Assembly (NCBI GenBank): GCA_027483445.1
Contig: JAIXUS010000032.1
Location: 1-50,142, forward strand
DNA: 50,142 nt
Direction: 5' to 3'
Origin: Bacteroidota bacterium
GTDB taxonomy: Bacteria; Bacteroidota; Bacteroidia; M30B66
Below the pieces are notes generated by a model that had not been told where the DNA came from, did not search any database, and worked only from the letters and a program-made list of their open reading frames with translations. A program made the translations under genes and the position numbers. Shown here in pieces: positions 1-50,142 of this stretch; positions within the stretch are counted from its first letter, which is position 1; each line of letters starts with the position of its first letter.

Positions 1-216
1 TCCGCGTAGGGTTTCACCCGAAACTGCCGTGATTGAGATTGGAACCTTCTGTTCAGATTCGGCGCGACGGGTCGCGGTTACGATGATGGTTTCTGTTTCA
101 TCCGCCGGTGCGGCTGCCGTCTGCTCTGTGCCGCCGGATTGGGCCAAGGCATAAGTTGAAAATCCCCAAGATGCACACAATGCAACCAATGCCGTTGTAG
201 AACCAAGCCGCTTCAT
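1..216 (-). CDS. TonB-dependent receptor, N-terminal fragment (cut by window edge)
   Basis: This is the first 72 codons of an outer-membrane TonB-dependent receptor that continues off the left edge. The start at 216 follows a GGGAGGA ribosome site. Residues 1-26 form a signal peptide (basic MKR, hydrophobic core, ALAQ cleavage region). A short Ala/Pro/Glu linker and a TonB-box-like ETIIVTATRR follow, then the start of the plug (VPISITAVSGE). That order is typical of receptors importing siderophores, sugars or other large nutrients, and the substrate cannot be told. The gntR gene lies immediately upstream on the same strand, and a perfect 32-base palindrome sits between them, so the receptor is probably controlled by that regulator. 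It lies outside the tRNA-bounded island. Confidence 0.85.
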   Translation of the reverse strand, partial: MKRLGSTTALVALCASWGFSTYALAQSGGTEQTAAAPADETETIIVTATRRAESEQKVPISITAVSGETLRG

Positions 217-271
217 CTAGTCCTCCCATCGCGAGTCCATGTGGCCAAGGCCAAAGTTTCGTCGTTTTTCC

Positions 272-303
272 AAATTGTCGTCAATTTAAATTGACGACAA
301 TTT
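272..303. promoter_or_regulatory. Perfect 32-bp palindrome, probable GntR operator
   Basis: The 16-base arms (272-287 and 288-303) are exact reverse complements with no spacer. Each arm contains a 12-mer of the form ATTG-NCGN-CAAT (ATTGTCGTCAAT and ATTGACGACAAT), so the palindrome can be read as two adjacent GntR-type sites. It lies between the gntR stop and the receptor start, in the receptor promoter. A third 12-mer of the same form lies upstream of gntR itself at 1106-1117. A terminator is less likely, because the arms are AT-rich and no T-run follows. Confidence 0.7.
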
Positions 304-312
304 CTATCGATG

Positions 313-1047
313 TCAATCCGCGCGCGAACTTGGCAGGGAGGCAAGCATTGAAGCCGTCGACAATGCGCTAACTTTTTCCAAAATTGCCTTACGAATAAAC
401 GCCACCGATGCGCGAGCTAAGATTTCGGAGGCGTGTGCATCGCCGGCACGAAGCGACACCAGCAATGCCCGTAAAATCCCCACGGACTGCTCAAAATAAT
501 CGATGCTTTCCGCCATAAGCAGCTTGTTTTGCCAAAGTGCCAAACGGCCGATCTCTACCAACAAATTATAGCCAGCACGGGAGGGGCCGCGCTTGGCGAT
601 AAATCGACCAAAGTTGAACGCAGCATCAATCGCCGCTTCCCTCGACCCCCCTTGGGCTACCTTAAATGCTGGGGCAAGAATTGCCTCTAAAGTATCGCAG
701 TCTTCAGGGGTTAGGTAGGTCGCCCCTTGACGGGCGGTGACGCCGTAAACCACCTCCAGCAAATCAAAAATATGGTGGGTCTCCGCAACACTCAACTCAA
801 TCACTTGGGCACCGCGCCAAGGGCGCACCAGCACAAAACCAAACCGTGCAACTTGGCGCAAAGCCTCGCGCACAGGGGAGCGCGAAACGCCAAACCGGTC
901 GGCAACTTCTTGTTCCCGGATCCACTCGCCTGGGCGGTATCGTCGGTTAAGAATTTCGACGAGTAGAGTTTCGGCAATCAAGGTGTCTAGCGGAAGGTTG
1001 CGTTGCTTAGCCCGTTCCAGTAACGATTCGTGTTGGTTCTGTGTCAT
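313..1047 (-). CDS. GntR-family transcriptional regulator (FadR/FCD type)
   Basis: 244 aa. The N-terminal winged helix-turn-helix (about residues 25-90) carries the GntR signature: YRPGEWIREQEVADRFGVSR, then SPVREALRQ and a G-V-R wing. The helical C-terminal half, after TPED, fits the FCD-type ligand-binding domain that senses small organic acids. It is probably a ligand-responsive repressor of the receptor gene that follows on the same strand. An ATTG-N4-CAAT motif upstream of its start suggests it also regulates itself. The effector is unknown. Confidence 0.85.
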   Translation of the reverse strand: MTQNQHESLLERAKQRNLPLDTLIAETLLVEILNRRYRPGEWIREQEVADRFGVSRSPVREALRQVARFGFVLVRPWRGAQVIELSVAETHHIFDLLEVVYGVTARQGATYLTPEDCDTLEAILAPAFKVAQGGSREAAIDAAFNFGRFIAKRGPSRAGYNLLVEIGRLALWQNKLLMAESIDYFEQSVGILRALLVSLRAGDAHASEILARASVAFIRKAILEKVSALSTASMLASLPSSRAD

Positions 1048-1105
1048 GTTATTTGGATCTCTTGCAGCCTAAGCATCAGATTAAGTCAGCCTAACAGATC
1101 GGATA

Positions 1106-1117
1106 ATTGCCGACAAT
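1106..1117. promoter_or_regulatory. Probable autoregulatory operator of the GntR regulator
   Basis: ATTGCCGACAAT, 59 bases upstream of the gntR start. It differs by one base from one half of the 272-303 palindrome (ATTGACGACAAT). Two related motifs flanking one regulator gene are a typical sign of autoregulation plus target control. Confidence 0.55.
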
Positions 1118-1609
1118 ATAGATACCTGGCATCACCTTCGTTGGGAATATCACCCAAAAGGCGCAGCATATAATCAAGTTGGAGTAATTTGGCCAATGCC
1201 AAAAGCGGGGACACAGTCCCCGCGGAGGGTAATGGCTTGGGTCTCCGCAATTGGCCGCACATTAGTGACGTCGTGCGGCCATGGACTGGGAGGCCGTGAT
1301 TTTTAGGTTTCTAAACCAATTGCGAAATCTCGAAGAAGTACCCTGCCATCTTTTGAGTCCGGTATCGATAGGACGCACAATGGGTTGGCGGTAATCGAAC
1401 CCGACTACCAACCCTAAGGTCTGCATCAACGCGTTGGTCTTCTTTTCGCATAAAATCATGCCGGCAAAAAATTGCCTATGAACCCCAATTCTTGGAATTG
1501 CCTAAATTCCTAGATTCAGACCTGCCCAAGGATGCGGTGGTCACAATTTTGGTTACAATAACCACATGCCCAAGTCAGGAGTTACTTTTAGCATTGAGTT
1601 CATTGGAAA
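1118..1609. other. Intergenic stretch with two perfect hairpins, no convincing gene
   Basis: I see no supported coding region. Two inverted repeats stand out. One at 1205-1223 has an 8-bp GC-rich stem (GCGGGGAC/GTCCCCGC) and a 3-base loop. The other at 1253-1280 has GGCCGCAC/GTGCGGCC with a 12-base loop. Neither has a T-run on either strand. A 65-codon minus-strand frame at 1262-1459 has no recognisable domain or ribosome site and is not called. Confidence 0.4.
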
Positions 1610-1657
1610 AAATGGTGGAGCCAAGGGGAGTCGCACCTCTGACCTCTTGAATGCCAT
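1610..1657. repeat. attL-like direct repeat of the tRNA-Ala 3' end
   Basis: 48 bases matching 49241-49288 in the same orientation at 46 of 48 positions. The copy covers the CCA end, acceptor 3' strand, T-arm and part of the anticodon arm of the tRNA-Ala(GGC) gene. The rest of the tRNA is missing here, so this is the displaced 3' fragment left by site-specific integration. The integrase gene starts 193 bases inside it. The two mismatches suggest an old integration. Confidence 0.8.
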
Positions 1658-1799
1658 CAGGAGGTCAAGCGTTTTCCGGATTTTTCCGACTTTTGCATAA
1701 TTATATGATTTATTTGTTTTTTATTGAAATTTGACACGTCGTCATTTTCCTGAAAATACCCTCAAATTCCCTCCCGTTGGTATCGGGGTGGTATCGGCG

Positions 1800-1829
1800 T
1801 GACCTCTTAAACAATTGCATAAGAGGTCA
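1800..1829. promoter_or_regulatory. Inverted repeat upstream of integrase (possible Int arm site or operator)
   Basis: Ten-base perfect arms (TGACCTCTTA/TAAGAGGTCA) with a 10-base spacer end 20 bases before the integrase start. The arm sequence TGACCTCTT also occurs inside the attL repeat (1640-1648) and at 28070-28078. That recurrence is what arm-type binding sites of a tyrosine integrase would look like. An operator controlling int is the alternative. A TTGACA-like element lies at 1731-1736. Confidence 0.45.
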
Positions 1830-1849
1830 AGAGAGGTTAAAAATAGCAC

Positions 1850-3103
1850 ATGCAAGATCGGGTAAAACTGACAAAACGATACATCGATGCGCAGACACCG
1901 GACCCAGAGAAAGAGCGCTGGATCTGGGATAGCGAAGTGCGTGGATTGTTCTTGCGCATCTATCAAAGTGGCGAAAAGCGCTTTGCTTTGAAGTTCAGAG
2001 TTGGCCGTCAGCAAAAGGTCTTCACGATTGGGACTGTGGGTTCTCCATGGACCATCGAGACAGCCCGCGAACATGCCAAGGAGCAATTGCGCGACGCCTC
2101 TCTTGGTGTGGATCCGCAGAAGCGCAAGGCCGCGGCACGGGCTGAGCTCACGGTGTCCGAGCTCATCGATCGCTACTTGAAGGAAGGGCCAGCCGATAAG
2201 CCAAACAAACGTGCTGCGACCTGGGAGCAGGATCGATCAAGCCTGCACTCCCACATTCGGCCTCTGCTGGGTAGTCGCATTGCTGCTCACCTGAAACCGT
2301 CTGATCTTGCAAAAGCGCAAAGTGAAATCGCCGCCGGGAAAACCGCTGTCTCGGCGCTTAGTGGCAAGAAGCGTGGGCGGCTCAACATAACGGGTGGCAA
2401 GACGACCGCATCACGCTGCACAATCATTTTTCAAGCGATGATGGCTTGGGCTGTTAGCCGGAAGATTTTGGTTGCCCATCCCACATTGGGTGTGGTGCGC
2501 TATAAGATCGAAAAGCGCGAGCGCTTCATCAGCGTTGATGAAGTCCAAAAGATATTTGAAGCCACGGAACGTCTTGAGAAGCGCGGCGAGGTCCGATCTG
2601 AATTCGGCCTCATCATTCGATTATTGATCCTTACCGGTGCGCGTCGAGGCGAGATCCAAGGCCTCCAGTGGCGCGAAGTGGATTTGGCTCGGCGTTCAAT
2701 TGTTCTGCCCGATGCCAGATCAAAGACTGGTGCGCGCCGAATTCCACTATCCGATGCCGCTATTGAAGTGCTGGAGGGGATCAAACGCAAGGGCGACTAT
2801 GTCTTCCCGGCCAATCGCGTCAATGCGGCTTCCGGCCATACCGTAGGCCTACCCCGCGCCTGGCGCGCAATTCGCGATGAGGCAGGTCTAGATGATCTTA
2901 GGATCCACGACCTACGTCATTCCTTTGCGTCATTTGCTGCTGAGGCAGGGGCCAGTCTGCAGCTTATTGGGAAGGCCCTCGGTCATACCCAAATGCGGAC
3001 TACCGAACGCTATGCGCATCTGCGGGATGCTCCCTTACATGCATTGGTCAATGAGATTGGGGAACGAGTGAAGGCGGCGAAGAGGGTGCCGTCAGTCGAG
3101 TAA
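1850..3103 (+). CDS. int: P4-type tyrosine integrase
   Basis: 417 aa, about the usual length for the DUF4102-containing integrases that insert islands into tRNA genes. Residues 1-90 form the arm-binding DUF4102 domain (LTKRYIDA..PDPEKERWIWD..VRGLFLRI). A core-binding domain follows at about 100-230, then the catalytic domain. All catalytic residues are visible: Arg near 265 in TGARRGEI, His-x-x-Arg near 353 in HDLRHSFAS, His near 378 in LGHTQMRTT and Tyr near 388 in ERYAHL. It should be active. It lies just inside the attL copy and reads into the island. The intact tRNA is at the opposite end, which is less usual. Confidence 0.93.
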   Translation: MQDRVKLTKRYIDAQTPDPEKERWIWDSEVRGLFLRIYQSGEKRFALKFRVGRQQKVFTIGTVGSPWTIETAREHAKEQLRDASLGVDPQKRKAAARAELTVSELIDRYLKEGPADKPNKRAATWEQDRSSLHSHIRPLLGSRIAAHLKPSDLAKAQSEIAAGKTAVSALSGKKRGRLNITGGKTTASRCTIIFQAMMAWAVSRKILVAHPTLGVVRYKIEKRERFISVDEVQKIFEATERLEKRGEVRSEFGLIIRLLILTGARRGEIQGLQWREVDLARRSIVLPDARSKTGARRIPLSDAAIEVLEGIKRKGDYVFPANRVNAASGHTVGLPRAWRAIRDEAGLDDLRIHDLRHSFASFAAEAGASLQLIGKALGHTQMRTTERYAHLRDAPLHALVNEIGERVKAAKRVPSVE

Positions 3104-3124
3104 GTTCCTTGCGCTGAGTGCTTG

Positions 3125-3183
3125 GTCCGCTTTACGCCAAGGGTTGCGGTCTATGGCAACTTTGGTGAAGCTCCAAAGCGGAC
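3125..3183. terminator. Long imperfect hairpin between convergent int and the phosphatase operon
   Basis: Outer arms GTCCGCTTT (3125-3133) and AAAGCGGAC (3175-3183) are perfect. An inner CCAAGGGTTGC/GGCAACTTTGG pairing nests inside. It sits between two convergent gene ends and could serve both as a bidirectional terminator. There is no clear T-run, so this is an inference from position and structure. Confidence 0.45.
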
Positions 3184-3258
3184 ATTGCCCGCGTCGGAAT
3201 AGTATTGTCGGGGGGGCCGTAGTTTTAGTTTGGGCTAATTGAATAACACAAAGCCGAT

Positions 3259-5013
3259 TCAGTGCCACAAACTGAATGCCGCTGGCACAAATCCATTCTC
3301 GGTCTTTTGCTCAAAGGTCAATGATAGTTGAGCGCCCATTGTGTCTTGAAAATATCCAAGCCTAATCGGGTGTGGGCCCGCTTTCAACCCGACAAGGCCT
3401 GAACGGGTGCGGGAGGCATGTGAACCATCATTATCGACGATTAGTGCCTCATTCAAAAAAACGACTGCGCCATCGTCAGACGTAGCGCTCACGCGATAGA
3501 GACCGTCGCTCTTGATCTCAACAAAACCCTCAAACCAAATCCCATAATGGTTCTTCCGACGTGCTAAGCGAGCTACATCAAAGTCTTGACTAGTACCCGT
3601 CTGCACTACTCGAGGTGTGGCGGCTCTAAAATCTGGCATGCGTTGGAATTCGCCCTCGAAATAGCGATAGCGCAGGCCGCTGGCTGTGCGATTGACTTGC
3701 GCGGCGGGGTTTAACACCACAGGCGAATATGAAGCTGCAAAGTCCCGACTTCTTTTGAAGCCGGTTGAATCAAAATAAGCTGCTTTGACTTGAGTTGCAG
3801 CCCTGATCGAAAAAGGCTCACTGTAAAGTTGGGAATTGTGATTTGGGTCTGTGCCGTCTAACGTGTAACGAATTTGAAGCTGGGGCATCCGCGTCGCGAT
3901 TTTGATCTTTTGTTCGCCTAAGAAAAATCGTTCAGCGGGAAAATCCATCGACAATGTCAATGCATCAAAATTAACACGATAAGTGAACTCGGTGTTACCC
4001 GTCTGTGTGTCAACAGTACGATAAACTAGGTGCGCTTTGTTGATCCGATCATCTGACCATTGAACATCAATTAGGCCCATGCTGTGAACCGAAATCGCCG
4101 CCGGGCTGTCGCGATACGAATTGAACTCAGGCTCTTCGGTTTGGTTTAGCCCAGCAAATTGAAGCTCGATCGCATCAAAATCAAGCGCACCGGTTTTTCT
4201 AGCAACCTCGCCATAGTGCTGATCCCCCGTAATGAACACGAGGCGCTCGCTTTTGGCCTGGCGTATAGACCGCATCAATCGGTCAAATGATTTTGGATAT
4301 TGATCCCAAGTTTCAGAGCCACTTTCGCGGTCAAGGAATATTTGGGAGCCGCTGACCAGTAAGGTTAGGTCAGCTCTTACTTCTAGAGCACCTTCTAGCC
4401 ATTGCCATTGGCGCTCTCCCAATATGTCGCCTTTTCCATCGGGTTTATCGCGATGAGTGCGGACATCAAGCATAATGACGTGAAGGCGCTGTCCGCCATG
4501 CTCATAAATGCGGTCGTGATAGATGCCGTCATTTGGATGGGGTAGCTGGCCTTGCAAGCCCCAAAATTGCGTAAACAGCCGCGTACTTTCCGCCTTCAGT
4601 GGATATTCAGCGCCAGCATTATTGTCGCCGTAATCATGATCATCCCAGGTTGCAATGTGCTGCCCCATCGCGCGCAATTGCGAAAAGCCCGGCAAGCGCG
4701 CCAGAGCTTCATACCCTTGAGCGATCAGCTCAGGTTTATCTTGAGTATCCACATAGATGTTGTCGCCAACCCAGATCGAGAGGTCAGGACGCGCATCCAC
4801 ATAGGACTGCAACGCCGGGACAGGTTGGTATTGCCGGATACACCCCAAGAGAGCGATGCGGCGGATTGGTTCGTTCAGTTGAATGACTATCGGGCTTGAG
4901 TAAGCAGGACTTCTGTGCGGACTGCTCGCCAGCGATCGGTCTTGCGAAGTGGCGCTCGTCCCCAAGGACACAATAAGTGCCGTTGCCATCCAAACAATCA
5001 GTTTAAGGCGCAT
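3259..5013 (-). CDS. Exported PhoD-like metallophosphatase with chitobiase-C-like and PA14-like domains
   Basis: 584 aa with an N-terminal signal peptide (residues 1-24). The catalytic part, about 50-330, has PhoD-type metal-binding motifs: GDNIY at 83-87, WDDHDYG at 123-129 and FITGDQHYGE near 262. PhoD enzymes hydrolyse phosphate mono- and diesters outside the cytoplasm. A CHB_HEX_C-like segment (YTLDGTDPN...Y, about 375-430) follows. A C-terminal PA14-like domain (about 445-575, YFEGEFQRMPDF...DDGAVVFLN) is usually a glycan-binding module. The fusion suggests a polymer- or glycan-attached phosphoester. It is last in the minus-strand group after the PhnZ-like gene. Confident for fold, not for substrate. 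Confidence 0.85.
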   Translation of the reverse strand: MRLKLIVWMATALIVSLGTSATSQDRSLASSPHRSPAYSSPIVIQLNEPIRRIALLGCIRQYQPVPALQSYVDARPDLSIWVGDNIYVDTQDKPELIAQGYEALARLPGFSQLRAMGQHIATWDDHDYGDNNAGAEYPLKAESTRLFTQFWGLQGQLPHPNDGIYHDRIYEHGGQRLHVIMLDVRTHRDKPDGKGDILGERQWQWLEGALEVRADLTLLVSGSQIFLDRESGSETWDQYPKSFDRLMRSIRQAKSERLVFITGDQHYGEVARKTGALDFDAIELQFAGLNQTEEPEFNSYRDSPAAISVHSMGLIDVQWSDDRINKAHLVYRTVDTQTGNTEFTYRVNFDALTLSMDFPAERFFLGEQKIKIATRMPQLQIRYTLDGTDPNHNSQLYSEPFSIRAATQVKAAYFDSTGFKRSRDFAASYSPVVLNPAAQVNRTASGLRYRYFEGEFQRMPDFRAATPRVVQTGTSQDFDVARLARRKNHYGIWFEGFVEIKSDGLYRVSATSDDGAVVFLNEALIVDNDGSHASRTRSGLVGLKAGPHPIRLGYFQDTMGAQLSLTFEQKTENGFVPAAFSLWH

Positions 5014-5133
5014 CGTCGTTGCTCCGCTAATTCTAGAAGGGAGCTGCCATTTAACAAAAGCAGACCTACGAGTTTAGCCACTTGATTTATGTGAAATTTA
5101 TATAGATTCAAGTTTCCAAAAAGGAGACAGAAC

Positions 5134-5706
5134 CTAGCCCTTGGCGAGTGCTGCAGTGAGGTGGCGATCAAGAATATCTTCGAGTGTAGGTGTGATTGCC
5201 GTGGGGTCTTTGGCAGTTTCGTCAATCTGCCGCAAAGAAATCGCTTCTTGTGCGAAAGGTGTCCTCAAGAATTCTTCTTGTTCATTCAGGCTCAACGGTC
5301 CACCTTGCAAGGCCAAGCTTATTACAGAGTCACGGGCAAGGCTGGCTTCATAGACTGGATCAACCGAACAGAGATAACGTTTGGCCTGGACATGTAGGCG
5401 GATCGGTTCACTAACGGCTTGACCAAAATGCTGTTGAACCCAATTTGCACCGAGCTCTTCATGTCGATCATCAACACCGACCTCGGCTGGAGCCTCGCCC
5501 AAGGAATGAACCATATGTCCAACATCGTGCAGCAGACACGCGATCACCATTGAAGAGGGTAACCCTTTGGCCTCGGCTAAAGCTGCCGCTTGCAGGGCAT
5601 GCTGGAGTTGATTGATGTTGTGCAAGCCATACGCTTTATTTGCCTTCATCCCATAAACCGCTAGAATTTCGTCTTTGATTCGGGGAATCGCTGTCTCAGC
5701 GGTCAT
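5134..5706 (-). CDS. PhnZ-like HD-domain oxygenase (phosphonate-degradation HDIG family)
   Basis: 190 aa, the usual length of PhnZ. PhnZ is a mixed-valence diiron oxygenase that cleaves the C-P bond of hydroxylated phosphonates, releasing phosphate. Residues aligning with the PhnZ metal ligands are all present: His36, His60-Asp61, His82, His105 and Asp162. Phosphonate-contact candidates His64, Lys109, Ser127 and Arg159 are also present. The LHVQAKRYL and LALQGGP blocks are typical of this family. Where PhnZ has Tyr24-x-x-Glu27 this protein has Tyr26-x-x-His29, so the residue that binds the substrate amine is changed. The start has an AAGGA site. LysR lies upstream and the PhoD-like gene downstream on the same strand. 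No PhnY hydroxylase gene is in the window. Confidence 0.85.
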   Translation of the reverse strand: MTAETAIPRIKDEILAVYGMKANKAYGLHNINQLQHALQAAALAEAKGLPSSMVIACLLHDVGHMVHSLGEAPAEVGVDDRHEELGANWVQQHFGQAVSEPIRLHVQAKRYLCSVDPVYEASLARDSVISLALQGGPLSLNEQEEFLRTPFAQEAISLRQIDETAKDPTAITPTLEDILDRHLTAALAKG

Positions 5707-5745
5707 TTGAATTCCTTATAAGAAAGTTTTGTTCATCCTCATTAT

Positions 5746-6687
5746 TTATATTACGTTACCCTTAGTGGCAAGTTCTATAAACGCCGAGACAGCTGGAATT
5801 TCCATGCTTTCTTTGAGCCCAACGAGAAAAACACCGGCTGTTTGTGAAAGATCTTCAACAAGAACTGCATGAAACCGGCTGTCTTCACCAATCTCGCCTT
5901 CTAGCACAAAGCCGAGACCTATTTGGTGGGCAACGGCCTCTTTTACGGCTTCGCGGCTTGCGACCTCGAGGACGGGTTGCCATGGCTCACCGGCCAAGCT
6001 GCATGCGGTTTCTGCCAAAGCGCGCGTGACGGAACCATTTTCCCTAGTAACAAATTTCTGGCCAACTAATTCCTTTAGCTTGATCGATTTTCTGTTCGAC
6101 CAGGCGTGATTTGCAGGTACCAAGACATTCAGTGCCTGCCGCGCGAGAAAACGGCAAGACAGATTTTCGTTTGGCTCCAAAAGAGACAGGATCACAATAT
6201 CGGCGCGACACTCGCTTACATCTTGGAGTAAAGATGCTGTATTGCCCGCCCGCGTTACAATCTGCACGCCTTGGTGAGCTTTCATAAAGGCACTTACGAG
6301 ACCCAATGCGATAGGCGGTGTGGAGAAGCCAACCACCAATCTACCACGCTGCAAATTATTAAACTCATCGGCCATTGCCTCAAAATCATCCATCCGACTG
6401 ATAACCAGCCGCGCGCGAACAAATAATTCTCGGCCCAATTCCGTCAAAAGCTGAGTTGTATTGCGCCGATTGATCAAACGCGATCCACACGCTGTCTCTA
6501 AGCTGCTGATTTGGTTCGATATGTTGGGTTGCGTCATACCCAATTCCGCTGCGGCTTTTGAAAAGCTGCCGGTCTCGATGACAGCAACAAAGGCGCGCAA
6601 GGCCCCAATGCTAATAGCACCATCTTTGCGAAACGCTTGAGGCGAGTTTTGTTGTGACAAGGTAGCTGGAGAATCAGACGGCTTCAT
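5746..6687 (-). CDS. LysR-family transcriptional regulator
   Basis: 313 aa. The N-terminal winged HTH (about residues 28-85) reads ALRAFVAVIETGSFSKAAAELGMTQPNISNQISSLE, a textbook LysR DNA-binding domain. The periplasmic-binding-protein-like sensor domain follows (GRLVVGFSTPP near 115). It precedes the PhnZ-like gene by 39 bases on the same strand, so it probably controls that gene and perhaps the whole organophosphorus locus, with a phosphonate or its breakdown product as effector. LysR regulators of phosphonate genes are known. The link here is by position only. Confidence 0.88.
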   Translation of the reverse strand: MKPSDSPATLSQQNSPQAFRKDGAISIGALRAFVAVIETGSFSKAAAELGMTQPNISNQISSLETACGSRLINRRNTTQLLTELGRELFVRARLVISRMDDFEAMADEFNNLQRGRLVVGFSTPPIALGLVSAFMKAHQGVQIVTRAGNTASLLQDVSECRADIVILSLLEPNENLSCRFLARQALNVLVPANHAWSNRKSIKLKELVGQKFVTRENGSVTRALAETACSLAGEPWQPVLEVASREAVKEAVAHQIGLGFVLEGEIGEDSRFHAVLVEDLSQTAGVFLVGLKESMEIPAVSAFIELATKGNVI

Positions 6688-6828
6688 CGGTCAAACAGTA
6701 AGCGCACCTTCCGCATTTGAAAACGGGCAGAGGTTTAGTTGATGCATCATTGGGGTTATAACTAGAGTCAGCTAATGCCCCTTCACATATCTAAGGCTCT
6801 CGATGCAATTTTAGTGCCGGAACAACGC

Positions 6829-6858
6829 CATCCCGCCACCGAAGGTTATTGCGGGATG
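6829..6858. repeat. Perfect 8-bp hairpin in intergenic region
   Basis: CATCCCGC and GCGGGATG arms with a 14-base loop, in the 314-base gap between the LysR gene and the end of the TonB receptor gene. A small CCAC/GTGG hairpin follows at 6864-6874. There is no T-run. This could be an RNA-stability or REP-like element. Confidence 0.4.
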
Positions 6859-6924
6859 ACCGTCCACTTCGTGGCCGATGAGTCTGGTAAATCGGGTGGG
6901 TTCGCCTCGAATAGGTGAATATTG

Positions 6925-6957
6925 CGCGCCCCAGCTTGTTAAGGAAGCAGGGGCGCG
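6925..6957 (-). terminator. GC-rich hairpin after the TonB receptor gene
   Basis: Arms CGCGCCCC (6925-6932) and GGGGCGCG (6950-6957) are perfect, and the stem extends by AGCTT/AAGC-like pairing inside. It lies 45 bases past the receptor stop on the minus strand. A run of T is missing, so it may be a factor-dependent terminator or 3' stabiliser. Confidence 0.5.
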
Positions 6958-7001
6958 TCAGATTTGCGATTGAGTGTTGCTATGGTGCCTGATGGCTTTC
7001 T

Positions 7002-9908
7002 TTAATGCTTGTAAGTGAGCGTTAGGAAGAAGCTCCGACCCGCTTCCACATAGTCTTTCTGATAAGCAGAAGACTCCCCTTTTGTAGCCCAATATGCATG
7101 GCTATCTAGAAGGTTTTGCGCTTCAAAACTGATCGACAAGCCGGTATCCTTAAAATTGTAGCGTGCCGAGAAGTCCAAACGATCCCAAGCTTGGATCCAT
7201 TTATCGACACCATTATCACGTGTGTCTTCGATATATTTGTTGCTGTAGTTGTAGGATAGACGTGTTTCAAAGCCGAACTTCTCATAGAAAATAGAGATAT
7301 TGGCTTGGCTGTCCGGGGAATTGATCAGGGGGATGATGTCTCGGCCCAAGGGTAAGCGGGTTGGATCGCCTGTGCTAGCCTCAGTTTCTTGAAGGGTTGC
7401 GTTGAAGATAAAGCCTAGACCGTCAAACGGACTGGGTAGAAAACGCAATTGTTGTTGGACACCAAACTCAAGGCCACTGACCGTTGCACTCGTGCCGTTC
7501 AGAGGCTGGGAAATGTTGACCCCATCCGGATTAAGGCTGGAAGCGGAGACAGCATTGTTCAAGAAGATGAACTTTTTGATGTCCTTGTGATAAATGGCAG
7601 CTTGAACCAGTCCGACTTGCTGATTGTACCATTCAAATCCAAGATCGAAGTTCAAGGATTCGGTTGGCTTTAGGTTAGGGTTGCCGCGCGAAATCGCTGT
7701 GATCTGTCCTTGGGCATTGCGCGTTACGGATTCACGTGCGGAAATGTTTTGGAATTCTGGTCGTGAGATCGATGTCCAAATAGCGCCGCGTGCGACAATG
7801 TTTGGATTTGGTCGATAGTTCACGTGGATGCTCGGCAGCACATTGGTGTAATCTGAGTTAGACGTCGTGTTACCTGTTACGCCGCCCGTACCGGTGTCTG
7901 TACGCCAAAAGGTGTTTTCAACTTCAGTCCGCTCAACCCGCACCCCAATCGTTGCGTCCCAAGCTTTGTGCTTTAGTTTTGTGAGGCCATAAATCGCCAA
8001 GACATCTTCTTCGCCACTGCTGTCATTTTGCAGGTTGGAAGTGATCGTTGCTTGTTCCAATCCAGAGGTCAGGCCACGAAGAAAGCTTTGAACTCCATCT
8101 GGACTATAAAGCGTGCCGAAGCGTCGATTGCCTGAGTAGACCCCGTTGAACATCGGGCCATAGTCTGCTCCAACAAGGCCACGCGCAGCGGCAGTTGACC
8201 TGGTGGGGGCGAGTAAGTTTACCTCTGTTGAAGATGCATTCAACTCACGATTTTGATCACGAGCGCGACTGGAACGAACAAACTTGATGCCTGCACCGAG
8301 TGATTCGAAGATACCCTTATTGGAACGAAAGCGAATATCGGCTTTAGCAGTTGTCTTTTCGTCGGTGATCTCGTCATTATTGATCGAACCGCCGTTGAAG
8401 CGGAACAAGCTATCGTCGTACACTAAACTCGAGCCGTTGCCGGCTAGATTCCACAAAGGAAAGCGCTCGTCAGACGTATCAAACGTGACGCCATTGGTCA
8501 GGAAATAATCATCGAAGGTGCCGGCGAGACCGCCGTCAGCCCGATACTCGAGAGAGTAGCTTTGATTGCTTTCTTCCCCGGTTGATTGAGAAATTTCACC
8601 CGATACATCCAGCCGATCTTTGCTCCACTCGCCACCAAGTGCAACAAAGCCTTGAGCTTTGGTGATTTCGCGGCTGCCAAAATAGCGATCAACACGCATA
8701 CGTGCCGGTGCATAGACGCCACCTGGACCGTTAGCAGACCAAAGCGAGCTGCCCGCAGGAGCGGTCGGCGTGGCTAAGCGAGGGGAGGCGATCGAGCGTA
8801 CTACCAGACCATTGTTGATCACTGACCGATCAAACTGACCAAATTGGCCGCGCATATAGAGCTTGGTGGCGTCATTGGGGCGCCAATCAAATGAGAAATT
8901 GCCCCCAAATCGCTCCAGTGAATTTTCATAGAGGTCAAGTCCGACTCCTGGAAGGAACAAAGAATTTTCATCAATGGCGACATTGGCGTCTCTGCGCCAC
9001 AAGAACGGTTCCCATTCGCCTTCATTCTCACTCTCTTCCGACACCGTGTCTCGCGCCCCGGCATAGAAGGAAACATAAACGCCAAAATTCTCAGACGAGC
9101 CGAAAACATTTGAGAAGTTGCCGGAGATTTTCGTACCTCTCCCATCGCCGCGATCTTGATATGACCCTTCGACTGCAAGTCCATAATGCATGCCGCGGCG
9201 GTCAAAAGCGGTAGGGGTGATCAAATCGACCGTTCCCCCGATCGCATCGCCATCCATGTCAGGCGTTGACGTTTTAGAGACACGTAGCTGTTGATAGCCG
9301 TCCGTTGGCAACGTATCGAGCGCGATTTGCCGATCCGTCTGGGTCTGAGCCAGCCGAACCCCGTTTACCGTAAAGACGTTAAGCCCACTATCGAGACCAC
9401 GAATCGTGACCAATTGCCCTTCGCCGGTCTGTTGATCGCGCACCAAGGTTACGCCAGGTAGGCGGGAAAGTGACTCAGCAACATTGTTGTCAGGAAAGCG
9501 ACCTGCTTCATCTGCTGATTGGACGGCGACCGTGTTGCTTGCAGAGCGCTGGTCGTTCAATGCGCGGGCTTGGCCCAAGCGTATGCCGCGGACAATGACA
9601 AGTTCACCCGCCTGCTTCAAGCGAATCTCAAACCCACGCTCTTTTTCAAAGGCTTCCGTTTTTGCATCGTAACCAATTGCTGAAACTGTGATCTGGCTGT
9701 CGATGCCCGTATCCAAAACAAACGACCCATCCGGTCCGGTAGATGTCGACGCACCTGATGGGGTTGTTACCAATGCGCCCTTAATCGCAGCGCCCGTGTC
9801 GGTATCCACTACGCGACCACGCACGGCTTGGGCTTCCGCTGCACTATAAAAGCCGACACTTGCACAAGCCACCGTTGTTGCCAGCAACATGCTACGCCAA
9901 TTTGCCAT
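7002..9908 (-). CDS. TonB-dependent receptor, Xanthomonas-Caulobacter class with carboxypeptidase-regulatory-like N-terminus
   Basis: 968 aa from the start at 9908, chosen because GGAGGA lies 7 bases before that ATG; a frame extending to 9926 lacks such a site. Signal peptide residues 1-27 (AAEAQA). A CarboxypepD_reg-like repeat follows (VRGRVVDTDTGAAIKGALV..TGPDGSF). The plug carries NNVAESLSRLPGV and TIRGLDSG, and a long beta-barrel ends in an aromatic terminal strand (FFLTLTYKH). Receptors of this class in Caulobacter and Xanthomonas import plant- or algal-derived oligomers. Here it sits between an exported phosphatase with PhnCDE genes and the PhnZ-like gene, which suggests an organophosphorus substrate or phosphorylated glycan. 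It is probably regulated with them. Confidence 0.9.
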   Translation of the reverse strand: MANWRSMLLATTVACASVGFYSAAEAQAVRGRVVDTDTGAAIKGALVTTPSGASTSTGPDGSFVLDTGIDSQITVSAIGYDAKTEAFEKERGFEIRLKQAGELVIVRGIRLGQARALNDQRSASNTVAVQSADEAGRFPDNNVAESLSRLPGVTLVRDQQTGEGQLVTIRGLDSGLNVFTVNGVRLAQTQTDRQIALDTLPTDGYQQLRVSKTSTPDMDGDAIGGTVDLITPTAFDRRGMHYGLAVEGSYQDRGDGRGTKISGNFSNVFGSSENFGVYVSFYAGARDTVSEESENEGEWEPFLWRRDANVAIDENSLFLPGVGLDLYENSLERFGGNFSFDWRPNDATKLYMRGQFGQFDRSVINNGLVVRSIASPRLATPTAPAGSSLWSANGPGGVYAPARMRVDRYFGSREITKAQGFVALGGEWSKDRLDVSGEISQSTGEESNQSYSLEYRADGGLAGTFDDYFLTNGVTFDTSDERFPLWNLAGNGSSLVYDDSLFRFNGGSINNDEITDEKTTAKADIRFRSNKGIFESLGAGIKFVRSSRARDQNRELNASSTEVNLLAPTRSTAAARGLVGADYGPMFNGVYSGNRRFGTLYSPDGVQSFLRGLTSGLEQATITSNLQNDSSGEEDVLAIYGLTKLKHKAWDATIGVRVERTEVENTFWRTDTGTGGVTGNTTSNSDYTNVLPSIHVNYRPNPNIVARGAIWTSISRPEFQNISARESVTRNAQGQITAISRGNPNLKPTESLNFDLGFEWYNQQVGLVQAAIYHKDIKKFIFLNNAVSASSLNPDGVNISQPLNGTSATVSGLEFGVQQQLRFLPSPFDGLGFIFNATLQETEASTGDPTRLPLGRDIIPLINSPDSQANISIFYEKFGFETRLSYNYSNKYIEDTRDNGVDKWIQAWDRLDFSARYNFKDTGLSISFEAQNLLDSHAYWATKGESSAYQKDYVEAGRSFFLTLTYKH

Positions 9909-10010
9909 AACCAAATCCTCCATCATCCAAGCCGCAGAACTGAATATAACTATTCAGAATGTTTCGCCTTGGACCATAGGCCATAATTATGACACTTCGG
10001 TGTTGGCCAC

Positions 10011-11810
10011 CTAGTTTTTTGCTCTGTTTGCAGGTTTAATCTGAAACTGATCCCGTAATCGGCCTGACATATCCACGACGCGAATGTCCAAGGCACTGTC
10101 TGAAACGCTGATTGCGGCGTAATGGTGATCCCGGAATGTTTGCCGCGAGAACCATGGTTTATTGGGTGCAAAGTCTTCAAGATTGCCACCAGCACCTCCT
10201 ACTTGAAGGTAGGTGACACCCTTCTCAATATCGACTTGATTACCACGAAGCGGCCAACTCCGCTCATACGAGTGCAAATGTCCAAACAAAACCAAATCTA
10301 CTCCGAAGCGTTCGAACAAAGGCACAAAATCAGTCTGAACCTCAGAGTCGCCGTGCTGCGAAGTACTATGCCATGAATTACCATAATCGTCTTCATCAGA
10401 GGTTCTGGTATCGTGGTGATGCAGTGCGATCTTCCATTTTGCATTAGATTTGCTGAGGGCTTGTTCGAGCCAAGCCCGCTGTCTTGCTCGAAATCCCGGG
10501 TCACTTTTCTCGCGATACTTGAGGTAAGAATCCAGAACAAAGAATTCGACGTCGCCATAAACAAGGCTGTAATAGTTTTCCGGCTCTGGCTGGCGATGAT
10601 AATGACGAAACCATTTTAGCTCTTGCTCGCCGTTGCCAATCGCCGCGACAACCGGAACCCGACCAAACAAGGGCCCCATGCCGCGGAAATATTCGTGTGT
10701 CCATTCAAAGCGTCGCTCTACACTGCCACCATCAGTCAGATCGCCGGCAATCAGCATGAGATTTGGTCGTTCCGGCCAGATCTGCTGGGAAATAGCATTA
10801 TTGACATGCGCGCGCGCTTCGGTGTCGCCGATTGCAACAAAGGTGAATGGTCTACCAGGTGATGGCGCTGTCCGAAAACTAAGCAGCCCTGAGCTAATCA
10901 TGTTGCCGGCCTCATCGCGTCCGCTGACGCGGTAGAAATAGGGGGTATCAGGACTCAGATCCTTGAGCCGTGCGCCATGCAGCCGAGCTGGAGACATCTG
11001 TGTGCCGACCACTTTCAAGTCGGCTTCGGTTGTCCCAACTTCAATGGTAGACGTTGCGGCACGGTCAAACTCAAACGAAAGCTCCATCGAAGTCAAAGAT
11101 GGCGTGTTGAGGTAGGGTGGCTGGGTAAAATGCATTTGATTGGCAAAAATTCGACCTTCATCAACCAATTTCGTGCGGGCAGTGAAACGCTCCATCACCT
11201 CGAGGGCAGACAGAGCTTTTGGATCAACCGATACAACTTGAACCAAATTGGCCACTTGCATGCTTGGCTCGTTCTTCAAATATGCGTCGAGCCGAATTGG
11301 GCCAGCCTGGAGCGTTCCTGGTGAAATAACTGAAGTTGCGGCTGCAGCGCCATCAACATATAAAGTCAAACTCGGCCCGCTTCTGGTTAATACGAGGTGT
11401 CGCCAGTTTGACTTGTAGCCGCGACGTGGCAGTATTTGCTTGTTGAGTGTCGATTGCACACCGAAAGCTGCCCGCCCGGTCATGTATCCAAGATGGGCCT
11501 CACCGACACTCAAGAGCGCCCCGACAGGATTGTTCACATGATCGAGTAGCCAAAGCTCTAAAGTTAAATCACCTTCCGGAGCAACTTCAGCCAAAATTCG
11601 AGACTCGCTCGCTTCAGCACCAAAAAACAAGGGGGCGGCGATTGGCATTCTAACTAAAGGGGCGAAATCATCGACCGCTGCCGGTTTGATGGCGGCGTTG
11701 CGTGGCAAATCATAGCCCGGATCTAGCGCCCACTCTTGTGCCGATAAGGGTAGCGAATGCAGGAAGGTTGCTCCCACAATGGCGATCAAACTGAAATTTT
11801 TCAGGCGCAT
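10011..11810 (-). CDS. Exported purple-acid-phosphatase-like metallophosphoesterase with LamG-like domain
   Basis: 599 aa with a signal peptide (residues 1-24, LPLSAQ). A concanavalin/LamG-like domain spans about 75-165 (LTLELWLLDH...WRHLVLTRSG..LTLYVDG). A fibronectin-like PAP N-domain follows at about 235-320 (DLSPDTPYFYRVSGRD), then a calcineurin-type phosphoesterase domain. Motifs: GDTEA near 325, AGDLTDGG near 355, GNGEQE near 391, LHHHDTR near 466 and GHLHSYERS near 511. The usual GNH[ED] motif has Gly in place of His, although the metal-binding Asn remains. It likely releases phosphate from an extracellular polymer or glycan ester. It starts 20 bases after phnD ends, so it belongs to the phnC-E-D transcript. 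Confidence 0.85.
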   Translation of the reverse strand: MRLKNFSLIAIVGATFLHSLPLSAQEWALDPGYDLPRNAAIKPAAVDDFAPLVRMPIAAPLFFGAEASESRILAEVAPEGDLTLELWLLDHVNNPVGALLSVGEAHLGYMTGRAAFGVQSTLNKQILPRRGYKSNWRHLVLTRSGPSLTLYVDGAAAATSVISPGTLQAGPIRLDAYLKNEPSMQVANLVQVVSVDPKALSALEVMERFTARTKLVDEGRIFANQMHFTQPPYLNTPSLTSMELSFEFDRAATSTIEVGTTEADLKVVGTQMSPARLHGARLKDLSPDTPYFYRVSGRDEAGNMISSGLLSFRTAPSPGRPFTFVAIGDTEARAHVNNAISQQIWPERPNLMLIAGDLTDGGSVERRFEWTHEYFRGMGPLFGRVPVVAAIGNGEQELKWFRHYHRQPEPENYYSLVYGDVEFFVLDSYLKYREKSDPGFRARQRAWLEQALSKSNAKWKIALHHHDTRTSDEDDYGNSWHSTSQHGDSEVQTDFVPLFERFGVDLVLFGHLHSYERSWPLRGNQVDIEKGVTYLQVGGAGGNLEDFAPNKPWFSRQTFRDHHYAAISVSDSALDIRVVDMSGRLRDQFQIKPANRAKN

Positions 11811-11830
11811 ATTGGTTCTCCATGTAAATG

Positions 11831-12778
11831 TTAGGGTAGCGAGGCCCGAGCTTGGCTAATCTCTGCTTGCGCGGCTGCAATTTCGGCTGTTGAAGCGCGT
11901 CTTTTCGCATCAATTAGTTTGGACCATGCTTTCAATTCTTTCGTTGCCGCTAAGTGGCGATTGTCAGCGATCGTAAATTTCTTGAGGCCCAGCTTTGAAA
12001 GCACCGCTCGCTGTTGCTCACCAACTGACCCCGGTGCTTGGCCATAGGTCGTAACGAAGGCACGTATCTTTGACTTCAACGCCGGGTCCAAGTCTCTGCG
12101 CCAAACCATTGGGTCATCAGGTAGGCGCGGGGACGTCCAGATAACGGTTAGGTTTTGAGTTGCTTCTGGTGCCCTTGCTGCAACTCGGCTGAGAACACTT
12201 GAATCTACAATCGCAACATCAACCAAGCCATTCGATACAGCCAATATATTTGCTTCGTGATTTGCTGTTTTAGACGTTTTGAAACAGCGCATAGGGTCGA
12301 GATTATTAGGCCCCCATAAATACGCGTTTGGGGACAATGTGCCTGAGGTTGATTGGGGGTCGGAGGCCGCAAAGTCGAACCTCCCATCGCAGGCAATAAC
12401 TTTCGACAAGGAGATATTTCTATCTGTTCGGGCGATCATATGGCTAAAATAGCCGCCACGCTCTGCGATCGCGAACACTTCGCCATCTGATCGCTCAACG
12501 GCCTCAAGGGCGGACGCATTTCCAAACCAGCCCAATTGCGTTTGTTTAAACCGCATGGCTTCAATCAACACAGAGTAGTTGGGACCAAAGTAGGCCTCGA
12601 CTTGTTGACCAAGGGCGGTACGCATATCGTTCAGAAAAGGAGTCCAATCGGGTCGCGTGGCGGCACTACTCTCAGTCGACAGAATCGAAAATCGAATGGC
12701 TTCCGGTGGTGGGGCGCATGATCCGCTTGTCACCACTGCCAAAAAAACCAGCGAGCGAAGAAAACCGACCCACTTCAT
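11831..12778 (-). CDS. phnD: Phosphonate/phosphate ABC transporter substrate-binding protein, PhnD-like
   Basis: 315 aa. The hydrophobic N-terminus ends in VVTSGSCAPP, so it is a secretion signal and possibly a lipoprotein anchor, although the lipobox is imperfect. The body has the PhnD/PtxB-type periplasmic binding fold: IRFSILSTES, FGPNYSVLIEAMRFKQTQLGWFGN near 80-105, FAASDPQSTSG near 145, and VDVAIVDSS near 195. The start overlaps the permease stop by an ATGA, showing translational coupling. The product captures a phosphonate or phosphate-ester anion in the periplasm. Substrate specificity is not readable from sequence. Confidence 0.88.
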   Translation of the reverse strand: MKWVGFLRSLVFLAVVTSGSCAPPPEAIRFSILSTESSAATRPDWTPFLNDMRTALGQQVEAYFGPNYSVLIEAMRFKQTQLGWFGNASALEAVERSDGEVFAIAERGGYFSHMIARTDRNISLSKVIACDGRFDFAASDPQSTSGTLSPNAYLWGPNNLDPMRCFKTSKTANHEANILAVSNGLVDVAIVDSSVLSRVAARAPEATQNLTVIWTSPRLPDDPMVWRRDLDPALKSKIRAFVTTYGQAPGSVGEQQRAVLSKLGLKKFTIADNRHLAATKELKAWSKLIDAKRRASTAEIAAAQAEISQARASLP

Positions 12779-13560
12779 AACAAGCGTCTCCGTATTGCAT
12801 CAGATAAAAGATCAAGTGCTGCAACCACCACCACAACGACCAATGCGATGGCGGCGGTTTCGCGATAAGCAAATCGGTTGATAGCCTCAAAGAGCGCTTG
12901 ACCTATTCCGCCCGCTCCAATTAGTCCGAGCACGGTTGCTGAGCGCGCGTTGGATTCAAATCGATAAAGTGCGTACGATGTCCATAGAGGAGCGACTTGG
13001 GGCGCAATACCCCAAACTACTTGTGCTAAAGCGTGAGCACCTGTGACTCGGATTCCTTCGACCGGTCGCATGTCGATACTCTCGACAGCTTCGGAGAATA
13101 ACTTGCCCAAAACCCCGGCTGTATGGGCGGCTATCGCCAACACGCCAGCCAATGGCCCAAGTCCAACTGCAACTAGGAAAATGGTCCCTAGCACTAATTC
13201 ATTAACCGAGCGCAGGACATCCATGATCCGTCGTGTCACAAAAACAACAGGAGCTGGCGCGACATTGCGCGCGCCCAACAAACCAAGCGGCAGACCAATC
13301 ACCACGGCCAATGCCGTCCCCCACAGTGCAATTTGTAGGGTCAAGAGCATTTGGGCTGCATAATAGGGGAGTTGCGCGAAGTCGGGACGCAAAAACTCTT
13401 GCGCAAAGCGCTGCATATTCTCTGAATTTTCAAACAGAAGCGGCGTTCGCGACATCTGGGCAGGATGGAAACTAAACGCAAGCGCCAACGCTAATGATGC
13501 CCATACCAGCCAATTAAACGTACCGTTGGCCTTTAGCTTTGACGTGTCAGAGGGCATCAT
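12775..13560 (-). CDS. phnE: Phosphonate ABC transporter permease, PhnE-like
   Basis: 261 aa from 13560. That start is preceded by GCGAGGA at good spacing; another ATG at 13575 would lengthen it by five residues. There are about six membrane segments. The permease EAA-type loop is visible as GIRVTGAHALAQVVWGIAPQV near 190, followed by VLGLIGAGGIGQALFEAINRF, a hallmark of PhnE. It forms the inner-membrane channel for the importer with PhnC and PhnD. It overlaps phnC upstream and phnD downstream, so all three are translationally coupled. Confidence 0.9.
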   Translation of the reverse strand: MMPSDTSKLKANGTFNWLVWASLALALAFSFHPAQMSRTPLLFENSENMQRFAQEFLRPDFAQLPYYAAQMLLTLQIALWGTALAVVIGLPLGLLGARNVAPAPVVFVTRRIMDVLRSVNELVLGTIFLVAVGLGPLAGVLAIAAHTAGVLGKLFSEAVESIDMRPVEGIRVTGAHALAQVVWGIAPQVAPLWTSYALYRFESNARSATVLGLIGAGGIGQALFEAINRFAYRETAAIALVVVVVVAALDLLSDAIRRRLL

Positions 13561-14320
13561 CGAATTCCTCGCCATAGATTGTTTTCAACTCAGCCGAGCT
13601 CATCGTGTCAGGGGGACCATCGAAAACAATTTTTCCTTGATGCAAGGCGATGACGCGCTGACAGTAACGACGAGCCATGGCGATGTTATGAAGGCTCACC
13701 ACGACGCTAACGCCGCTTTGTGCATTCAGGTTAGCCAGAAGCTCCATAACACGCTTGCCCGAAACGGGGTCCAGAGAAGCGACCGGTTCATCGGCAAGAA
13801 TGAGTTCTGCCTCTTGTGCAATGGCGCGGGCGACGGCACCGCGTTGTTGTTGCCCACCCGAAAGAGTGCTGGCGCGTGCTGTGGTAAAGTCCTTGAGGCC
13901 AACCCGTTCAATGGCGGCCAGCACCCGTTCAACATGATCTTGGGGCCATAGTCCTAAAACAGCACAATAAAGTGGTAGTTTCCCCAACCCACCAACTGCG
14001 ACATTTGAGAACAGTGATAGCCGCCCGACCAAATTGCTGCTCTGGGCCACATAACCAATCCGAGTACGCGTTTCCCGCATCTGACCGCGGTCCTGCTCCA
14101 GCCTTTCAGACTCAATTCCAAAAAGCTTGAGTTCACTGCCACTATCGAACCGAAGCAATTGCGCAAGACCTCGCAATAATGTGGACTTTCCAGACCCCGA
14201 TGGCCCAATGAGCGCCGTCATTTCACCTTTTGAGAGATCAAAACTGATCTTGTCTAAAACTTGGCTAGAACCAAAGCTTTTGGAAACGTTGGAAACTTGC
14301 AGGGGAAACGCCGGTTCCAT
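13547..14320 (-). CDS. phnC: Phosphonate ABC transporter ATP-binding protein, PhnC-like
   Basis: 257 aa, the usual PhnC length. All ABC motifs are intact: Walker A GPSGSGKSTLLRG near 37-49, Q-loop GYVAQSSNLVGRLSLFSNVAVG near 90, signature LSGGQQQRGAVARA near 148, Walker B LILADEPVASLDP near 170 and a switch His in VVVSLHNIAMA. PhnC energises import of phosphonates or phosphate esters. This is the first gene of the minus-strand group phnC-phnE-phnD-phosphatase, so its upstream region (14321-14815) should hold the operon promoter. Confidence 0.92.
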   Translation of the reverse strand: MEPAFPLQVSNVSKSFGSSQVLDKISFDLSKGEMTALIGPSGSGKSTLLRGLAQLLRFDSGSELKLFGIESERLEQDRGQMRETRTRIGYVAQSSNLVGRLSLFSNVAVGGLGKLPLYCAVLGLWPQDHVERVLAAIERVGLKDFTTARASTLSGGQQQRGAVARAIAQEAELILADEPVASLDPVSGKRVMELLANLNAQSGVSVVVSLHNIAMARRYCQRVIALHQGKIVFDGPPDTMSSAELKTIYGEEFDDAL

Positions 14321-14815
14321 ATCTCAGTCCCATCAATTTTTCTTATGTCGATAGCTAATTCATGTGACATATTTATACATGATCTGATTTATTTTTTGTG
14401 CTGATGCCAGACGGTTAATGGGTTTTCGCAAGCAATCACGCGATGAACGCACCTGGGTGGCGATTCCATCACACCGCGCAGCTCCACTTCAACCTAAGAC
14501 AGAGCCAGTAAAGCCACGCTGCGCGATCGCTAAATCGCGATGCTTCATGCATAACCCACATCGGGCGCATTTAACATTCTGAATTAGAGCTTACATGCCG
14601 CTAAAATCTATTTCAGATTTTGTGCGCGAACCTCTAGGCCGCCGGCAGCTATGCGCCGGTTGTTGCCACTGAAGGCGGGTTGGCGATTTTTCGAAAGCAG
14701 ACATTCGCTGATGCCATGTTGGAAATGCTCTAGAGATCGCTCACGGCATAATCTCTCTGTTTTTATGAAATACTGCTTCCGTGGCGAAAATTGGGGAAGG
14801 TCCTATGATACTCGG
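14321..14815. promoter_or_regulatory. Upstream region of the phn operon, no gene
   Basis: 495 bases without a supported gene. Close to phnC there is an inverted repeat at 14360-14382 (TCATGT/ACATGA arms, 11-base AT-rich centre) suited to a dimeric regulator. On the minus strand the same stretch includes ATGTATAAATATGTCAC. This is only loosely like a Pho box, since the two TGT cores are spaced 10 rather than 11 bases. The remainder shows no clear structure. It also separates the phn operon from the end of the thiolase gene. Confidence 0.35.
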
Positions 14816-16054
14816 TTACCGCGATAGAACCGACACAACACACACGGCCTCTTCGACGCCCCAAAGCCCCCCGCCATTTTCTGCCACCGCGACTTTTGCA
14901 CCTTCAACCTGTCGAAGCCCTGCCTCGCCGCGCAATTGGGTAACGAGCTCAAAGATCTGGGCAAGCCCTGTTGCACCGATTGGATGCCCTTTGCTTTCCA
15001 GGCCCCCTGAGGGGTTGACTGGCGTGCGACCCCCAAGTGCAGTTTGCCCTTGCAGGGCAGCCATGCCCCCGAGGCCTCTGGGTGCAAGGCCGAGGTTCTC
15101 GACTTGAATGACTTCGCCCACTGCCGTGGCATCATGGACTTCAGCCACATCGATATCCTCTGCGCCGATGGACGACGCCTCAAAGGCTTTGAGTGCGGTA
15201 ACCCGGCCGATGTGATGGTCGAGATCATCTGGATCGCGCTCCACCGAGGTACCCAACACACAGGCGCGCAGCTCTATAGCCCGTGACGTCGCTCCCAATC
15301 GAATTAGGCCTGCTTCTGTACATACGATGGCAGCCGCCGCGCCATCGCTGACGGGGGCACACATAGGCAAAGTTAGTGGCCAGACAATCGCGCGGTCTGC
15401 TAGAATTTCCTCGACGGAATAGGGTCGTCTATATTGGGCACGTCCGTTATGGACCGAGTGCATATGATTCTTCGCGGCGACGGCGGCAAACTGTTCTTGT
15501 GTTGACCCATAAAGACGCATGTGCTGGCGGGCAAAGGCTGCGTAGACATCCATGAACACGCTGCGCCTTGGTGCAGATATAGGCAGGAGCTGTTCGTCCA
15601 TGCCGCCAAGCGCGAGCAAGACTTCCCGGTTCTGCTCAGCCAGTCCCACGTCCCAACCCGCATCGAAGACGGCCAGTGAGCGCTCGCGATCAGGGTGGGA
15701 GAGCTTTTCAGCACCCACCACAAGAACGATGTCGGCCGCGCCGGATTTTAAGTAATTCGCGGCTTCAAACAGGGCCGTTGAGGCGCTCGCGCACGCATTT
15801 TCAACATTGCTAATCGGGATTCCTGAGAAGCCCAATGGCCGAAGCGCAACTTGCCCACGGATCATATGTTGGCCCTCTAACGAGCCCTGACTGGTGTTGG
15901 CAAACCACGCGGCCTCAATCTGAGAGGCAGTACAATGCGCATCCACCAAGGCTTCGGTGACCGCTTGGCGCGTCAAGTCTTTGACCGAACGCGCCATGTC
16001 AATCCCGAAAGTCGTCATTCCGACGCCCGCGACGAAGATCGGCTTGGTGCCCAT
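14816..16054 (-). CDS. Thiolase-family protein, SCPx-type acetyl-CoA acyltransferase
   Basis: 412 aa. The nucleophile region is NVENACASASTAL near 88 (Cys at the active site). The second block EVHDATAVGEVIQ is near 305 (HDA), and the third is NPSGGLESKGHPIGATGLAQ near 350 (GHP His). The order and spacing are those of sterol-carrier-protein-x type thiolases, which shorten branched or ring-derived beta-ketoacyl-CoA chains. It is last in the minus-strand operon TonB receptor, FAH, SnoaL-like, thiolase, and is separated from the SnoaL-like gene by 3 bases. With the acyl-CoA ligase it suggests CoA-dependent degradation of a hydrophobic or cyclic compound. Confidence 0.88.
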   Translation of the reverse strand: MGTKPIFVAGVGMTTFGIDMARSVKDLTRQAVTEALVDAHCTASQIEAAWFANTSQGSLEGQHMIRGQVALRPLGFSGIPISNVENACASASTALFEAANYLKSGAADIVLVVGAEKLSHPDRERSLAVFDAGWDVGLAEQNREVLLALGGMDEQLLPISAPRRSVFMDVYAAFARQHMRLYGSTQEQFAAVAAKNHMHSVHNGRAQYRRPYSVEEILADRAIVWPLTLPMCAPVSDGAAAAIVCTEAGLIRLGATSRAIELRACVLGTSVERDPDDLDHHIGRVTALKAFEASSIGAEDIDVAEVHDATAVGEVIQVENLGLAPRGLGGMAALQGQTALGGRTPVNPSGGLESKGHPIGATGLAQIFELVTQLRGEAGLRQVEGAKVAVAENGGGLWGVEEAVCVVSVLSR

Positions 16055-16057
16055 GGC

Positions 16058-16696
16058 CTACAAATACTGGTCTAGCGCATAGAAGGGCGACCAGAGGTCC
16101 TCAATTGGGGTGCGATCATGCACGAGTTTCTGCATGTCAAAGCCTGCAAAGACCGGATCATCTGGCTTGCGGCCGCCTCGATGGGGACGATTATTGTCGC
16201 TGCCGGGTACGCCTTCGCCCATAACGGCACCCAAATCCCTCGTGCGGAGAAGTCGGTCCATGTCATTGACGATCGTCCGGCACAAGATGCGCCATTCGCC
16301 GGCACGCTTCTCAAAGATATCGAGGTAGCGCCCCTGGTGCCAAAAATCGAGGAAGTCACCATCCGGCTTTTGTAGCCGATGAACCACCGACCACTGGCTC
16401 TCGCAGAAAGCGCGATCACCCTGCAGGTCGATGATGGTGTTGGTGATCGCATGAATACTGGAGTTCACCTGCTGAAGGATGGGGATCACGTAGTCGGCAA
16501 ATGCTTGGCCATTGCCACCAAAGAAACCGTGATCGTCATAGCCGTCTTCCCAATAGCAATCCTTGAATGCCTGCTGGTCGCAGCGATCCGCGCCACGGCA
16601 ATAGCGATGAATCACGTCGCGTATCGCTTCCTTGTCACGCAAGATTGTCAATTCGCGCTCCAGCGCGTCTAGACGGGCAGTGATGTCGTCGCTCAT
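16058..16696 (-). CDS. SnoaL-like / NTF2-fold protein
   Basis: 212 aa. The N-terminal helix with heptad-like Leu/Glu (ITARLDALERELTILRDKEAI) leads into the SnoaL_4 signature (IRDVIHRYCRGADRCD). The cone-shaped NTF2 fold is suggested by the strand pattern through WRILCRTIVNDMDR. Members act as dehydratases, isomerases or small subunits in catabolism of steroids, terpenoids and aromatics. Its start overlaps the stop of the FAH gene by ATGA, showing coupling. The reaction here is unknown. Confidence 0.82.
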   Translation of the reverse strand: MSDDITARLDALERELTILRDKEAIRDVIHRYCRGADRCDQQAFKDCYWEDGYDDHGFFGGNGQAFADYVIPILQQVNSSIHAITNTIIDLQGDRAFCESQWSVVHRLQKPDGDFLDFWHQGRYLDIFEKRAGEWRILCRTIVNDMDRLLRTRDLGAVMGEGVPGSDNNRPHRGGRKPDDPVFAGFDMQKLVHDRTPIEDLWSPFYALDQYL

Positions 16697-17661
16697 TCTT
16701 GATCCTCCCTGTTTGCTGCAAACACTCTGTTTCGAAGCACGCCAATCCCCTCAACCTCGAGTTCGATAACGTCGCCATTTTCAAGCAGTTTTCCTGCTTC
16801 CAGACCGCAGCCGCCGCCAACGGTACCAGAGCCCAAAATTTCCCCGGCATGAAGGGTCTCTGACGTGCTAATGAAGGCGATGAGGTCCTCGAATTTGACG
16901 GTCATCGTGCTGCTGCGCCCGGTTGAGCGGACTTCCCCGTTAACCCGAACTGTCATGGACGCATCATCTGGATAAAATTCATCGATTGTGACGATCCATG
17001 GCCCAAGCACATTGGCTGAATCAAAGTCCTTGGATTTGGATGGGCCAAGGCCGCTTTCCATCTCCATACCTTGCGTGTCGCGTGCGCTGAAATCGTTGAA
17101 GATCGTAAATCCGAAAATATGCGCGCGCGCATCCTCGCGTCTGATATCGCGGCCCGTTTTGCCGAGGATACAGCCCATTTCGAGTTCATAATCCATCAGC
17201 TTGGAATAAGCAGGCCAGTGCACATCTGTGTCATGACCAACCACGGCAAAGCGGTTTGCTTTGTAATAGATCGGTCGCAACTTGAAGATGTCATACATTT
17301 TGCGGGACCGCTCAGACGGTGCGCTTAGACCCTGCAAACGCATGGCGGCTTGGGAAGAGCCCACGAGATGTTCCTCGAAGCACATACAGTCCCTAATTTG
17401 GACCGGGCGCGGCAAAGGTGAAAGCAGCCGAACCTTGTCAATCGGCAGGACATCCCCTTTGTAGGCTTCGACAGCAGAGTGGATGAGGGCCAATCGCTCT
17501 GCGCCGCCCTCAATCAAGTCCTGCATGGACGCAGCCAAGCTCGCATCCAGTCCGTGGGCGGATAAGGCTCCTGCCAAGTCGAGCATGGCACGATCATTTT
17601 GTATGACCACGCCTACCCGAACTTTAGGATCGTCTTCAGTCAGGTAAGTCGCCAGCTTCAT
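16693..17661 (-). CDS. Fumarylacetoacetate hydrolase (FAH) family enzyme
   Basis: 322 aa from 17661. This start (MKLATYL) follows an AAGGG site and leaves 11 bases after the receptor gene. A longer frame to 17721 would run into the receptor coding region. The FAH domain shows CMCFEEH near 115, DYELEMGCILGKTGRDI near 175 and IFNDFSARDTQGMEMESGLGP near 205, including the acidic metal ligands, then KSKDFDSANVLGPW. Family members hydrolyse or hydrate C-C bonds in 2-keto-enoates and related ring-cleavage products with Mg or Mn. It probably acts on an intermediate of the compound imported by the adjacent receptor. Confidence 0.88.
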   Translation of the reverse strand: MKLATYLTEDDPKVRVGVVIQNDRAMLDLAGALSAHGLDASLAASMQDLIEGGAERLALIHSAVEAYKGDVLPIDKVRLLSPLPRPVQIRDCMCFEEHLVGSSQAAMRLQGLSAPSERSRKMYDIFKLRPIYYKANRFAVVGHDTDVHWPAYSKLMDYELEMGCILGKTGRDIRREDARAHIFGFTIFNDFSARDTQGMEMESGLGPSKSKDFDSANVLGPWIVTIDEFYPDDASMTVRVNGEVRSTGRSSTMTVKFEDLIAFISTSETLHAGEILGSGTVGGGCGLEAGKLLENGDVIELEVEGIGVLRNRVFAANREDQE

Positions 17662-17672
17662 ATCATAGACCC

Positions 17673-19919
17673 TTAGAAGTCCGAGGAGACCCGCAGACCA
17701 AACGTTCGCGGTTCGGCCCAAATACCGCGTTGCGCGGTCCCGGTGCTGTTAAGAACCTGACGCCGATAGCGCTCGTCAGACAGATTGCGCGCCCAGAGAC
17801 CCACAGTCCAGTTCTTGTTCTTTAGGTTTACGGAAGCGTCCAGCAATCCGAGGCTGTCCTCACTCGACTCCGGGTCAACCGCGTTATTGTCTGCCTCAAA
17901 GAAGATTTTGCTGCGATAGGAATAACCTAAACGACTGGTGAGTTCACCGAGGCTGGTTTTGGTCTCGAAATTGAGGCCAAGCGACAAGGTGTTCTTGGGC
18001 GCGCGTTGCAAACGGTTGCCGCTGAAGTCCAAGGTCGAGTTGAACACATAGTTTTTGTACTTGGCATCGAGATAGCCATAGCTAAAGTCGAGCGACCACT
18101 TGCTGTCGAAAATCGCGCGACCTTCTAGTTCAAGGCCTGGGATGCGGCTGCTTGCAGCATTGGCGATCAGGACTTGATTGACACCGCCACCGATCGGAAC
18201 CAGTCGCAATTGCTGCAGGTCACGATAGTCCATGCTAAAGATGGACGCATTTAGCCGCAGGCGACGATCAAATAAGGTGGTGCGCATCCCGGCCTCATAA
18301 GAATCAACCGATTCCGGATTGGCAACTTGCTGGGCTGTGGCAGGCGCGATCGCGATGAATTGGAAAGCGCCGGATTTAAAGCCCGAAGTATAGGAGACAT
18401 AGCCCATTACGTCTTCGCTAAACTTGTAGCTGAGCGAAGCCGATGGATCGAATGAGTCCCACTTGCGCGAGATGGGGGTTTTGAAATTCGAGATGACAAA
18501 CCCTGGAACCGTCGTGCGCGTATCAAAGACAACGTCTTTTTGGTCCTCGCTGTATCGGCCACCCAATGTCAGTGACAGCTTTTCATTAGGCTCCCACTGG
18601 ATCTGCCCAAACAAAGCCGATGATTTGGATTCGAGATTTAAGCCAAAATCCCACCGCAATGGAGCTGGGCTCACAAAGAAGGCAAGCAGAGACGCTGGGC
18701 CAAAATTGATGTTCTCGGTACGATTTACGTCCTCAGAGGAATAGAATGCCCCGATGAGCACCTTGAGCTTTTCTGTCTCGTAATTCAGCCGAACTTCTTG
18801 GGAAAATTGGCTGCCATCTTCGTCGGCTAGATAAACTTGGAACGGAAGTGTCGTACCATCAAGATCGTCGATTTCCTCGATTTTTAGCTTGCGGGCAGCC
18901 GTAATCGACGTCAATTCAAACGCACCGAAGGGAATATTGAGTTGTGCGGAACCGCCATAGGTTTTCTTATCGATGCCCTGTCCCAGTGCATCCGATGAAA
19001 GCCGATATGGGTCGGCCGGCTCTGGCGGGGTCACGAAGCCCGGAGTCACGGGACCCGGACTGTTGGCCGGTCCGCCCAATTGATTTGGAACAAGAACAAG
19101 CGGCGGCCCATCAATATCTGAATAGTCGGCCGACAAACGAAGTGTCGCTTCGCCTAAATCAAACATCAGTTTGCCGCGACTGGACCAGCCATCTTCGCTC
19201 CCACCGCGAATGTTTGCAATGCTGACAGGCTGGTAGCCCTCGCGGTAGCGCCGGGTCAGGGAGAGGGATCCCCGAACGGCATCACCGGCAATCGGACCAC
19301 TCAGCGAAGCACCTACCGAATAGAGAGAGTCACCGCTGATTGCACTGGTCCCGAGCTCGCCAGAAAGGTGGCCCTTGAAGACCGAGGACGGATCGCGTGA
19401 CACGACAGAAATGGCGCCGCCAATAGTATTGCGACCATAAAGGGAACCTTGAGGGCCTCTTAGCAGTTCGACGCGCGCGACATCCATGAGGTCCATATCG
19501 AGTGCGCCAAAGCGGCCGAGGTAAACACCATCCACGAATACGCCAACCGAAGGATCGCTGCCTGCATCATAGCTGCGCGTCCCGATGCCGCGGATGTAAA
19601 TCAGTGGCTTTGAGCGATCTGCGGCTTCAAAATAGACATTGCTGCTGAGGCGCGAGATATCGTTGAGTTCGGTATAGCCTGCATCTTCCAAGTCTTTTCC
19701 AGAGACTGCAGAGATCGACATCGGCACGTCTTGCAGCGATTCAGACTGCTTGCGAGCCGTCACAACGATAACTTCGATGCCAGCTTGATCTGGCTCAGCA
19801 GCTGGAGTGGATACAGCCGTTTGTGCCCAAGCGGGCTGGGCTACGAACAATGCTGTTACTGCACATGACATCAACAAGCCGGACAAACGACGCGAATTTG
19901 CGGTTTCAGACCTCAACAT
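17673..19919 (-). CDS. TonB-dependent receptor (sphingomonad type) of the catabolic regulon
   Basis: 748 aa. The start at 19919 is preceded by GGGAGGA. The long basic signal peptide ends near residue 33 (AWAQ). TonB box VIVVTARKQSE, plug DVPMSISAVSGKDL..IRGIGTRSYDAGSDPSVGVFVDGVYLGR, then RVELLRGPQGSLYGRNTIGGAI and a 22-strand-type barrel ending in LRVSSDF. This subtype is abundant in sphingomonads and Caulobacterales next to degradation genes for hydrophobic organics. It is the first gene of its operon, and the GGTAC operator lies about 45 bases upstream. Confidence 0.92.
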   Translation of the reverse strand: MLRSETANSRRLSGLLMSCAVTALFVAQPAWAQTAVSTPAAEPDQAGIEVIVVTARKQSESLQDVPMSISAVSGKDLEDAGYTELNDISRLSSNVYFEAADRSKPLIYIRGIGTRSYDAGSDPSVGVFVDGVYLGRFGALDMDLMDVARVELLRGPQGSLYGRNTIGGAISVVSRDPSSVFKGHLSGELGTSAISGDSLYSVGASLSGPIAGDAVRGSLSLTRRYREGYQPVSIANIRGGSEDGWSSRGKLMFDLGEATLRLSADYSDIDGPPLVLVPNQLGGPANSPGPVTPGFVTPPEPADPYRLSSDALGQGIDKKTYGGSAQLNIPFGAFELTSITAARKLKIEEIDDLDGTTLPFQVYLADEDGSQFSQEVRLNYETEKLKVLIGAFYSSEDVNRTENINFGPASLLAFFVSPAPLRWDFGLNLESKSSALFGQIQWEPNEKLSLTLGGRYSEDQKDVVFDTRTTVPGFVISNFKTPISRKWDSFDPSASLSYKFSEDVMGYVSYTSGFKSGAFQFIAIAPATAQQVANPESVDSYEAGMRTTLFDRRLRLNASIFSMDYRDLQQLRLVPIGGGVNQVLIANAASSRIPGLELEGRAIFDSKWSLDFSYGYLDAKYKNYVFNSTLDFSGNRLQRAPKNTLSLGLNFETKTSLGELTSRLGYSYRSKIFFEADNNAVDPESSEDSLGLLDASVNLKNKNWTVGLWARNLSDERYRRQVLNSTGTAQRGIWAEPRTFGLRVSSDF

Positions 19920-19963
19920 CTTATCCTCCCATATTCCGCGACTTGAACGTCATTTTTAGATGC

Positions 19964-19989
19964 GGTACGATAATAGGTACATTAGTACC
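19964..19989. promoter_or_regulatory. Three-half-site TetR operator (site A)
   Basis: GGTAC, 7 bases, GGTAC, 4 bases, GTACC. The last two half-sites form a perfect palindrome GGTAC-N4-GTACC at 19976-19989. It lies in the 86-base gap between the divergent TonB receptor operon and the hydrolase gene, so one bound repressor could block both. Site B at 21576-21601 has the same composite in inverted orientation. Confidence 0.8.
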
Positions 19990-20005
19990 GATATGAGGTC
20001 AAGCG

Positions 20006-20881
20006 ATGCCCAATGACGTGATTCCAAGTCCTGAAATGAACGCCTACAATGCAGAAGTCAGGCAGACGCGACGCGCCTTGCTCAATAGCGACTATAATCC
20101 AGTTGAAATGCGCCAAATGCTGGCCTCTTTCGAAGCCTTAGGACCCGAGGGCACGCCTAGAAAGTTGGGGAATAGCGAGCTCGAGTTACGGCGCGCGGAA
20201 GGGGCCGCGTTCTTAGTTTATGTTCCTGGCGGGGGCTTTTGCTTTCCCGGCGGAGACGTGCATCGAGCGCTACTGGATCGCATTTCCACTAAAGCGGGCA
20301 CGCGCGGCGCATTGCTTCAGCATCGTCTTGCGCCTGAAAACGCCTTCCCAGCAGCCCATGAGGATGTCTACAAAGCCCTCCGCACCATCCTAGCCGAAGA
20401 GTCCGGTCCAGTATTTGTCTTATGTGACTCGTCTGCGGGCGCGCTGGTGTTGTGCGCTTGCGCCAAGCTAAAGCGCGAAGGTCACCGCTTGCCTGATAAG
20501 TTGGTGGGCCTGTCTGTTTTGACTGACCTTGCGATGACGGGCCATTCCTACGTCGCCAATGCAGAGGCCGATCCGATGTTTGGACCTCAGGCCGTGATCC
20601 ACAAAGTCTTCCATTATTTGCAAGGTGCAAACCCGGCCCAACCCGCAGCATCGCCCTACTGGGACGAGCCGATGGAGCTCCCTGACACCCTATTTATTGT
20701 TGGCAGCACCGAAGTCATGCGGGATGACACGTTGCGCTTTGCGGGCAAAGCGGAAAGCGCTGGCACGAAGGTGACAATAAAAGTCTATGAGGAGGCACCC
20801 CATGTCTTCGCTTTGCTTGTGGGCATTCCAGAAGCTGAAGAGGTGGTCGGTCAGATCGCCGCTTTCCTGACAGAGGTTTAA
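20006..20881 (+). CDS. Alpha/beta hydrolase, hormone-sensitive-lipase (fold-3) family
   Basis: 291 aa. The oxyanion loop is PGGGFCFPGG near 75 (usually HGGGF; the His is Pro here). The nucleophile elbow is CDSSAGA near 143, with Ser as nucleophile. The acid lies in EVMRDDTLRF near 235 and the His in APHVFALL near 265. The LAPENAFPAAHEDVYKAL block is typical of bacterial HSL esterases. It probably opens an ester or lactone in the pathway. The GAGG site before the start overlaps the end of the operator region. Expected to be controlled by the adjacent TetR. Confidence 0.88.
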   Translation: MPNDVIPSPEMNAYNAEVRQTRRALLNSDYNPVEMRQMLASFEALGPEGTPRKLGNSELELRRAEGAAFLVYVPGGGFCFPGGDVHRALLDRISTKAGTRGALLQHRLAPENAFPAAHEDVYKALRTILAEESGPVFVLCDSSAGALVLCACAKLKREGHRLPDKLVGLSVLTDLAMTGHSYVANAEADPMFGPQAVIHKVFHYLQGANPAQPAASPYWDEPMELPDTLFIVGSTEVMRDDTLRFAGKAESAGTKVTIKVYEEAPHVFALLVGIPEAEEVVGQIAAFLTEV

Positions 20882-20890
20882 GGGTAGCGG

Positions 20891-21493
20891 CTACGCTTCT
20901 GGTTCCAGAAACAGTCCGGTGGTGAGGATCTTATATAATTCGTCGAACGCTTGGCTAAACCCCACCCCGGTTCTTTCAAGCGTTGAAGGTTCATTGATCC
21001 GATTAACTGCCGCAAGAAAGAGCTCGGCAACGAGCGCTGAATGGAACGGCTTAAAGCGGCCCCGGCGAATGCCATCCTCAACGATTTCCATCAGCACTTT
21101 CGTCCGTTGGGCTTGGTGCGCTTCGAGTAGGGCAAGTGCGGGGCGATAGCTCTGTAAGTCAGCAAGAAACTGCCGGCTTGCAGGCCTCGATTCAATCACA
21201 CCGGGCTCAAGATAGGCCATGACACGTTTTTTGGGGTCGTCGTGCTGAAGCACGCCTTGCCACCCCAAATGACGAATGCGCTCAAGCCAGGATTCAATCA
21301 CCAGAATGAAGAGTTCCTGCTTACTGGGTGCGATCTCATAGAGCGTGCGTTTTGAACACTTCAAACGTGCCGCAATGTCATCAACTGTAATAGTCCTAAA
21401 GCCATTGGCGAAGAAGAGCGTCTCCAACTCAGCGAGTAGCTCCTTCTGGCGATCAGAACCTAGCGTGAGACGTTGCGTGCTTTTCGGGACCAT
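20891..21493 (-). CDS. TetR-family transcriptional repressor
   Basis: 200 aa from 21493 (MVPKSTQRL). The frame stays open to 21706, but that would run through the operator and across the divergent ligase start; TetR proteins normally begin close to the HTH. The HTH is near residues 15-60 (ELLAELETLFFANGFRTITVDDIAARLKCSKRTLYEIAPSKQELF). The helical C-terminal half should bind an acyl-CoA or pathway ligand. The gene is convergent with the hydrolase (9-base gap) and divergent from the ligase. The GGTAC-type operator upstream of it and in the receptor-hydrolase gap marks it as master repressor of this regulon. Confidence 0.87.
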   Translation of the reverse strand: MVPKSTQRLTLGSDRQKELLAELETLFFANGFRTITVDDIAARLKCSKRTLYEIAPSKQELFILVIESWLERIRHLGWQGVLQHDDPKKRVMAYLEPGVIESRPASRQFLADLQSYRPALALLEAHQAQRTKVLMEIVEDGIRRGRFKPFHSALVAELFLAAVNRINEPSTLERTGVGFSQAFDELYKILTTGLFLEPEA

Positions 21494-21575
21494 TGCGGAA
21501 TTTGCCACCAGAGGAATGTCGCTCCGAGATAACAGTTTGACTGCTTGCTGCCAACCGCCACAGTCAAACTTTACA

Positions 21576-21601
21576 GGTACGCTCGTACCTAATATAGTAC
21601 C
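21576..21601. promoter_or_regulatory. Three-half-site TetR operator (site B)
   Basis: GGTAC, 4 bases, GTACC, 7 bases, GTACC: the exact mirror of site A in half-site order and spacing. It lies between the tetR start (21493) and the acyl-CoA ligase start (21627). The repeated 4 and 7 base spacings make a chance match unlikely. Confidence 0.8.
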
Positions 21602-21626
21602 GTCTTTGAAGGCGAAGAGTGAGACC

Positions 21627-23177
21627 ATGGGCGACGTCGTGAAGGTACCCACATCAGCCCAGTTGCTACTTGCAGCGCTAAAGTGCCATGCAGGTCGGGT
21701 CGCCATTACGTTCGGCGAGACGAGTTGGACTTATAGCCAAATTGACGACCTATCCGACAAGCTTGCAGCCTTTCTTGTCGCTCACGGTGTTGGGCCCGGT
21801 GTAGCTGTCGCTGTGCACCTGCCCAATGGTCATGAATATGTTGTCGCCGAGTTTGCTATTCTAAAACTCGCTGCGGTCCGCGTGCCTTTGAATGAACTCA
21901 TGGGCGTACCCGAGCTAGGCTATTGCTTGGATCATAGCGAAGCAAAAGTGCTCATCACGCATGCAGAACTTCCACGCGCCAATGGATTGAAAAAACCGCC
22001 TCTGATGATCCTTGTGGGCGCGATATCTGGACAGCTGCCTGAAGCAAGCCAATTCCAATGGGATAAGGCCTTGGCAGAGTCCATTGAGTTCAGGCCACTA
22101 ATTGCCACGCCAGAGGACACAGCAATCATCGCCTACACCGGGGGGACGACCGGGCTCCCTAAAGGGGTCCGACACAACTATGGGCGCATGGCATGGAATT
22201 TATTCTCGCATGTAACGTGCCTCGAAATACGCACGGAAGAGGTGATGTTGTTAACGACGCCACTGCCGCACTCCTCGGGCTACCATATGGCCGCCGGCTT
22301 ACTTCAGGGCGCTCATGTCATCATTGAAGGTCGCTTTGATCCCGTGCGCTTTTTTGAACTTTGCCGCGATGCTGGCGTGACCTGGACCATGATGGTGCCA
22401 ACGATGCTCTACCGCCTCCTCGACCATCCAAAAGCAGGCAGTGGAGATCACCGCTCATTGGCTACCATCGTCTATGGCGCGGCCCCCATGAATCGGGAGA
22501 GACTGGAAGAAGGTCTTTTGAAGTTCGGCAAGGTTTTCCTACAGATTTACGGCCAGACCGAGTGCCCAAATCTGATCACGACTCTCAGCAAGGATGATCA
22601 CATGAACTCGCGCCTGCTGACTTCGTGCGGACGCGCTGTGCCAATGGTTGAGCTCCGTCTCCGCCCGGACGATGCTGGCGCTGGGGAAGTTGAAGTTAGC
22701 TCGCCTTACCTCTTGACTGAGTATTATCGCGACCCTGTCGCCACCCAACAGGCCCTACAGGAAGGCTGGCTGCGTACCGGCGATTTGGCGCGCATCGAAG
22801 ATGGCTATTTGTTCCTAGTCGACCGTGCCAAAGATATGATCATTAGCGGCGGGATGAATGTCTATTCGACAGAGGTTGAGGGCGTTCTGCTTCAGCATCC
22901 GTGCGTCAAAGAAGCAGCAGTCGTTGGGATCCCCCATCCTGATTGGGGTGAAGCGGTTACCGCTGTGGTGATTGCGCAATCAAGTTGTGAGAGCGAAGAA
23001 ATCCGCCAATTCGCTAAGGCCCGTCTTTCGGCTTATAAAGTGCCCAAAAGCGTCCATTTCATCGAAGAAATGCCCCTTACCCAATATGGCAAAATCGACA
23101 AGAAGCGCGTTCGCGCAATGCTGGTTGAAGGGATGGATCCTGCTTTGGAGCGGAAACGCCGAATAGCGGACTTATAA
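21627..23177 (+). CDS. Acyl-CoA ligase (AMP-binding, FadD/benzoate-CoA-ligase-like)
   Basis: 516 aa from ATG 21627. The frame is open from 21345, but the upstream part overlaps the antisense tetR and has no ligase similarity. Motifs in order: YTGGTTGLPKGV near 172 (P-loop), YGQTECP near 305, GWLRTGDLARIEDGYLFLVDR near 380 with the adenylate-binding Asp, then DMIISGGMNVYSTEVE and C-terminal PLTQYGKIDKKRVR with the catalytic Lys. It activates a carboxylic acid with ATP and CoA in the cytoplasm, the entry step of the pathway completed by the thiolase. Confidence 0.92.
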   Translation: MGDVVKVPTSAQLLLAALKCHAGRVAITFGETSWTYSQIDDLSDKLAAFLVAHGVGPGVAVAVHLPNGHEYVVAEFAILKLAAVRVPLNELMGVPELGYCLDHSEAKVLITHAELPRANGLKKPPLMILVGAISGQLPEASQFQWDKALAESIEFRPLIATPEDTAIIAYTGGTTGLPKGVRHNYGRMAWNLFSHVTCLEIRTEEVMLLTTPLPHSSGYHMAAGLLQGAHVIIEGRFDPVRFFELCRDAGVTWTMMVPTMLYRLLDHPKAGSGDHRSLATIVYGAAPMNRERLEEGLLKFGKVFLQIYGQTECPNLITTLSKDDHMNSRLLTSCGRAVPMVELRLRPDDAGAGEVEVSSPYLLTEYYRDPVATQQALQEGWLRTGDLARIEDGYLFLVDRAKDMIISGGMNVYSTEVEGVLLQHPCVKEAAVVGIPHPDWGEAVTAVVIAQSSCESEEIRQFAKARLSAYKVPKSVHFIEEMPLTQYGKIDKKRVRAMLVEGMDPALERKRRIADL

Positions 23178-23189
23178 ATAGGGGCATCC

Positions 23190-23406
23190 ACGCATCTGAC
23201 ACAGTTTCTCAATAGTGCCGCCGATACGTTCCCAACCAAAATTGCCAGCATCGACCGTGACCGACAGCATACATGGAGCGCATGGCGCGACCGGATAGCA
23301 CGGCTCGTGGCGGCACTACGCGGACTGGGCATGGTTGTGGACCACCGTTTGGCTATCTTGCGCTCAACAGTGATCGCTACACCGAAATTCTGAACGGCGT
23401 GTGGTG
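23190..23406 (+). pseudogene. N-terminal remnant of a second acyl-CoA ligase
   Basis: The reading frame from 23190 translates to an AMP-ligase-like N-terminus: THLTQFLNSAADTFPTKIAS, then HTWSAWRDRIARLVAALRGLGM and DHRLAIL. Near 23361 the similarity jumps to another frame (ALNSDRYTEILNGVW) and then stops. A one-base deletion explains the shift. No P-loop or later motifs follow, so it is a decayed fragment. It lies directly after the intact ligase but differs in sequence, so it is not a tandem copy. Confidence 0.7.
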
Positions 23407-23610
23407 AGCAAGTGGCAATCCATCGACTGGCTTGGACCGGTTCTACAGGTTAGATACCAGCTTAACTACCTGTCCGAAATCCGGGGTCCACCTCAAAGCT
23501 GAGTTAACCCGAATTCGAAGCCTTAGCTAAGGCTGACTTTGCCTTGAATTTGGGCAAGATGTCGGTTACCGGGCCCCTGTCAAATCGGCAATCCGAAGGC
23601 CCAAGGGGAT
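23407..23610. other. Non-coding stretch upstream of a TonB receptor, with a 16-bp palindrome
   Basis: No gene seen. A perfect palindrome AGCCTTAGCTAAGGCT lies at 23519-23534, about 77 bases before the receptor start, and could be an operator. TGTCCGAAATCCGGGG at about 23469 has the look of an insertion-sequence end, but no transposase is nearby, so that is only a suspicion. Confidence 0.3.
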
Positions 23611-26010
23611 ATGTTCATGACTGTATCAGCACGCGCTTTGCTTTTTGCGATGGGCGCATCCGCCTTCGCATTTCCTGTTTTTGCGCAAAACGCGCCACCG
23701 GCTCCTGCGCCCGCTCCTGAGGCCGAAGTCGTTGTTGTGACGGGAACGCGCGAGGCCGGGCGCACGCAATTCCAGACATTGGCGCCCGTTGATGTGCTGT
23801 CAGCTGCCGCTTTGGATCAGACTGTATCGTCGGAAGTCGGCGACGCTTTGGCGGCCACGGTTCCGGGTTTTGTGCAACAGCGCTTGCCTTTGGCCGATGG
23901 CGCGACCTTTGTTCGCCCAGCCTCTTTGCGTAACTTATCGCCAGACCAGACCTTGGTTCTTGTCAACGGCAAGCGCTTCCACCGCTCTGCGGTCTTGGGG
24001 AGCCGGGGTGCGCAGGCCCCTGATTTAGCCCAGATTCCAAGCCTTGCCATTAAGCGCATCGAAGTGCTGCGCGATGGCGCTTCGGCTCAATATGGGTCTG
24101 ACGCGATTGCTGGTGTTATTAATATCGTGCTTGATACGACTCCTGGGTTTCAACTCAATGCCCAGGTTTCTGAATATTACGAAGGTGACGGGCGGAAAAC
24201 CCAAATCGGTGGCCAAGCTGGCTTTGAAATCCTCGATTCAGGCTTCTTGGTCGTTAGCTTAGAGCTGAATGAAGGCGAAATTACCTCGCGCTCGCGCCAG
24301 CGCCCTGATGCAGCCGCCTTCCAAGCCGCCAATCCAACATTGGTGGTGCCAAATCCAGCGCAACGCTGGGGTCAACCTGAGTTGTCAAATTGGCGCTTTG
24401 GCGCGAATTTCCAAATGCCGATTAATGATACGATTGATGCTTATGCATTTGCGACTGTAGGAGCAGGTGAAGGCAAGACCGACTTCAATTATCGCCTGCC
24501 AAGCCCAACAGCCAATGCGGCCGTCTATGGCATCACCTCGGTTTTTCCAGGCTATGATTTGCGGACCCGTTTCCCTGTCGGCTTCTCGCCCATATTTGGC
24601 TATGAGGACGAGGACCACCAGATTGTTGGCGGTGTTCGCGGCGGCAGCGAGAAGTTCACATGGGACATTAGTGTGTCTGAGGGTGGCAATACGGTTGACT
24701 ATAATTTGTCAAACACCGTCAATGCGTCGCTTGGTCCCGCAAGCCCCACGAGCTTCAAGCCTGGCATCTTGCAGCAAAACGAGCTGAATGTGAATGCTGA
24801 TTTTGTCTATCAGTTGGCCGTTCCCGGCCTCGCAAAAGATGTCAATCTGGCTTTTGGTCTTGAGCGCCGCATTGAGACCTATACAATCAAGGAAGGCGAA
24901 AGAGCCTCTTGGGTAGTGGGACCGGGCGCAATTGCAGGCTTGGCGCCCGGATCAAACGGCTTCCCGGGCTTTGACCCCCAACAAGCGGGCGAATGGGATG
25001 TTGAGAGTTTTGCGGGCTATGTCGATGGCGAATTCGCCCTGACGGATGCTTGGACAGTTGGAACAGCTATCCGCTACGAAGACTTTTCGTCCTTTGGCGA
25101 AACGGTGGACGGCAAAATTGCCACCCGCTATGAATTCACCCCTGATTTCGCGATCCGCGGGTCCTATTCCACGGGTTTCCGTGGACCGACACCTGGCCAG
25201 ATTAACTCAACGACTGTTGTGCAGGGCCTCGATACGCTGACAGGCCAAATCTTTAACCGGGGCCGCTTGTCATCCGCTGATCCGCTGGCCGCTAAGTTAG
25301 GGGTTAAACCACTTGAGCCCGAAGAGTCTGAAACAATCAGCGGCGGGATCACATGGCGCAGTGCATTCGGACTGACAGGTACGATCGATTTATATCGTAT
25401 CAATGTTGACAACCGATTTGCTGAATCGCGGGTGTTCTCACGCGCGGAGATTGAAGCGCTTGGACCCAATCCAAACCAATATACCGGGGTGTTTTTCTTC
25501 ATCAACGCCTTTGATACTGAGACCAGTGGTATTGATATTGCGGGCTCTTATGCGTCCAGCATCGGCCCCGGTCGCTTGGACCTTACCGCTGCCTTCAACT
25601 TCAATGAAACAGAAGTCGTAGGCGGTACAGGGTCAGTGGTCACAAGCCTCGACCAAAAGCGTCGTCTTGAAGAAGGGCGGGGGAAATATGGTGCGACTTT
25701 GGGTGCCAATTACACGCTCGATAAGTTCCGCTTTTCAGCCCGCGCGCGCTATTATGGCTCATTTGCCGATGCGGCCACCAATGGTGCAGGCGATATTTTC
25801 CAAGAGATTGGTGCGATCACCTTTTTCGATGCGTCGGTGCAATATGAGGTCAATGAGAACCTGACGGTTCGCATTGGTGGCGAGAATATCTTTGATGCCT
25901 ATCCAGACGAAGCAACGTTCCAAGCCAACCGTGGTTTGATCTATACACGTAACTCAAACTACGACACCGATGGCGGTCAATATTACTTCCGGGTTGAAAC
26001 CAAGTTCTAA
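23611..26010 (+). CDS. TonB-dependent receptor paired with an exported PLP enzyme
   Basis: 799 aa. An AAGGGG site lies 3 bases before ATG 23611; a second ATG at 23617 has better spacing and would remove two residues. Signal peptide to about residue 25 (VFAQ), a Pro/Ala linker, TonB box EVVVVTGTRE, plug LVNGKRFHRSAVLGSRGAQ and RIEVLRDGASAQYGSDAIAGVINIVL, and a barrel ending YYFRVETKF. The AQYGSDAIAGVIN plug is usual in receptors of unknown or metal-complex substrates. The class V aminotransferase-fold gene follows after 28 bases on the same strand, so the two are probably one transcript. Confidence 0.9.
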   Translation: MFMTVSARALLFAMGASAFAFPVFAQNAPPAPAPAPEAEVVVVTGTREAGRTQFQTLAPVDVLSAAALDQTVSSEVGDALAATVPGFVQQRLPLADGATFVRPASLRNLSPDQTLVLVNGKRFHRSAVLGSRGAQAPDLAQIPSLAIKRIEVLRDGASAQYGSDAIAGVINIVLDTTPGFQLNAQVSEYYEGDGRKTQIGGQAGFEILDSGFLVVSLELNEGEITSRSRQRPDAAAFQAANPTLVVPNPAQRWGQPELSNWRFGANFQMPINDTIDAYAFATVGAGEGKTDFNYRLPSPTANAAVYGITSVFPGYDLRTRFPVGFSPIFGYEDEDHQIVGGVRGGSEKFTWDISVSEGGNTVDYNLSNTVNASLGPASPTSFKPGILQQNELNVNADFVYQLAVPGLAKDVNLAFGLERRIETYTIKEGERASWVVGPGAIAGLAPGSNGFPGFDPQQAGEWDVESFAGYVDGEFALTDAWTVGTAIRYEDFSSFGETVDGKIATRYEFTPDFAIRGSYSTGFRGPTPGQINSTTVVQGLDTLTGQIFNRGRLSSADPLAAKLGVKPLEPEESETISGGITWRSAFGLTGTIDLYRINVDNRFAESRVFSRAEIEALGPNPNQYTGVFFFINAFDTETSGIDIAGSYASSIGPGRLDLTAAFNFNETEVVGGTGSVVTSLDQKRRLEEGRGKYGATLGANYTLDKFRFSARARYYGSFADAATNGAGDIFQEIGAITFFDASVQYEVNENLTVRIGGENIFDAYPDEATFQANRGLIYTRNSNYDTDGGQYYFRVETKF

Positions 26011-26038
26011 TCCAGGATTGAACAAGGCGGGGCATTTT

Positions 26039-27346
26039 ATGGTCGACAATCAATTAGGCCAAATGTCCCGCCGCTCTTTCACCAAAGCGGTCGCAACTAG
26101 CTCTTCGCTCATGGGTCTAGCAGCCCATACCGCATCAGCGGCGCAGCCCTCAGCTGACTTTGCCGCTTTGGCTAAAGACGAGACCTATTGGACCCAAGCT
26201 GTCGGACAGCACTACACGCGCAATCCCGACTTTATCCAATTGGAGGCAGGAAACTTCGGCTCAATGGCAAGGCCTGTAGAGCGCGCCTATCAAAGCCATA
26301 TTGAGCGGGTTAATCAGCAAACTTCCTATTTTTCACGTCGTCAGTTTGACCCATTACTGGTCCCTATCCGCCAGAGGGTGGCAGCATCCTTGGGCGTGGA
26401 TGCAGAAGAAATCGCTTTCACCCGTGGCTGCACGGAATCGATGCAAGCCCTGATCAGCGGCTATAACAAATTAAAAGCTGGAGACGGTGTCCTAATCTGC
26501 GACCTCGATTATGACGCCATGCAGACCGCTATGCGCTGGCTCAAAGTCAGGCGGGGGGCGCAGATCATTGAGATTGGGATACCAGAACCTGCGAGCGTCG
26601 CAGGCATTTTAGACACCTATCGCGCAGCGTTGACCGCCAACCCGCAAGTAAAGCTCATGCTGGTGACCCATGTCAGTCATCGAACTGGTCTAGTGATGCC
26701 AGTCGCTGAGCTTGTAGCGCTTGCTAAGTCGCGCGGCGTCGATGTGCTTCTCGATAGTGGCCATGCTTGGGGCCAGTTAGACTTTAACTTGCGTGATCTG
26801 GGGGTCGAGTTTGCGGGTTTTTCCGCCCACAAATGGATTGGCGCCCCGGTCGGCGTCGGTGTGCTTTACATAAAAAAGGCCCGGCTCGACGACATTGACG
26901 ATTATATGGACATTGATGCGCACGCGACCCGCCAGATAGAGACCAAAATCCATACAGGCACAGCCAATTTCGCGGCCTTTCTCGCGCTCAAGGACGCGCT
27001 TGATTTCCACGAAGCCATTGGTGTCAAGGCCAAGGAAGCCCGCCTGCGTTATCTGCGAGATTTGTGGACAACCCAGCTTGCCGATCATGAAAGGATTTCC
27101 GTCCTAACACCCTCCGATCCTCGACTGACCTGCGGGCTGACGTCATTTCGGTTTAAGGGCGAAACCACTTCGGCAGCAAACCGAGCACGCGCTGCCAAAC
27201 TATTGAGCGATTTCAATATTTTCGCAGTTCACCGCAATGGTGTGGCATCTGGGGCCTGCGTTCGTGTGACGCCCACGATGTTTACGCCAAAGAGCGATAT
27301 CGACCAACTCGTTACCGCCCTTGTGCGCATGGTACGTGACGTTTAA
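26039..27346 (+). CDS. Tat-exported class V aminotransferase-fold PLP enzyme (isopenicillin-N-epimerase-like)
   Basis: 435 aa from ATG 26039. Residues 9-35 carry a twin-arginine signal (MSRRSFTKAVATSSSLMGLA...ASA), implying folding with PLP in the cytoplasm and export to the periplasm. The fold-type-I core has TRGCTESMQALISGY near 130, DSGHAWGQ near 238 (the Asp that binds the PLP nitrogen) and FSAHKWIGAP near 262 (Schiff-base Lys). Relatives include isopenicillin N epimerase and cysteine-desulfurase-like enzymes. Position directly after a TonB receptor suggests it processes an amino-group-bearing compound taken up by that receptor. The actual reaction is not known. Confidence 0.87.
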   Translation: MVDNQLGQMSRRSFTKAVATSSSLMGLAAHTASAAQPSADFAALAKDETYWTQAVGQHYTRNPDFIQLEAGNFGSMARPVERAYQSHIERVNQQTSYFSRRQFDPLLVPIRQRVAASLGVDAEEIAFTRGCTESMQALISGYNKLKAGDGVLICDLDYDAMQTAMRWLKVRRGAQIIEIGIPEPASVAGILDTYRAALTANPQVKLMLVTHVSHRTGLVMPVAELVALAKSRGVDVLLDSGHAWGQLDFNLRDLGVEFAGFSAHKWIGAPVGVGVLYIKKARLDDIDDYMDIDAHATRQIETKIHTGTANFAAFLALKDALDFHEAIGVKAKEARLRYLRDLWTTQLADHERISVLTPSDPRLTCGLTSFRFKGETTSAANRARAAKLLSDFNIFAVHRNGVASGACVRVTPTMFTPKSDIDQLVTALVRMVRDV

Positions 27347-27364
27347 CGACTTTTCGGCACTCAG

Positions 27365-28020
27365 CCGATAGACACAACTTCTGCCCCTGCTTTGGTCAAG
27401 GCGATCGCATTTAGTTTGGCCTGCCGTTCTGGCATCCAAACGCCAACACATGCGTTGGTGACGGTCGCCGCGCGCGATTATGCTATCAAAGCGCTTTGAT
27501 CGGTCAGGCATTTACCGCATACTTTTTTCAGCGATGGCCATTACAGCCTCGCGCGACGGGCAAACCGGTTCCTATCTGGAATTAGTCGACGCTCTGGGCG
27601 TATATGGTGCCCAAGCACGTCTCGACTCCAGTCAACTTTATCGCCGTGTTGTTTTCAATGTCATGATATCCAATGTTGACGATCACTTGCGAAATCACAG
27701 GTTTCTATGGGCCGGAAAAGGCCGGATGGATACTCTCTCCTGCCTATGATCTAAACCCGGTTCCAACCGACCTAAAGCCCCGCATCCTGTCAACCAATAT
27801 CGATCTTGACGAGGCTACCTGCTCGCTCGACCTATTGGAAAGCGCTTGCGGCTATTTCGGCTTGGGCTTGAAGGAGGCGCGCATGATTATTCGCGAAGTC
27901 GCACAAGTCACAGAAAACTGGCGCGCGATTGCAGTCGAGGTCGGTGTCAAAGCATCCGAGATAAGCCGAATGGCGTCTGCTTTTGAACATGAAGATTTGA
28001 ATCGCGCATTGAAGCTTTAA
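27365..28020 (+). pseudogene. hipA-like kinase toxin remnant with two frameshifts
   Basis: Three consecutive frames give pieces of a HipA C-terminal kinase domain. First VKAIAFSLACRSGIQTP (about 27395). After a shift near 27478, MLSKRFDR...GSYLELVDALG...YRRVVFNVMISNVDDHLRNHRF. After another shift near 27705, GWILSPAYDLNPVP...LSTNIDLDEATCSLDL and AFEHEDLNRAL to the stop at 28020. Catalytic-loop Asn and Asp (NVDDHLRNH) and the metal Asp (AYDLNP) are present but out of frame with each other. The N-terminal half and any hipB antitoxin are missing. Confidence 0.8.
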
Positions 28021-28069
28021 CAAATCACGACCCGGCCGTTTGTATTGTCTGTACCCTGCAGGAATAACT

Positions 28070-28165
28070 TGACCTCTTGAACGCAAGCCTATTTGGAGCA
28101 TAAAACGGTGCTAAGCCATATTCCGTTGTAAATCAAAATATTGATTTATTCTGAAAAATGGTGGA
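28070..28165. repeat. Degenerate att-like segments at the junction of the two modules
   Basis: TGACCTCTTGAA at 28070-28081 and AAATGGTGGA at 28156-28165 both match the tRNA-Ala repeat exactly, but in the opposite order and about 75 bases apart. The second is followed at a distance by GATTCGAACC, a T-loop-like string. It marks the boundary between decayed hipA and the mobilization genes. It could be a worn internal att site of a tandem integration, or an arm-site cluster. Weak because the matches are short. Confidence 0.35.
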
Positions 28166-28320
28166 CGCAGAAGGAGCGGATTCGAACCATTTATTCATAA
28201 CCCTGAGCCAATGGAATGAGATTCTACAGGATACATCCATCGCCAATTCAAGCGATTATCCAAGAAAACTCGATATCTCTGAAAAGCCCCCAAAGACCAA
28301 GAAGGCGCAAGCTAAGACCT

Positions 28321-28356
28321 ATTCCGTTGATTCGTTGAAACGGATAGGGGGCTTGC
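28321..28356 (+). other. oriT: Putative oriT upstream of mobC
   Basis: An inverted repeat TCCGTT (28323-28328)/AACGGA (28339-28344) is followed at once by TAGGGGGCTTGCG. It sits immediately 5' of the mobC-relaxase pair. An inverted repeat with a nic region just downstream, beside the relaxase genes, is the usual oriT layout. The AGGGGG also serves as ribosome site of mobC. The rest of the gap 28021-28320 holds the att-like segments and no supported gene. Confidence 0.4.
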
Positions 28357-28740
28357 GTGGAAGGGTCAGATAAGGGTCTCTCAAATCCACCGCCATTCTC
28401 GCTGCGCTTAACCTTCGAAGAGCGCACCCAGTTGGAACAAGAGGCTGGGGATTTGACTTTGGGGGCTTATGTCCGCTCGCGTCTATTCGACCAATCCCGC
28501 CCCGCACCAAGACGGCGTAGCAAAAAGCCTGTGAAAGACCATGTGGCATTAGCGTATGTCCTAGCGTTGCTTGGCAAGTCACATATCTCAAATAACATCA
28601 ACCAACTGGCGAAGGCGGCGAACACAGGAAGCCTGCCCGTCACATTGGAGACTGAACGCGCATTGAATGACGCCGTTCAAGATATTGCGACCATGCGTCG
28701 CTATTTGCTGGCTGCCTTAAACTTGGATGATTTTGGATGA
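28357..28740 (+). CDS. mobC: MobC-like relaxosome accessory protein
   Basis: 127 aa, GTG start with AGGGGG 5 bases upstream. The N-terminal ribbon-helix-helix-like part (FSLRLTFEERTQLEQEAGDLTLGAYVRSRLF) binds DNA. The C-terminal half has the MobC signature HVALAYVLALLGKSHISNNINQLAKAANTGSLPV. MobC proteins bind near oriT and help the relaxase open the strands. The stop overlaps the relaxase start by ATGA, so the two are coupled. Confidence 0.9.
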   Translation: MEGSDKGLSNPPPFSLRLTFEERTQLEQEAGDLTLGAYVRSRLFDQSRPAPRRRSKKPVKDHVALAYVLALLGKSHISNNINQLAKAANTGSLPVTLETERALNDAVQDIATMRRYLLAALNLDDFG

Positions 28741-30026
28741 TCATCAAAGCCTCCCAACGAAGCGGCGGCAAACAACTTGGTCTTCATTTGCTCAAGACCG
28801 AAGAAAACGAACATGTTGAAATTCATGAAGTGAGTGGGTTTCTATCCCAAAACCTCATGGGGGCCATGAGCGAAGCCTATGCGATGGCACGCGGAACCAA
28901 GTGCCAGAAATATCTATTCTCGGTATCACTAAGTCCGCCCCAAAATGAAAGTGTGCAAGTCGAAGTCTTTGAAAAGGCGATTAGCGACATTGAAGAACGG
29001 CTGGGGCTTAAAGGCCAACCACGCGCGGTTGTCTTCCATGAGAAGGAAGGTCGCCGCCATTGCCATGTGGTCTGGTCACGTATCGATGCTGAGAACATGG
29101 TCGCGTTGAAACTTCCCTATTTCAAAACGAAATTGCAGGAAGTTTCTAAACAACTTTTCCTCGAAAATGGCTGGGGAATTCCAAAGGGCTTCTTGGATAA
29201 GGGCTTGCGTGATCCACGCACTTTCAATCTCGCTGAATGGCAACAGGCTAAGCGCACGGGGATAAATCCAAAAGACATCAAGGAGGCAGCGCAAAGCTGC
29301 TGGTCACGTTCCGACGGCCTAAAATCCTTTGCTCGCGCTATGGAAGAAAAAGGATTGTTCATCGCCAAAGGCGATAAACGTGGGGTTGTTGCGATATCGG
29401 TCGAAGGCGCAGTCTTCGCCCTGTCGCGTCTATTGGATGTCAAAGCAAAAGATGTCGCGGCCAAACTCAGCAATGATGATCAACTAAAGTCCGTTAGCGA
29501 TACCAAAGCGTTTTTGTCGAAAGAGATAACGGCAAAACTCAAGCCCGTGATTGCGGATGCAAAGCGCATTGCCGCAAACCATTTGCGCCCGCTCTATGAG
29601 CAACGTGAAGCGATGAAACTCTTGCACCAAACCGAACGGCAAAAATTGGACGCTGGACAAAGGCAACGCCATGAACTTGAAGCCAAGGAACGCGCTAACC
29701 GCATTCGCAAAGGCTTTATGGGGATATGGGATAGGCTAACAGGCGAAAACGCAAAGGCACGCAAGCAGAATGAAATGGAAGCCTTCTTTGCTCTCAATCG
29801 TGACCGCAAACAGCGTCACGATCTGGTGGCGGCGCAATTGAAAGATCGCCAAGCCCTGCAAGCCAAAATCATCGAAGTTCGCACCAAGCAAACTAAGATG
29901 ATCTTGAACCTTTATCAGCATGCCGCCCATTTCCGCCATCTTGAGCAAGGTGGGCAGGCTGGGCGGGATAATCCTAGAACCTCAGACATGCCCCGCAAGC
30001 GGGGACAGGATTTGAGCTTAGGATAG
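28737..30026 (+). CDS. Relaxase / mobilization nuclease
   Basis: 429 aa. The relaxase domain occupies about residues 1-250. The metal-binding histidine motif is FHEKEGRRHCHVVWSRID (His101, His108, His110). Flanking blocks FLSQNLMGAMSEAYAMARGTKC and FNLAEWQQAKR match a relaxase family common on alphaproteobacterial plasmids. There is no Tyr before Tyr48, so the nucleophile is not at the usual N-terminal place. The C-terminal third is Lys/Arg/Gln-rich and probably coiled coil. It would nick oriT and pilot the strand to the coupling protein. It ends 4 bases from the convergent RES gene. Confidence 0.88.
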   Translation: MIIKASQRSGGKQLGLHLLKTEENEHVEIHEVSGFLSQNLMGAMSEAYAMARGTKCQKYLFSVSLSPPQNESVQVEVFEKAISDIEERLGLKGQPRAVVFHEKEGRRHCHVVWSRIDAENMVALKLPYFKTKLQEVSKQLFLENGWGIPKGFLDKGLRDPRTFNLAEWQQAKRTGINPKDIKEAAQSCWSRSDGLKSFARAMEEKGLFIAKGDKRGVVAISVEGAVFALSRLLDVKAKDVAAKLSNDDQLKSVSDTKAFLSKEITAKLKPVIADAKRIAANHLRPLYEQREAMKLLHQTERQKLDAGQRQRHELEAKERANRIRKGFMGIWDRLTGENAKARKQNEMEAFFALNRDRKQRHDLVAAQLKDRQALQAKIIEVRTKQTKMILNLYQHAAHFRHLEQGGQAGRDNPRTSDMPRKRGQDLSLG

Positions 30027-30030
30027 GCGG

Positions 30031-31449
30031 CTAGAATTTCCAGTCTTGAGTATTTCCTGAATCTTTAAAATAATAATAGGCGCTAAAACTATCCCTAGTA
30101 TATGATACTTTTTTGATATGATGAATCGTAAGTGAGTTTATATCAAGATCCAGTTTTGATTCATCTTTTTTGTCCTCAGGGTTTTTGCCTTCCATCGGCG
30201 TGGCGTCAATGTCGATGGAATACCAAGTCTCTGGGCCGTCCTCGCTGTCTATGTAGGTAGACACCTCGATAACTGAGTTCTCAAAAACTGGATTCCTCTT
30301 TACCTTAGACGATTTGTTAAAAAGCACGACATTAAGGCCAGCATCTGCACCTTGGCCAGACTTGAAGATAATGCCATCAAGTTGCGGATGTTCAATTTGA
30401 GAAAGGTAATCGGCAAGAACTTGAGTGGTCACATAGTCAATTGTCTCGTCATCGGGCATTACGGGCTTAGTAAATCGCTCCTCTAGATGTCTCATGAAAA
30501 CAATTTTATCTTTTTCTTCAATAAAGTGCGGGTCAAAAATACTTCCGACGGCCTCTATTTCTGAAAATTTTGATAGGTTCAATAGGATGAGTTTCGTAGT
30601 AATTGGGAAATTACCGACTAGCACTTTACTTCCTACTGGAGGCCTAGTTTCCGCGATTGCAGTCTCGATAGAAGTTGCGCCATAGAAAACCGAGATACCG
30701 TGCGCATTCATTCGTCCACCCCTTGCCAAGTTACGGGGTGGTGGGCCTAGGTTCAGGTCAGGCTTTTTTAAAGCTTCAACTAAGGCATTTTCATTTTGAA
30801 ATACTCTTGCTCTGAATAATCCCGCGATCGGCTGTTCAGGTCCAGCAATTTCTAAAACCGAGTGCCCAGTCTTTGTCTTAACTTGATGTAAATTCGAAAA
30901 TATTTTATCGAGTGCATCCTGAATTGGCTTATTAAAATAACGGTTCTGTCTTTTTAGTTTCTCATCTAAATCATCAAAATTCCAAATCAAATTGATCCAA
31001 CCTAGTCTACGAGAGTTTCCTTCTTCATAGAAAGAGTCACTCGAAAACTCCGTTTCCTCTTCCGTCCAGTCTGAACCATATTCTTCATATTTTTCCGATA
31101 ATAGTTCTTGAATATCCTTGGCGGCCTCGTGTGGTAATCTCGCCGTATACTCAATTAATTCGATTATTGGTTCTCCTTGTCGCTCCCAATCGTAATTTGA
31201 CTCACGATCATTGATCATACGATATTCAAGACTTGATGGCTCGGTAGGAGTGCGCTGATAATGCTCAGTGAGACCACGTTCGATGTGTGTCGCAAGTTCG
31301 TCAATTGAGATTAACAATTTTGAGTTGCCGCAATAATCGCAGGTTCCAACAACACTTCTTTTTAGGATTATGGCCTTCAGATACGGCTCGCCAACACAAT
31401 CAGGACATATCTTTTTTTCGTCATCATTTTTCTGTTCTATCATGTCCAC
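30031..31449 (-). CDS. RES-domain protein with zinc ribbon and HEPN/RES N-terminal domain
   Basis: 472 aa. A zinc ribbon at the N-terminus (CPDC...CDYC, residues 16-40) is followed by a helical HEPN/RES-type N-terminal region. A RES domain lies at about 215-385: FRARVF, LGPPPRNLARGGRMNAHGISVFYGAT, then ETAIAETRPPVGS. RES proteins are NAD-phosphorolysing or ADP-ribosylating toxins, usually neutralised by an Xre-type antitoxin. None is next to it here. The long N-terminal extension resembles the large RES proteins thought to act in phage defence. The gene follows fic by 49 bases on the same strand. Confidence 0.8.
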   Translation of the reverse strand: MDMIEQKNDDEKKICPDCVGEPYLKAIILKRSVVGTCDYCGNSKLLISIDELATHIERGLTEHYQRTPTEPSSLEYRMINDRESNYDWERQGEPIIELIEYTARLPHEAAKDIQELLSEKYEEYGSDWTEEETEFSSDSFYEEGNSRRLGWINLIWNFDDLDEKLKRQNRYFNKPIQDALDKIFSNLHQVKTKTGHSVLEIAGPEQPIAGLFRARVFQNENALVEALKKPDLNLGPPPRNLARGGRMNAHGISVFYGATSIETAIAETRPPVGSKVLVGNFPITTKLILLNLSKFSEIEAVGSIFDPHFIEEKDKIVFMRHLEERFTKPVMPDDETIDYVTTQVLADYLSQIEHPQLDGIIFKSGQGADAGLNVVLFNKSSKVKRNPVFENSVIEVSTYIDSEDGPETWYSIDIDATPMEGKNPEDKKDESKLDLDINSLTIHHIKKVSYTRDSFSAYYYFKDSGNTQDWKF

Positions 31450-31498
31450 GATTCACTTCCCCCACAAATTTTCTTATAAATCAGAAACATTTAGCCCC

Positions 31499-32734
31499 TT
31501 AATCAAGCCTGTCTGGAAACAGACCTGGCATTAAACGCGACGCAAGTTTTGCGGGGAATGAAAGTTTGAGCGATGCGCGCGAGGACTCAGACGATACAAT
31601 GCCAACATCAATCAAACCAGATACAATTCTGCGGGCATGTCGTTCTTCGACGCCCACGATCCCAGTAACATCGCCACGCGCTAATTCTCCGCGATTATAA
31701 AGAAGCGCATCCAAAATTAGACCTGATTTTGGATTGAGTTTGCCAAGTCGAATTTCTTCTTCTGCCCACATTTTCATGCGTGTTTGAAGCGTCTTGGGCT
31801 GCATTAGGCTTTCCATGAAATCAACTTGATCAATGCAAACTTTCAAGAAAAAAATTGTGAAGGCGGCTAGCGATTCTTCACTCAATGTGCCGCGCCCGTC
31901 CAGATCATTTCGGCGCGGCAAATCGCAACGCGCTAAATGCGATTTGTAGTTTTGAACATTGCGCGCCAAACCGCGCGAGATTGACCATACTGCGCCTGTA
32001 TCGAGTGAGTTCGACAACACGGCGTGCGACATCAATCGTATCACGCGTCCGTTGCCGTCATTAAATGGATGTATCCATGCAAGGCGGTGATGCGCGGCGG
32101 CGGCTGATATTACGGTTTCGAGCTTGGATAGCTTTGAATAGTGATCTTCAAATCGTTTCATGAAACGCGGGATTGCGCCCGCGCTTATAGGAACAAGGTT
32201 ACCGACTTTAACGTAGTTGCCGCGATATTCGCCGCCTATCACTTTGACGCGCTCACCTGTATCTGGATTGGTGGCGTATTTTAATTCGTCGGGAACTTCA
32301 TCATAAAATCGTTTGTGGATTTCCTTGATGCCAAATTCGGTCACGCCAGCATTACCATCAAGGCCGCCGTCATCGATCCATTTTTGGACTGAGATGTGCG
32401 CCTTGGCTTCCAATTGAAGATCACGTTTTTTAGGGTCTGCACTCAAATCGCTGTTCAAAGCGCGTTCGATATCAATCGGGTGCGTATCATGCCCTTCGAT
32501 TAGGTTTGAGTAGTAGCAATTCATGGAGCGGACAAGATTTGCCAAGGATGCCACGATGGTCGGTGGAAGCCCCCCTTTGAAGGATGCAGATTTTTGTGTA
32601 AGATCAAACGCTAATTCAGACACGGCTGCGCGATGGCGACTAGATTCACCAATGCCCAAAGGCTCCATTGCCCCAATTGAATCGCCTGTATCTTCTTTCA
32701 TATAAAAGTCCGCTTCTAAGTCCGCTTTAATCAC
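31499..32734 (-). CDS. Fic-family protein with N-terminal inhibitory motif and C-terminal winged helix
   Basis: 411 aa, GTG start at 32734; an ATG at 32701 is an alternative that removes 11 residues. The inhibitory helix motif SNLIEG (residues 76-81, form [ST]xxxE[GN]) precedes the Fic core. The core has HPFNDGNGRVIRL near 220-232 with all catalytic residues. The C-terminal part (about 335-400) looks like a winged helix. Fic enzymes transfer AMP or similar groups to protein hydroxyls. Here the inhibitor is built in, so no separate antitoxin is needed. Probably co-transcribed with the RES gene downstream. Confidence 0.88.
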   Translation of the reverse strand: MIKADLEADFYMKEDTGDSIGAMEPLGIGESSRHRAAVSELAFDLTQKSASFKGGLPPTIVASLANLVRSMNCYYSNLIEGHDTHPIDIERALNSDLSADPKKRDLQLEAKAHISVQKWIDDGGLDGNAGVTEFGIKEIHKRFYDEVPDELKYATNPDTGERVKVIGGEYRGNYVKVGNLVPISAGAIPRFMKRFEDHYSKLSKLETVISAAAAHHRLAWIHPFNDGNGRVIRLMSHAVLSNSLDTGAVWSISRGLARNVQNYKSHLARCDLPRRNDLDGRGTLSEESLAAFTIFFLKVCIDQVDFMESLMQPKTLQTRMKMWAEEEIRLGKLNPKSGLILDALLYNRGELARGDVTGIVGVEERHARRIVSGLIDVGIVSSESSRASLKLSFPAKLASRLMPGLFPDRLD

Positions 32735-32818
32735 CCTACAAACGTAATTAAATCATAGTTTTATTGGTTTGCATAGAACAAATTTTGCCGCTTCTAAGTC
32801 CGCTTCTAAGTCCGCTTA
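32706..32818. repeat. 12-base repeats (TCCGCTTCTAAG) at and upstream of the fic start
   Basis: Two clusters of the 12-mer unit: AAGTCCGCTTCTAAGTCCGC from 32706, within the first codons of fic, and a 2.5-copy run at 32788-32818 some 55-85 bases upstream. In the gene they encode the repeated Ala-Asp-Leu-Glu at its N-terminus. A local duplication of the start region would explain both. They could act as iterons or slippage sites altering expression. Confidence 0.6.
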
Positions 32819-32894
32819 CTTCCTATGAAGTTTTCGGGGATGCCGTGGTGGGCGGGTTCGCAAACGGCGGGGTGAAACCCCAAGAGTTGGCTTT

Positions 32895-32919
32895 AAGAAA
32901 ACCAGCCGAAAGCGGCTGG
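32895..32919 (-). terminator. Rho-independent terminator of ardA
   Basis: Perfect 7-bp stem CCAGCCG/CGGCTGG with AAAG loop (32902-32919). On the minus strand it is followed by GTTTTCTT. It lies 16 bases beyond the ardA stop. Confidence 0.75.
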
Positions 32920-32935
32920 CTTTCACGATGCGGGG

Positions 32936-33442
32936 TTAATCGCATCGGTAGATGTAACGGGTGCCGTCAATTGTGATTTCCGAATAGTCCATTTTTAGAT
33001 CGCGAGCGATTGCATCATAATCAATATAAGATTGAATAGCGTCTGGGATATCGCCAAACATCCCTTCGTCAAAAAATTGCTCGGCGAGTTCACGCATTGT
33101 AGCCACCTGATAAAGTGTCACGTCAAAATCATCTGGGCTGTCTTTGCCAAGATTGAATTTATAACCGACTTCACCGACCGCGATAATGACTTTGATTTTT
33201 TGGTCTTCATCCCAATTTTCGACTGCTTCAAAATAGGCTTCAAGGTTGCATTGGCTGACGCTCAAGGCTTCAAACAACTGGCAATCAATACCTTCACCGT
33301 CGATGAACTGAATTTCAAATTCTTCGACCTGATCGCCGTATGAGTTTAAAAGTTTGCTGGCTCTTGTTGTGTAATCTTCCACGCTCTCAAAATAAAATCC
33401 GTGCGCTGAGATGTCATAGGGTTGTGCGTATAGGTTGGTCAT
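32936..33442 (-). CDS. ardA: ArdA-like antirestriction protein
   Basis: 168 aa from ATG 33442 (MTNLYAQPYDISAHGFYFES), the usual ArdA length; a frame open to 33547 adds an unlikely N-terminus. The strongly acidic sequence (VENWDEDQK, GKDSPDDFDV, YIDYDAIARDLKMDY) fits ArdA, a DNA mimic that blocks type I restriction enzymes when an element enters a new host. Typical cargo of conjugative and mobilizable elements. It has its own terminator. Confidence 0.88.
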   Translation of the reverse strand: MTNLYAQPYDISAHGFYFESVEDYTTRASKLLNSYGDQVEEFEIQFIDGEGIDCQLFEALSVSQCNLEAYFEAVENWDEDQKIKVIIAVGEVGYKFNLGKDSPDDFDVTLYQVATMRELAEQFFDEGMFGDIPDAIQSYIDYDAIARDLKMDYSEITIDGTRYIYRCD

Positions 33443-33657
33443 TTCTTTTGTCTTTCCGTGGTTTAGGGTTTGCGAATACAAACCTTGCCCGTCGGCGAGA
33501 CTGGGGTTAGCAAGTGCAAAGGGCTTCAAAGGCCAAAGGGGGATCACCCTGCCTGCACAGAGTTTACGAAGGAAGGTTGGGGAATGGGGCTTAGAAGTTC
33601 ATCTCGATCCTTGCGCGCGCGTGGGGCAAAGCCCCTAGCCATTTAGAAAAAGAGACA

Positions 33658-33686
33658 TAAAAAAATGGCGGGAATTTCTTCCCGCC
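33658..33686 (-). terminator. Rho-independent terminator of the secreted hypothetical gene
   Basis: Perfect 8-bp stem GGCGGGAA/TTCCCGCC (33667-33686) with a 4-base loop. On the minus strand it is followed by ATTTTTTT. It lies 23 bases past the stop at 33710. The rest of the gap between ardA and this gene holds no further gene. Confidence 0.85.
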
Positions 33687-33709
33687 ACCTCATATTTGAG
33701 TGTTAGATT

Positions 33710-34255
33710 TTATTGCTGCCAGCATGAGCCTTCAACACGGTGACGTGTCGTGATGTCCATCACAGGCGCATACTCCGCACCCAAAAACTGGCGAAAAACT
33801 TCAATACCAATGTTGTTGGGTTGTGATGACTGAGTGTCACCGCTGAACGCGCCATCGGCATTAAAGGTCAGTGTTAGAGTTTGCCCTTGGTTATTGCTAT
33901 CCGTCCAATTCAGGCTGATATTAATGCCCCCATCGCTGGGGAACACGGGATACCGTCCAGCCTTGATCATCCGTGAACCAGCAGAACGCATGATGGTTGC
34001 AACGCCGCTTGCTGGGTCAATCGACATCAGGAATGAAATAGGCGTCTCATCGCGGCTGGGCGATGCGAATGCCGTGCGTGTGATGGTCGCGATACGCCCT
34101 TCGCACGCCATATTGACCATGGCAGGCTGTGTGATCGCCTGACGCTTTGTAGCGGTTTTCTTCCGCTTTGTGCTTGCCTCTGCACTTGTAGCAAATACCA
34201 ACGCAATTGCCCCCACAGCCATCGCTGTGGCCGTTACAGTTTTCTTCTTCATCAT
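33710..34255 (-). CDS. Secreted hypothetical protein
   Basis: 181 aa from ATG 34255, preceded by GGGAGA; a frame open to 34282 lacks a site. A clear signal peptide (MMKKKTVTATAMAVGAIALVFATSAEAS) is followed by a basic stretch. The mature domain is beta-rich with two Cys (ACEGR, GSCWQQ) that could form a disulfide. I do not recognise the family. It stands alone with its own terminator between ardA and a small convergent-side gene. Confidence 0.65.
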   Translation of the reverse strand: MMKKKTVTATAMAVGAIALVFATSAEASTKRKKTATKRQAITQPAMVNMACEGRIATITRTAFASPSRDETPISFLMSIDPASGVATIMRSAGSRMIKAGRYPVFPSDGGINISLNWTDSNNQGQTLTLTFNADGAFSGDTQSSQPNNIGIEVFRQFLGAEYAPVMDITTRHRVEGSCWQQ

Positions 34256-34557
34256 CGCGCTATCTCCCATGCGAATGTCCATGATCGCGGGATAGCAGCA
34301 CTAGGAATTGGAATTGGGGGGAAGTTGGTGGGTTTGCGCGTTCAACCTTTTTTGAAATTTGATTAAACCCTCGCCCCATAAGCATTGCCGCACACATGGC
34401 ACCTGATGTTCACCCTATTCAAACCGCACTTTTATCATGCAAGGTGCAAGGCCTTCTCCACGCTGTTTCAATTCTGAGAATGCATGATTGTGCCGATTTG
34501 AATGTTTGGTCTTCCATCGCTCCCAATTGTGGGCGGCGAATGACAATGGAGGGTAAA

Positions 34558-34731
34558 ATGTTCAAAATTTCAAAAAGCGATTTGAAGACAAAATCGAAAA
34601 TCCAACTTCAATTCCTATTCAATCAGATTTCGCTACGTATCCCCGCGCTTCAAAATCCTGAATTGGATTTAGCAAAATCGGCGTTAGCGATGATCGACAA
34701 AGAATTGGCCTGCCGCGCCCCAGTCCCGTAA
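34558..34731 (+). CDS. Small hypothetical protein (57 aa)
   Basis: ATG 34558 is preceded by GGAGGG with 4-base spacing, the strongest site in this stretch. The frame is open further upstream to 34396 without a good site. The product is basic and helical (MFKISKSDLKTKSKIQLQF...ELDLAKSALAMIDKELA). No family recognised. It ends 25 bases from the convergent GHKL-ATPase gene. The 300 bases upstream (34256-34557) contain no other gene. Confidence 0.5.
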   Translation: MFKISKSDLKTKSKIQLQFLFNQISLRIPALQNPELDLAKSALAMIDKELACRAPVP

Positions 34732-34756
34732 GTGACTGGAAAAAGCTTTGAAACAC

Positions 34757-36886
34757 CTATTCAGCTGGCTTTGAGTTTAAGGCTCTTTGTAAAAGGTCAT
34801 GGAGACCAAGCTTATCTGCAAACGACTTGTTTCTTCGTTTGGCTCGCTCATAAATCGAGGACAATTTTACGACCTCGATTGATGCTTTACCGATAAGGTC
34901 GCGATTCACTGCATTACGAATCTGAATTCCTTCGCGCAACCAGTCACCGTTGACCGTTTCCTCATAGTCGCCAAGGTCAAAGATTGGGTTTATACTTTCG
35001 CCAATTAGGTAGCAATAGAATTGCTGAATAGGAATTGCCGCATAGTTTGCAATCAAGGTGCAGTATTTATTGAGCTGTTGCAGATGGTCGGATAAATCAA
35101 TCTTGGGCGCCTTGAATTCGATCAGGACACATTTACCTTCACCAGCAAACAAGAATACGTCTGGGCGGCGGTCTAGTTTTATTCCAAGCTCCTTTATTGT
35201 CTTTTTGTCAGGCATATTTACAAACGGCTCTCCATTTGGAAGCTTCATTTGCGAAATGGCGACTTCAGATTGTCCATCAAAATGAACGAATTCCTCATTC
35301 AATATCCAAAGATCGTGAGTAACATCATTTGTCTTCTTGCGTCGTTTGAAAATCAAGTCGTGAACGAAGCCTTCAGGGTCTCCGCGCTTTTTCCCGCTTG
35401 AAACTTGCGCATCGAGTCCTTCCGCAAGGATTAGCTTTAGCGTCTCAGCCACCATTTCACGGCGAATGATGTATCGGCTCAACTCCTCCTTGTCCTGATC
35501 ATCGATAAAGCTTGAGAGCTCAGCAATAGATTTCTGTAAATTTTCCTGATAATCGCCACTTGTAGGATCAAGCTGCTGTATACTTTGGAAGAGGCGTTTG
35601 ACCGCCAAGCCTTTGGTTGCGAGTCTTTTTGACTGCGCCGTGTATAACTTACTGGTTATTGTTTCTTCTGTGTCACTTGAGGTAATTGATATTTCTTTGA
35701 CCAATTCAGCGGGGATGCCATGGGAGTCGGCAATCTCCGCAACTAGAATTTGCTGCTCGCGCTTTATGTCTGCCACGTCCTTATAGATGTCGGGCAACAC
35801 GGCATCGATAGCCTTTTGGATGTCATCGAAAAACAAGTAGGTTCTGGTTGGATCAAAAAACAGATCATCCTTCGAGTTTTCCACTTCCTTACGTTCAGGA
35901 AAAAGAAATCCATCAACCTCTTGGTTGACATTTTCAGGGTCATCCAAAAGGGAGCCATAAAATGCCGTCATGTATCTGAAACCACTATAGCTCTGGTTCT
36001 TTGTGATTATTCTTTGGTTTACAGATCGAACTGGGACGTTTTTACTACACAGGTAAACGCCATTGGCGTCTAAATCGTTCTCTGAGAGTTTGAAATGCGC
36101 CCATTCAATTTCCGCCGCTTCATTTGCGACCTTGTCCCAGACAATTTCTGGTAAAGCTGAGGCACGAATGACCGAACGGGTTATGGTTATTTTGTTATGC
36201 TGAATGGGCGTCGGCATGTCCTCATTGGTTAGAGATTTTGAAGCAGCGAGCTTCCCATTTTTGAAAAATCTAATGTTGATTGTCGGAAGTGAAGTTCTTT
36301 CTTTTTTGGAATCCAGATAAAATCTCAGCAACAGAAGTCTTTTCAATTCTTTAAAAAGATAGTCGATACTTATATTGTTGTAGTAATCTGCTTCACCATT
36401 TTCATTCTTCAAATTTGTGAATGATACAGTGGTTCTGAAATCTTGATCGTCTGCACCGGAAATTGTATTTCCTGAGCTAAACGAGTTTATGCTGGTGGCA
36501 AATTTCCGTCTCTTTCGTTCGGTATCGCCGAACACACTGTCCACCGTAATCGTGTCAAATCGATGCAGATACTGCAGGCGACCAGAGCCGCGATTATTAA
36601 ACCCTTTGCTCCGATCAAAGAATTCTTTGAATCTTCGATAATTGTCTTCGTTGAAGCCAATACCATTGTCCTCAATCTCCATTGTCTCAAAAGTTGAGTG
36701 GTCAAGGAGGCCTGAGAAGTAAAAGGAAATTCTTATATAAGGGCTTTCGCCATCAAGAAAATTGCGTGAAGCAATCGCCTCAAGCGAGTTTGACAATGCT
36801 TCCGTCATGGGCGCAAGCGGATTTTGGGACTTCCTGATTGTTTTCAGTGCGCCGCTAAGATTGATGAATGCCCTGTCGTCACTCAT
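34757..36886 (-). CDS. GHKL (MutL/MORC-like) ATPase with C-terminal PD-(D/E)XK-like nuclease domain
   Basis: 709 aa from ATG 36886, which overlaps the TGA of the type IIG gene (ATGA). The N-terminal GHKL ATPase shows Glu29 and Asn33 (EALSNSLEA), DNGIG at 73-77 and GSGR at 100-103. The middle is helical. Near 575-595, RRPDVFLFAGEGKCVLIEFKAP has the PD...E-x-K order of restriction-type nucleases. MutL/MORC-like GHKL ATPases encoded beside restriction-modification genes have been described as a defence-linked class. Here ATPase and nuclease-like domain are one protein, coupled to a type IIG enzyme. Probably an ATP-dependent effector of that system. Confidence 0.8.
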   Translation of the reverse strand: MSDDRAFINLSGALKTIRKSQNPLAPMTEALSNSLEAIASRNFLDGESPYIRISFYFSGLLDHSTFETMEIEDNGIGFNEDNYRRFKEFFDRSKGFNNRGSGRLQYLHRFDTITVDSVFGDTERKRRKFATSINSFSSGNTISGADDQDFRTTVSFTNLKNENGEADYYNNISIDYLFKELKRLLLLRFYLDSKKERTSLPTINIRFFKNGKLAASKSLTNEDMPTPIQHNKITITRSVIRASALPEIVWDKVANEAAEIEWAHFKLSENDLDANGVYLCSKNVPVRSVNQRIITKNQSYSGFRYMTAFYGSLLDDPENVNQEVDGFLFPERKEVENSKDDLFFDPTRTYLFFDDIQKAIDAVLPDIYKDVADIKREQQILVAEIADSHGIPAELVKEISITSSDTEETITSKLYTAQSKRLATKGLAVKRLFQSIQQLDPTSGDYQENLQKSIAELSSFIDDQDKEELSRYIIRREMVAETLKLILAEGLDAQVSSGKKRGDPEGFVHDLIFKRRKKTNDVTHDLWILNEEFVHFDGQSEVAISQMKLPNGEPFVNMPDKKTIKELGIKLDRRPDVFLFAGEGKCVLIEFKAPKIDLSDHLQQLNKYCTLIANYAAIPIQQFYCYLIGESINPIFDLGDYEETVNGDWLREGIQIRNAVNRDLIGKASIEVVKLSSIYERAKRRNKSFADKLGLHDLLQRALNSKPAE

Positions 36887-39800
36887 ACCATTGGCTCCGC
36901 GTCGGGCTGGCCTGCTGACAGGGCGTTGATATAGGCTAGGCACAGGTCGCGGGATAGATAGCGACCGTGGGCTTCAGTTTCTTGGCGTTCGACGATGGGG
37001 AATGTGGAATAGATGTAGCGCACGTCGTCACGATCTGTGATGCCGTAGAGATGGAAGAACACGGCGTCTAGCTTGGCCCGAAGGCGCAAGCGGCGGTCTT
37101 CATCCCATGTAAACGGTGGGCGCACATTGCCGTCAGCGTCAAAATATCCCATGTCGAGCGCGAACGGTGCCATGTCGTGGGATGTGTAGGTGAGTTCTAA
37201 AACAGCCTCTTTCACAATTTCGGATGCGCTTTTTTGACCAAAGCCGACTTCTTCAAATCGTTCCGGCGGTATGACAGGAATTTGTTCCAAAATATACCAA
37301 CTGAGGTGATTGGTTTGTGTCTTGACCCTAGCGCAATAGTCAAAAGGAATTGAATTTAAGTTCGCTATTACTAGGGGAGCAATTTGGCTTGCATCTGTTT
37401 CAATGAACAAATTTGAAACCGTATGACCTGAACCCGAATACGGAATGATGGTTGCGATCATAGATCGAACATTCGTCGATGCGGTCACGTCTTTGAAAGC
37501 GATTGACCAGCGATTTTTTGATTTCCATGGAACGTCTTTGTCCAATATCCAATATCTCGGCGGGGCAACGAAATTATGGTCTTGAAGCTGACCAAGGGTG
37601 CTATTCAACGGTTGACCTGTTCGGTCTACGTTTGCAGCATTTACTACAATCGTTGCCGCCCTGTGGTTATAGGCCTGTAACATTTTCCCTTCATACAAAG
37701 GTAACCATCGACCTTCCGCGTTTTGGTAATGATTACCTCCTACGCCCCAAGCCTTTTCAGAGATTTCTAATTCTTCAAGTGTTCGAAACTTATCTGAATC
37801 GCCCGACATGTGATACATATTTGCGTATTTCAAAGGCCATGTTTTGATCTCGCGTCCAGAAGACCTGTCCACAAACACTGGTGCGTTGGAATAGACTTCT
37901 GCGACTAGGGCTGCATCCCGTCGTGTGCGGAAAATTGGTGCTGTGCTGGTGTTCGGATTTACTCGTGCAAAGTCTGCAGCGCGTAATGGAAAACGACGTT
38001 CAGCATCCGATAACTCGGAGACATCTTGTAAGAAGAATGCGCACTGCGACGGCTCACTTAGAGGTGCTGGACTTGCGATGAAAGCACAAAACTTAAATCG
38101 ACTATCAACATCGGGAAAAAAAGGCTTACCGCCGAACTTTGTCCGACGGTTTTCAAAGTCGTAAAGCGCTTTCAAACGCCCTTCCGTAGCAACGCCTTTA
38201 AAAAACTTTGCCGCTGTTGCATCTGAGGCAATTCCTGAAGGCGTTAGCAAGCCAACCATCCCATCCCGTCTGACCAGCTTCATTGCGCGCTCAACAAACA
38301 GCGAATAGAGATTAATGTCGCCGCCAGATAGAAGCGGATAGTCGCCATTTGATCTAGCTACAGCGGCTGCGGCTTCCGCCCGAGCACTGGCTTTTCGGAA
38401 ATCAACCGCAAGAGGATCATTCGCGCTTTCGAGTGCCTCCACCATTTTCTTTCGGTCTGCGGCGTGTTTTGCCAATGCAATTTCCTGCCGCCTTACTTCA
38501 AACCATTTCACCTGTTCGAGTTTGACTTTCGCCCATGGCGGGTTGCCAATGATTGCATCAAATCCACCCACTAATTCTTCATTCAACCAATCAGTCCACA
38601 CCCCAGGAAACGTGACTTGCCAGTTAAGAAAACGCTCTTCGTTTATGATGGCTTGGGCTTCGGTCAAAACCTCTTGAAACGCGTGATAAATTTCTGATGC
38701 GGTAAGTGTTTTCTTCTTTGATGTTTGCTCCGTTGCTTTTTCTGCAACAGGTTTGATTTTATGCCTCCCTGCCAGCACCATAAATGGATCGCCATAAACG
38801 CCGTCAATAAAGAACCTTATGCCTGCGCGCCTTGCTGGTGATTTTGTATCGATCCAATGCAGCGCGTGTATAAAACTTAGAAAACTATTGAGCGGCGCAG
38901 TCATGGACTGAACGCCTTCAAAAATCTCTGCTGAACGATGGGCTTCGGCAATCTCCGCATCGGGTAGCCGTTCGATCTGTTGCATCGATGCAGCCGATGC
39001 AATTGCATCCTTCATTGGCTGAACAAGGAATAGCGGATTGTCATTAAAGGAGAGTGTCTCTTCTTTGCCCTTTAATACCCACGAGCCAAATAAACTGTCG
39101 CCGCAACGAAGATGGTGATCAAGAAATGAAAGCGGTGCGCCAACAGTGAAACTGTGGAGCCACAATGCCACCTTGGCGAGTTCAACCGCCATTGGGTTTT
39201 TATCAACGCCGTATATGCAACACTTCAAGATCATGCGGCGAATGATGTGGCGATCATCAAGTTGTTCGATATCCACCGTCCAATTTTCTTGCTCAGCATT
39301 GGCAAGAATGGTGTTGCGGATTTCATCAATGCGGTCTGAAAGCGGTGAAAGATATTCTGCCCATTCTACCATTACGATTGAATCAGCCAAGACACCCTGA
39401 ACTCGGTCGGCCATGTAATCAACAAGACTGACAAGAAAGTGACCTGAACCCATTGCAGGATCGCAAATTTTTAGATCAAGCAATGCTGTTGCTGGGTCTA
39501 GGCGTTTGAGCGCACCTATTCTGCGGGCTTCGTCTAAATCTGACGTTGCTAATTCTTCGGCCTTTTTGCGGAACGCATCGACGTGGCGTTCGATCAATGG
39601 GTCAAGTGTTTCACTGATTATGAGCTGAACAAGATCATCTGGCGTGTAATAGCTGCCCGAACCTTTGCGCGCAAAAATGTTCGGGCGAATGTCAACTAAT
39701 TCACCTTCGCGAACCACTTCATGTTCCAGCAAGCGTTCGTAGATCGATCCCAATTGTTGAACGCTTAAATCACGGTAGTTGATATATTTTCGGGTTGCGC

Positions 39801-41016
39801 CTGAGCGTTCAAACGAGAGTCTGTCAATGACTTCGGCCATAATGTCATCTGGTATTTGAACCTCACGCAAAAGTGGCGTGCGTTTCGCATCAAACAATCC
39901 GCCATTATAGGGCGGCAAACCGATCGAGGTGTCGCCTTCATCAATGGCGAGGCACAGTGAATCCAACACTGACCAATAGCGTGTGGCTTTGGTTGAAAAG
40001 CTGTCATTGGCGTCTTTGCGCGTGCCGATTTCCTGACGCACTTTTTTGCGCAAGCCATAGTCGTCATAGCGTTTGTCATTGACGGGCAATAGATCGCGGT
40101 CTTCGGCGTAAAGAATAAACAGAAGGCGATACAGCAAGATTAACGCGGCTTCGCGAACATGATCGAGGCTGGCTTGTGGGGCGCGGTCTGCAATGGCGCG
40201 GGCAAGTAATGGATAAACAGAACTGAACACAAGGTTTGAAAGATCGTTTGCAACACGCTCTTCATAGACTTTGCCTTCGTCCATTGCGCGGGTGTGAAAC
40301 GTCTGCAACGCGGGCGGTGTTGGTAGGAAGGCTTCTCTGCGAAAGACCAACATGAACACACGTAGCATATGGAGTTTGTTTTCAGGCGAAAGCTGAAAGA
40401 GGTCATTCGCGTGCGCGCCGATTCCAAGAAGGGAAGTCAAATCAATCTCTAGAAATTGTTCTGAAACGGAACGCGCACCTGAAAAATAGAGTCGCCACCG
40501 AGCGCCGTTGGTTAAAATACCCCACCGCACTGAGCCGCTGGTATGAATATCAAGTTGCCGCAAATAGCGAAGCATCTGCGTTGAAGGCGCAAGCTCTTCA
40601 CCTTTGCCCGCCCGCCTATCCAGCGGTCTGTTCCATCGTTTGGATTCAACAATAGCCAGCCCGTGCTGGTATTTCTGAACTGACTTTACGTGCGTATCAG
40701 CCAGCCTCTTTGCCGCTTCATCACCAAACAAAAGACCATCGGGAACATCATCGCGACCTTTTTCAGACAAGTTCTGTTGTCGCATAAAGTGCGTCCAGCC
40801 CAATTCCTTCAAGACGGGCCAGATAAGATCATCTTCGGTGCGCGCCTCGTCTGGAGTTTTGGTTGTCGGGAACGCGCCAAAAATCCCCCGAAGCCTGCTC
40901 GCGAATTCTTCGACGTCCTTGTCTGAATAAGTCTGCCAGTCAGAATTTTTGGCAATCGCACTTGTCAAAAAATCGGATGTGAACAGGCTGCCTTGAAACG
41001 CGGTCTCGATAGTCAT
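36883..41016 (-). CDS. Type IIG restriction-modification protein (Eco57I/MmeI-like)
   Basis: 1377 aa. The N-terminal nuclease part has VPDGLLFG near 90 and AIVESKRW near 120 (PD...E-x-K). A helical connector follows. The methyltransferase has motif I DPAMGSGHF near 517 and motif IV GNPPW near 825 (N6-adenine type). The C-terminal 400 residues form the target-recognition region, including NHLSWYILEQIPVIPP. One polypeptide cuts and methylates, so self-protection is built in. An AAGG site precedes the ATG. It is first in a two-gene operon with the GHKL ATPase-nuclease. Large PglX-type BREX methylases have a similar layout, but no other BREX gene is present. Confidence 0.88.
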   Translation of the reverse strand: MTIETAFQGSLFTSDFLTSAIAKNSDWQTYSDKDVEEFASRLRGIFGAFPTTKTPDEARTEDDLIWPVLKELGWTHFMRQQNLSEKGRDDVPDGLLFGDEAAKRLADTHVKSVQKYQHGLAIVESKRWNRPLDRRAGKGEELAPSTQMLRYLRQLDIHTSGSVRWGILTNGARWRLYFSGARSVSEQFLEIDLTSLLGIGAHANDLFQLSPENKLHMLRVFMLVFRREAFLPTPPALQTFHTRAMDEGKVYEERVANDLSNLVFSSVYPLLARAIADRAPQASLDHVREAALILLYRLLFILYAEDRDLLPVNDKRYDDYGLRKKVRQEIGTRKDANDSFSTKATRYWSVLDSLCLAIDEGDTSIGLPPYNGGLFDAKRTPLLREVQIPDDIMAEVIDRLSFERSGATRKYINYRDLSVQQLGSIYERLLEHEVVREGELVDIRPNIFARKGSGSYYTPDDLVQLIISETLDPLIERHVDAFRKKAEELATSDLDEARRIGALKRLDPATALLDLKICDPAMGSGHFLVSLVDYMADRVQGVLADSIVMVEWAEYLSPLSDRIDEIRNTILANAEQENWTVDIEQLDDRHIIRRMILKCCIYGVDKNPMAVELAKVALWLHSFTVGAPLSFLDHHLRCGDSLFGSWVLKGKEETLSFNDNPLFLVQPMKDAIASAASMQQIERLPDAEIAEAHRSAEIFEGVQSMTAPLNSFLSFIHALHWIDTKSPARRAGIRFFIDGVYGDPFMVLAGRHKIKPVAEKATEQTSKKKTLTASEIYHAFQEVLTEAQAIINEERFLNWQVTFPGVWTDWLNEELVGGFDAIIGNPPWAKVKLEQVKWFEVRRQEIALAKHAADRKKMVEALESANDPLAVDFRKASARAEAAAAVARSNGDYPLLSGGDINLYSLFVERAMKLVRRDGMVGLLTPSGIASDATAAKFFKGVATEGRLKALYDFENRRTKFGGKPFFPDVDSRFKFCAFIASPAPLSEPSQCAFFLQDVSELSDAERRFPLRAADFARVNPNTSTAPIFRTRRDAALVAEVYSNAPVFVDRSSGREIKTWPLKYANMYHMSGDSDKFRTLEELEISEKAWGVGGNHYQNAEGRWLPLYEGKMLQAYNHRAATIVVNAANVDRTGQPLNSTLGQLQDHNFVAPPRYWILDKDVPWKSKNRWSIAFKDVTASTNVRSMIATIIPYSGSGHTVSNLFIETDASQIAPLVIANLNSIPFDYCARVKTQTNHLSWYILEQIPVIPPERFEEVGFGQKSASEIVKEAVLELTYTSHDMAPFALDMGYFDADGNVRPPFTWDEDRRLRLRAKLDAVFFHLYGITDRDDVRYIYSTFPIVERQETEAHGRYLSRDLCLAYINALSAGQPDAEPMV

Positions 41017-41249
41017 GCCTATGCCTTTAATTCATCGTGCGAAGGGTCGCGAATTCCGCCGTTATTTTGCGCACAAATTCGGCGAGGCTGAAACCGAGTT
41101 TCACACTGAGGTTGCAGGGCAAGTTTGACCGATTCGGGTGCGGCATGTTCCATCTTTGTTTTCTATCAAATCGCGACTGGCAAATGAAGGCAGGTTCAAC
41201 GACTCTGTTACACTTCCCCACAGGGTCATATGATGGTCAAAATCAAAAA

Positions 41250-41750
41250 TCTTGTGGTTGAGGTCGTTGGTAGGAGCTGTCGCCTCCATGGGCGAATACC
41301 ATGGTGCTCATCCAAACCGCATAGGGTTGGTCGTGGGTTTCCAAAGGGGCGCGAAAGCCCGTTTGGTCTCCATGAAATGGTCTGGGTATCCATAGGGGCA
41401 GGAACGCCCTTTAGTGCCACTGGCGCGTGGTCGATGGGGTTCAGGGGAGAGCGAAGTCTCCCTGACCATGGGGGTGTTGGGGGTAGCTTGGAGGCTCCCC
41501 TGACTGGTGATGCAACGGTCAAACGATGCACTGGCTCACGAATAACCCACCATGATTTGACCCCAAACAAAGTCGTCGCTGACGCGAAGTTTGTCGGGCA
41601 AAAAAGTGGTTGGGTTTATGGAGTGAGGCAGCGGCTAGAGGGATGCAACGGGAGAGTGCCGCATGAAATGCAAAACGTCTCCCTTGCCAAGATAGCCCCT
41701 GTTTCAAATTTCGCGGACGCAAATTTGTAATACAGGGGACATCTTGCAGT
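41250..41750 (+). ncRNA. Hairpin-dense non-coding stretch, candidate structured RNA or single-strand origin
   Basis: In the 790-base gap 41017-41808 I find no supported gene but many strong stems in series. Examples: CCAAA-GGGC/GCCC-TTTGG at about 41340-41366 around GCGAAA; GGTTCAGGG...AGA/TCTCCCTGACC at about 41436-41465 around GCGAAG; GGGG-AGC/GCTCCCC just after; CGTCGCTGACG near 41575; and nested CCCCTGT/ACAGGGG around AAATTT arms at about 41696-41738. One stem near 41390 keeps a G-T pair only on the plus strand, favouring that orientation. A 166-codon frame crosses it but reads low-complexity Gly/Arg. Confidence 0.35.
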
Positions 41751-41808
41751 CAGCATAAGCGACTAGTTTTGGATGTATTAGACTGGGCCTTTTTCGATGG
41801 ATGGTTCG

Positions 41809-42837
41809 TCACTCATCCTGAAAACTCGAAGGAATGATCCGAGCAAGGCCTTTAAGGTATATCGACGGATCAGTGAGCAGGCTTATTGGAATTCGTGCGA
41901 GATAATTGGGTGTTGGGCCGCCCGCAAGAAAGCGCTGTGATAACAGCGAGCGATTTTGGTCTTGTCCTTTTTGAAGATAACTTGAAGGTAGAGGGCCAGC
42001 CAAAAGCACCCCGCCATGTGCGCCATATGCGAGCGTTAGATTGCGAATAAAGCTGCCCAATAAATTGCACCATGTTTCTATTGCGACCTTTGCCCAAACG
42101 CTGTCACGACTGTCAGACTCTGATTTGTCTAAGAGGGTTCGTGCTTCTAACGTACCATCAGGTTCTGCACTATTAATTGCACAAATCGCTTTATATATTG
42201 CCATGACGCCATGTCCTGAAAGGACGTCTTGAGCGGTAAGCGGTCGCAAAATTTTTCTCTCTACTTGTTCTAAGATGATTGCTTCCTCTTTTGTTTGAGG
42301 CGCTATTTCAAGATGTCCACCTTCGGATTGGATTGGCACCCAAGTATTTTGATTCTTCATGTCAACTAAGAACAGCCCAGAGACACCTACGCCTGACCGC
42401 ACGCTAACGACAAGGATAGGATAGCCATCAAGCGGGATACCACTCTTTAATATTAGACGTGTTTGGATTGTTGCTGGTGCCCCATAAGAGAGTGCCATCA
42501 TGTCGTTTAATACATCGAGTGTACGGACGCCCAGTTTTGCCTTTAACTCGTCAATTTTGAATTGCCAGCTTGCGTCCATCATCGTGATTTCAATACTGGG
42601 GTCGATCACGAACGAAGGGACGGACAACATAACGTGGCTGTCTTTTGGCTTCATCCCACGCTGTCGCATAAAATCTTTGATTGCGAATTCCAGCGGGTGA
42701 GCATGTTTGTTTAGGCTATCGGTCGGAACAACGACAATCTTCGTGTCGTCATTCAGATCATCGCTCGCGACGGAAAACTTGAGACGGGTTCTGCCGAAGT
42801 CGCAAAGGACAATTTTTGAACAAATTTCGTGGTGCAT
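41809..42837 (-). CDS. Divergent glucokinase-like (ASKHA-fold) protein
   Basis: 342 aa. Several glucokinase (Glk) blocks are recognisable: VLNDMMALSYGAP near 110 (the catalytic Asp region), SGVGVSGLFLVD near 150, SEGGHLEIAPQTKEEAIILEQVE near 170, VLSGHGVMAIYKA near 205, WCNLLGSFIRNLTLAYGAHGGVLLAG near 265 and YLARIPISLLTDP near 320. The phosphate-binding motif normally GDIGGTN is CDFGRTR (residues 13-19), so kinase activity is doubtful. It may be a regulatory or repurposed sugar-binding protein. Unusual cargo for a mobilizable element. It is divergent from the next gene. Confidence 0.72.
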   Translation of the reverse strand: MHHEICSKIVLCDFGRTRLKFSVASDDLNDDTKIVVVPTDSLNKHAHPLEFAIKDFMRQRGMKPKDSHVMLSVPSFVIDPSIEITMMDASWQFKIDELKAKLGVRTLDVLNDMMALSYGAPATIQTRLILKSGIPLDGYPILVVSVRSGVGVSGLFLVDMKNQNTWVPIQSEGGHLEIAPQTKEEAIILEQVERKILRPLTAQDVLSGHGVMAIYKAICAINSAEPDGTLEARTLLDKSESDSRDSVWAKVAIETWCNLLGSFIRNLTLAYGAHGGVLLAGPLPSSYLQKGQDQNRSLLSQRFLAGGPTPNYLARIPISLLTDPSIYLKGLARIIPSSFQDE

Positions 42838-42923
42838 ATTGTGTTCTCTTTTTATTGTCTCTATTTCCCCGCCGTTCTAAGTGCAATAGGCACGCCCGTG
42901 AAATCAGAAAGAGAGACTTCCCA

Positions 42924-43649
42924 ATGCGTCCACTGTCGCAACTTCAGTCTTTAAGGTGTTGGGCGGACACGTCAAATGCTGAAAGTAATGCAGGTCCTCT
43001 AAAGGAAGAAACTTTAACCGCTTCAGAGGGATTGGGTAGGATTTCTGAAGTATTAAATTTCTCAAGACGCGAAGTTCCATTATATCCAGCTCAACTTGCA
43101 AATTCTTTATGGGATTGGTATAATTATGATGTGTTATACGGAGACCTTACGGTAAGAGAAATACTTGAGAATAGTGGATTGCGTGAAGATGAAGTTCAAT
43201 CTTTGCTACCGAAATCTATTGAAACCGTGCGTGCGCTGGTTTCTGAATTCAAAGCAGCAGCAAAAAATGGCTCAAAAGAAGCATCTGTATCGGCGATGAC
43301 GCTGCCAGATGTTGCTCCTGAAGTTTACCAAGGTAATCGAGGTGGTTCAAAGGACGGTGAAAATATTGTTGAATTTTTGCGACGTGTCTGGATGCCGTGG
43401 ATCGAGGCGGGGGTGCTTAGTCGCAAGGATTTGAGGCGTTTAGATAAAAGGGCCGACGAAGGTGTTGCAAATTGGCTGCGCACGCGTGAGTTGCCTGTTG
43501 ACGTTAGAATTCCAACTAGGGTCGAAGCGATAGACGAGGCTTTTGGAATAAAGAGCCTGTCAGCAGAGGAGCTAAAGGCTCAGATGCGCGAGCATGAAAG
43601 ACTTGGCGCCATCTTGCGCAGGCGTTTAACCGCATTGGAAAAAATTTAA
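42924..43649 (+). CDS. Hypothetical protein (241 aa)
   Basis: ATG 42924 follows an AGAGAG site; the frame is open from 42816, but the upstream part overlaps the start of the divergent glucokinase-like gene. The product is mostly helical and hydrophilic with no signal or membrane segment. There is a Trp/Tyr-rich block (LANSLWDWYNYDVLYGDLTV) and a C-terminal helix rich in Glu/Arg (ELKAQMREHERLGAILRRRL). I recognise no family. The coding region is more AT-rich than the catabolic genes to the left. Confidence 0.6.
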   Translation: MRPLSQLQSLRCWADTSNAESNAGPLKEETLTASEGLGRISEVLNFSRREVPLYPAQLANSLWDWYNYDVLYGDLTVREILENSGLREDEVQSLLPKSIETVRALVSEFKAAAKNGSKEASVSAMTLPDVAPEVYQGNRGGSKDGENIVEFLRRVWMPWIEAGVLSRKDLRRLDKRADEGVANWLRTRELPVDVRIPTRVEAIDEAFGIKSLSAEELKAQMREHERLGAILRRRLTALEKI

Positions 43650-43657
43650 CATATACC

Positions 43658-43701
43658 GTCAACGAAAATAGTTGACATTTATCGATATTGGTTAATGTTA
43701 T
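43658..43701 (+). promoter_or_regulatory. Promoter with overlapping inverted-repeat operator
   Basis: A perfect inverted repeat GTCAAC-N7-GTTGAC (43658-43676) overlaps a consensus -35 TTGACA (43672-43677). An 18-base spacer leads to TGTTAT (43696-43701). A repressor bound to the repeat would cover the -35. It drives the two small cysteine-rich genes that follow. Confidence 0.5.
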
Positions 43702-43735
43702 CTGCAAGACGCGATGTCTTTGTGGGATTACAGCC

Positions 43736-43903
43736 ATGGCAGAGGTATTCACCCCAAACGAGAATTCAGCAGAAGGCGACATGTCGCCAATGCGCCCTGA
43801 AACGCGGATTGAACGCGACACCTGCGACATTTGTAGCCACTGGTATTTTCAAGGTGAAGTGCGCTGCGAAGACTGCCCTTGGTTGATTGAGGAGTCTATA
43901 TAA
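43736..43903 (+). CDS. Small zinc-ribbon protein (55 aa)
   Basis: Short protein with two paired Cys motifs, CDICSHWYFQGEVRCEDC, spaced like a zinc ribbon. An in-frame ATG at 43688 would lengthen it by 16 residues but overlaps the promoter. GGGA precedes the chosen start. Its stop overlaps the start of the next gene (TAATG), so the two are coupled. No family recognised. Confidence 0.5.
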   Translation: MAEVFTPNENSAEGDMSPMRPETRIERDTCDICSHWYFQGEVRCEDCPWLIEESI

Positions 43904-44355
43904 TGGATTGCCCTATTTGCCTTAATCAAAGTTGCGGTGCCAATGCGTGTGACGTGTATGTGCCAGCGAATGACAACTTCAAAAGCGATAAGCGCGTAGT
44001 GGTTGTTCCACATGCAAGTCAACTTTTGACTAAGTCTTGTTATGCTCGTCTTGCAGTCGCCACAGCAAATCTTGGACTGTCACGCCAAGGTATCATCGAT
44101 TGGATGCATGACCGCCTCTATCAAGAGGATGTGGACATTCGGTTTAGGGACGGGACGCCATACATTATCGGTGATGAAGACGTATATGATGCCTTTAATC
44201 ACGATGAAAGTTTCCGCTGGCTTTCTGATTTCATCGCATCGGCTTCCAAGCAACCCATGCAGAAGCCGCACCATACGCTAGAGAGAAGACTGCGACTTTT
44301 GTCTCTAGCGTTTTGTATCGCAAAGCCGAAGGTTGCAAGACACTTTTTGCGATAG
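43903..44355 (+). CDS. Hypothetical protein with N-terminal cysteine cluster (150 aa)
   Basis: The N-terminus has a Cys cluster (MDCPICLNQSCGANACDVY) likely to bind zinc. The rest is a mixed alpha/beta region without known motifs (YARLAVATANLGLSRQGIIDWMHDRLY). Start and stop overlap with the upstream zinc-ribbon gene imply one transcript that ends at the terminator at 44377-44412. Function unknown. Confidence 0.55.
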   Translation: MDCPICLNQSCGANACDVYVPANDNFKSDKRVVVVPHASQLLTKSCYARLAVATANLGLSRQGIIDWMHDRLYQEDVDIRFRDGTPYIIGDEDVYDAFNHDESFRWLSDFIASASKQPMQKPHHTLERRLRLLSLAFCIAKPKVARHFLR

Positions 44356-44376
44356 ACTTTTAGAATTGGTATCTCT

Positions 44377-44412
44377 GAGCCGCGTCATAATCTAAGGCGC
44401 GGTTCCTTTTTT
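44377..44412 (+). terminator. Rho-independent terminator
   Basis: Stem GAGCCGCG (44377-44384)/CGCGGTTC (44398-44405), 8 pairs including one G-T, then CTTTTTT. It lies 22 bases past the stop at 44355. Confidence 0.8.
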
Positions 44413-44483
44413 AACACTTCCCCCCAGACCAAAACAGCGTTCGTGCCATGCAGCCTCATGTCAAAATTGAGGATGCTTTCGCC

Positions 44484-45284
44484 ATGAATGAAGATGCCAA
44501 AATTCCCGTTCGTTACAGCCGCCCCTCTGGCAAACCTCCTGTCACGCAAGATCGTTTGGTGCCTAACAACGTCGCGCAATACCCCGAACCATCGCGACGT
44601 CAAATGGGATCAATGATGAAGTCATTTCTGCTTATGGGGGCTGGGGCTGCGGCTCTGGCCGCCAATGAAAAATTGGCACCTGATGCCTATAAAATCTCTA
44701 CCCTTCTTGGTGAATATGAGGCCAACATTGAAGAGGAGGTCTTTGCTCAAACCAAGGACATTGAAACTTTCTACGCGAACCAATTTGAAGATTACAAAGG
44801 TGAAGTCTCAAAGTATGTGGAGGCAAGCAACATCGCTGTCCGCGCACACAATGATGCAGTCTTACAATACTACAAGGCGGCGTATGATCGGACGCAATTG
44901 CTCGCCCAAGCGGTGTATAACCTTCGCCGCTTTGCTGTGGAGAAATTTATAAATGCTGCTGAGACATTGAACTCAACCGATCTGGCGATTAGTTCGGGCG
45001 CGCTCGCAGGTGGTCGTGTTATTGGCTTGTTTGATCCCAGTCTCGGGGAAGCGTTTCGGCAATACGGCACAACGGGCGGTGAACTTGCGGCGGCGCGTCT
45101 TGAAGAGTTCTTTAATCGTGGAATGGCAATTGAGCTTCCAGATATCGACGATGTTCTGCCTTCACCCGAAGATGTGATTGCTGACCTTGAAGGCATTGCA
45201 TTGCCTGACGCTCCCGCGCCGCCACGCATTCGCGTTTATGGCGAGCGCGCACTTGGTGGTTCTGGCGGCGGCGGGCGCGAATAA
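44484..45284 (+). CDS. Membrane-anchored hypothetical protein of the transfer operon
   Basis: 266 aa from ATG 44484, preceded by GAGGA; an ATG at 44448 adds 12 residues. There is one hydrophobic segment (MMKSFLLMGAGAAALAA, about residues 44-60) with no cleavage site in front, so probably an inner-membrane anchor. A long helical, acidic region follows, probably a coiled coil (EYEANIEEEVFAQTKDIETFY...QFEDYKGEVSKYVEAS). The tail is Pro/Gly-rich. It ends one base before the coupling-protein start. It may supply the membrane anchor that the coupling protein lacks. Not recognised by family. Confidence 0.6.
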   Translation: MNEDAKIPVRYSRPSGKPPVTQDRLVPNNVAQYPEPSRRQMGSMMKSFLLMGAGAAALAANEKLAPDAYKISTLLGEYEANIEEEVFAQTKDIETFYANQFEDYKGEVSKYVEASNIAVRAHNDAVLQYYKAAYDRTQLLAQAVYNLRRFAVEKFINAAETLNSTDLAISSGALAGGRVIGLFDPSLGEAFRQYGTTGGELAAARLEEFFNRGMAIELPDIDDVLPSPEDVIADLEGIALPDAPAPPRIRVYGERALGGSGGGGRE

Positions 45285-45285
45285 A

Positions 45286-46842
45286 ATGTCCCGCAAACGA
45301 TTTGGCGAGAATTTCAGCTTCTTCTCAAATACGCAACGCGATCTGCAACGGCAGTTCGAGCAAACGCGCGCCATCGAGCGCGCGTTTGAAATTGAAAACC
45401 TGATGGCGAATGCAAGTGCCTCTGATCTTCTCGGTGATGGCCGTTTGGCTGACACGAAAGACATTGAAGATGCTGGTCTTTTGAATGGCAAGGGGCTTAT
45501 CGTCGGCGGGTGGGATGGCGAGTTCATCACTTATGATGGTGATGGCTCTCTCATCACATTTCTGCGTGCTGGTGGTGGGAAAAATGTCTGCTTCATCTTC
45601 CCGAATTTGGCGTTCGCCAAAGATCGCTCTTTGGTTATAGTGGATATCAAAGATGGAGAAAATGCATATTGTTCGGCTGACTATCGCCGTGATGGCCTCG
45701 GGCAAAAATGTATATTCTTGAACCCGTATAACTTGCTCGGGTTTTTGAACACTAAGATAAACCCATTGGCTGCGCTATTGGATTTGAAGAACTCTGGCGT
45801 CTCCATTGACTCAGAATATGACGATATTGCTGAAATCATTATCCCGTCGCCACTCAAAAAATCATCGAGTGATTGGGTTGTGTCGGGCGCGCAACAAGTG
45901 ATCGCTTGGTTGCTCAATTATCTGGTCGTCGATGATCCTGAAAATCTGAACCTTGGTTATCTGTGGCAGTTTGTGAATTCTGGCGGGCGCGAACAGGCGG
46001 ACTTTTTTGCCTTCATGAAAGTCTCAAACGATGAAACGGTTGCCGCTCGTGCAAGCATGTATGAAGCAATGGCTTTGGATGCGCCAAAACAATGGCTCGC
46101 CTATATGTCGGAAATCCAAAAGGCGGTTTCCGTGTTCAAGCCTGATACGTCTCTTGAACAATCGACGCGCGCGAATGAGTTTGATTTTGCGGCTTTAAAA
46201 TCTGAGCCGCATACGCTTTATATCGTGTTGCCATCAAAGAAAGTTGAGTCCGCCTCAAAATGGCTTGGGCTAATTCTCAACCATATTATTGAAGCGGTTG
46301 CAGCCGCGAGCGGCGACGTGCGCACCACATTTATCTTAGATGAAATGCCGCAGTATTTTGCGCCTGCGATCTTGAAGGCATTGAGGCTATATCGCGCGCG
46401 CGGGATAAACTTTTGGATGTTCGCACAGTCCAGATTATCCCTTCTATCGCGGTGGAGTAAGGATGCCGTGGGCGAGCTAGAAGACCAAGCGGCTGTCACG
46501 ATCTACAAGAATGTGACTGAACCAAGTGTGCTCAAGGACATTGAATACTGGTCGGGCAACATGACAATCTTAAGTCGTAATGTGGGTCACAACGGCGGTT
46601 TCCAACAATCGGGAAGTGCGGGGCTTTCAGAGTCTAAGCGTAGCGTTTTGCAAGCGGAAGACATTATGGCCTTGAACCAAGACCAGCACATTATCCGTGT
46701 GTCCAACATGCCGCATCTGATCATTGCGGAGACGGTGCCATATTTTGCGGTGCCTGAGTGGAATGAAAACTTAAATGACGTGCGTTCAATGCACAACGGC
46801 GCAAAAGCCCCGTGTGGCAAGACTGAGGGGCAAAATGAATGA
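45286..46842 (+). CDS. Type IV coupling protein (VirD4/TraG-like) without membrane domain
   Basis: 518 aa from ATG 45286; the frame is open from 45178 but overlaps the previous gene. Coupling-protein motifs: Walker-A-like RAGGGKNVCFIFPNLA near 96 followed by SLVIVDIKDGENAY. Also LNPYNLLG near 143, VVSGAQQVIAWLLNYL, and Walker B TTFILDEMPQYF near 345 with the Gln-Ser block FWMFAQSRLSLL. TraG/VirD4 proteins carry two N-terminal membrane helices; here there are none and the protein is shorter than usual. It should bring the relaxase-DNA complex to a mating channel supplied by another element. Confidence 0.85.
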   Translation: MSRKRFGENFSFFSNTQRDLQRQFEQTRAIERAFEIENLMANASASDLLGDGRLADTKDIEDAGLLNGKGLIVGGWDGEFITYDGDGSLITFLRAGGGKNVCFIFPNLAFAKDRSLVIVDIKDGENAYCSADYRRDGLGQKCIFLNPYNLLGFLNTKINPLAALLDLKNSGVSIDSEYDDIAEIIIPSPLKKSSSDWVVSGAQQVIAWLLNYLVVDDPENLNLGYLWQFVNSGGREQADFFAFMKVSNDETVAARASMYEAMALDAPKQWLAYMSEIQKAVSVFKPDTSLEQSTRANEFDFAALKSEPHTLYIVLPSKKVESASKWLGLILNHIIEAVAAASGDVRTTFILDEMPQYFAPAILKALRLYRARGINFWMFAQSRLSLLSRWSKDAVGELEDQAAVTIYKNVTEPSVLKDIEYWSGNMTILSRNVGHNGGFQQSGSAGLSESKRSVLQAEDIMALNQDQHIIRVSNMPHLIIAETVPYFAVPEWNENLNDVRSMHNGAKAPCGKTEGQNE

Positions 46843-47228
46843 CCGCCGAAAAAATCAGGAGTGGTTTCAATCGGGAAGTCGGCAAGACCTCCCATGAAGC
46901 CCAGTTCAGACAACGTGGGGACAGGCTGATTGAACGTGCCAATGCCCATTTTGAAAAGCACTCTGGCGCATGGATCAACAAACGCTATGGCGAGTTGCTG
47001 AAATCGAAGGCCGCGCCGACCCCAGAGTTAACCCCAAATGGCATGCGCGAAAGCGTCTTTCAGAAGGCGCATAAGGCTGCATCTAGGGAGGTATACAGCC
47101 GCCATTTCAACAGGATCAACTCGATCCAAAAGGCGGTCGAGCATGCGGTCAAAGGCAAAGGACAAGTTCAAGAAAAAGTCCAAAAACACCTAGAAAACAA
47201 GGGAAAAAAGAATGAAATCGCAAGATAG
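46839..47228 (+). CDS. Small basic hypothetical protein of the transfer operon
   Basis: 129 aa, rich in Lys, Arg, Gln and His, with no membrane segment. The start overlaps the coupling-protein stop by ATGA, so it is translated with it. The composition suits DNA or RNA binding (FRQRGDRLIERANAHFEKH...VQEKVQKHLENKGKK). No family recognised. Confidence 0.6.
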   Translation: MTAEKIRSGFNREVGKTSHEAQFRQRGDRLIERANAHFEKHSGAWINKRYGELLKSKAAPTPELTPNGMRESVFQKAHKAASREVYSRHFNRINSIQKAVEHAVKGKGQVQEKVQKHLENKGKKNEIAR

Positions 47229-47306
47229 TCTAATAAAACAGAGACTTATCTTCCTTTTTGATTGATTTTATTGGGGTTTTTATGTTATTCTGATGGTAGA
47301 TGGACG

Positions 47307-47336
47307 GTTTTGGCTTGGGCAAGTTACCCCCAAAAC
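47307..47336. terminator. Weak hairpin after the transfer operon
   Basis: GTTTTGG/CCAAAAC arms with an inner GGG/CCC. It lies about 80 bases past the stop at 47228 and before the next gene. A short TTTT occurs nearby on the plus strand. Could be a terminator or a regulatory hairpin for the recombinase operon. Confidence 0.35.
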
Positions 47337-47395
47337 ACTTTTAGAGACATCTAAGCTGAACTCAATTGAGCATTGGCTCTTGAGGGATAATAGAT

Positions 47396-47724
47396 ATGGA
47401 AACGCTAAACGACATTTTTAATGCCAATGGTGACAAATATCGGGCTTTGGTGGCAGAACTCGATGAGTTCGACGCTGCCCGCAAGGATGACGTCATAAAG
47501 ATATTGCTGACCATCTCTGAGCTTTTTGTCGATAACGCCTTTGGGCTGGGCGCGGTGGATCTAGCTATTAAAGCTCGCGATAAATTATCTTCACAAGAGT
47601 CAATTGGATATGATACGATTTTACCTCTCACATTGCATGAGCCTGCCCTCCCTATTGAACCCGAGGATTCAAAGGGTGAGCTGCCTATTAACGCCAAAAA
47701 ACTGACATTTGAGGACTATTCGCC

Positions 47725-47728
<4 letters not shown>
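47396..47728 (+). CDS. Hypothetical protein coupled to the serine recombinase
   Basis: 110 aa, acidic, mostly helical. GAGGG lies 9 bases before the ATG. The stop overlaps the recombinase start (ATGA), so the two are translated together. It may be an accessory or directionality factor for the recombinase; this is inferred from position only, and I see no HTH. Confidence 0.55.
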
Positions 47729-49319
<1,591 letters not shown>

Positions 49320-49500
49320 ATCTGGTTTGGAAGTTTAGTCCAAACGGATCGAGTTGTGGGCTCCACCGAACCCACAAGAGGGCCGCGTATAGACGTCTCA
49401 GCCGAGGGGATCAAGACGGGCGTCGCAGCGGCGCTGCAGCAAGCGTTGTCAGCCGTCTCTTCCATCCGGCATTTCTTGCCAAACAAGGTGTCAGAAACGC

Positions 49501-49548
49501 AAAAGGCCCGCCCGTACCACTTAATGCGGCGAGAGCAGGCCCTTTTTA
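49501..49548 (-). terminator. Hairpin terminator of the TIGR02300-type gene
   Basis: On the minus strand AAAAAGGGCCTGC pairs, with small bulges, with GCGGGCCTTTT around a loop of about 20 bases, ending in TTTT. It lies 40 bases past the stop at 49588. The stretch 49321-49500 shows no gene. Confidence 0.6.
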
Positions 49549-49587
49549 TCGCTTGGCACCCCCCAAAGGCGGCGCAGGCTTTAAGCC

Positions 49588-50106
49588 TTAGCGGGGGTCG
49601 ACGTCATCATCGTCTGGACCGGGAATATCGCCCAGATCGTCGTCGATGAGGTCTTCGTCATCTTCTAGGAAGGGCACTTCATCATCGCCAGCGGTTGGAT
49701 CATCATCGTCCAGCTCTTGCTCAGAGAAGCCTTCGGGCACGTCTGCGCCGCCAGTGCCTTGGTTGATTGGGTCAGACTCTTCATCGTCATCGAGTTCGAG
49801 TGGCGCTTGGTCGACGGCTGCTGCATCGAGCTCTGCCGTGACTTCTTCATGCTCCATTTCGTCTTCGTCCATATCGGGATCGATGACTTTTGCGGGTGCG
49901 TCTTCATCATCCTCTTCAGCGGCCGCAGCCAGCTTGGGATCAAAGGCGGTTAGACGTGCTTTGGCGCGACGGGCTTTGACGGCCTCGTCATCGGGGTCAA
50001 ACACATTGCCACATTTGGGGCACTCTGCAGGCCGCTTGTGTAAGTCATAGAATTTTGCGCCGCAGGCGGGGCACAATTGTTTTTCGCCAAGGTCAATTTT
50101 AGGCAC
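49588..50106 (-). CDS. TIGR02300-type zinc-ribbon / acidic protein
   Basis: 172 aa from the GTG at 50106 (PKIDLGEKQLCPACG), the usual start region of this family. The frame is open to 50136 with an atypical N-terminus. A zinc ribbon (CPACGAKFYDLHKRPAECPKCG, Cys pairs about residues 10-32) is followed by an extremely Asp/Glu-rich low-complexity tail. This family is conserved in Alphaproteobacteria and its role is unknown. The gene is host chromosome outside the island. Confidence 0.85.
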   Translation of the reverse strand: MPKIDLGEKQLCPACGAKFYDLHKRPAECPKCGNVFDPDDEAVKARRAKARLTAFDPKLAAAAEEDDEDAPAKVIDPDMDEDEMEHEEVTAELDAAAVDQAPLELDDDEESDPINQGTGGADVPEGFSEQELDDDDPTAGDDEVPFLEDDEDLIDDDLGDIPGPDDDDVDPR

Positions 50107-50142
50107 TGTTGGGGCTCCACTGGCCGATCGCCACATTGGGAA

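Follow-up and report, generated by a model that had tools for sequence, protein, structure and literature searches.

HD-domain oxygenases of phosphonate catabolism and the protein at this locus

The closest solved relatives of the protein studied here, PhnZ (HF130_AEPn_1; 4mlm, 4mln, 4n71) and TmpB (Leisingera caerulea; 6npa), carry a YxxE loop in which the Tyr sits on Fe2 before substrate is present and the Glu then contacts the substrate amine (PMC8177086). In both pathways a 2OG hydroxylase partner, PhnY or TmpA, respectively, is expected next to the gene or elsewhere in the genome. Gimesia maris PhnZ1, a hydroxymethylphosphonate dioxygenase, has a methylphosphonate hydroxylase partner, and the fungal protein PhoF is a PhnY-PhnZ fusion with AEP/APP substrates (PMC10574752). 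PhnZ relatives without PhnY have already been published (PMC8154272; PMC11203657): orphan phnZ genes were tabulated in phnWX/phnWAY clusters and never with pbfA (PMC8154272), and Achromobacter PhnHD (TIGR03276, 'phosphonate degradation HD-domain oxygenase') occurs with PhnX and HpnW and without PhnY* (PMC11203657). Free HAEP has been argued to be an environmental substrate (PMC8154272; PMC12366243).

We analyzed a 50,142-nucleotide stretch of DNA from a Bacteroidota bacterium, referred to below as the window. The open reading frame at 5134-5706, which the initial annotation had given without a strand, proved to be real and lies on the minus strand; it encodes 190 aa, begins with ATG and is preceded by AAGGAA, which resembles a ribosome-binding site. 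HD was the sole domain found by Pfam, and the best sequence matches among solved structures were TmpB 6npa (2e-29) and PhnZ 4mlm (2e-17), the identity to PhnZ being 29%. An AlphaFold2 model, built from an alignment of 28 clade and near-clade sequences, had a pLDDT of 90.4 and bore out the likeness to PhnZ for which structure prediction had been proposed as a check: it matched PhnZ (4n6w) with Z 25.0 over 179 residues and TmpB (6npa) with Z 24.4 (range over the PhnZ and TmpB structures, 23.6-25.0), the next fold being MIOX (Z 10.1) and other HD proteins having Z below 10. The scores against curated models were nevertheless below their cut-offs, at 191.6 bits for TIGR03276 (Phn-HD; cut-off 214.6), 131.6 bits for the TmpB equivalog NF049941 (cut-off 300) and 120.6 bits for the homologous Gimesia PhnZ1 model NF052439 (equivalog cut-off 300).

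The protein has the H...HD...H...H...D ligand motif of the PhnZ-type HD mixed-valent di-iron oxygenases. Across 108 homologues, the di-iron ligands H36, H60, D61, H82, H105 and D162 were invariant or nearly so, as were the active-site residues H64 (106/108), K109, S127, Q134, R159 and K166, and this conservation upholds the earlier match of the metal ligands and phosphonate-contact residues to PhnZ. PhnHD has these ligands too, among them the extra conserved histidine. The counterpart of the YxxE loop is Y26-G-L-H29 (5620..5631, minus strand; His29 codon CAC at 5620-5622), in which the Tyr of PhnZ and TmpB is retained but His29 aligns with PhnZ Glu27, as originally noted, and with TmpB Glu33. 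Residues 21-30 of the model had a mean pLDDT of 71, which fits a mobile loop.

A clade without the loop glutamate

Relatives were gathered from a named-genome scan (80 related loci), class- and phylum-wide surveys and annotated plasmid-record controls. The loop Glu was absent from 78 of 134 sequences (63 Ser, 6 Tyr, 5 His and 4 Ala), a count that leaves out L123, whose readable frame begins within the loop region, and that draws on query-based patterns for the Glu-less sequences, so intermediate sequences may be under-sampled. The Glu-less sequences form an alphaproteobacterial clade comprising Asticcacaulis, Reyranella, Rhodospirillales and others, and the 56 Glu-bearing sequences all fall outside it, whatever their partner gene. 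In a tree of 73 thinned rows, from which the loop columns were left out, a single branch (support 97/85) set the Glu-less group apart from all the rest, and in 99% of bootstrap trees the loss needed no more than one change; a single event thus suffices. The idea that His29 might be a lone oddity was rejected, since the loss of Glu is clade-wide (78/78 members).

The clade also has eight other invariant residues that are seldom seen beyond it: L28, N32, Q35, M65, H67, A74, D80 and D126. Asp126, which lies beside the invariant Ser127 (5326..5331, minus strand), was present in 31/31 thinned rows of the clade versus 3/42 outside, where Ala predominates, and Asp80, at the end of the segment from H67 that also holds A74 (5467..5508, minus strand), in 31/31 versus 9/42. 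All of these changes lie on one branch, so they count as one event and give no independent evidence for any given residue.

The clade members that we scanned with NCBIfam models scored under the current cut-offs, and the sole annotated example, on an Asticcacaulis plasmid (L116), is named only 'HD domain-containing protein'. The PhnHD members above the TIGR03276 cut-off that we examined (L110, L117) keep YxxE, whereas the clade has YGL[S/H/Y/A]. Viral contigs yielded one relative, which is Glu-bearing and whose upstream ORF reads as a TmpA-like 2OG dioxygenase.

Gene neighbourhoods and partner genes

The HD gene belongs to a minus-strand cluster with the phosphonate-catabolism setting of TIGR03276 (PhnCDE and a phn-type LysR). 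Upstream of it lie a LysR regulator (5746..6687; best model TIGR03339, AEP-catabolism associated, 210.7 bits, cut-off 341), a TonB-dependent receptor (7002..9926) and a LamG protein with a purple-acid-phosphatase-like metallophosphoesterase (10011..11810), the latter two being syntenic in Asticcacaulis L031 (37% and 56%), followed by the phosphonate-binding protein PhnD (11831..12778), the permease PhnE (12775..13575; above the TIGR01097 cut-off) and the ATPase PhnC (13547..14320; TIGR02315 252.6 bits, cut-off 266). On the other side is a PhoD-like phosphatase with chitobiase-C and PA14 domains (3259..5013, also minus), relatives of which also adjoin the HD gene in L002-L004, L033 and L035. 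Four of these genes stand in the same order in Asticcacaulis tiandongensis, where the purple-acid-phosphatase-like protein is 56%, the TonB receptor 37%, the LysR beside the HD gene 55% and the HD protein 59% identical. A scan for Pho-box-like patterns found 4 versus 3.7 expected by chance, and promoter and terminator scans gave fewer sites than in shuffles.

Elsewhere in the window are a GntR regulator (313-1047; best NCBIfam match phnR_burk, 72.6 bits, cut-off 271) and a TonB receptor with a PvdN/SufS-like class V aminotransferase-fold protein (23611-27346). A similar pair (51% and 47% identical) directly follows the HD gene on the Asticcacaulis plasmid (L116:12672-16422), which may reflect a functional link. 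A tyrosine integrase (1850-3103) adjoins the phosphonate cluster, and downstream (28737-49319) are relaxase-like, coupling-protein-like and restriction-modification-like genes and a serine recombinase beside tRNA-Ala. The HD gene was found in only one of five congeneric genomes examined, namely the source genome itself, and the region resembles mobile DNA that has integrated.

In Asticcacaulis, the HD gene adjoins phnX and a TIGR03364/HpnW oxidase, often together with a DUF5690 membrane protein; PbfD-type (TIGR03364) enzymes are known for N-methyl-AEP oxidation (PMC10590968). The PhnX-HpnW pair also stands beside Glu-bearing HD genes in Altererythrobacter (L108) and Comamonas (L152), so the loss of Glu did not follow a change of setting. 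The partner of further Glu-bearing relatives is PhyH (Dietzia, Rhodococcus), TauD or gamma-butyrobetaine dioxygenase (Labrenzia, Aliiroseovarius, Phyllobacterium) or C-P lyase (Nostoc, Variovorax), while some have none, and the hydroxylase next to the Dietzia gene has the methylphosphonate hydroxylase as its best model. The window cluster resembles PhnHD loci, which lack PhnY and have PhnX and HpnW, C-P lyase or PhnCDE as neighbours. In most Reyranella-type members (about 50 loci, e.g. L041:10672-11595), a serine/threonine dehydratase-like PLP gene adjoins the Glu-less HD gene, and no phosphonate genes were evident beside it. DUF5690, which recurs beside both HD types (L031:10679-12025 and many Glu-bearing loci), is a candidate phosphonate transporter; we found no mention of it in the literature searched. 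A LysR regulator and an oligopeptide-type ABC transporter (SBP_bac_5) lie near the Glu-less HD gene in L038, L048, L055, L063, L069 and L070, the first of which also has a PehA-like phosphoric/sulfuric ester hydrolase.

The initial annotation had reported that PhnY is absent, and this held beyond the window: the cluster has no PhyH or TauD gene, and searches of the source genome (reported 100% complete, 87 contigs) with PF05721 (PhyH), PF02668 (TauD), a PhnY-like protein and a fusion domain gave no match, so the locus differs from those of PhnZ, TmpB and Gimesia PhnZ1 in having neither PhnY, TmpA/TauD nor a methylphosphonate hydroxylase. These whole-genome searches also dispose of the explanation that PhnY is missing because the window is cut. 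In the same genome there was no match for PhnJ, and no true PhnX, HpnW or PhnA, the only matches being sub-threshold and generic (HAD, 38 bits; FAD-oxidoreductase, 34 bits; PhnA, 29.5 bits, respectively). Of the recognised C-P-cleaving enzymes that were tested for, the HD protein is therefore the only one present.

One clade member bears on the hydroxylase question. In L044 (= L132; 2697-4106), which is sister to the group of Asticcacaulis plus the query (SH-aLRT 92), a Glu-less HD domain is followed by a PhyH domain in a single 469-aa ORF, reminiscent in its arrangement of fungal PhoF but bacterial; its source is a metagenome bin, so a frameshift may have joined two adjacent genes, although adjacency would carry the same message. 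The PhyH domain matched PhyH at 4e-19 and a methylphosphonate-hydroxylase model at 1e-35, under its cut-off, and this best match does not discriminate, since no AEP-PhnY model was among the matches. A Glu-less HD domain fused to a PhyH hydroxylase means that loss of Glu does not imply independence from PhnY, and such a link is not supported. In the genomes of 40 relatives, PhyH searches found weak homologues only, save the fusion itself and one 42% match (L064 genome), in whose surrounding 3.5 kb the HD gene is absent.

The transporter offers a further view of the substrate. E. coli PhnD holds the AEP amine with Glu177 and Asp205 (PMC12718374, PMC5908839). In the window PhnD, E177 is replaced by S (12197-12199) and N175 by D (12203-12205), whereas D205 is kept (12113-12115; all minus strand); this numbering is anchored on H157, with the 3s4u chain (Ala there) taken as the H157A mutant, and is consistent with Asn175 in PMC5908839. 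The half-altered site may point to a non-amine substrate in this organism, which is suggestive but not decisive.

Proposed function and substrate

The HD protein is probably a mixed-valent di-iron oxygenase acting on a phosphonate that already carries a 1-hydroxy group, whose C-P bond it would break to give phosphate and a carboxylic acid, and its best reading is an unnamed variant of the PhnHD/PhnZ group whose substrate is an imported 1-hydroxyphosphonate. The initial annotation had likewise favoured a pre-hydroxylated substrate, and this is the most likely case given a PhnZ-type enzyme with Glu27 replaced and no PhnY partner. Since all other relatives examined retain this Glu, its replacement makes an altered substrate likely. 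What the data show are the family, a predicted fold, the ligands, the altered loop with its single origin, the neighbouring genes and the missing partner genes; the chemistry, mixed valence, loop gating and flow described next are inferred. The TonB receptor and secreted phosphoesterases would free and import a phosphonate, PhnCDE would carry it into the cell, the HD enzyme would oxidise C1 with O2, and LysR would sense the substrate. Tyr26 would probably still cap Fe2 in the substrate-free enzyme, and the residue that closes on the substrate tail upon binding would be Ser, His, Tyr or Ala, not Glu, in concert with the fixed changes at 28, 32, 35, 65, 67, 74, 80 and 126.

That the query falls short of the curated thresholds for TIGR03276, TmpB and PhnZ1 weighs against this reading, and the dehydratase-like neighbours of most Reyranella-type genes, with no visible phosphonate gene, allow for a different substrate class. 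The HD fold is mostly hydrolytic, and Pfam detects only 'HD'. Hydrolases are known among HD proteins with a dinuclear site (PMC11203657), but a phosphohydrolase or another non-oxygenase of the superfamily is very improbable here, the fold and sequence being far nearer PhnZ/TmpB than any hydrolase and Tyr26, K109, R159 and K166 being conserved. A hydroxylase partner from a family other than those searched, encoded elsewhere in the genome, would agree with the sister fusion, which shows that a PhyH hydroxylase can serve members of this clade; against the matchless PF05721, PF02668 and fusion-domain searches, we consider it improbable.

The nature of the substrate tail divides the oxygenase reading. 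The amine-free 1-hydroxyphosphonate preferred by the initial annotation, with Glu lost for want of an amine to bind, can be held only tentatively. It would account for the loss of Glu across the clade and its small or neutral replacements, for a window PhnD without Glu177, one of the two AEP-amine carboxylates, and for the methylphosphonate hydroxylase match of the sister fusion, were that match discriminating; but the same PhnD retains Asp205 and gains an acid at 175, and another Glu-less locus (L066) has a PhnD with both amine-binding acids. Moreover, it is not supported that the loss of Glu by itself points to an amine-free substrate: Glu-less siblings stand in PhnX and HpnW clusters of Asticcacaulis, clusters of this type also have Glu-bearing proteins (L108, L152), and Glu is kept beside the methylphosphonate-type hydroxylase of Dietzia, so its presence does not dependably signal an amine. 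Those aminophosphonate neighbours in Asticcacaulis, like the contrast in Asp126 and Asp80 between the clade and its outsiders, would suit a relocated amine contact, in which one of these residues takes over from Glu27 and the enzyme still acts on (R)-HAEP or its N-methyl form. We regard such relocation as rather unlikely, because changes that share one branch amount to one event and prove nothing statistically, and Asp126, where a predicted helix begins, could serve to cap it.

Taken over all readings, an aminated tail ((R)-HAEP or N-methyl-HAEP) approaches an even chance, a non-aminated one (e.g. hydroxymethyl- or 1,2-dihydroxyethylphosphonate) is possible, and any other tail is unlikely. We thus lean slightly to an aminated tail for the clade, while a neutral tail in this organism is a real possibility. 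It is even conceivable, if doubtful, that the clade is a distinct C-P oxygenase class for an environmental neutral-tail 1-hydroxyphosphonate, such as 1,2-dihydroxyethyl- or hydroxymethylphosphonate esters released extracellularly, and that here the transporter and the enzyme lost their amine-binding Glu together.

PhnY-less HD oxygenases of the PhnZ group are common, and we found no assigned substrate for them in the literature searched. To these our analysis adds the Glu-less clade, its single origin and its place below the curated cut-offs, the L044 fusion and the change in PhnD. A natural series in which one loop position carries Glu, Ser, His, Tyr or Ala, together with the HD-PhyH fusion, makes the role of the contact with the substrate tail testable and could bring to light a soil and freshwater phosphonate that has so far gone unrecognised.
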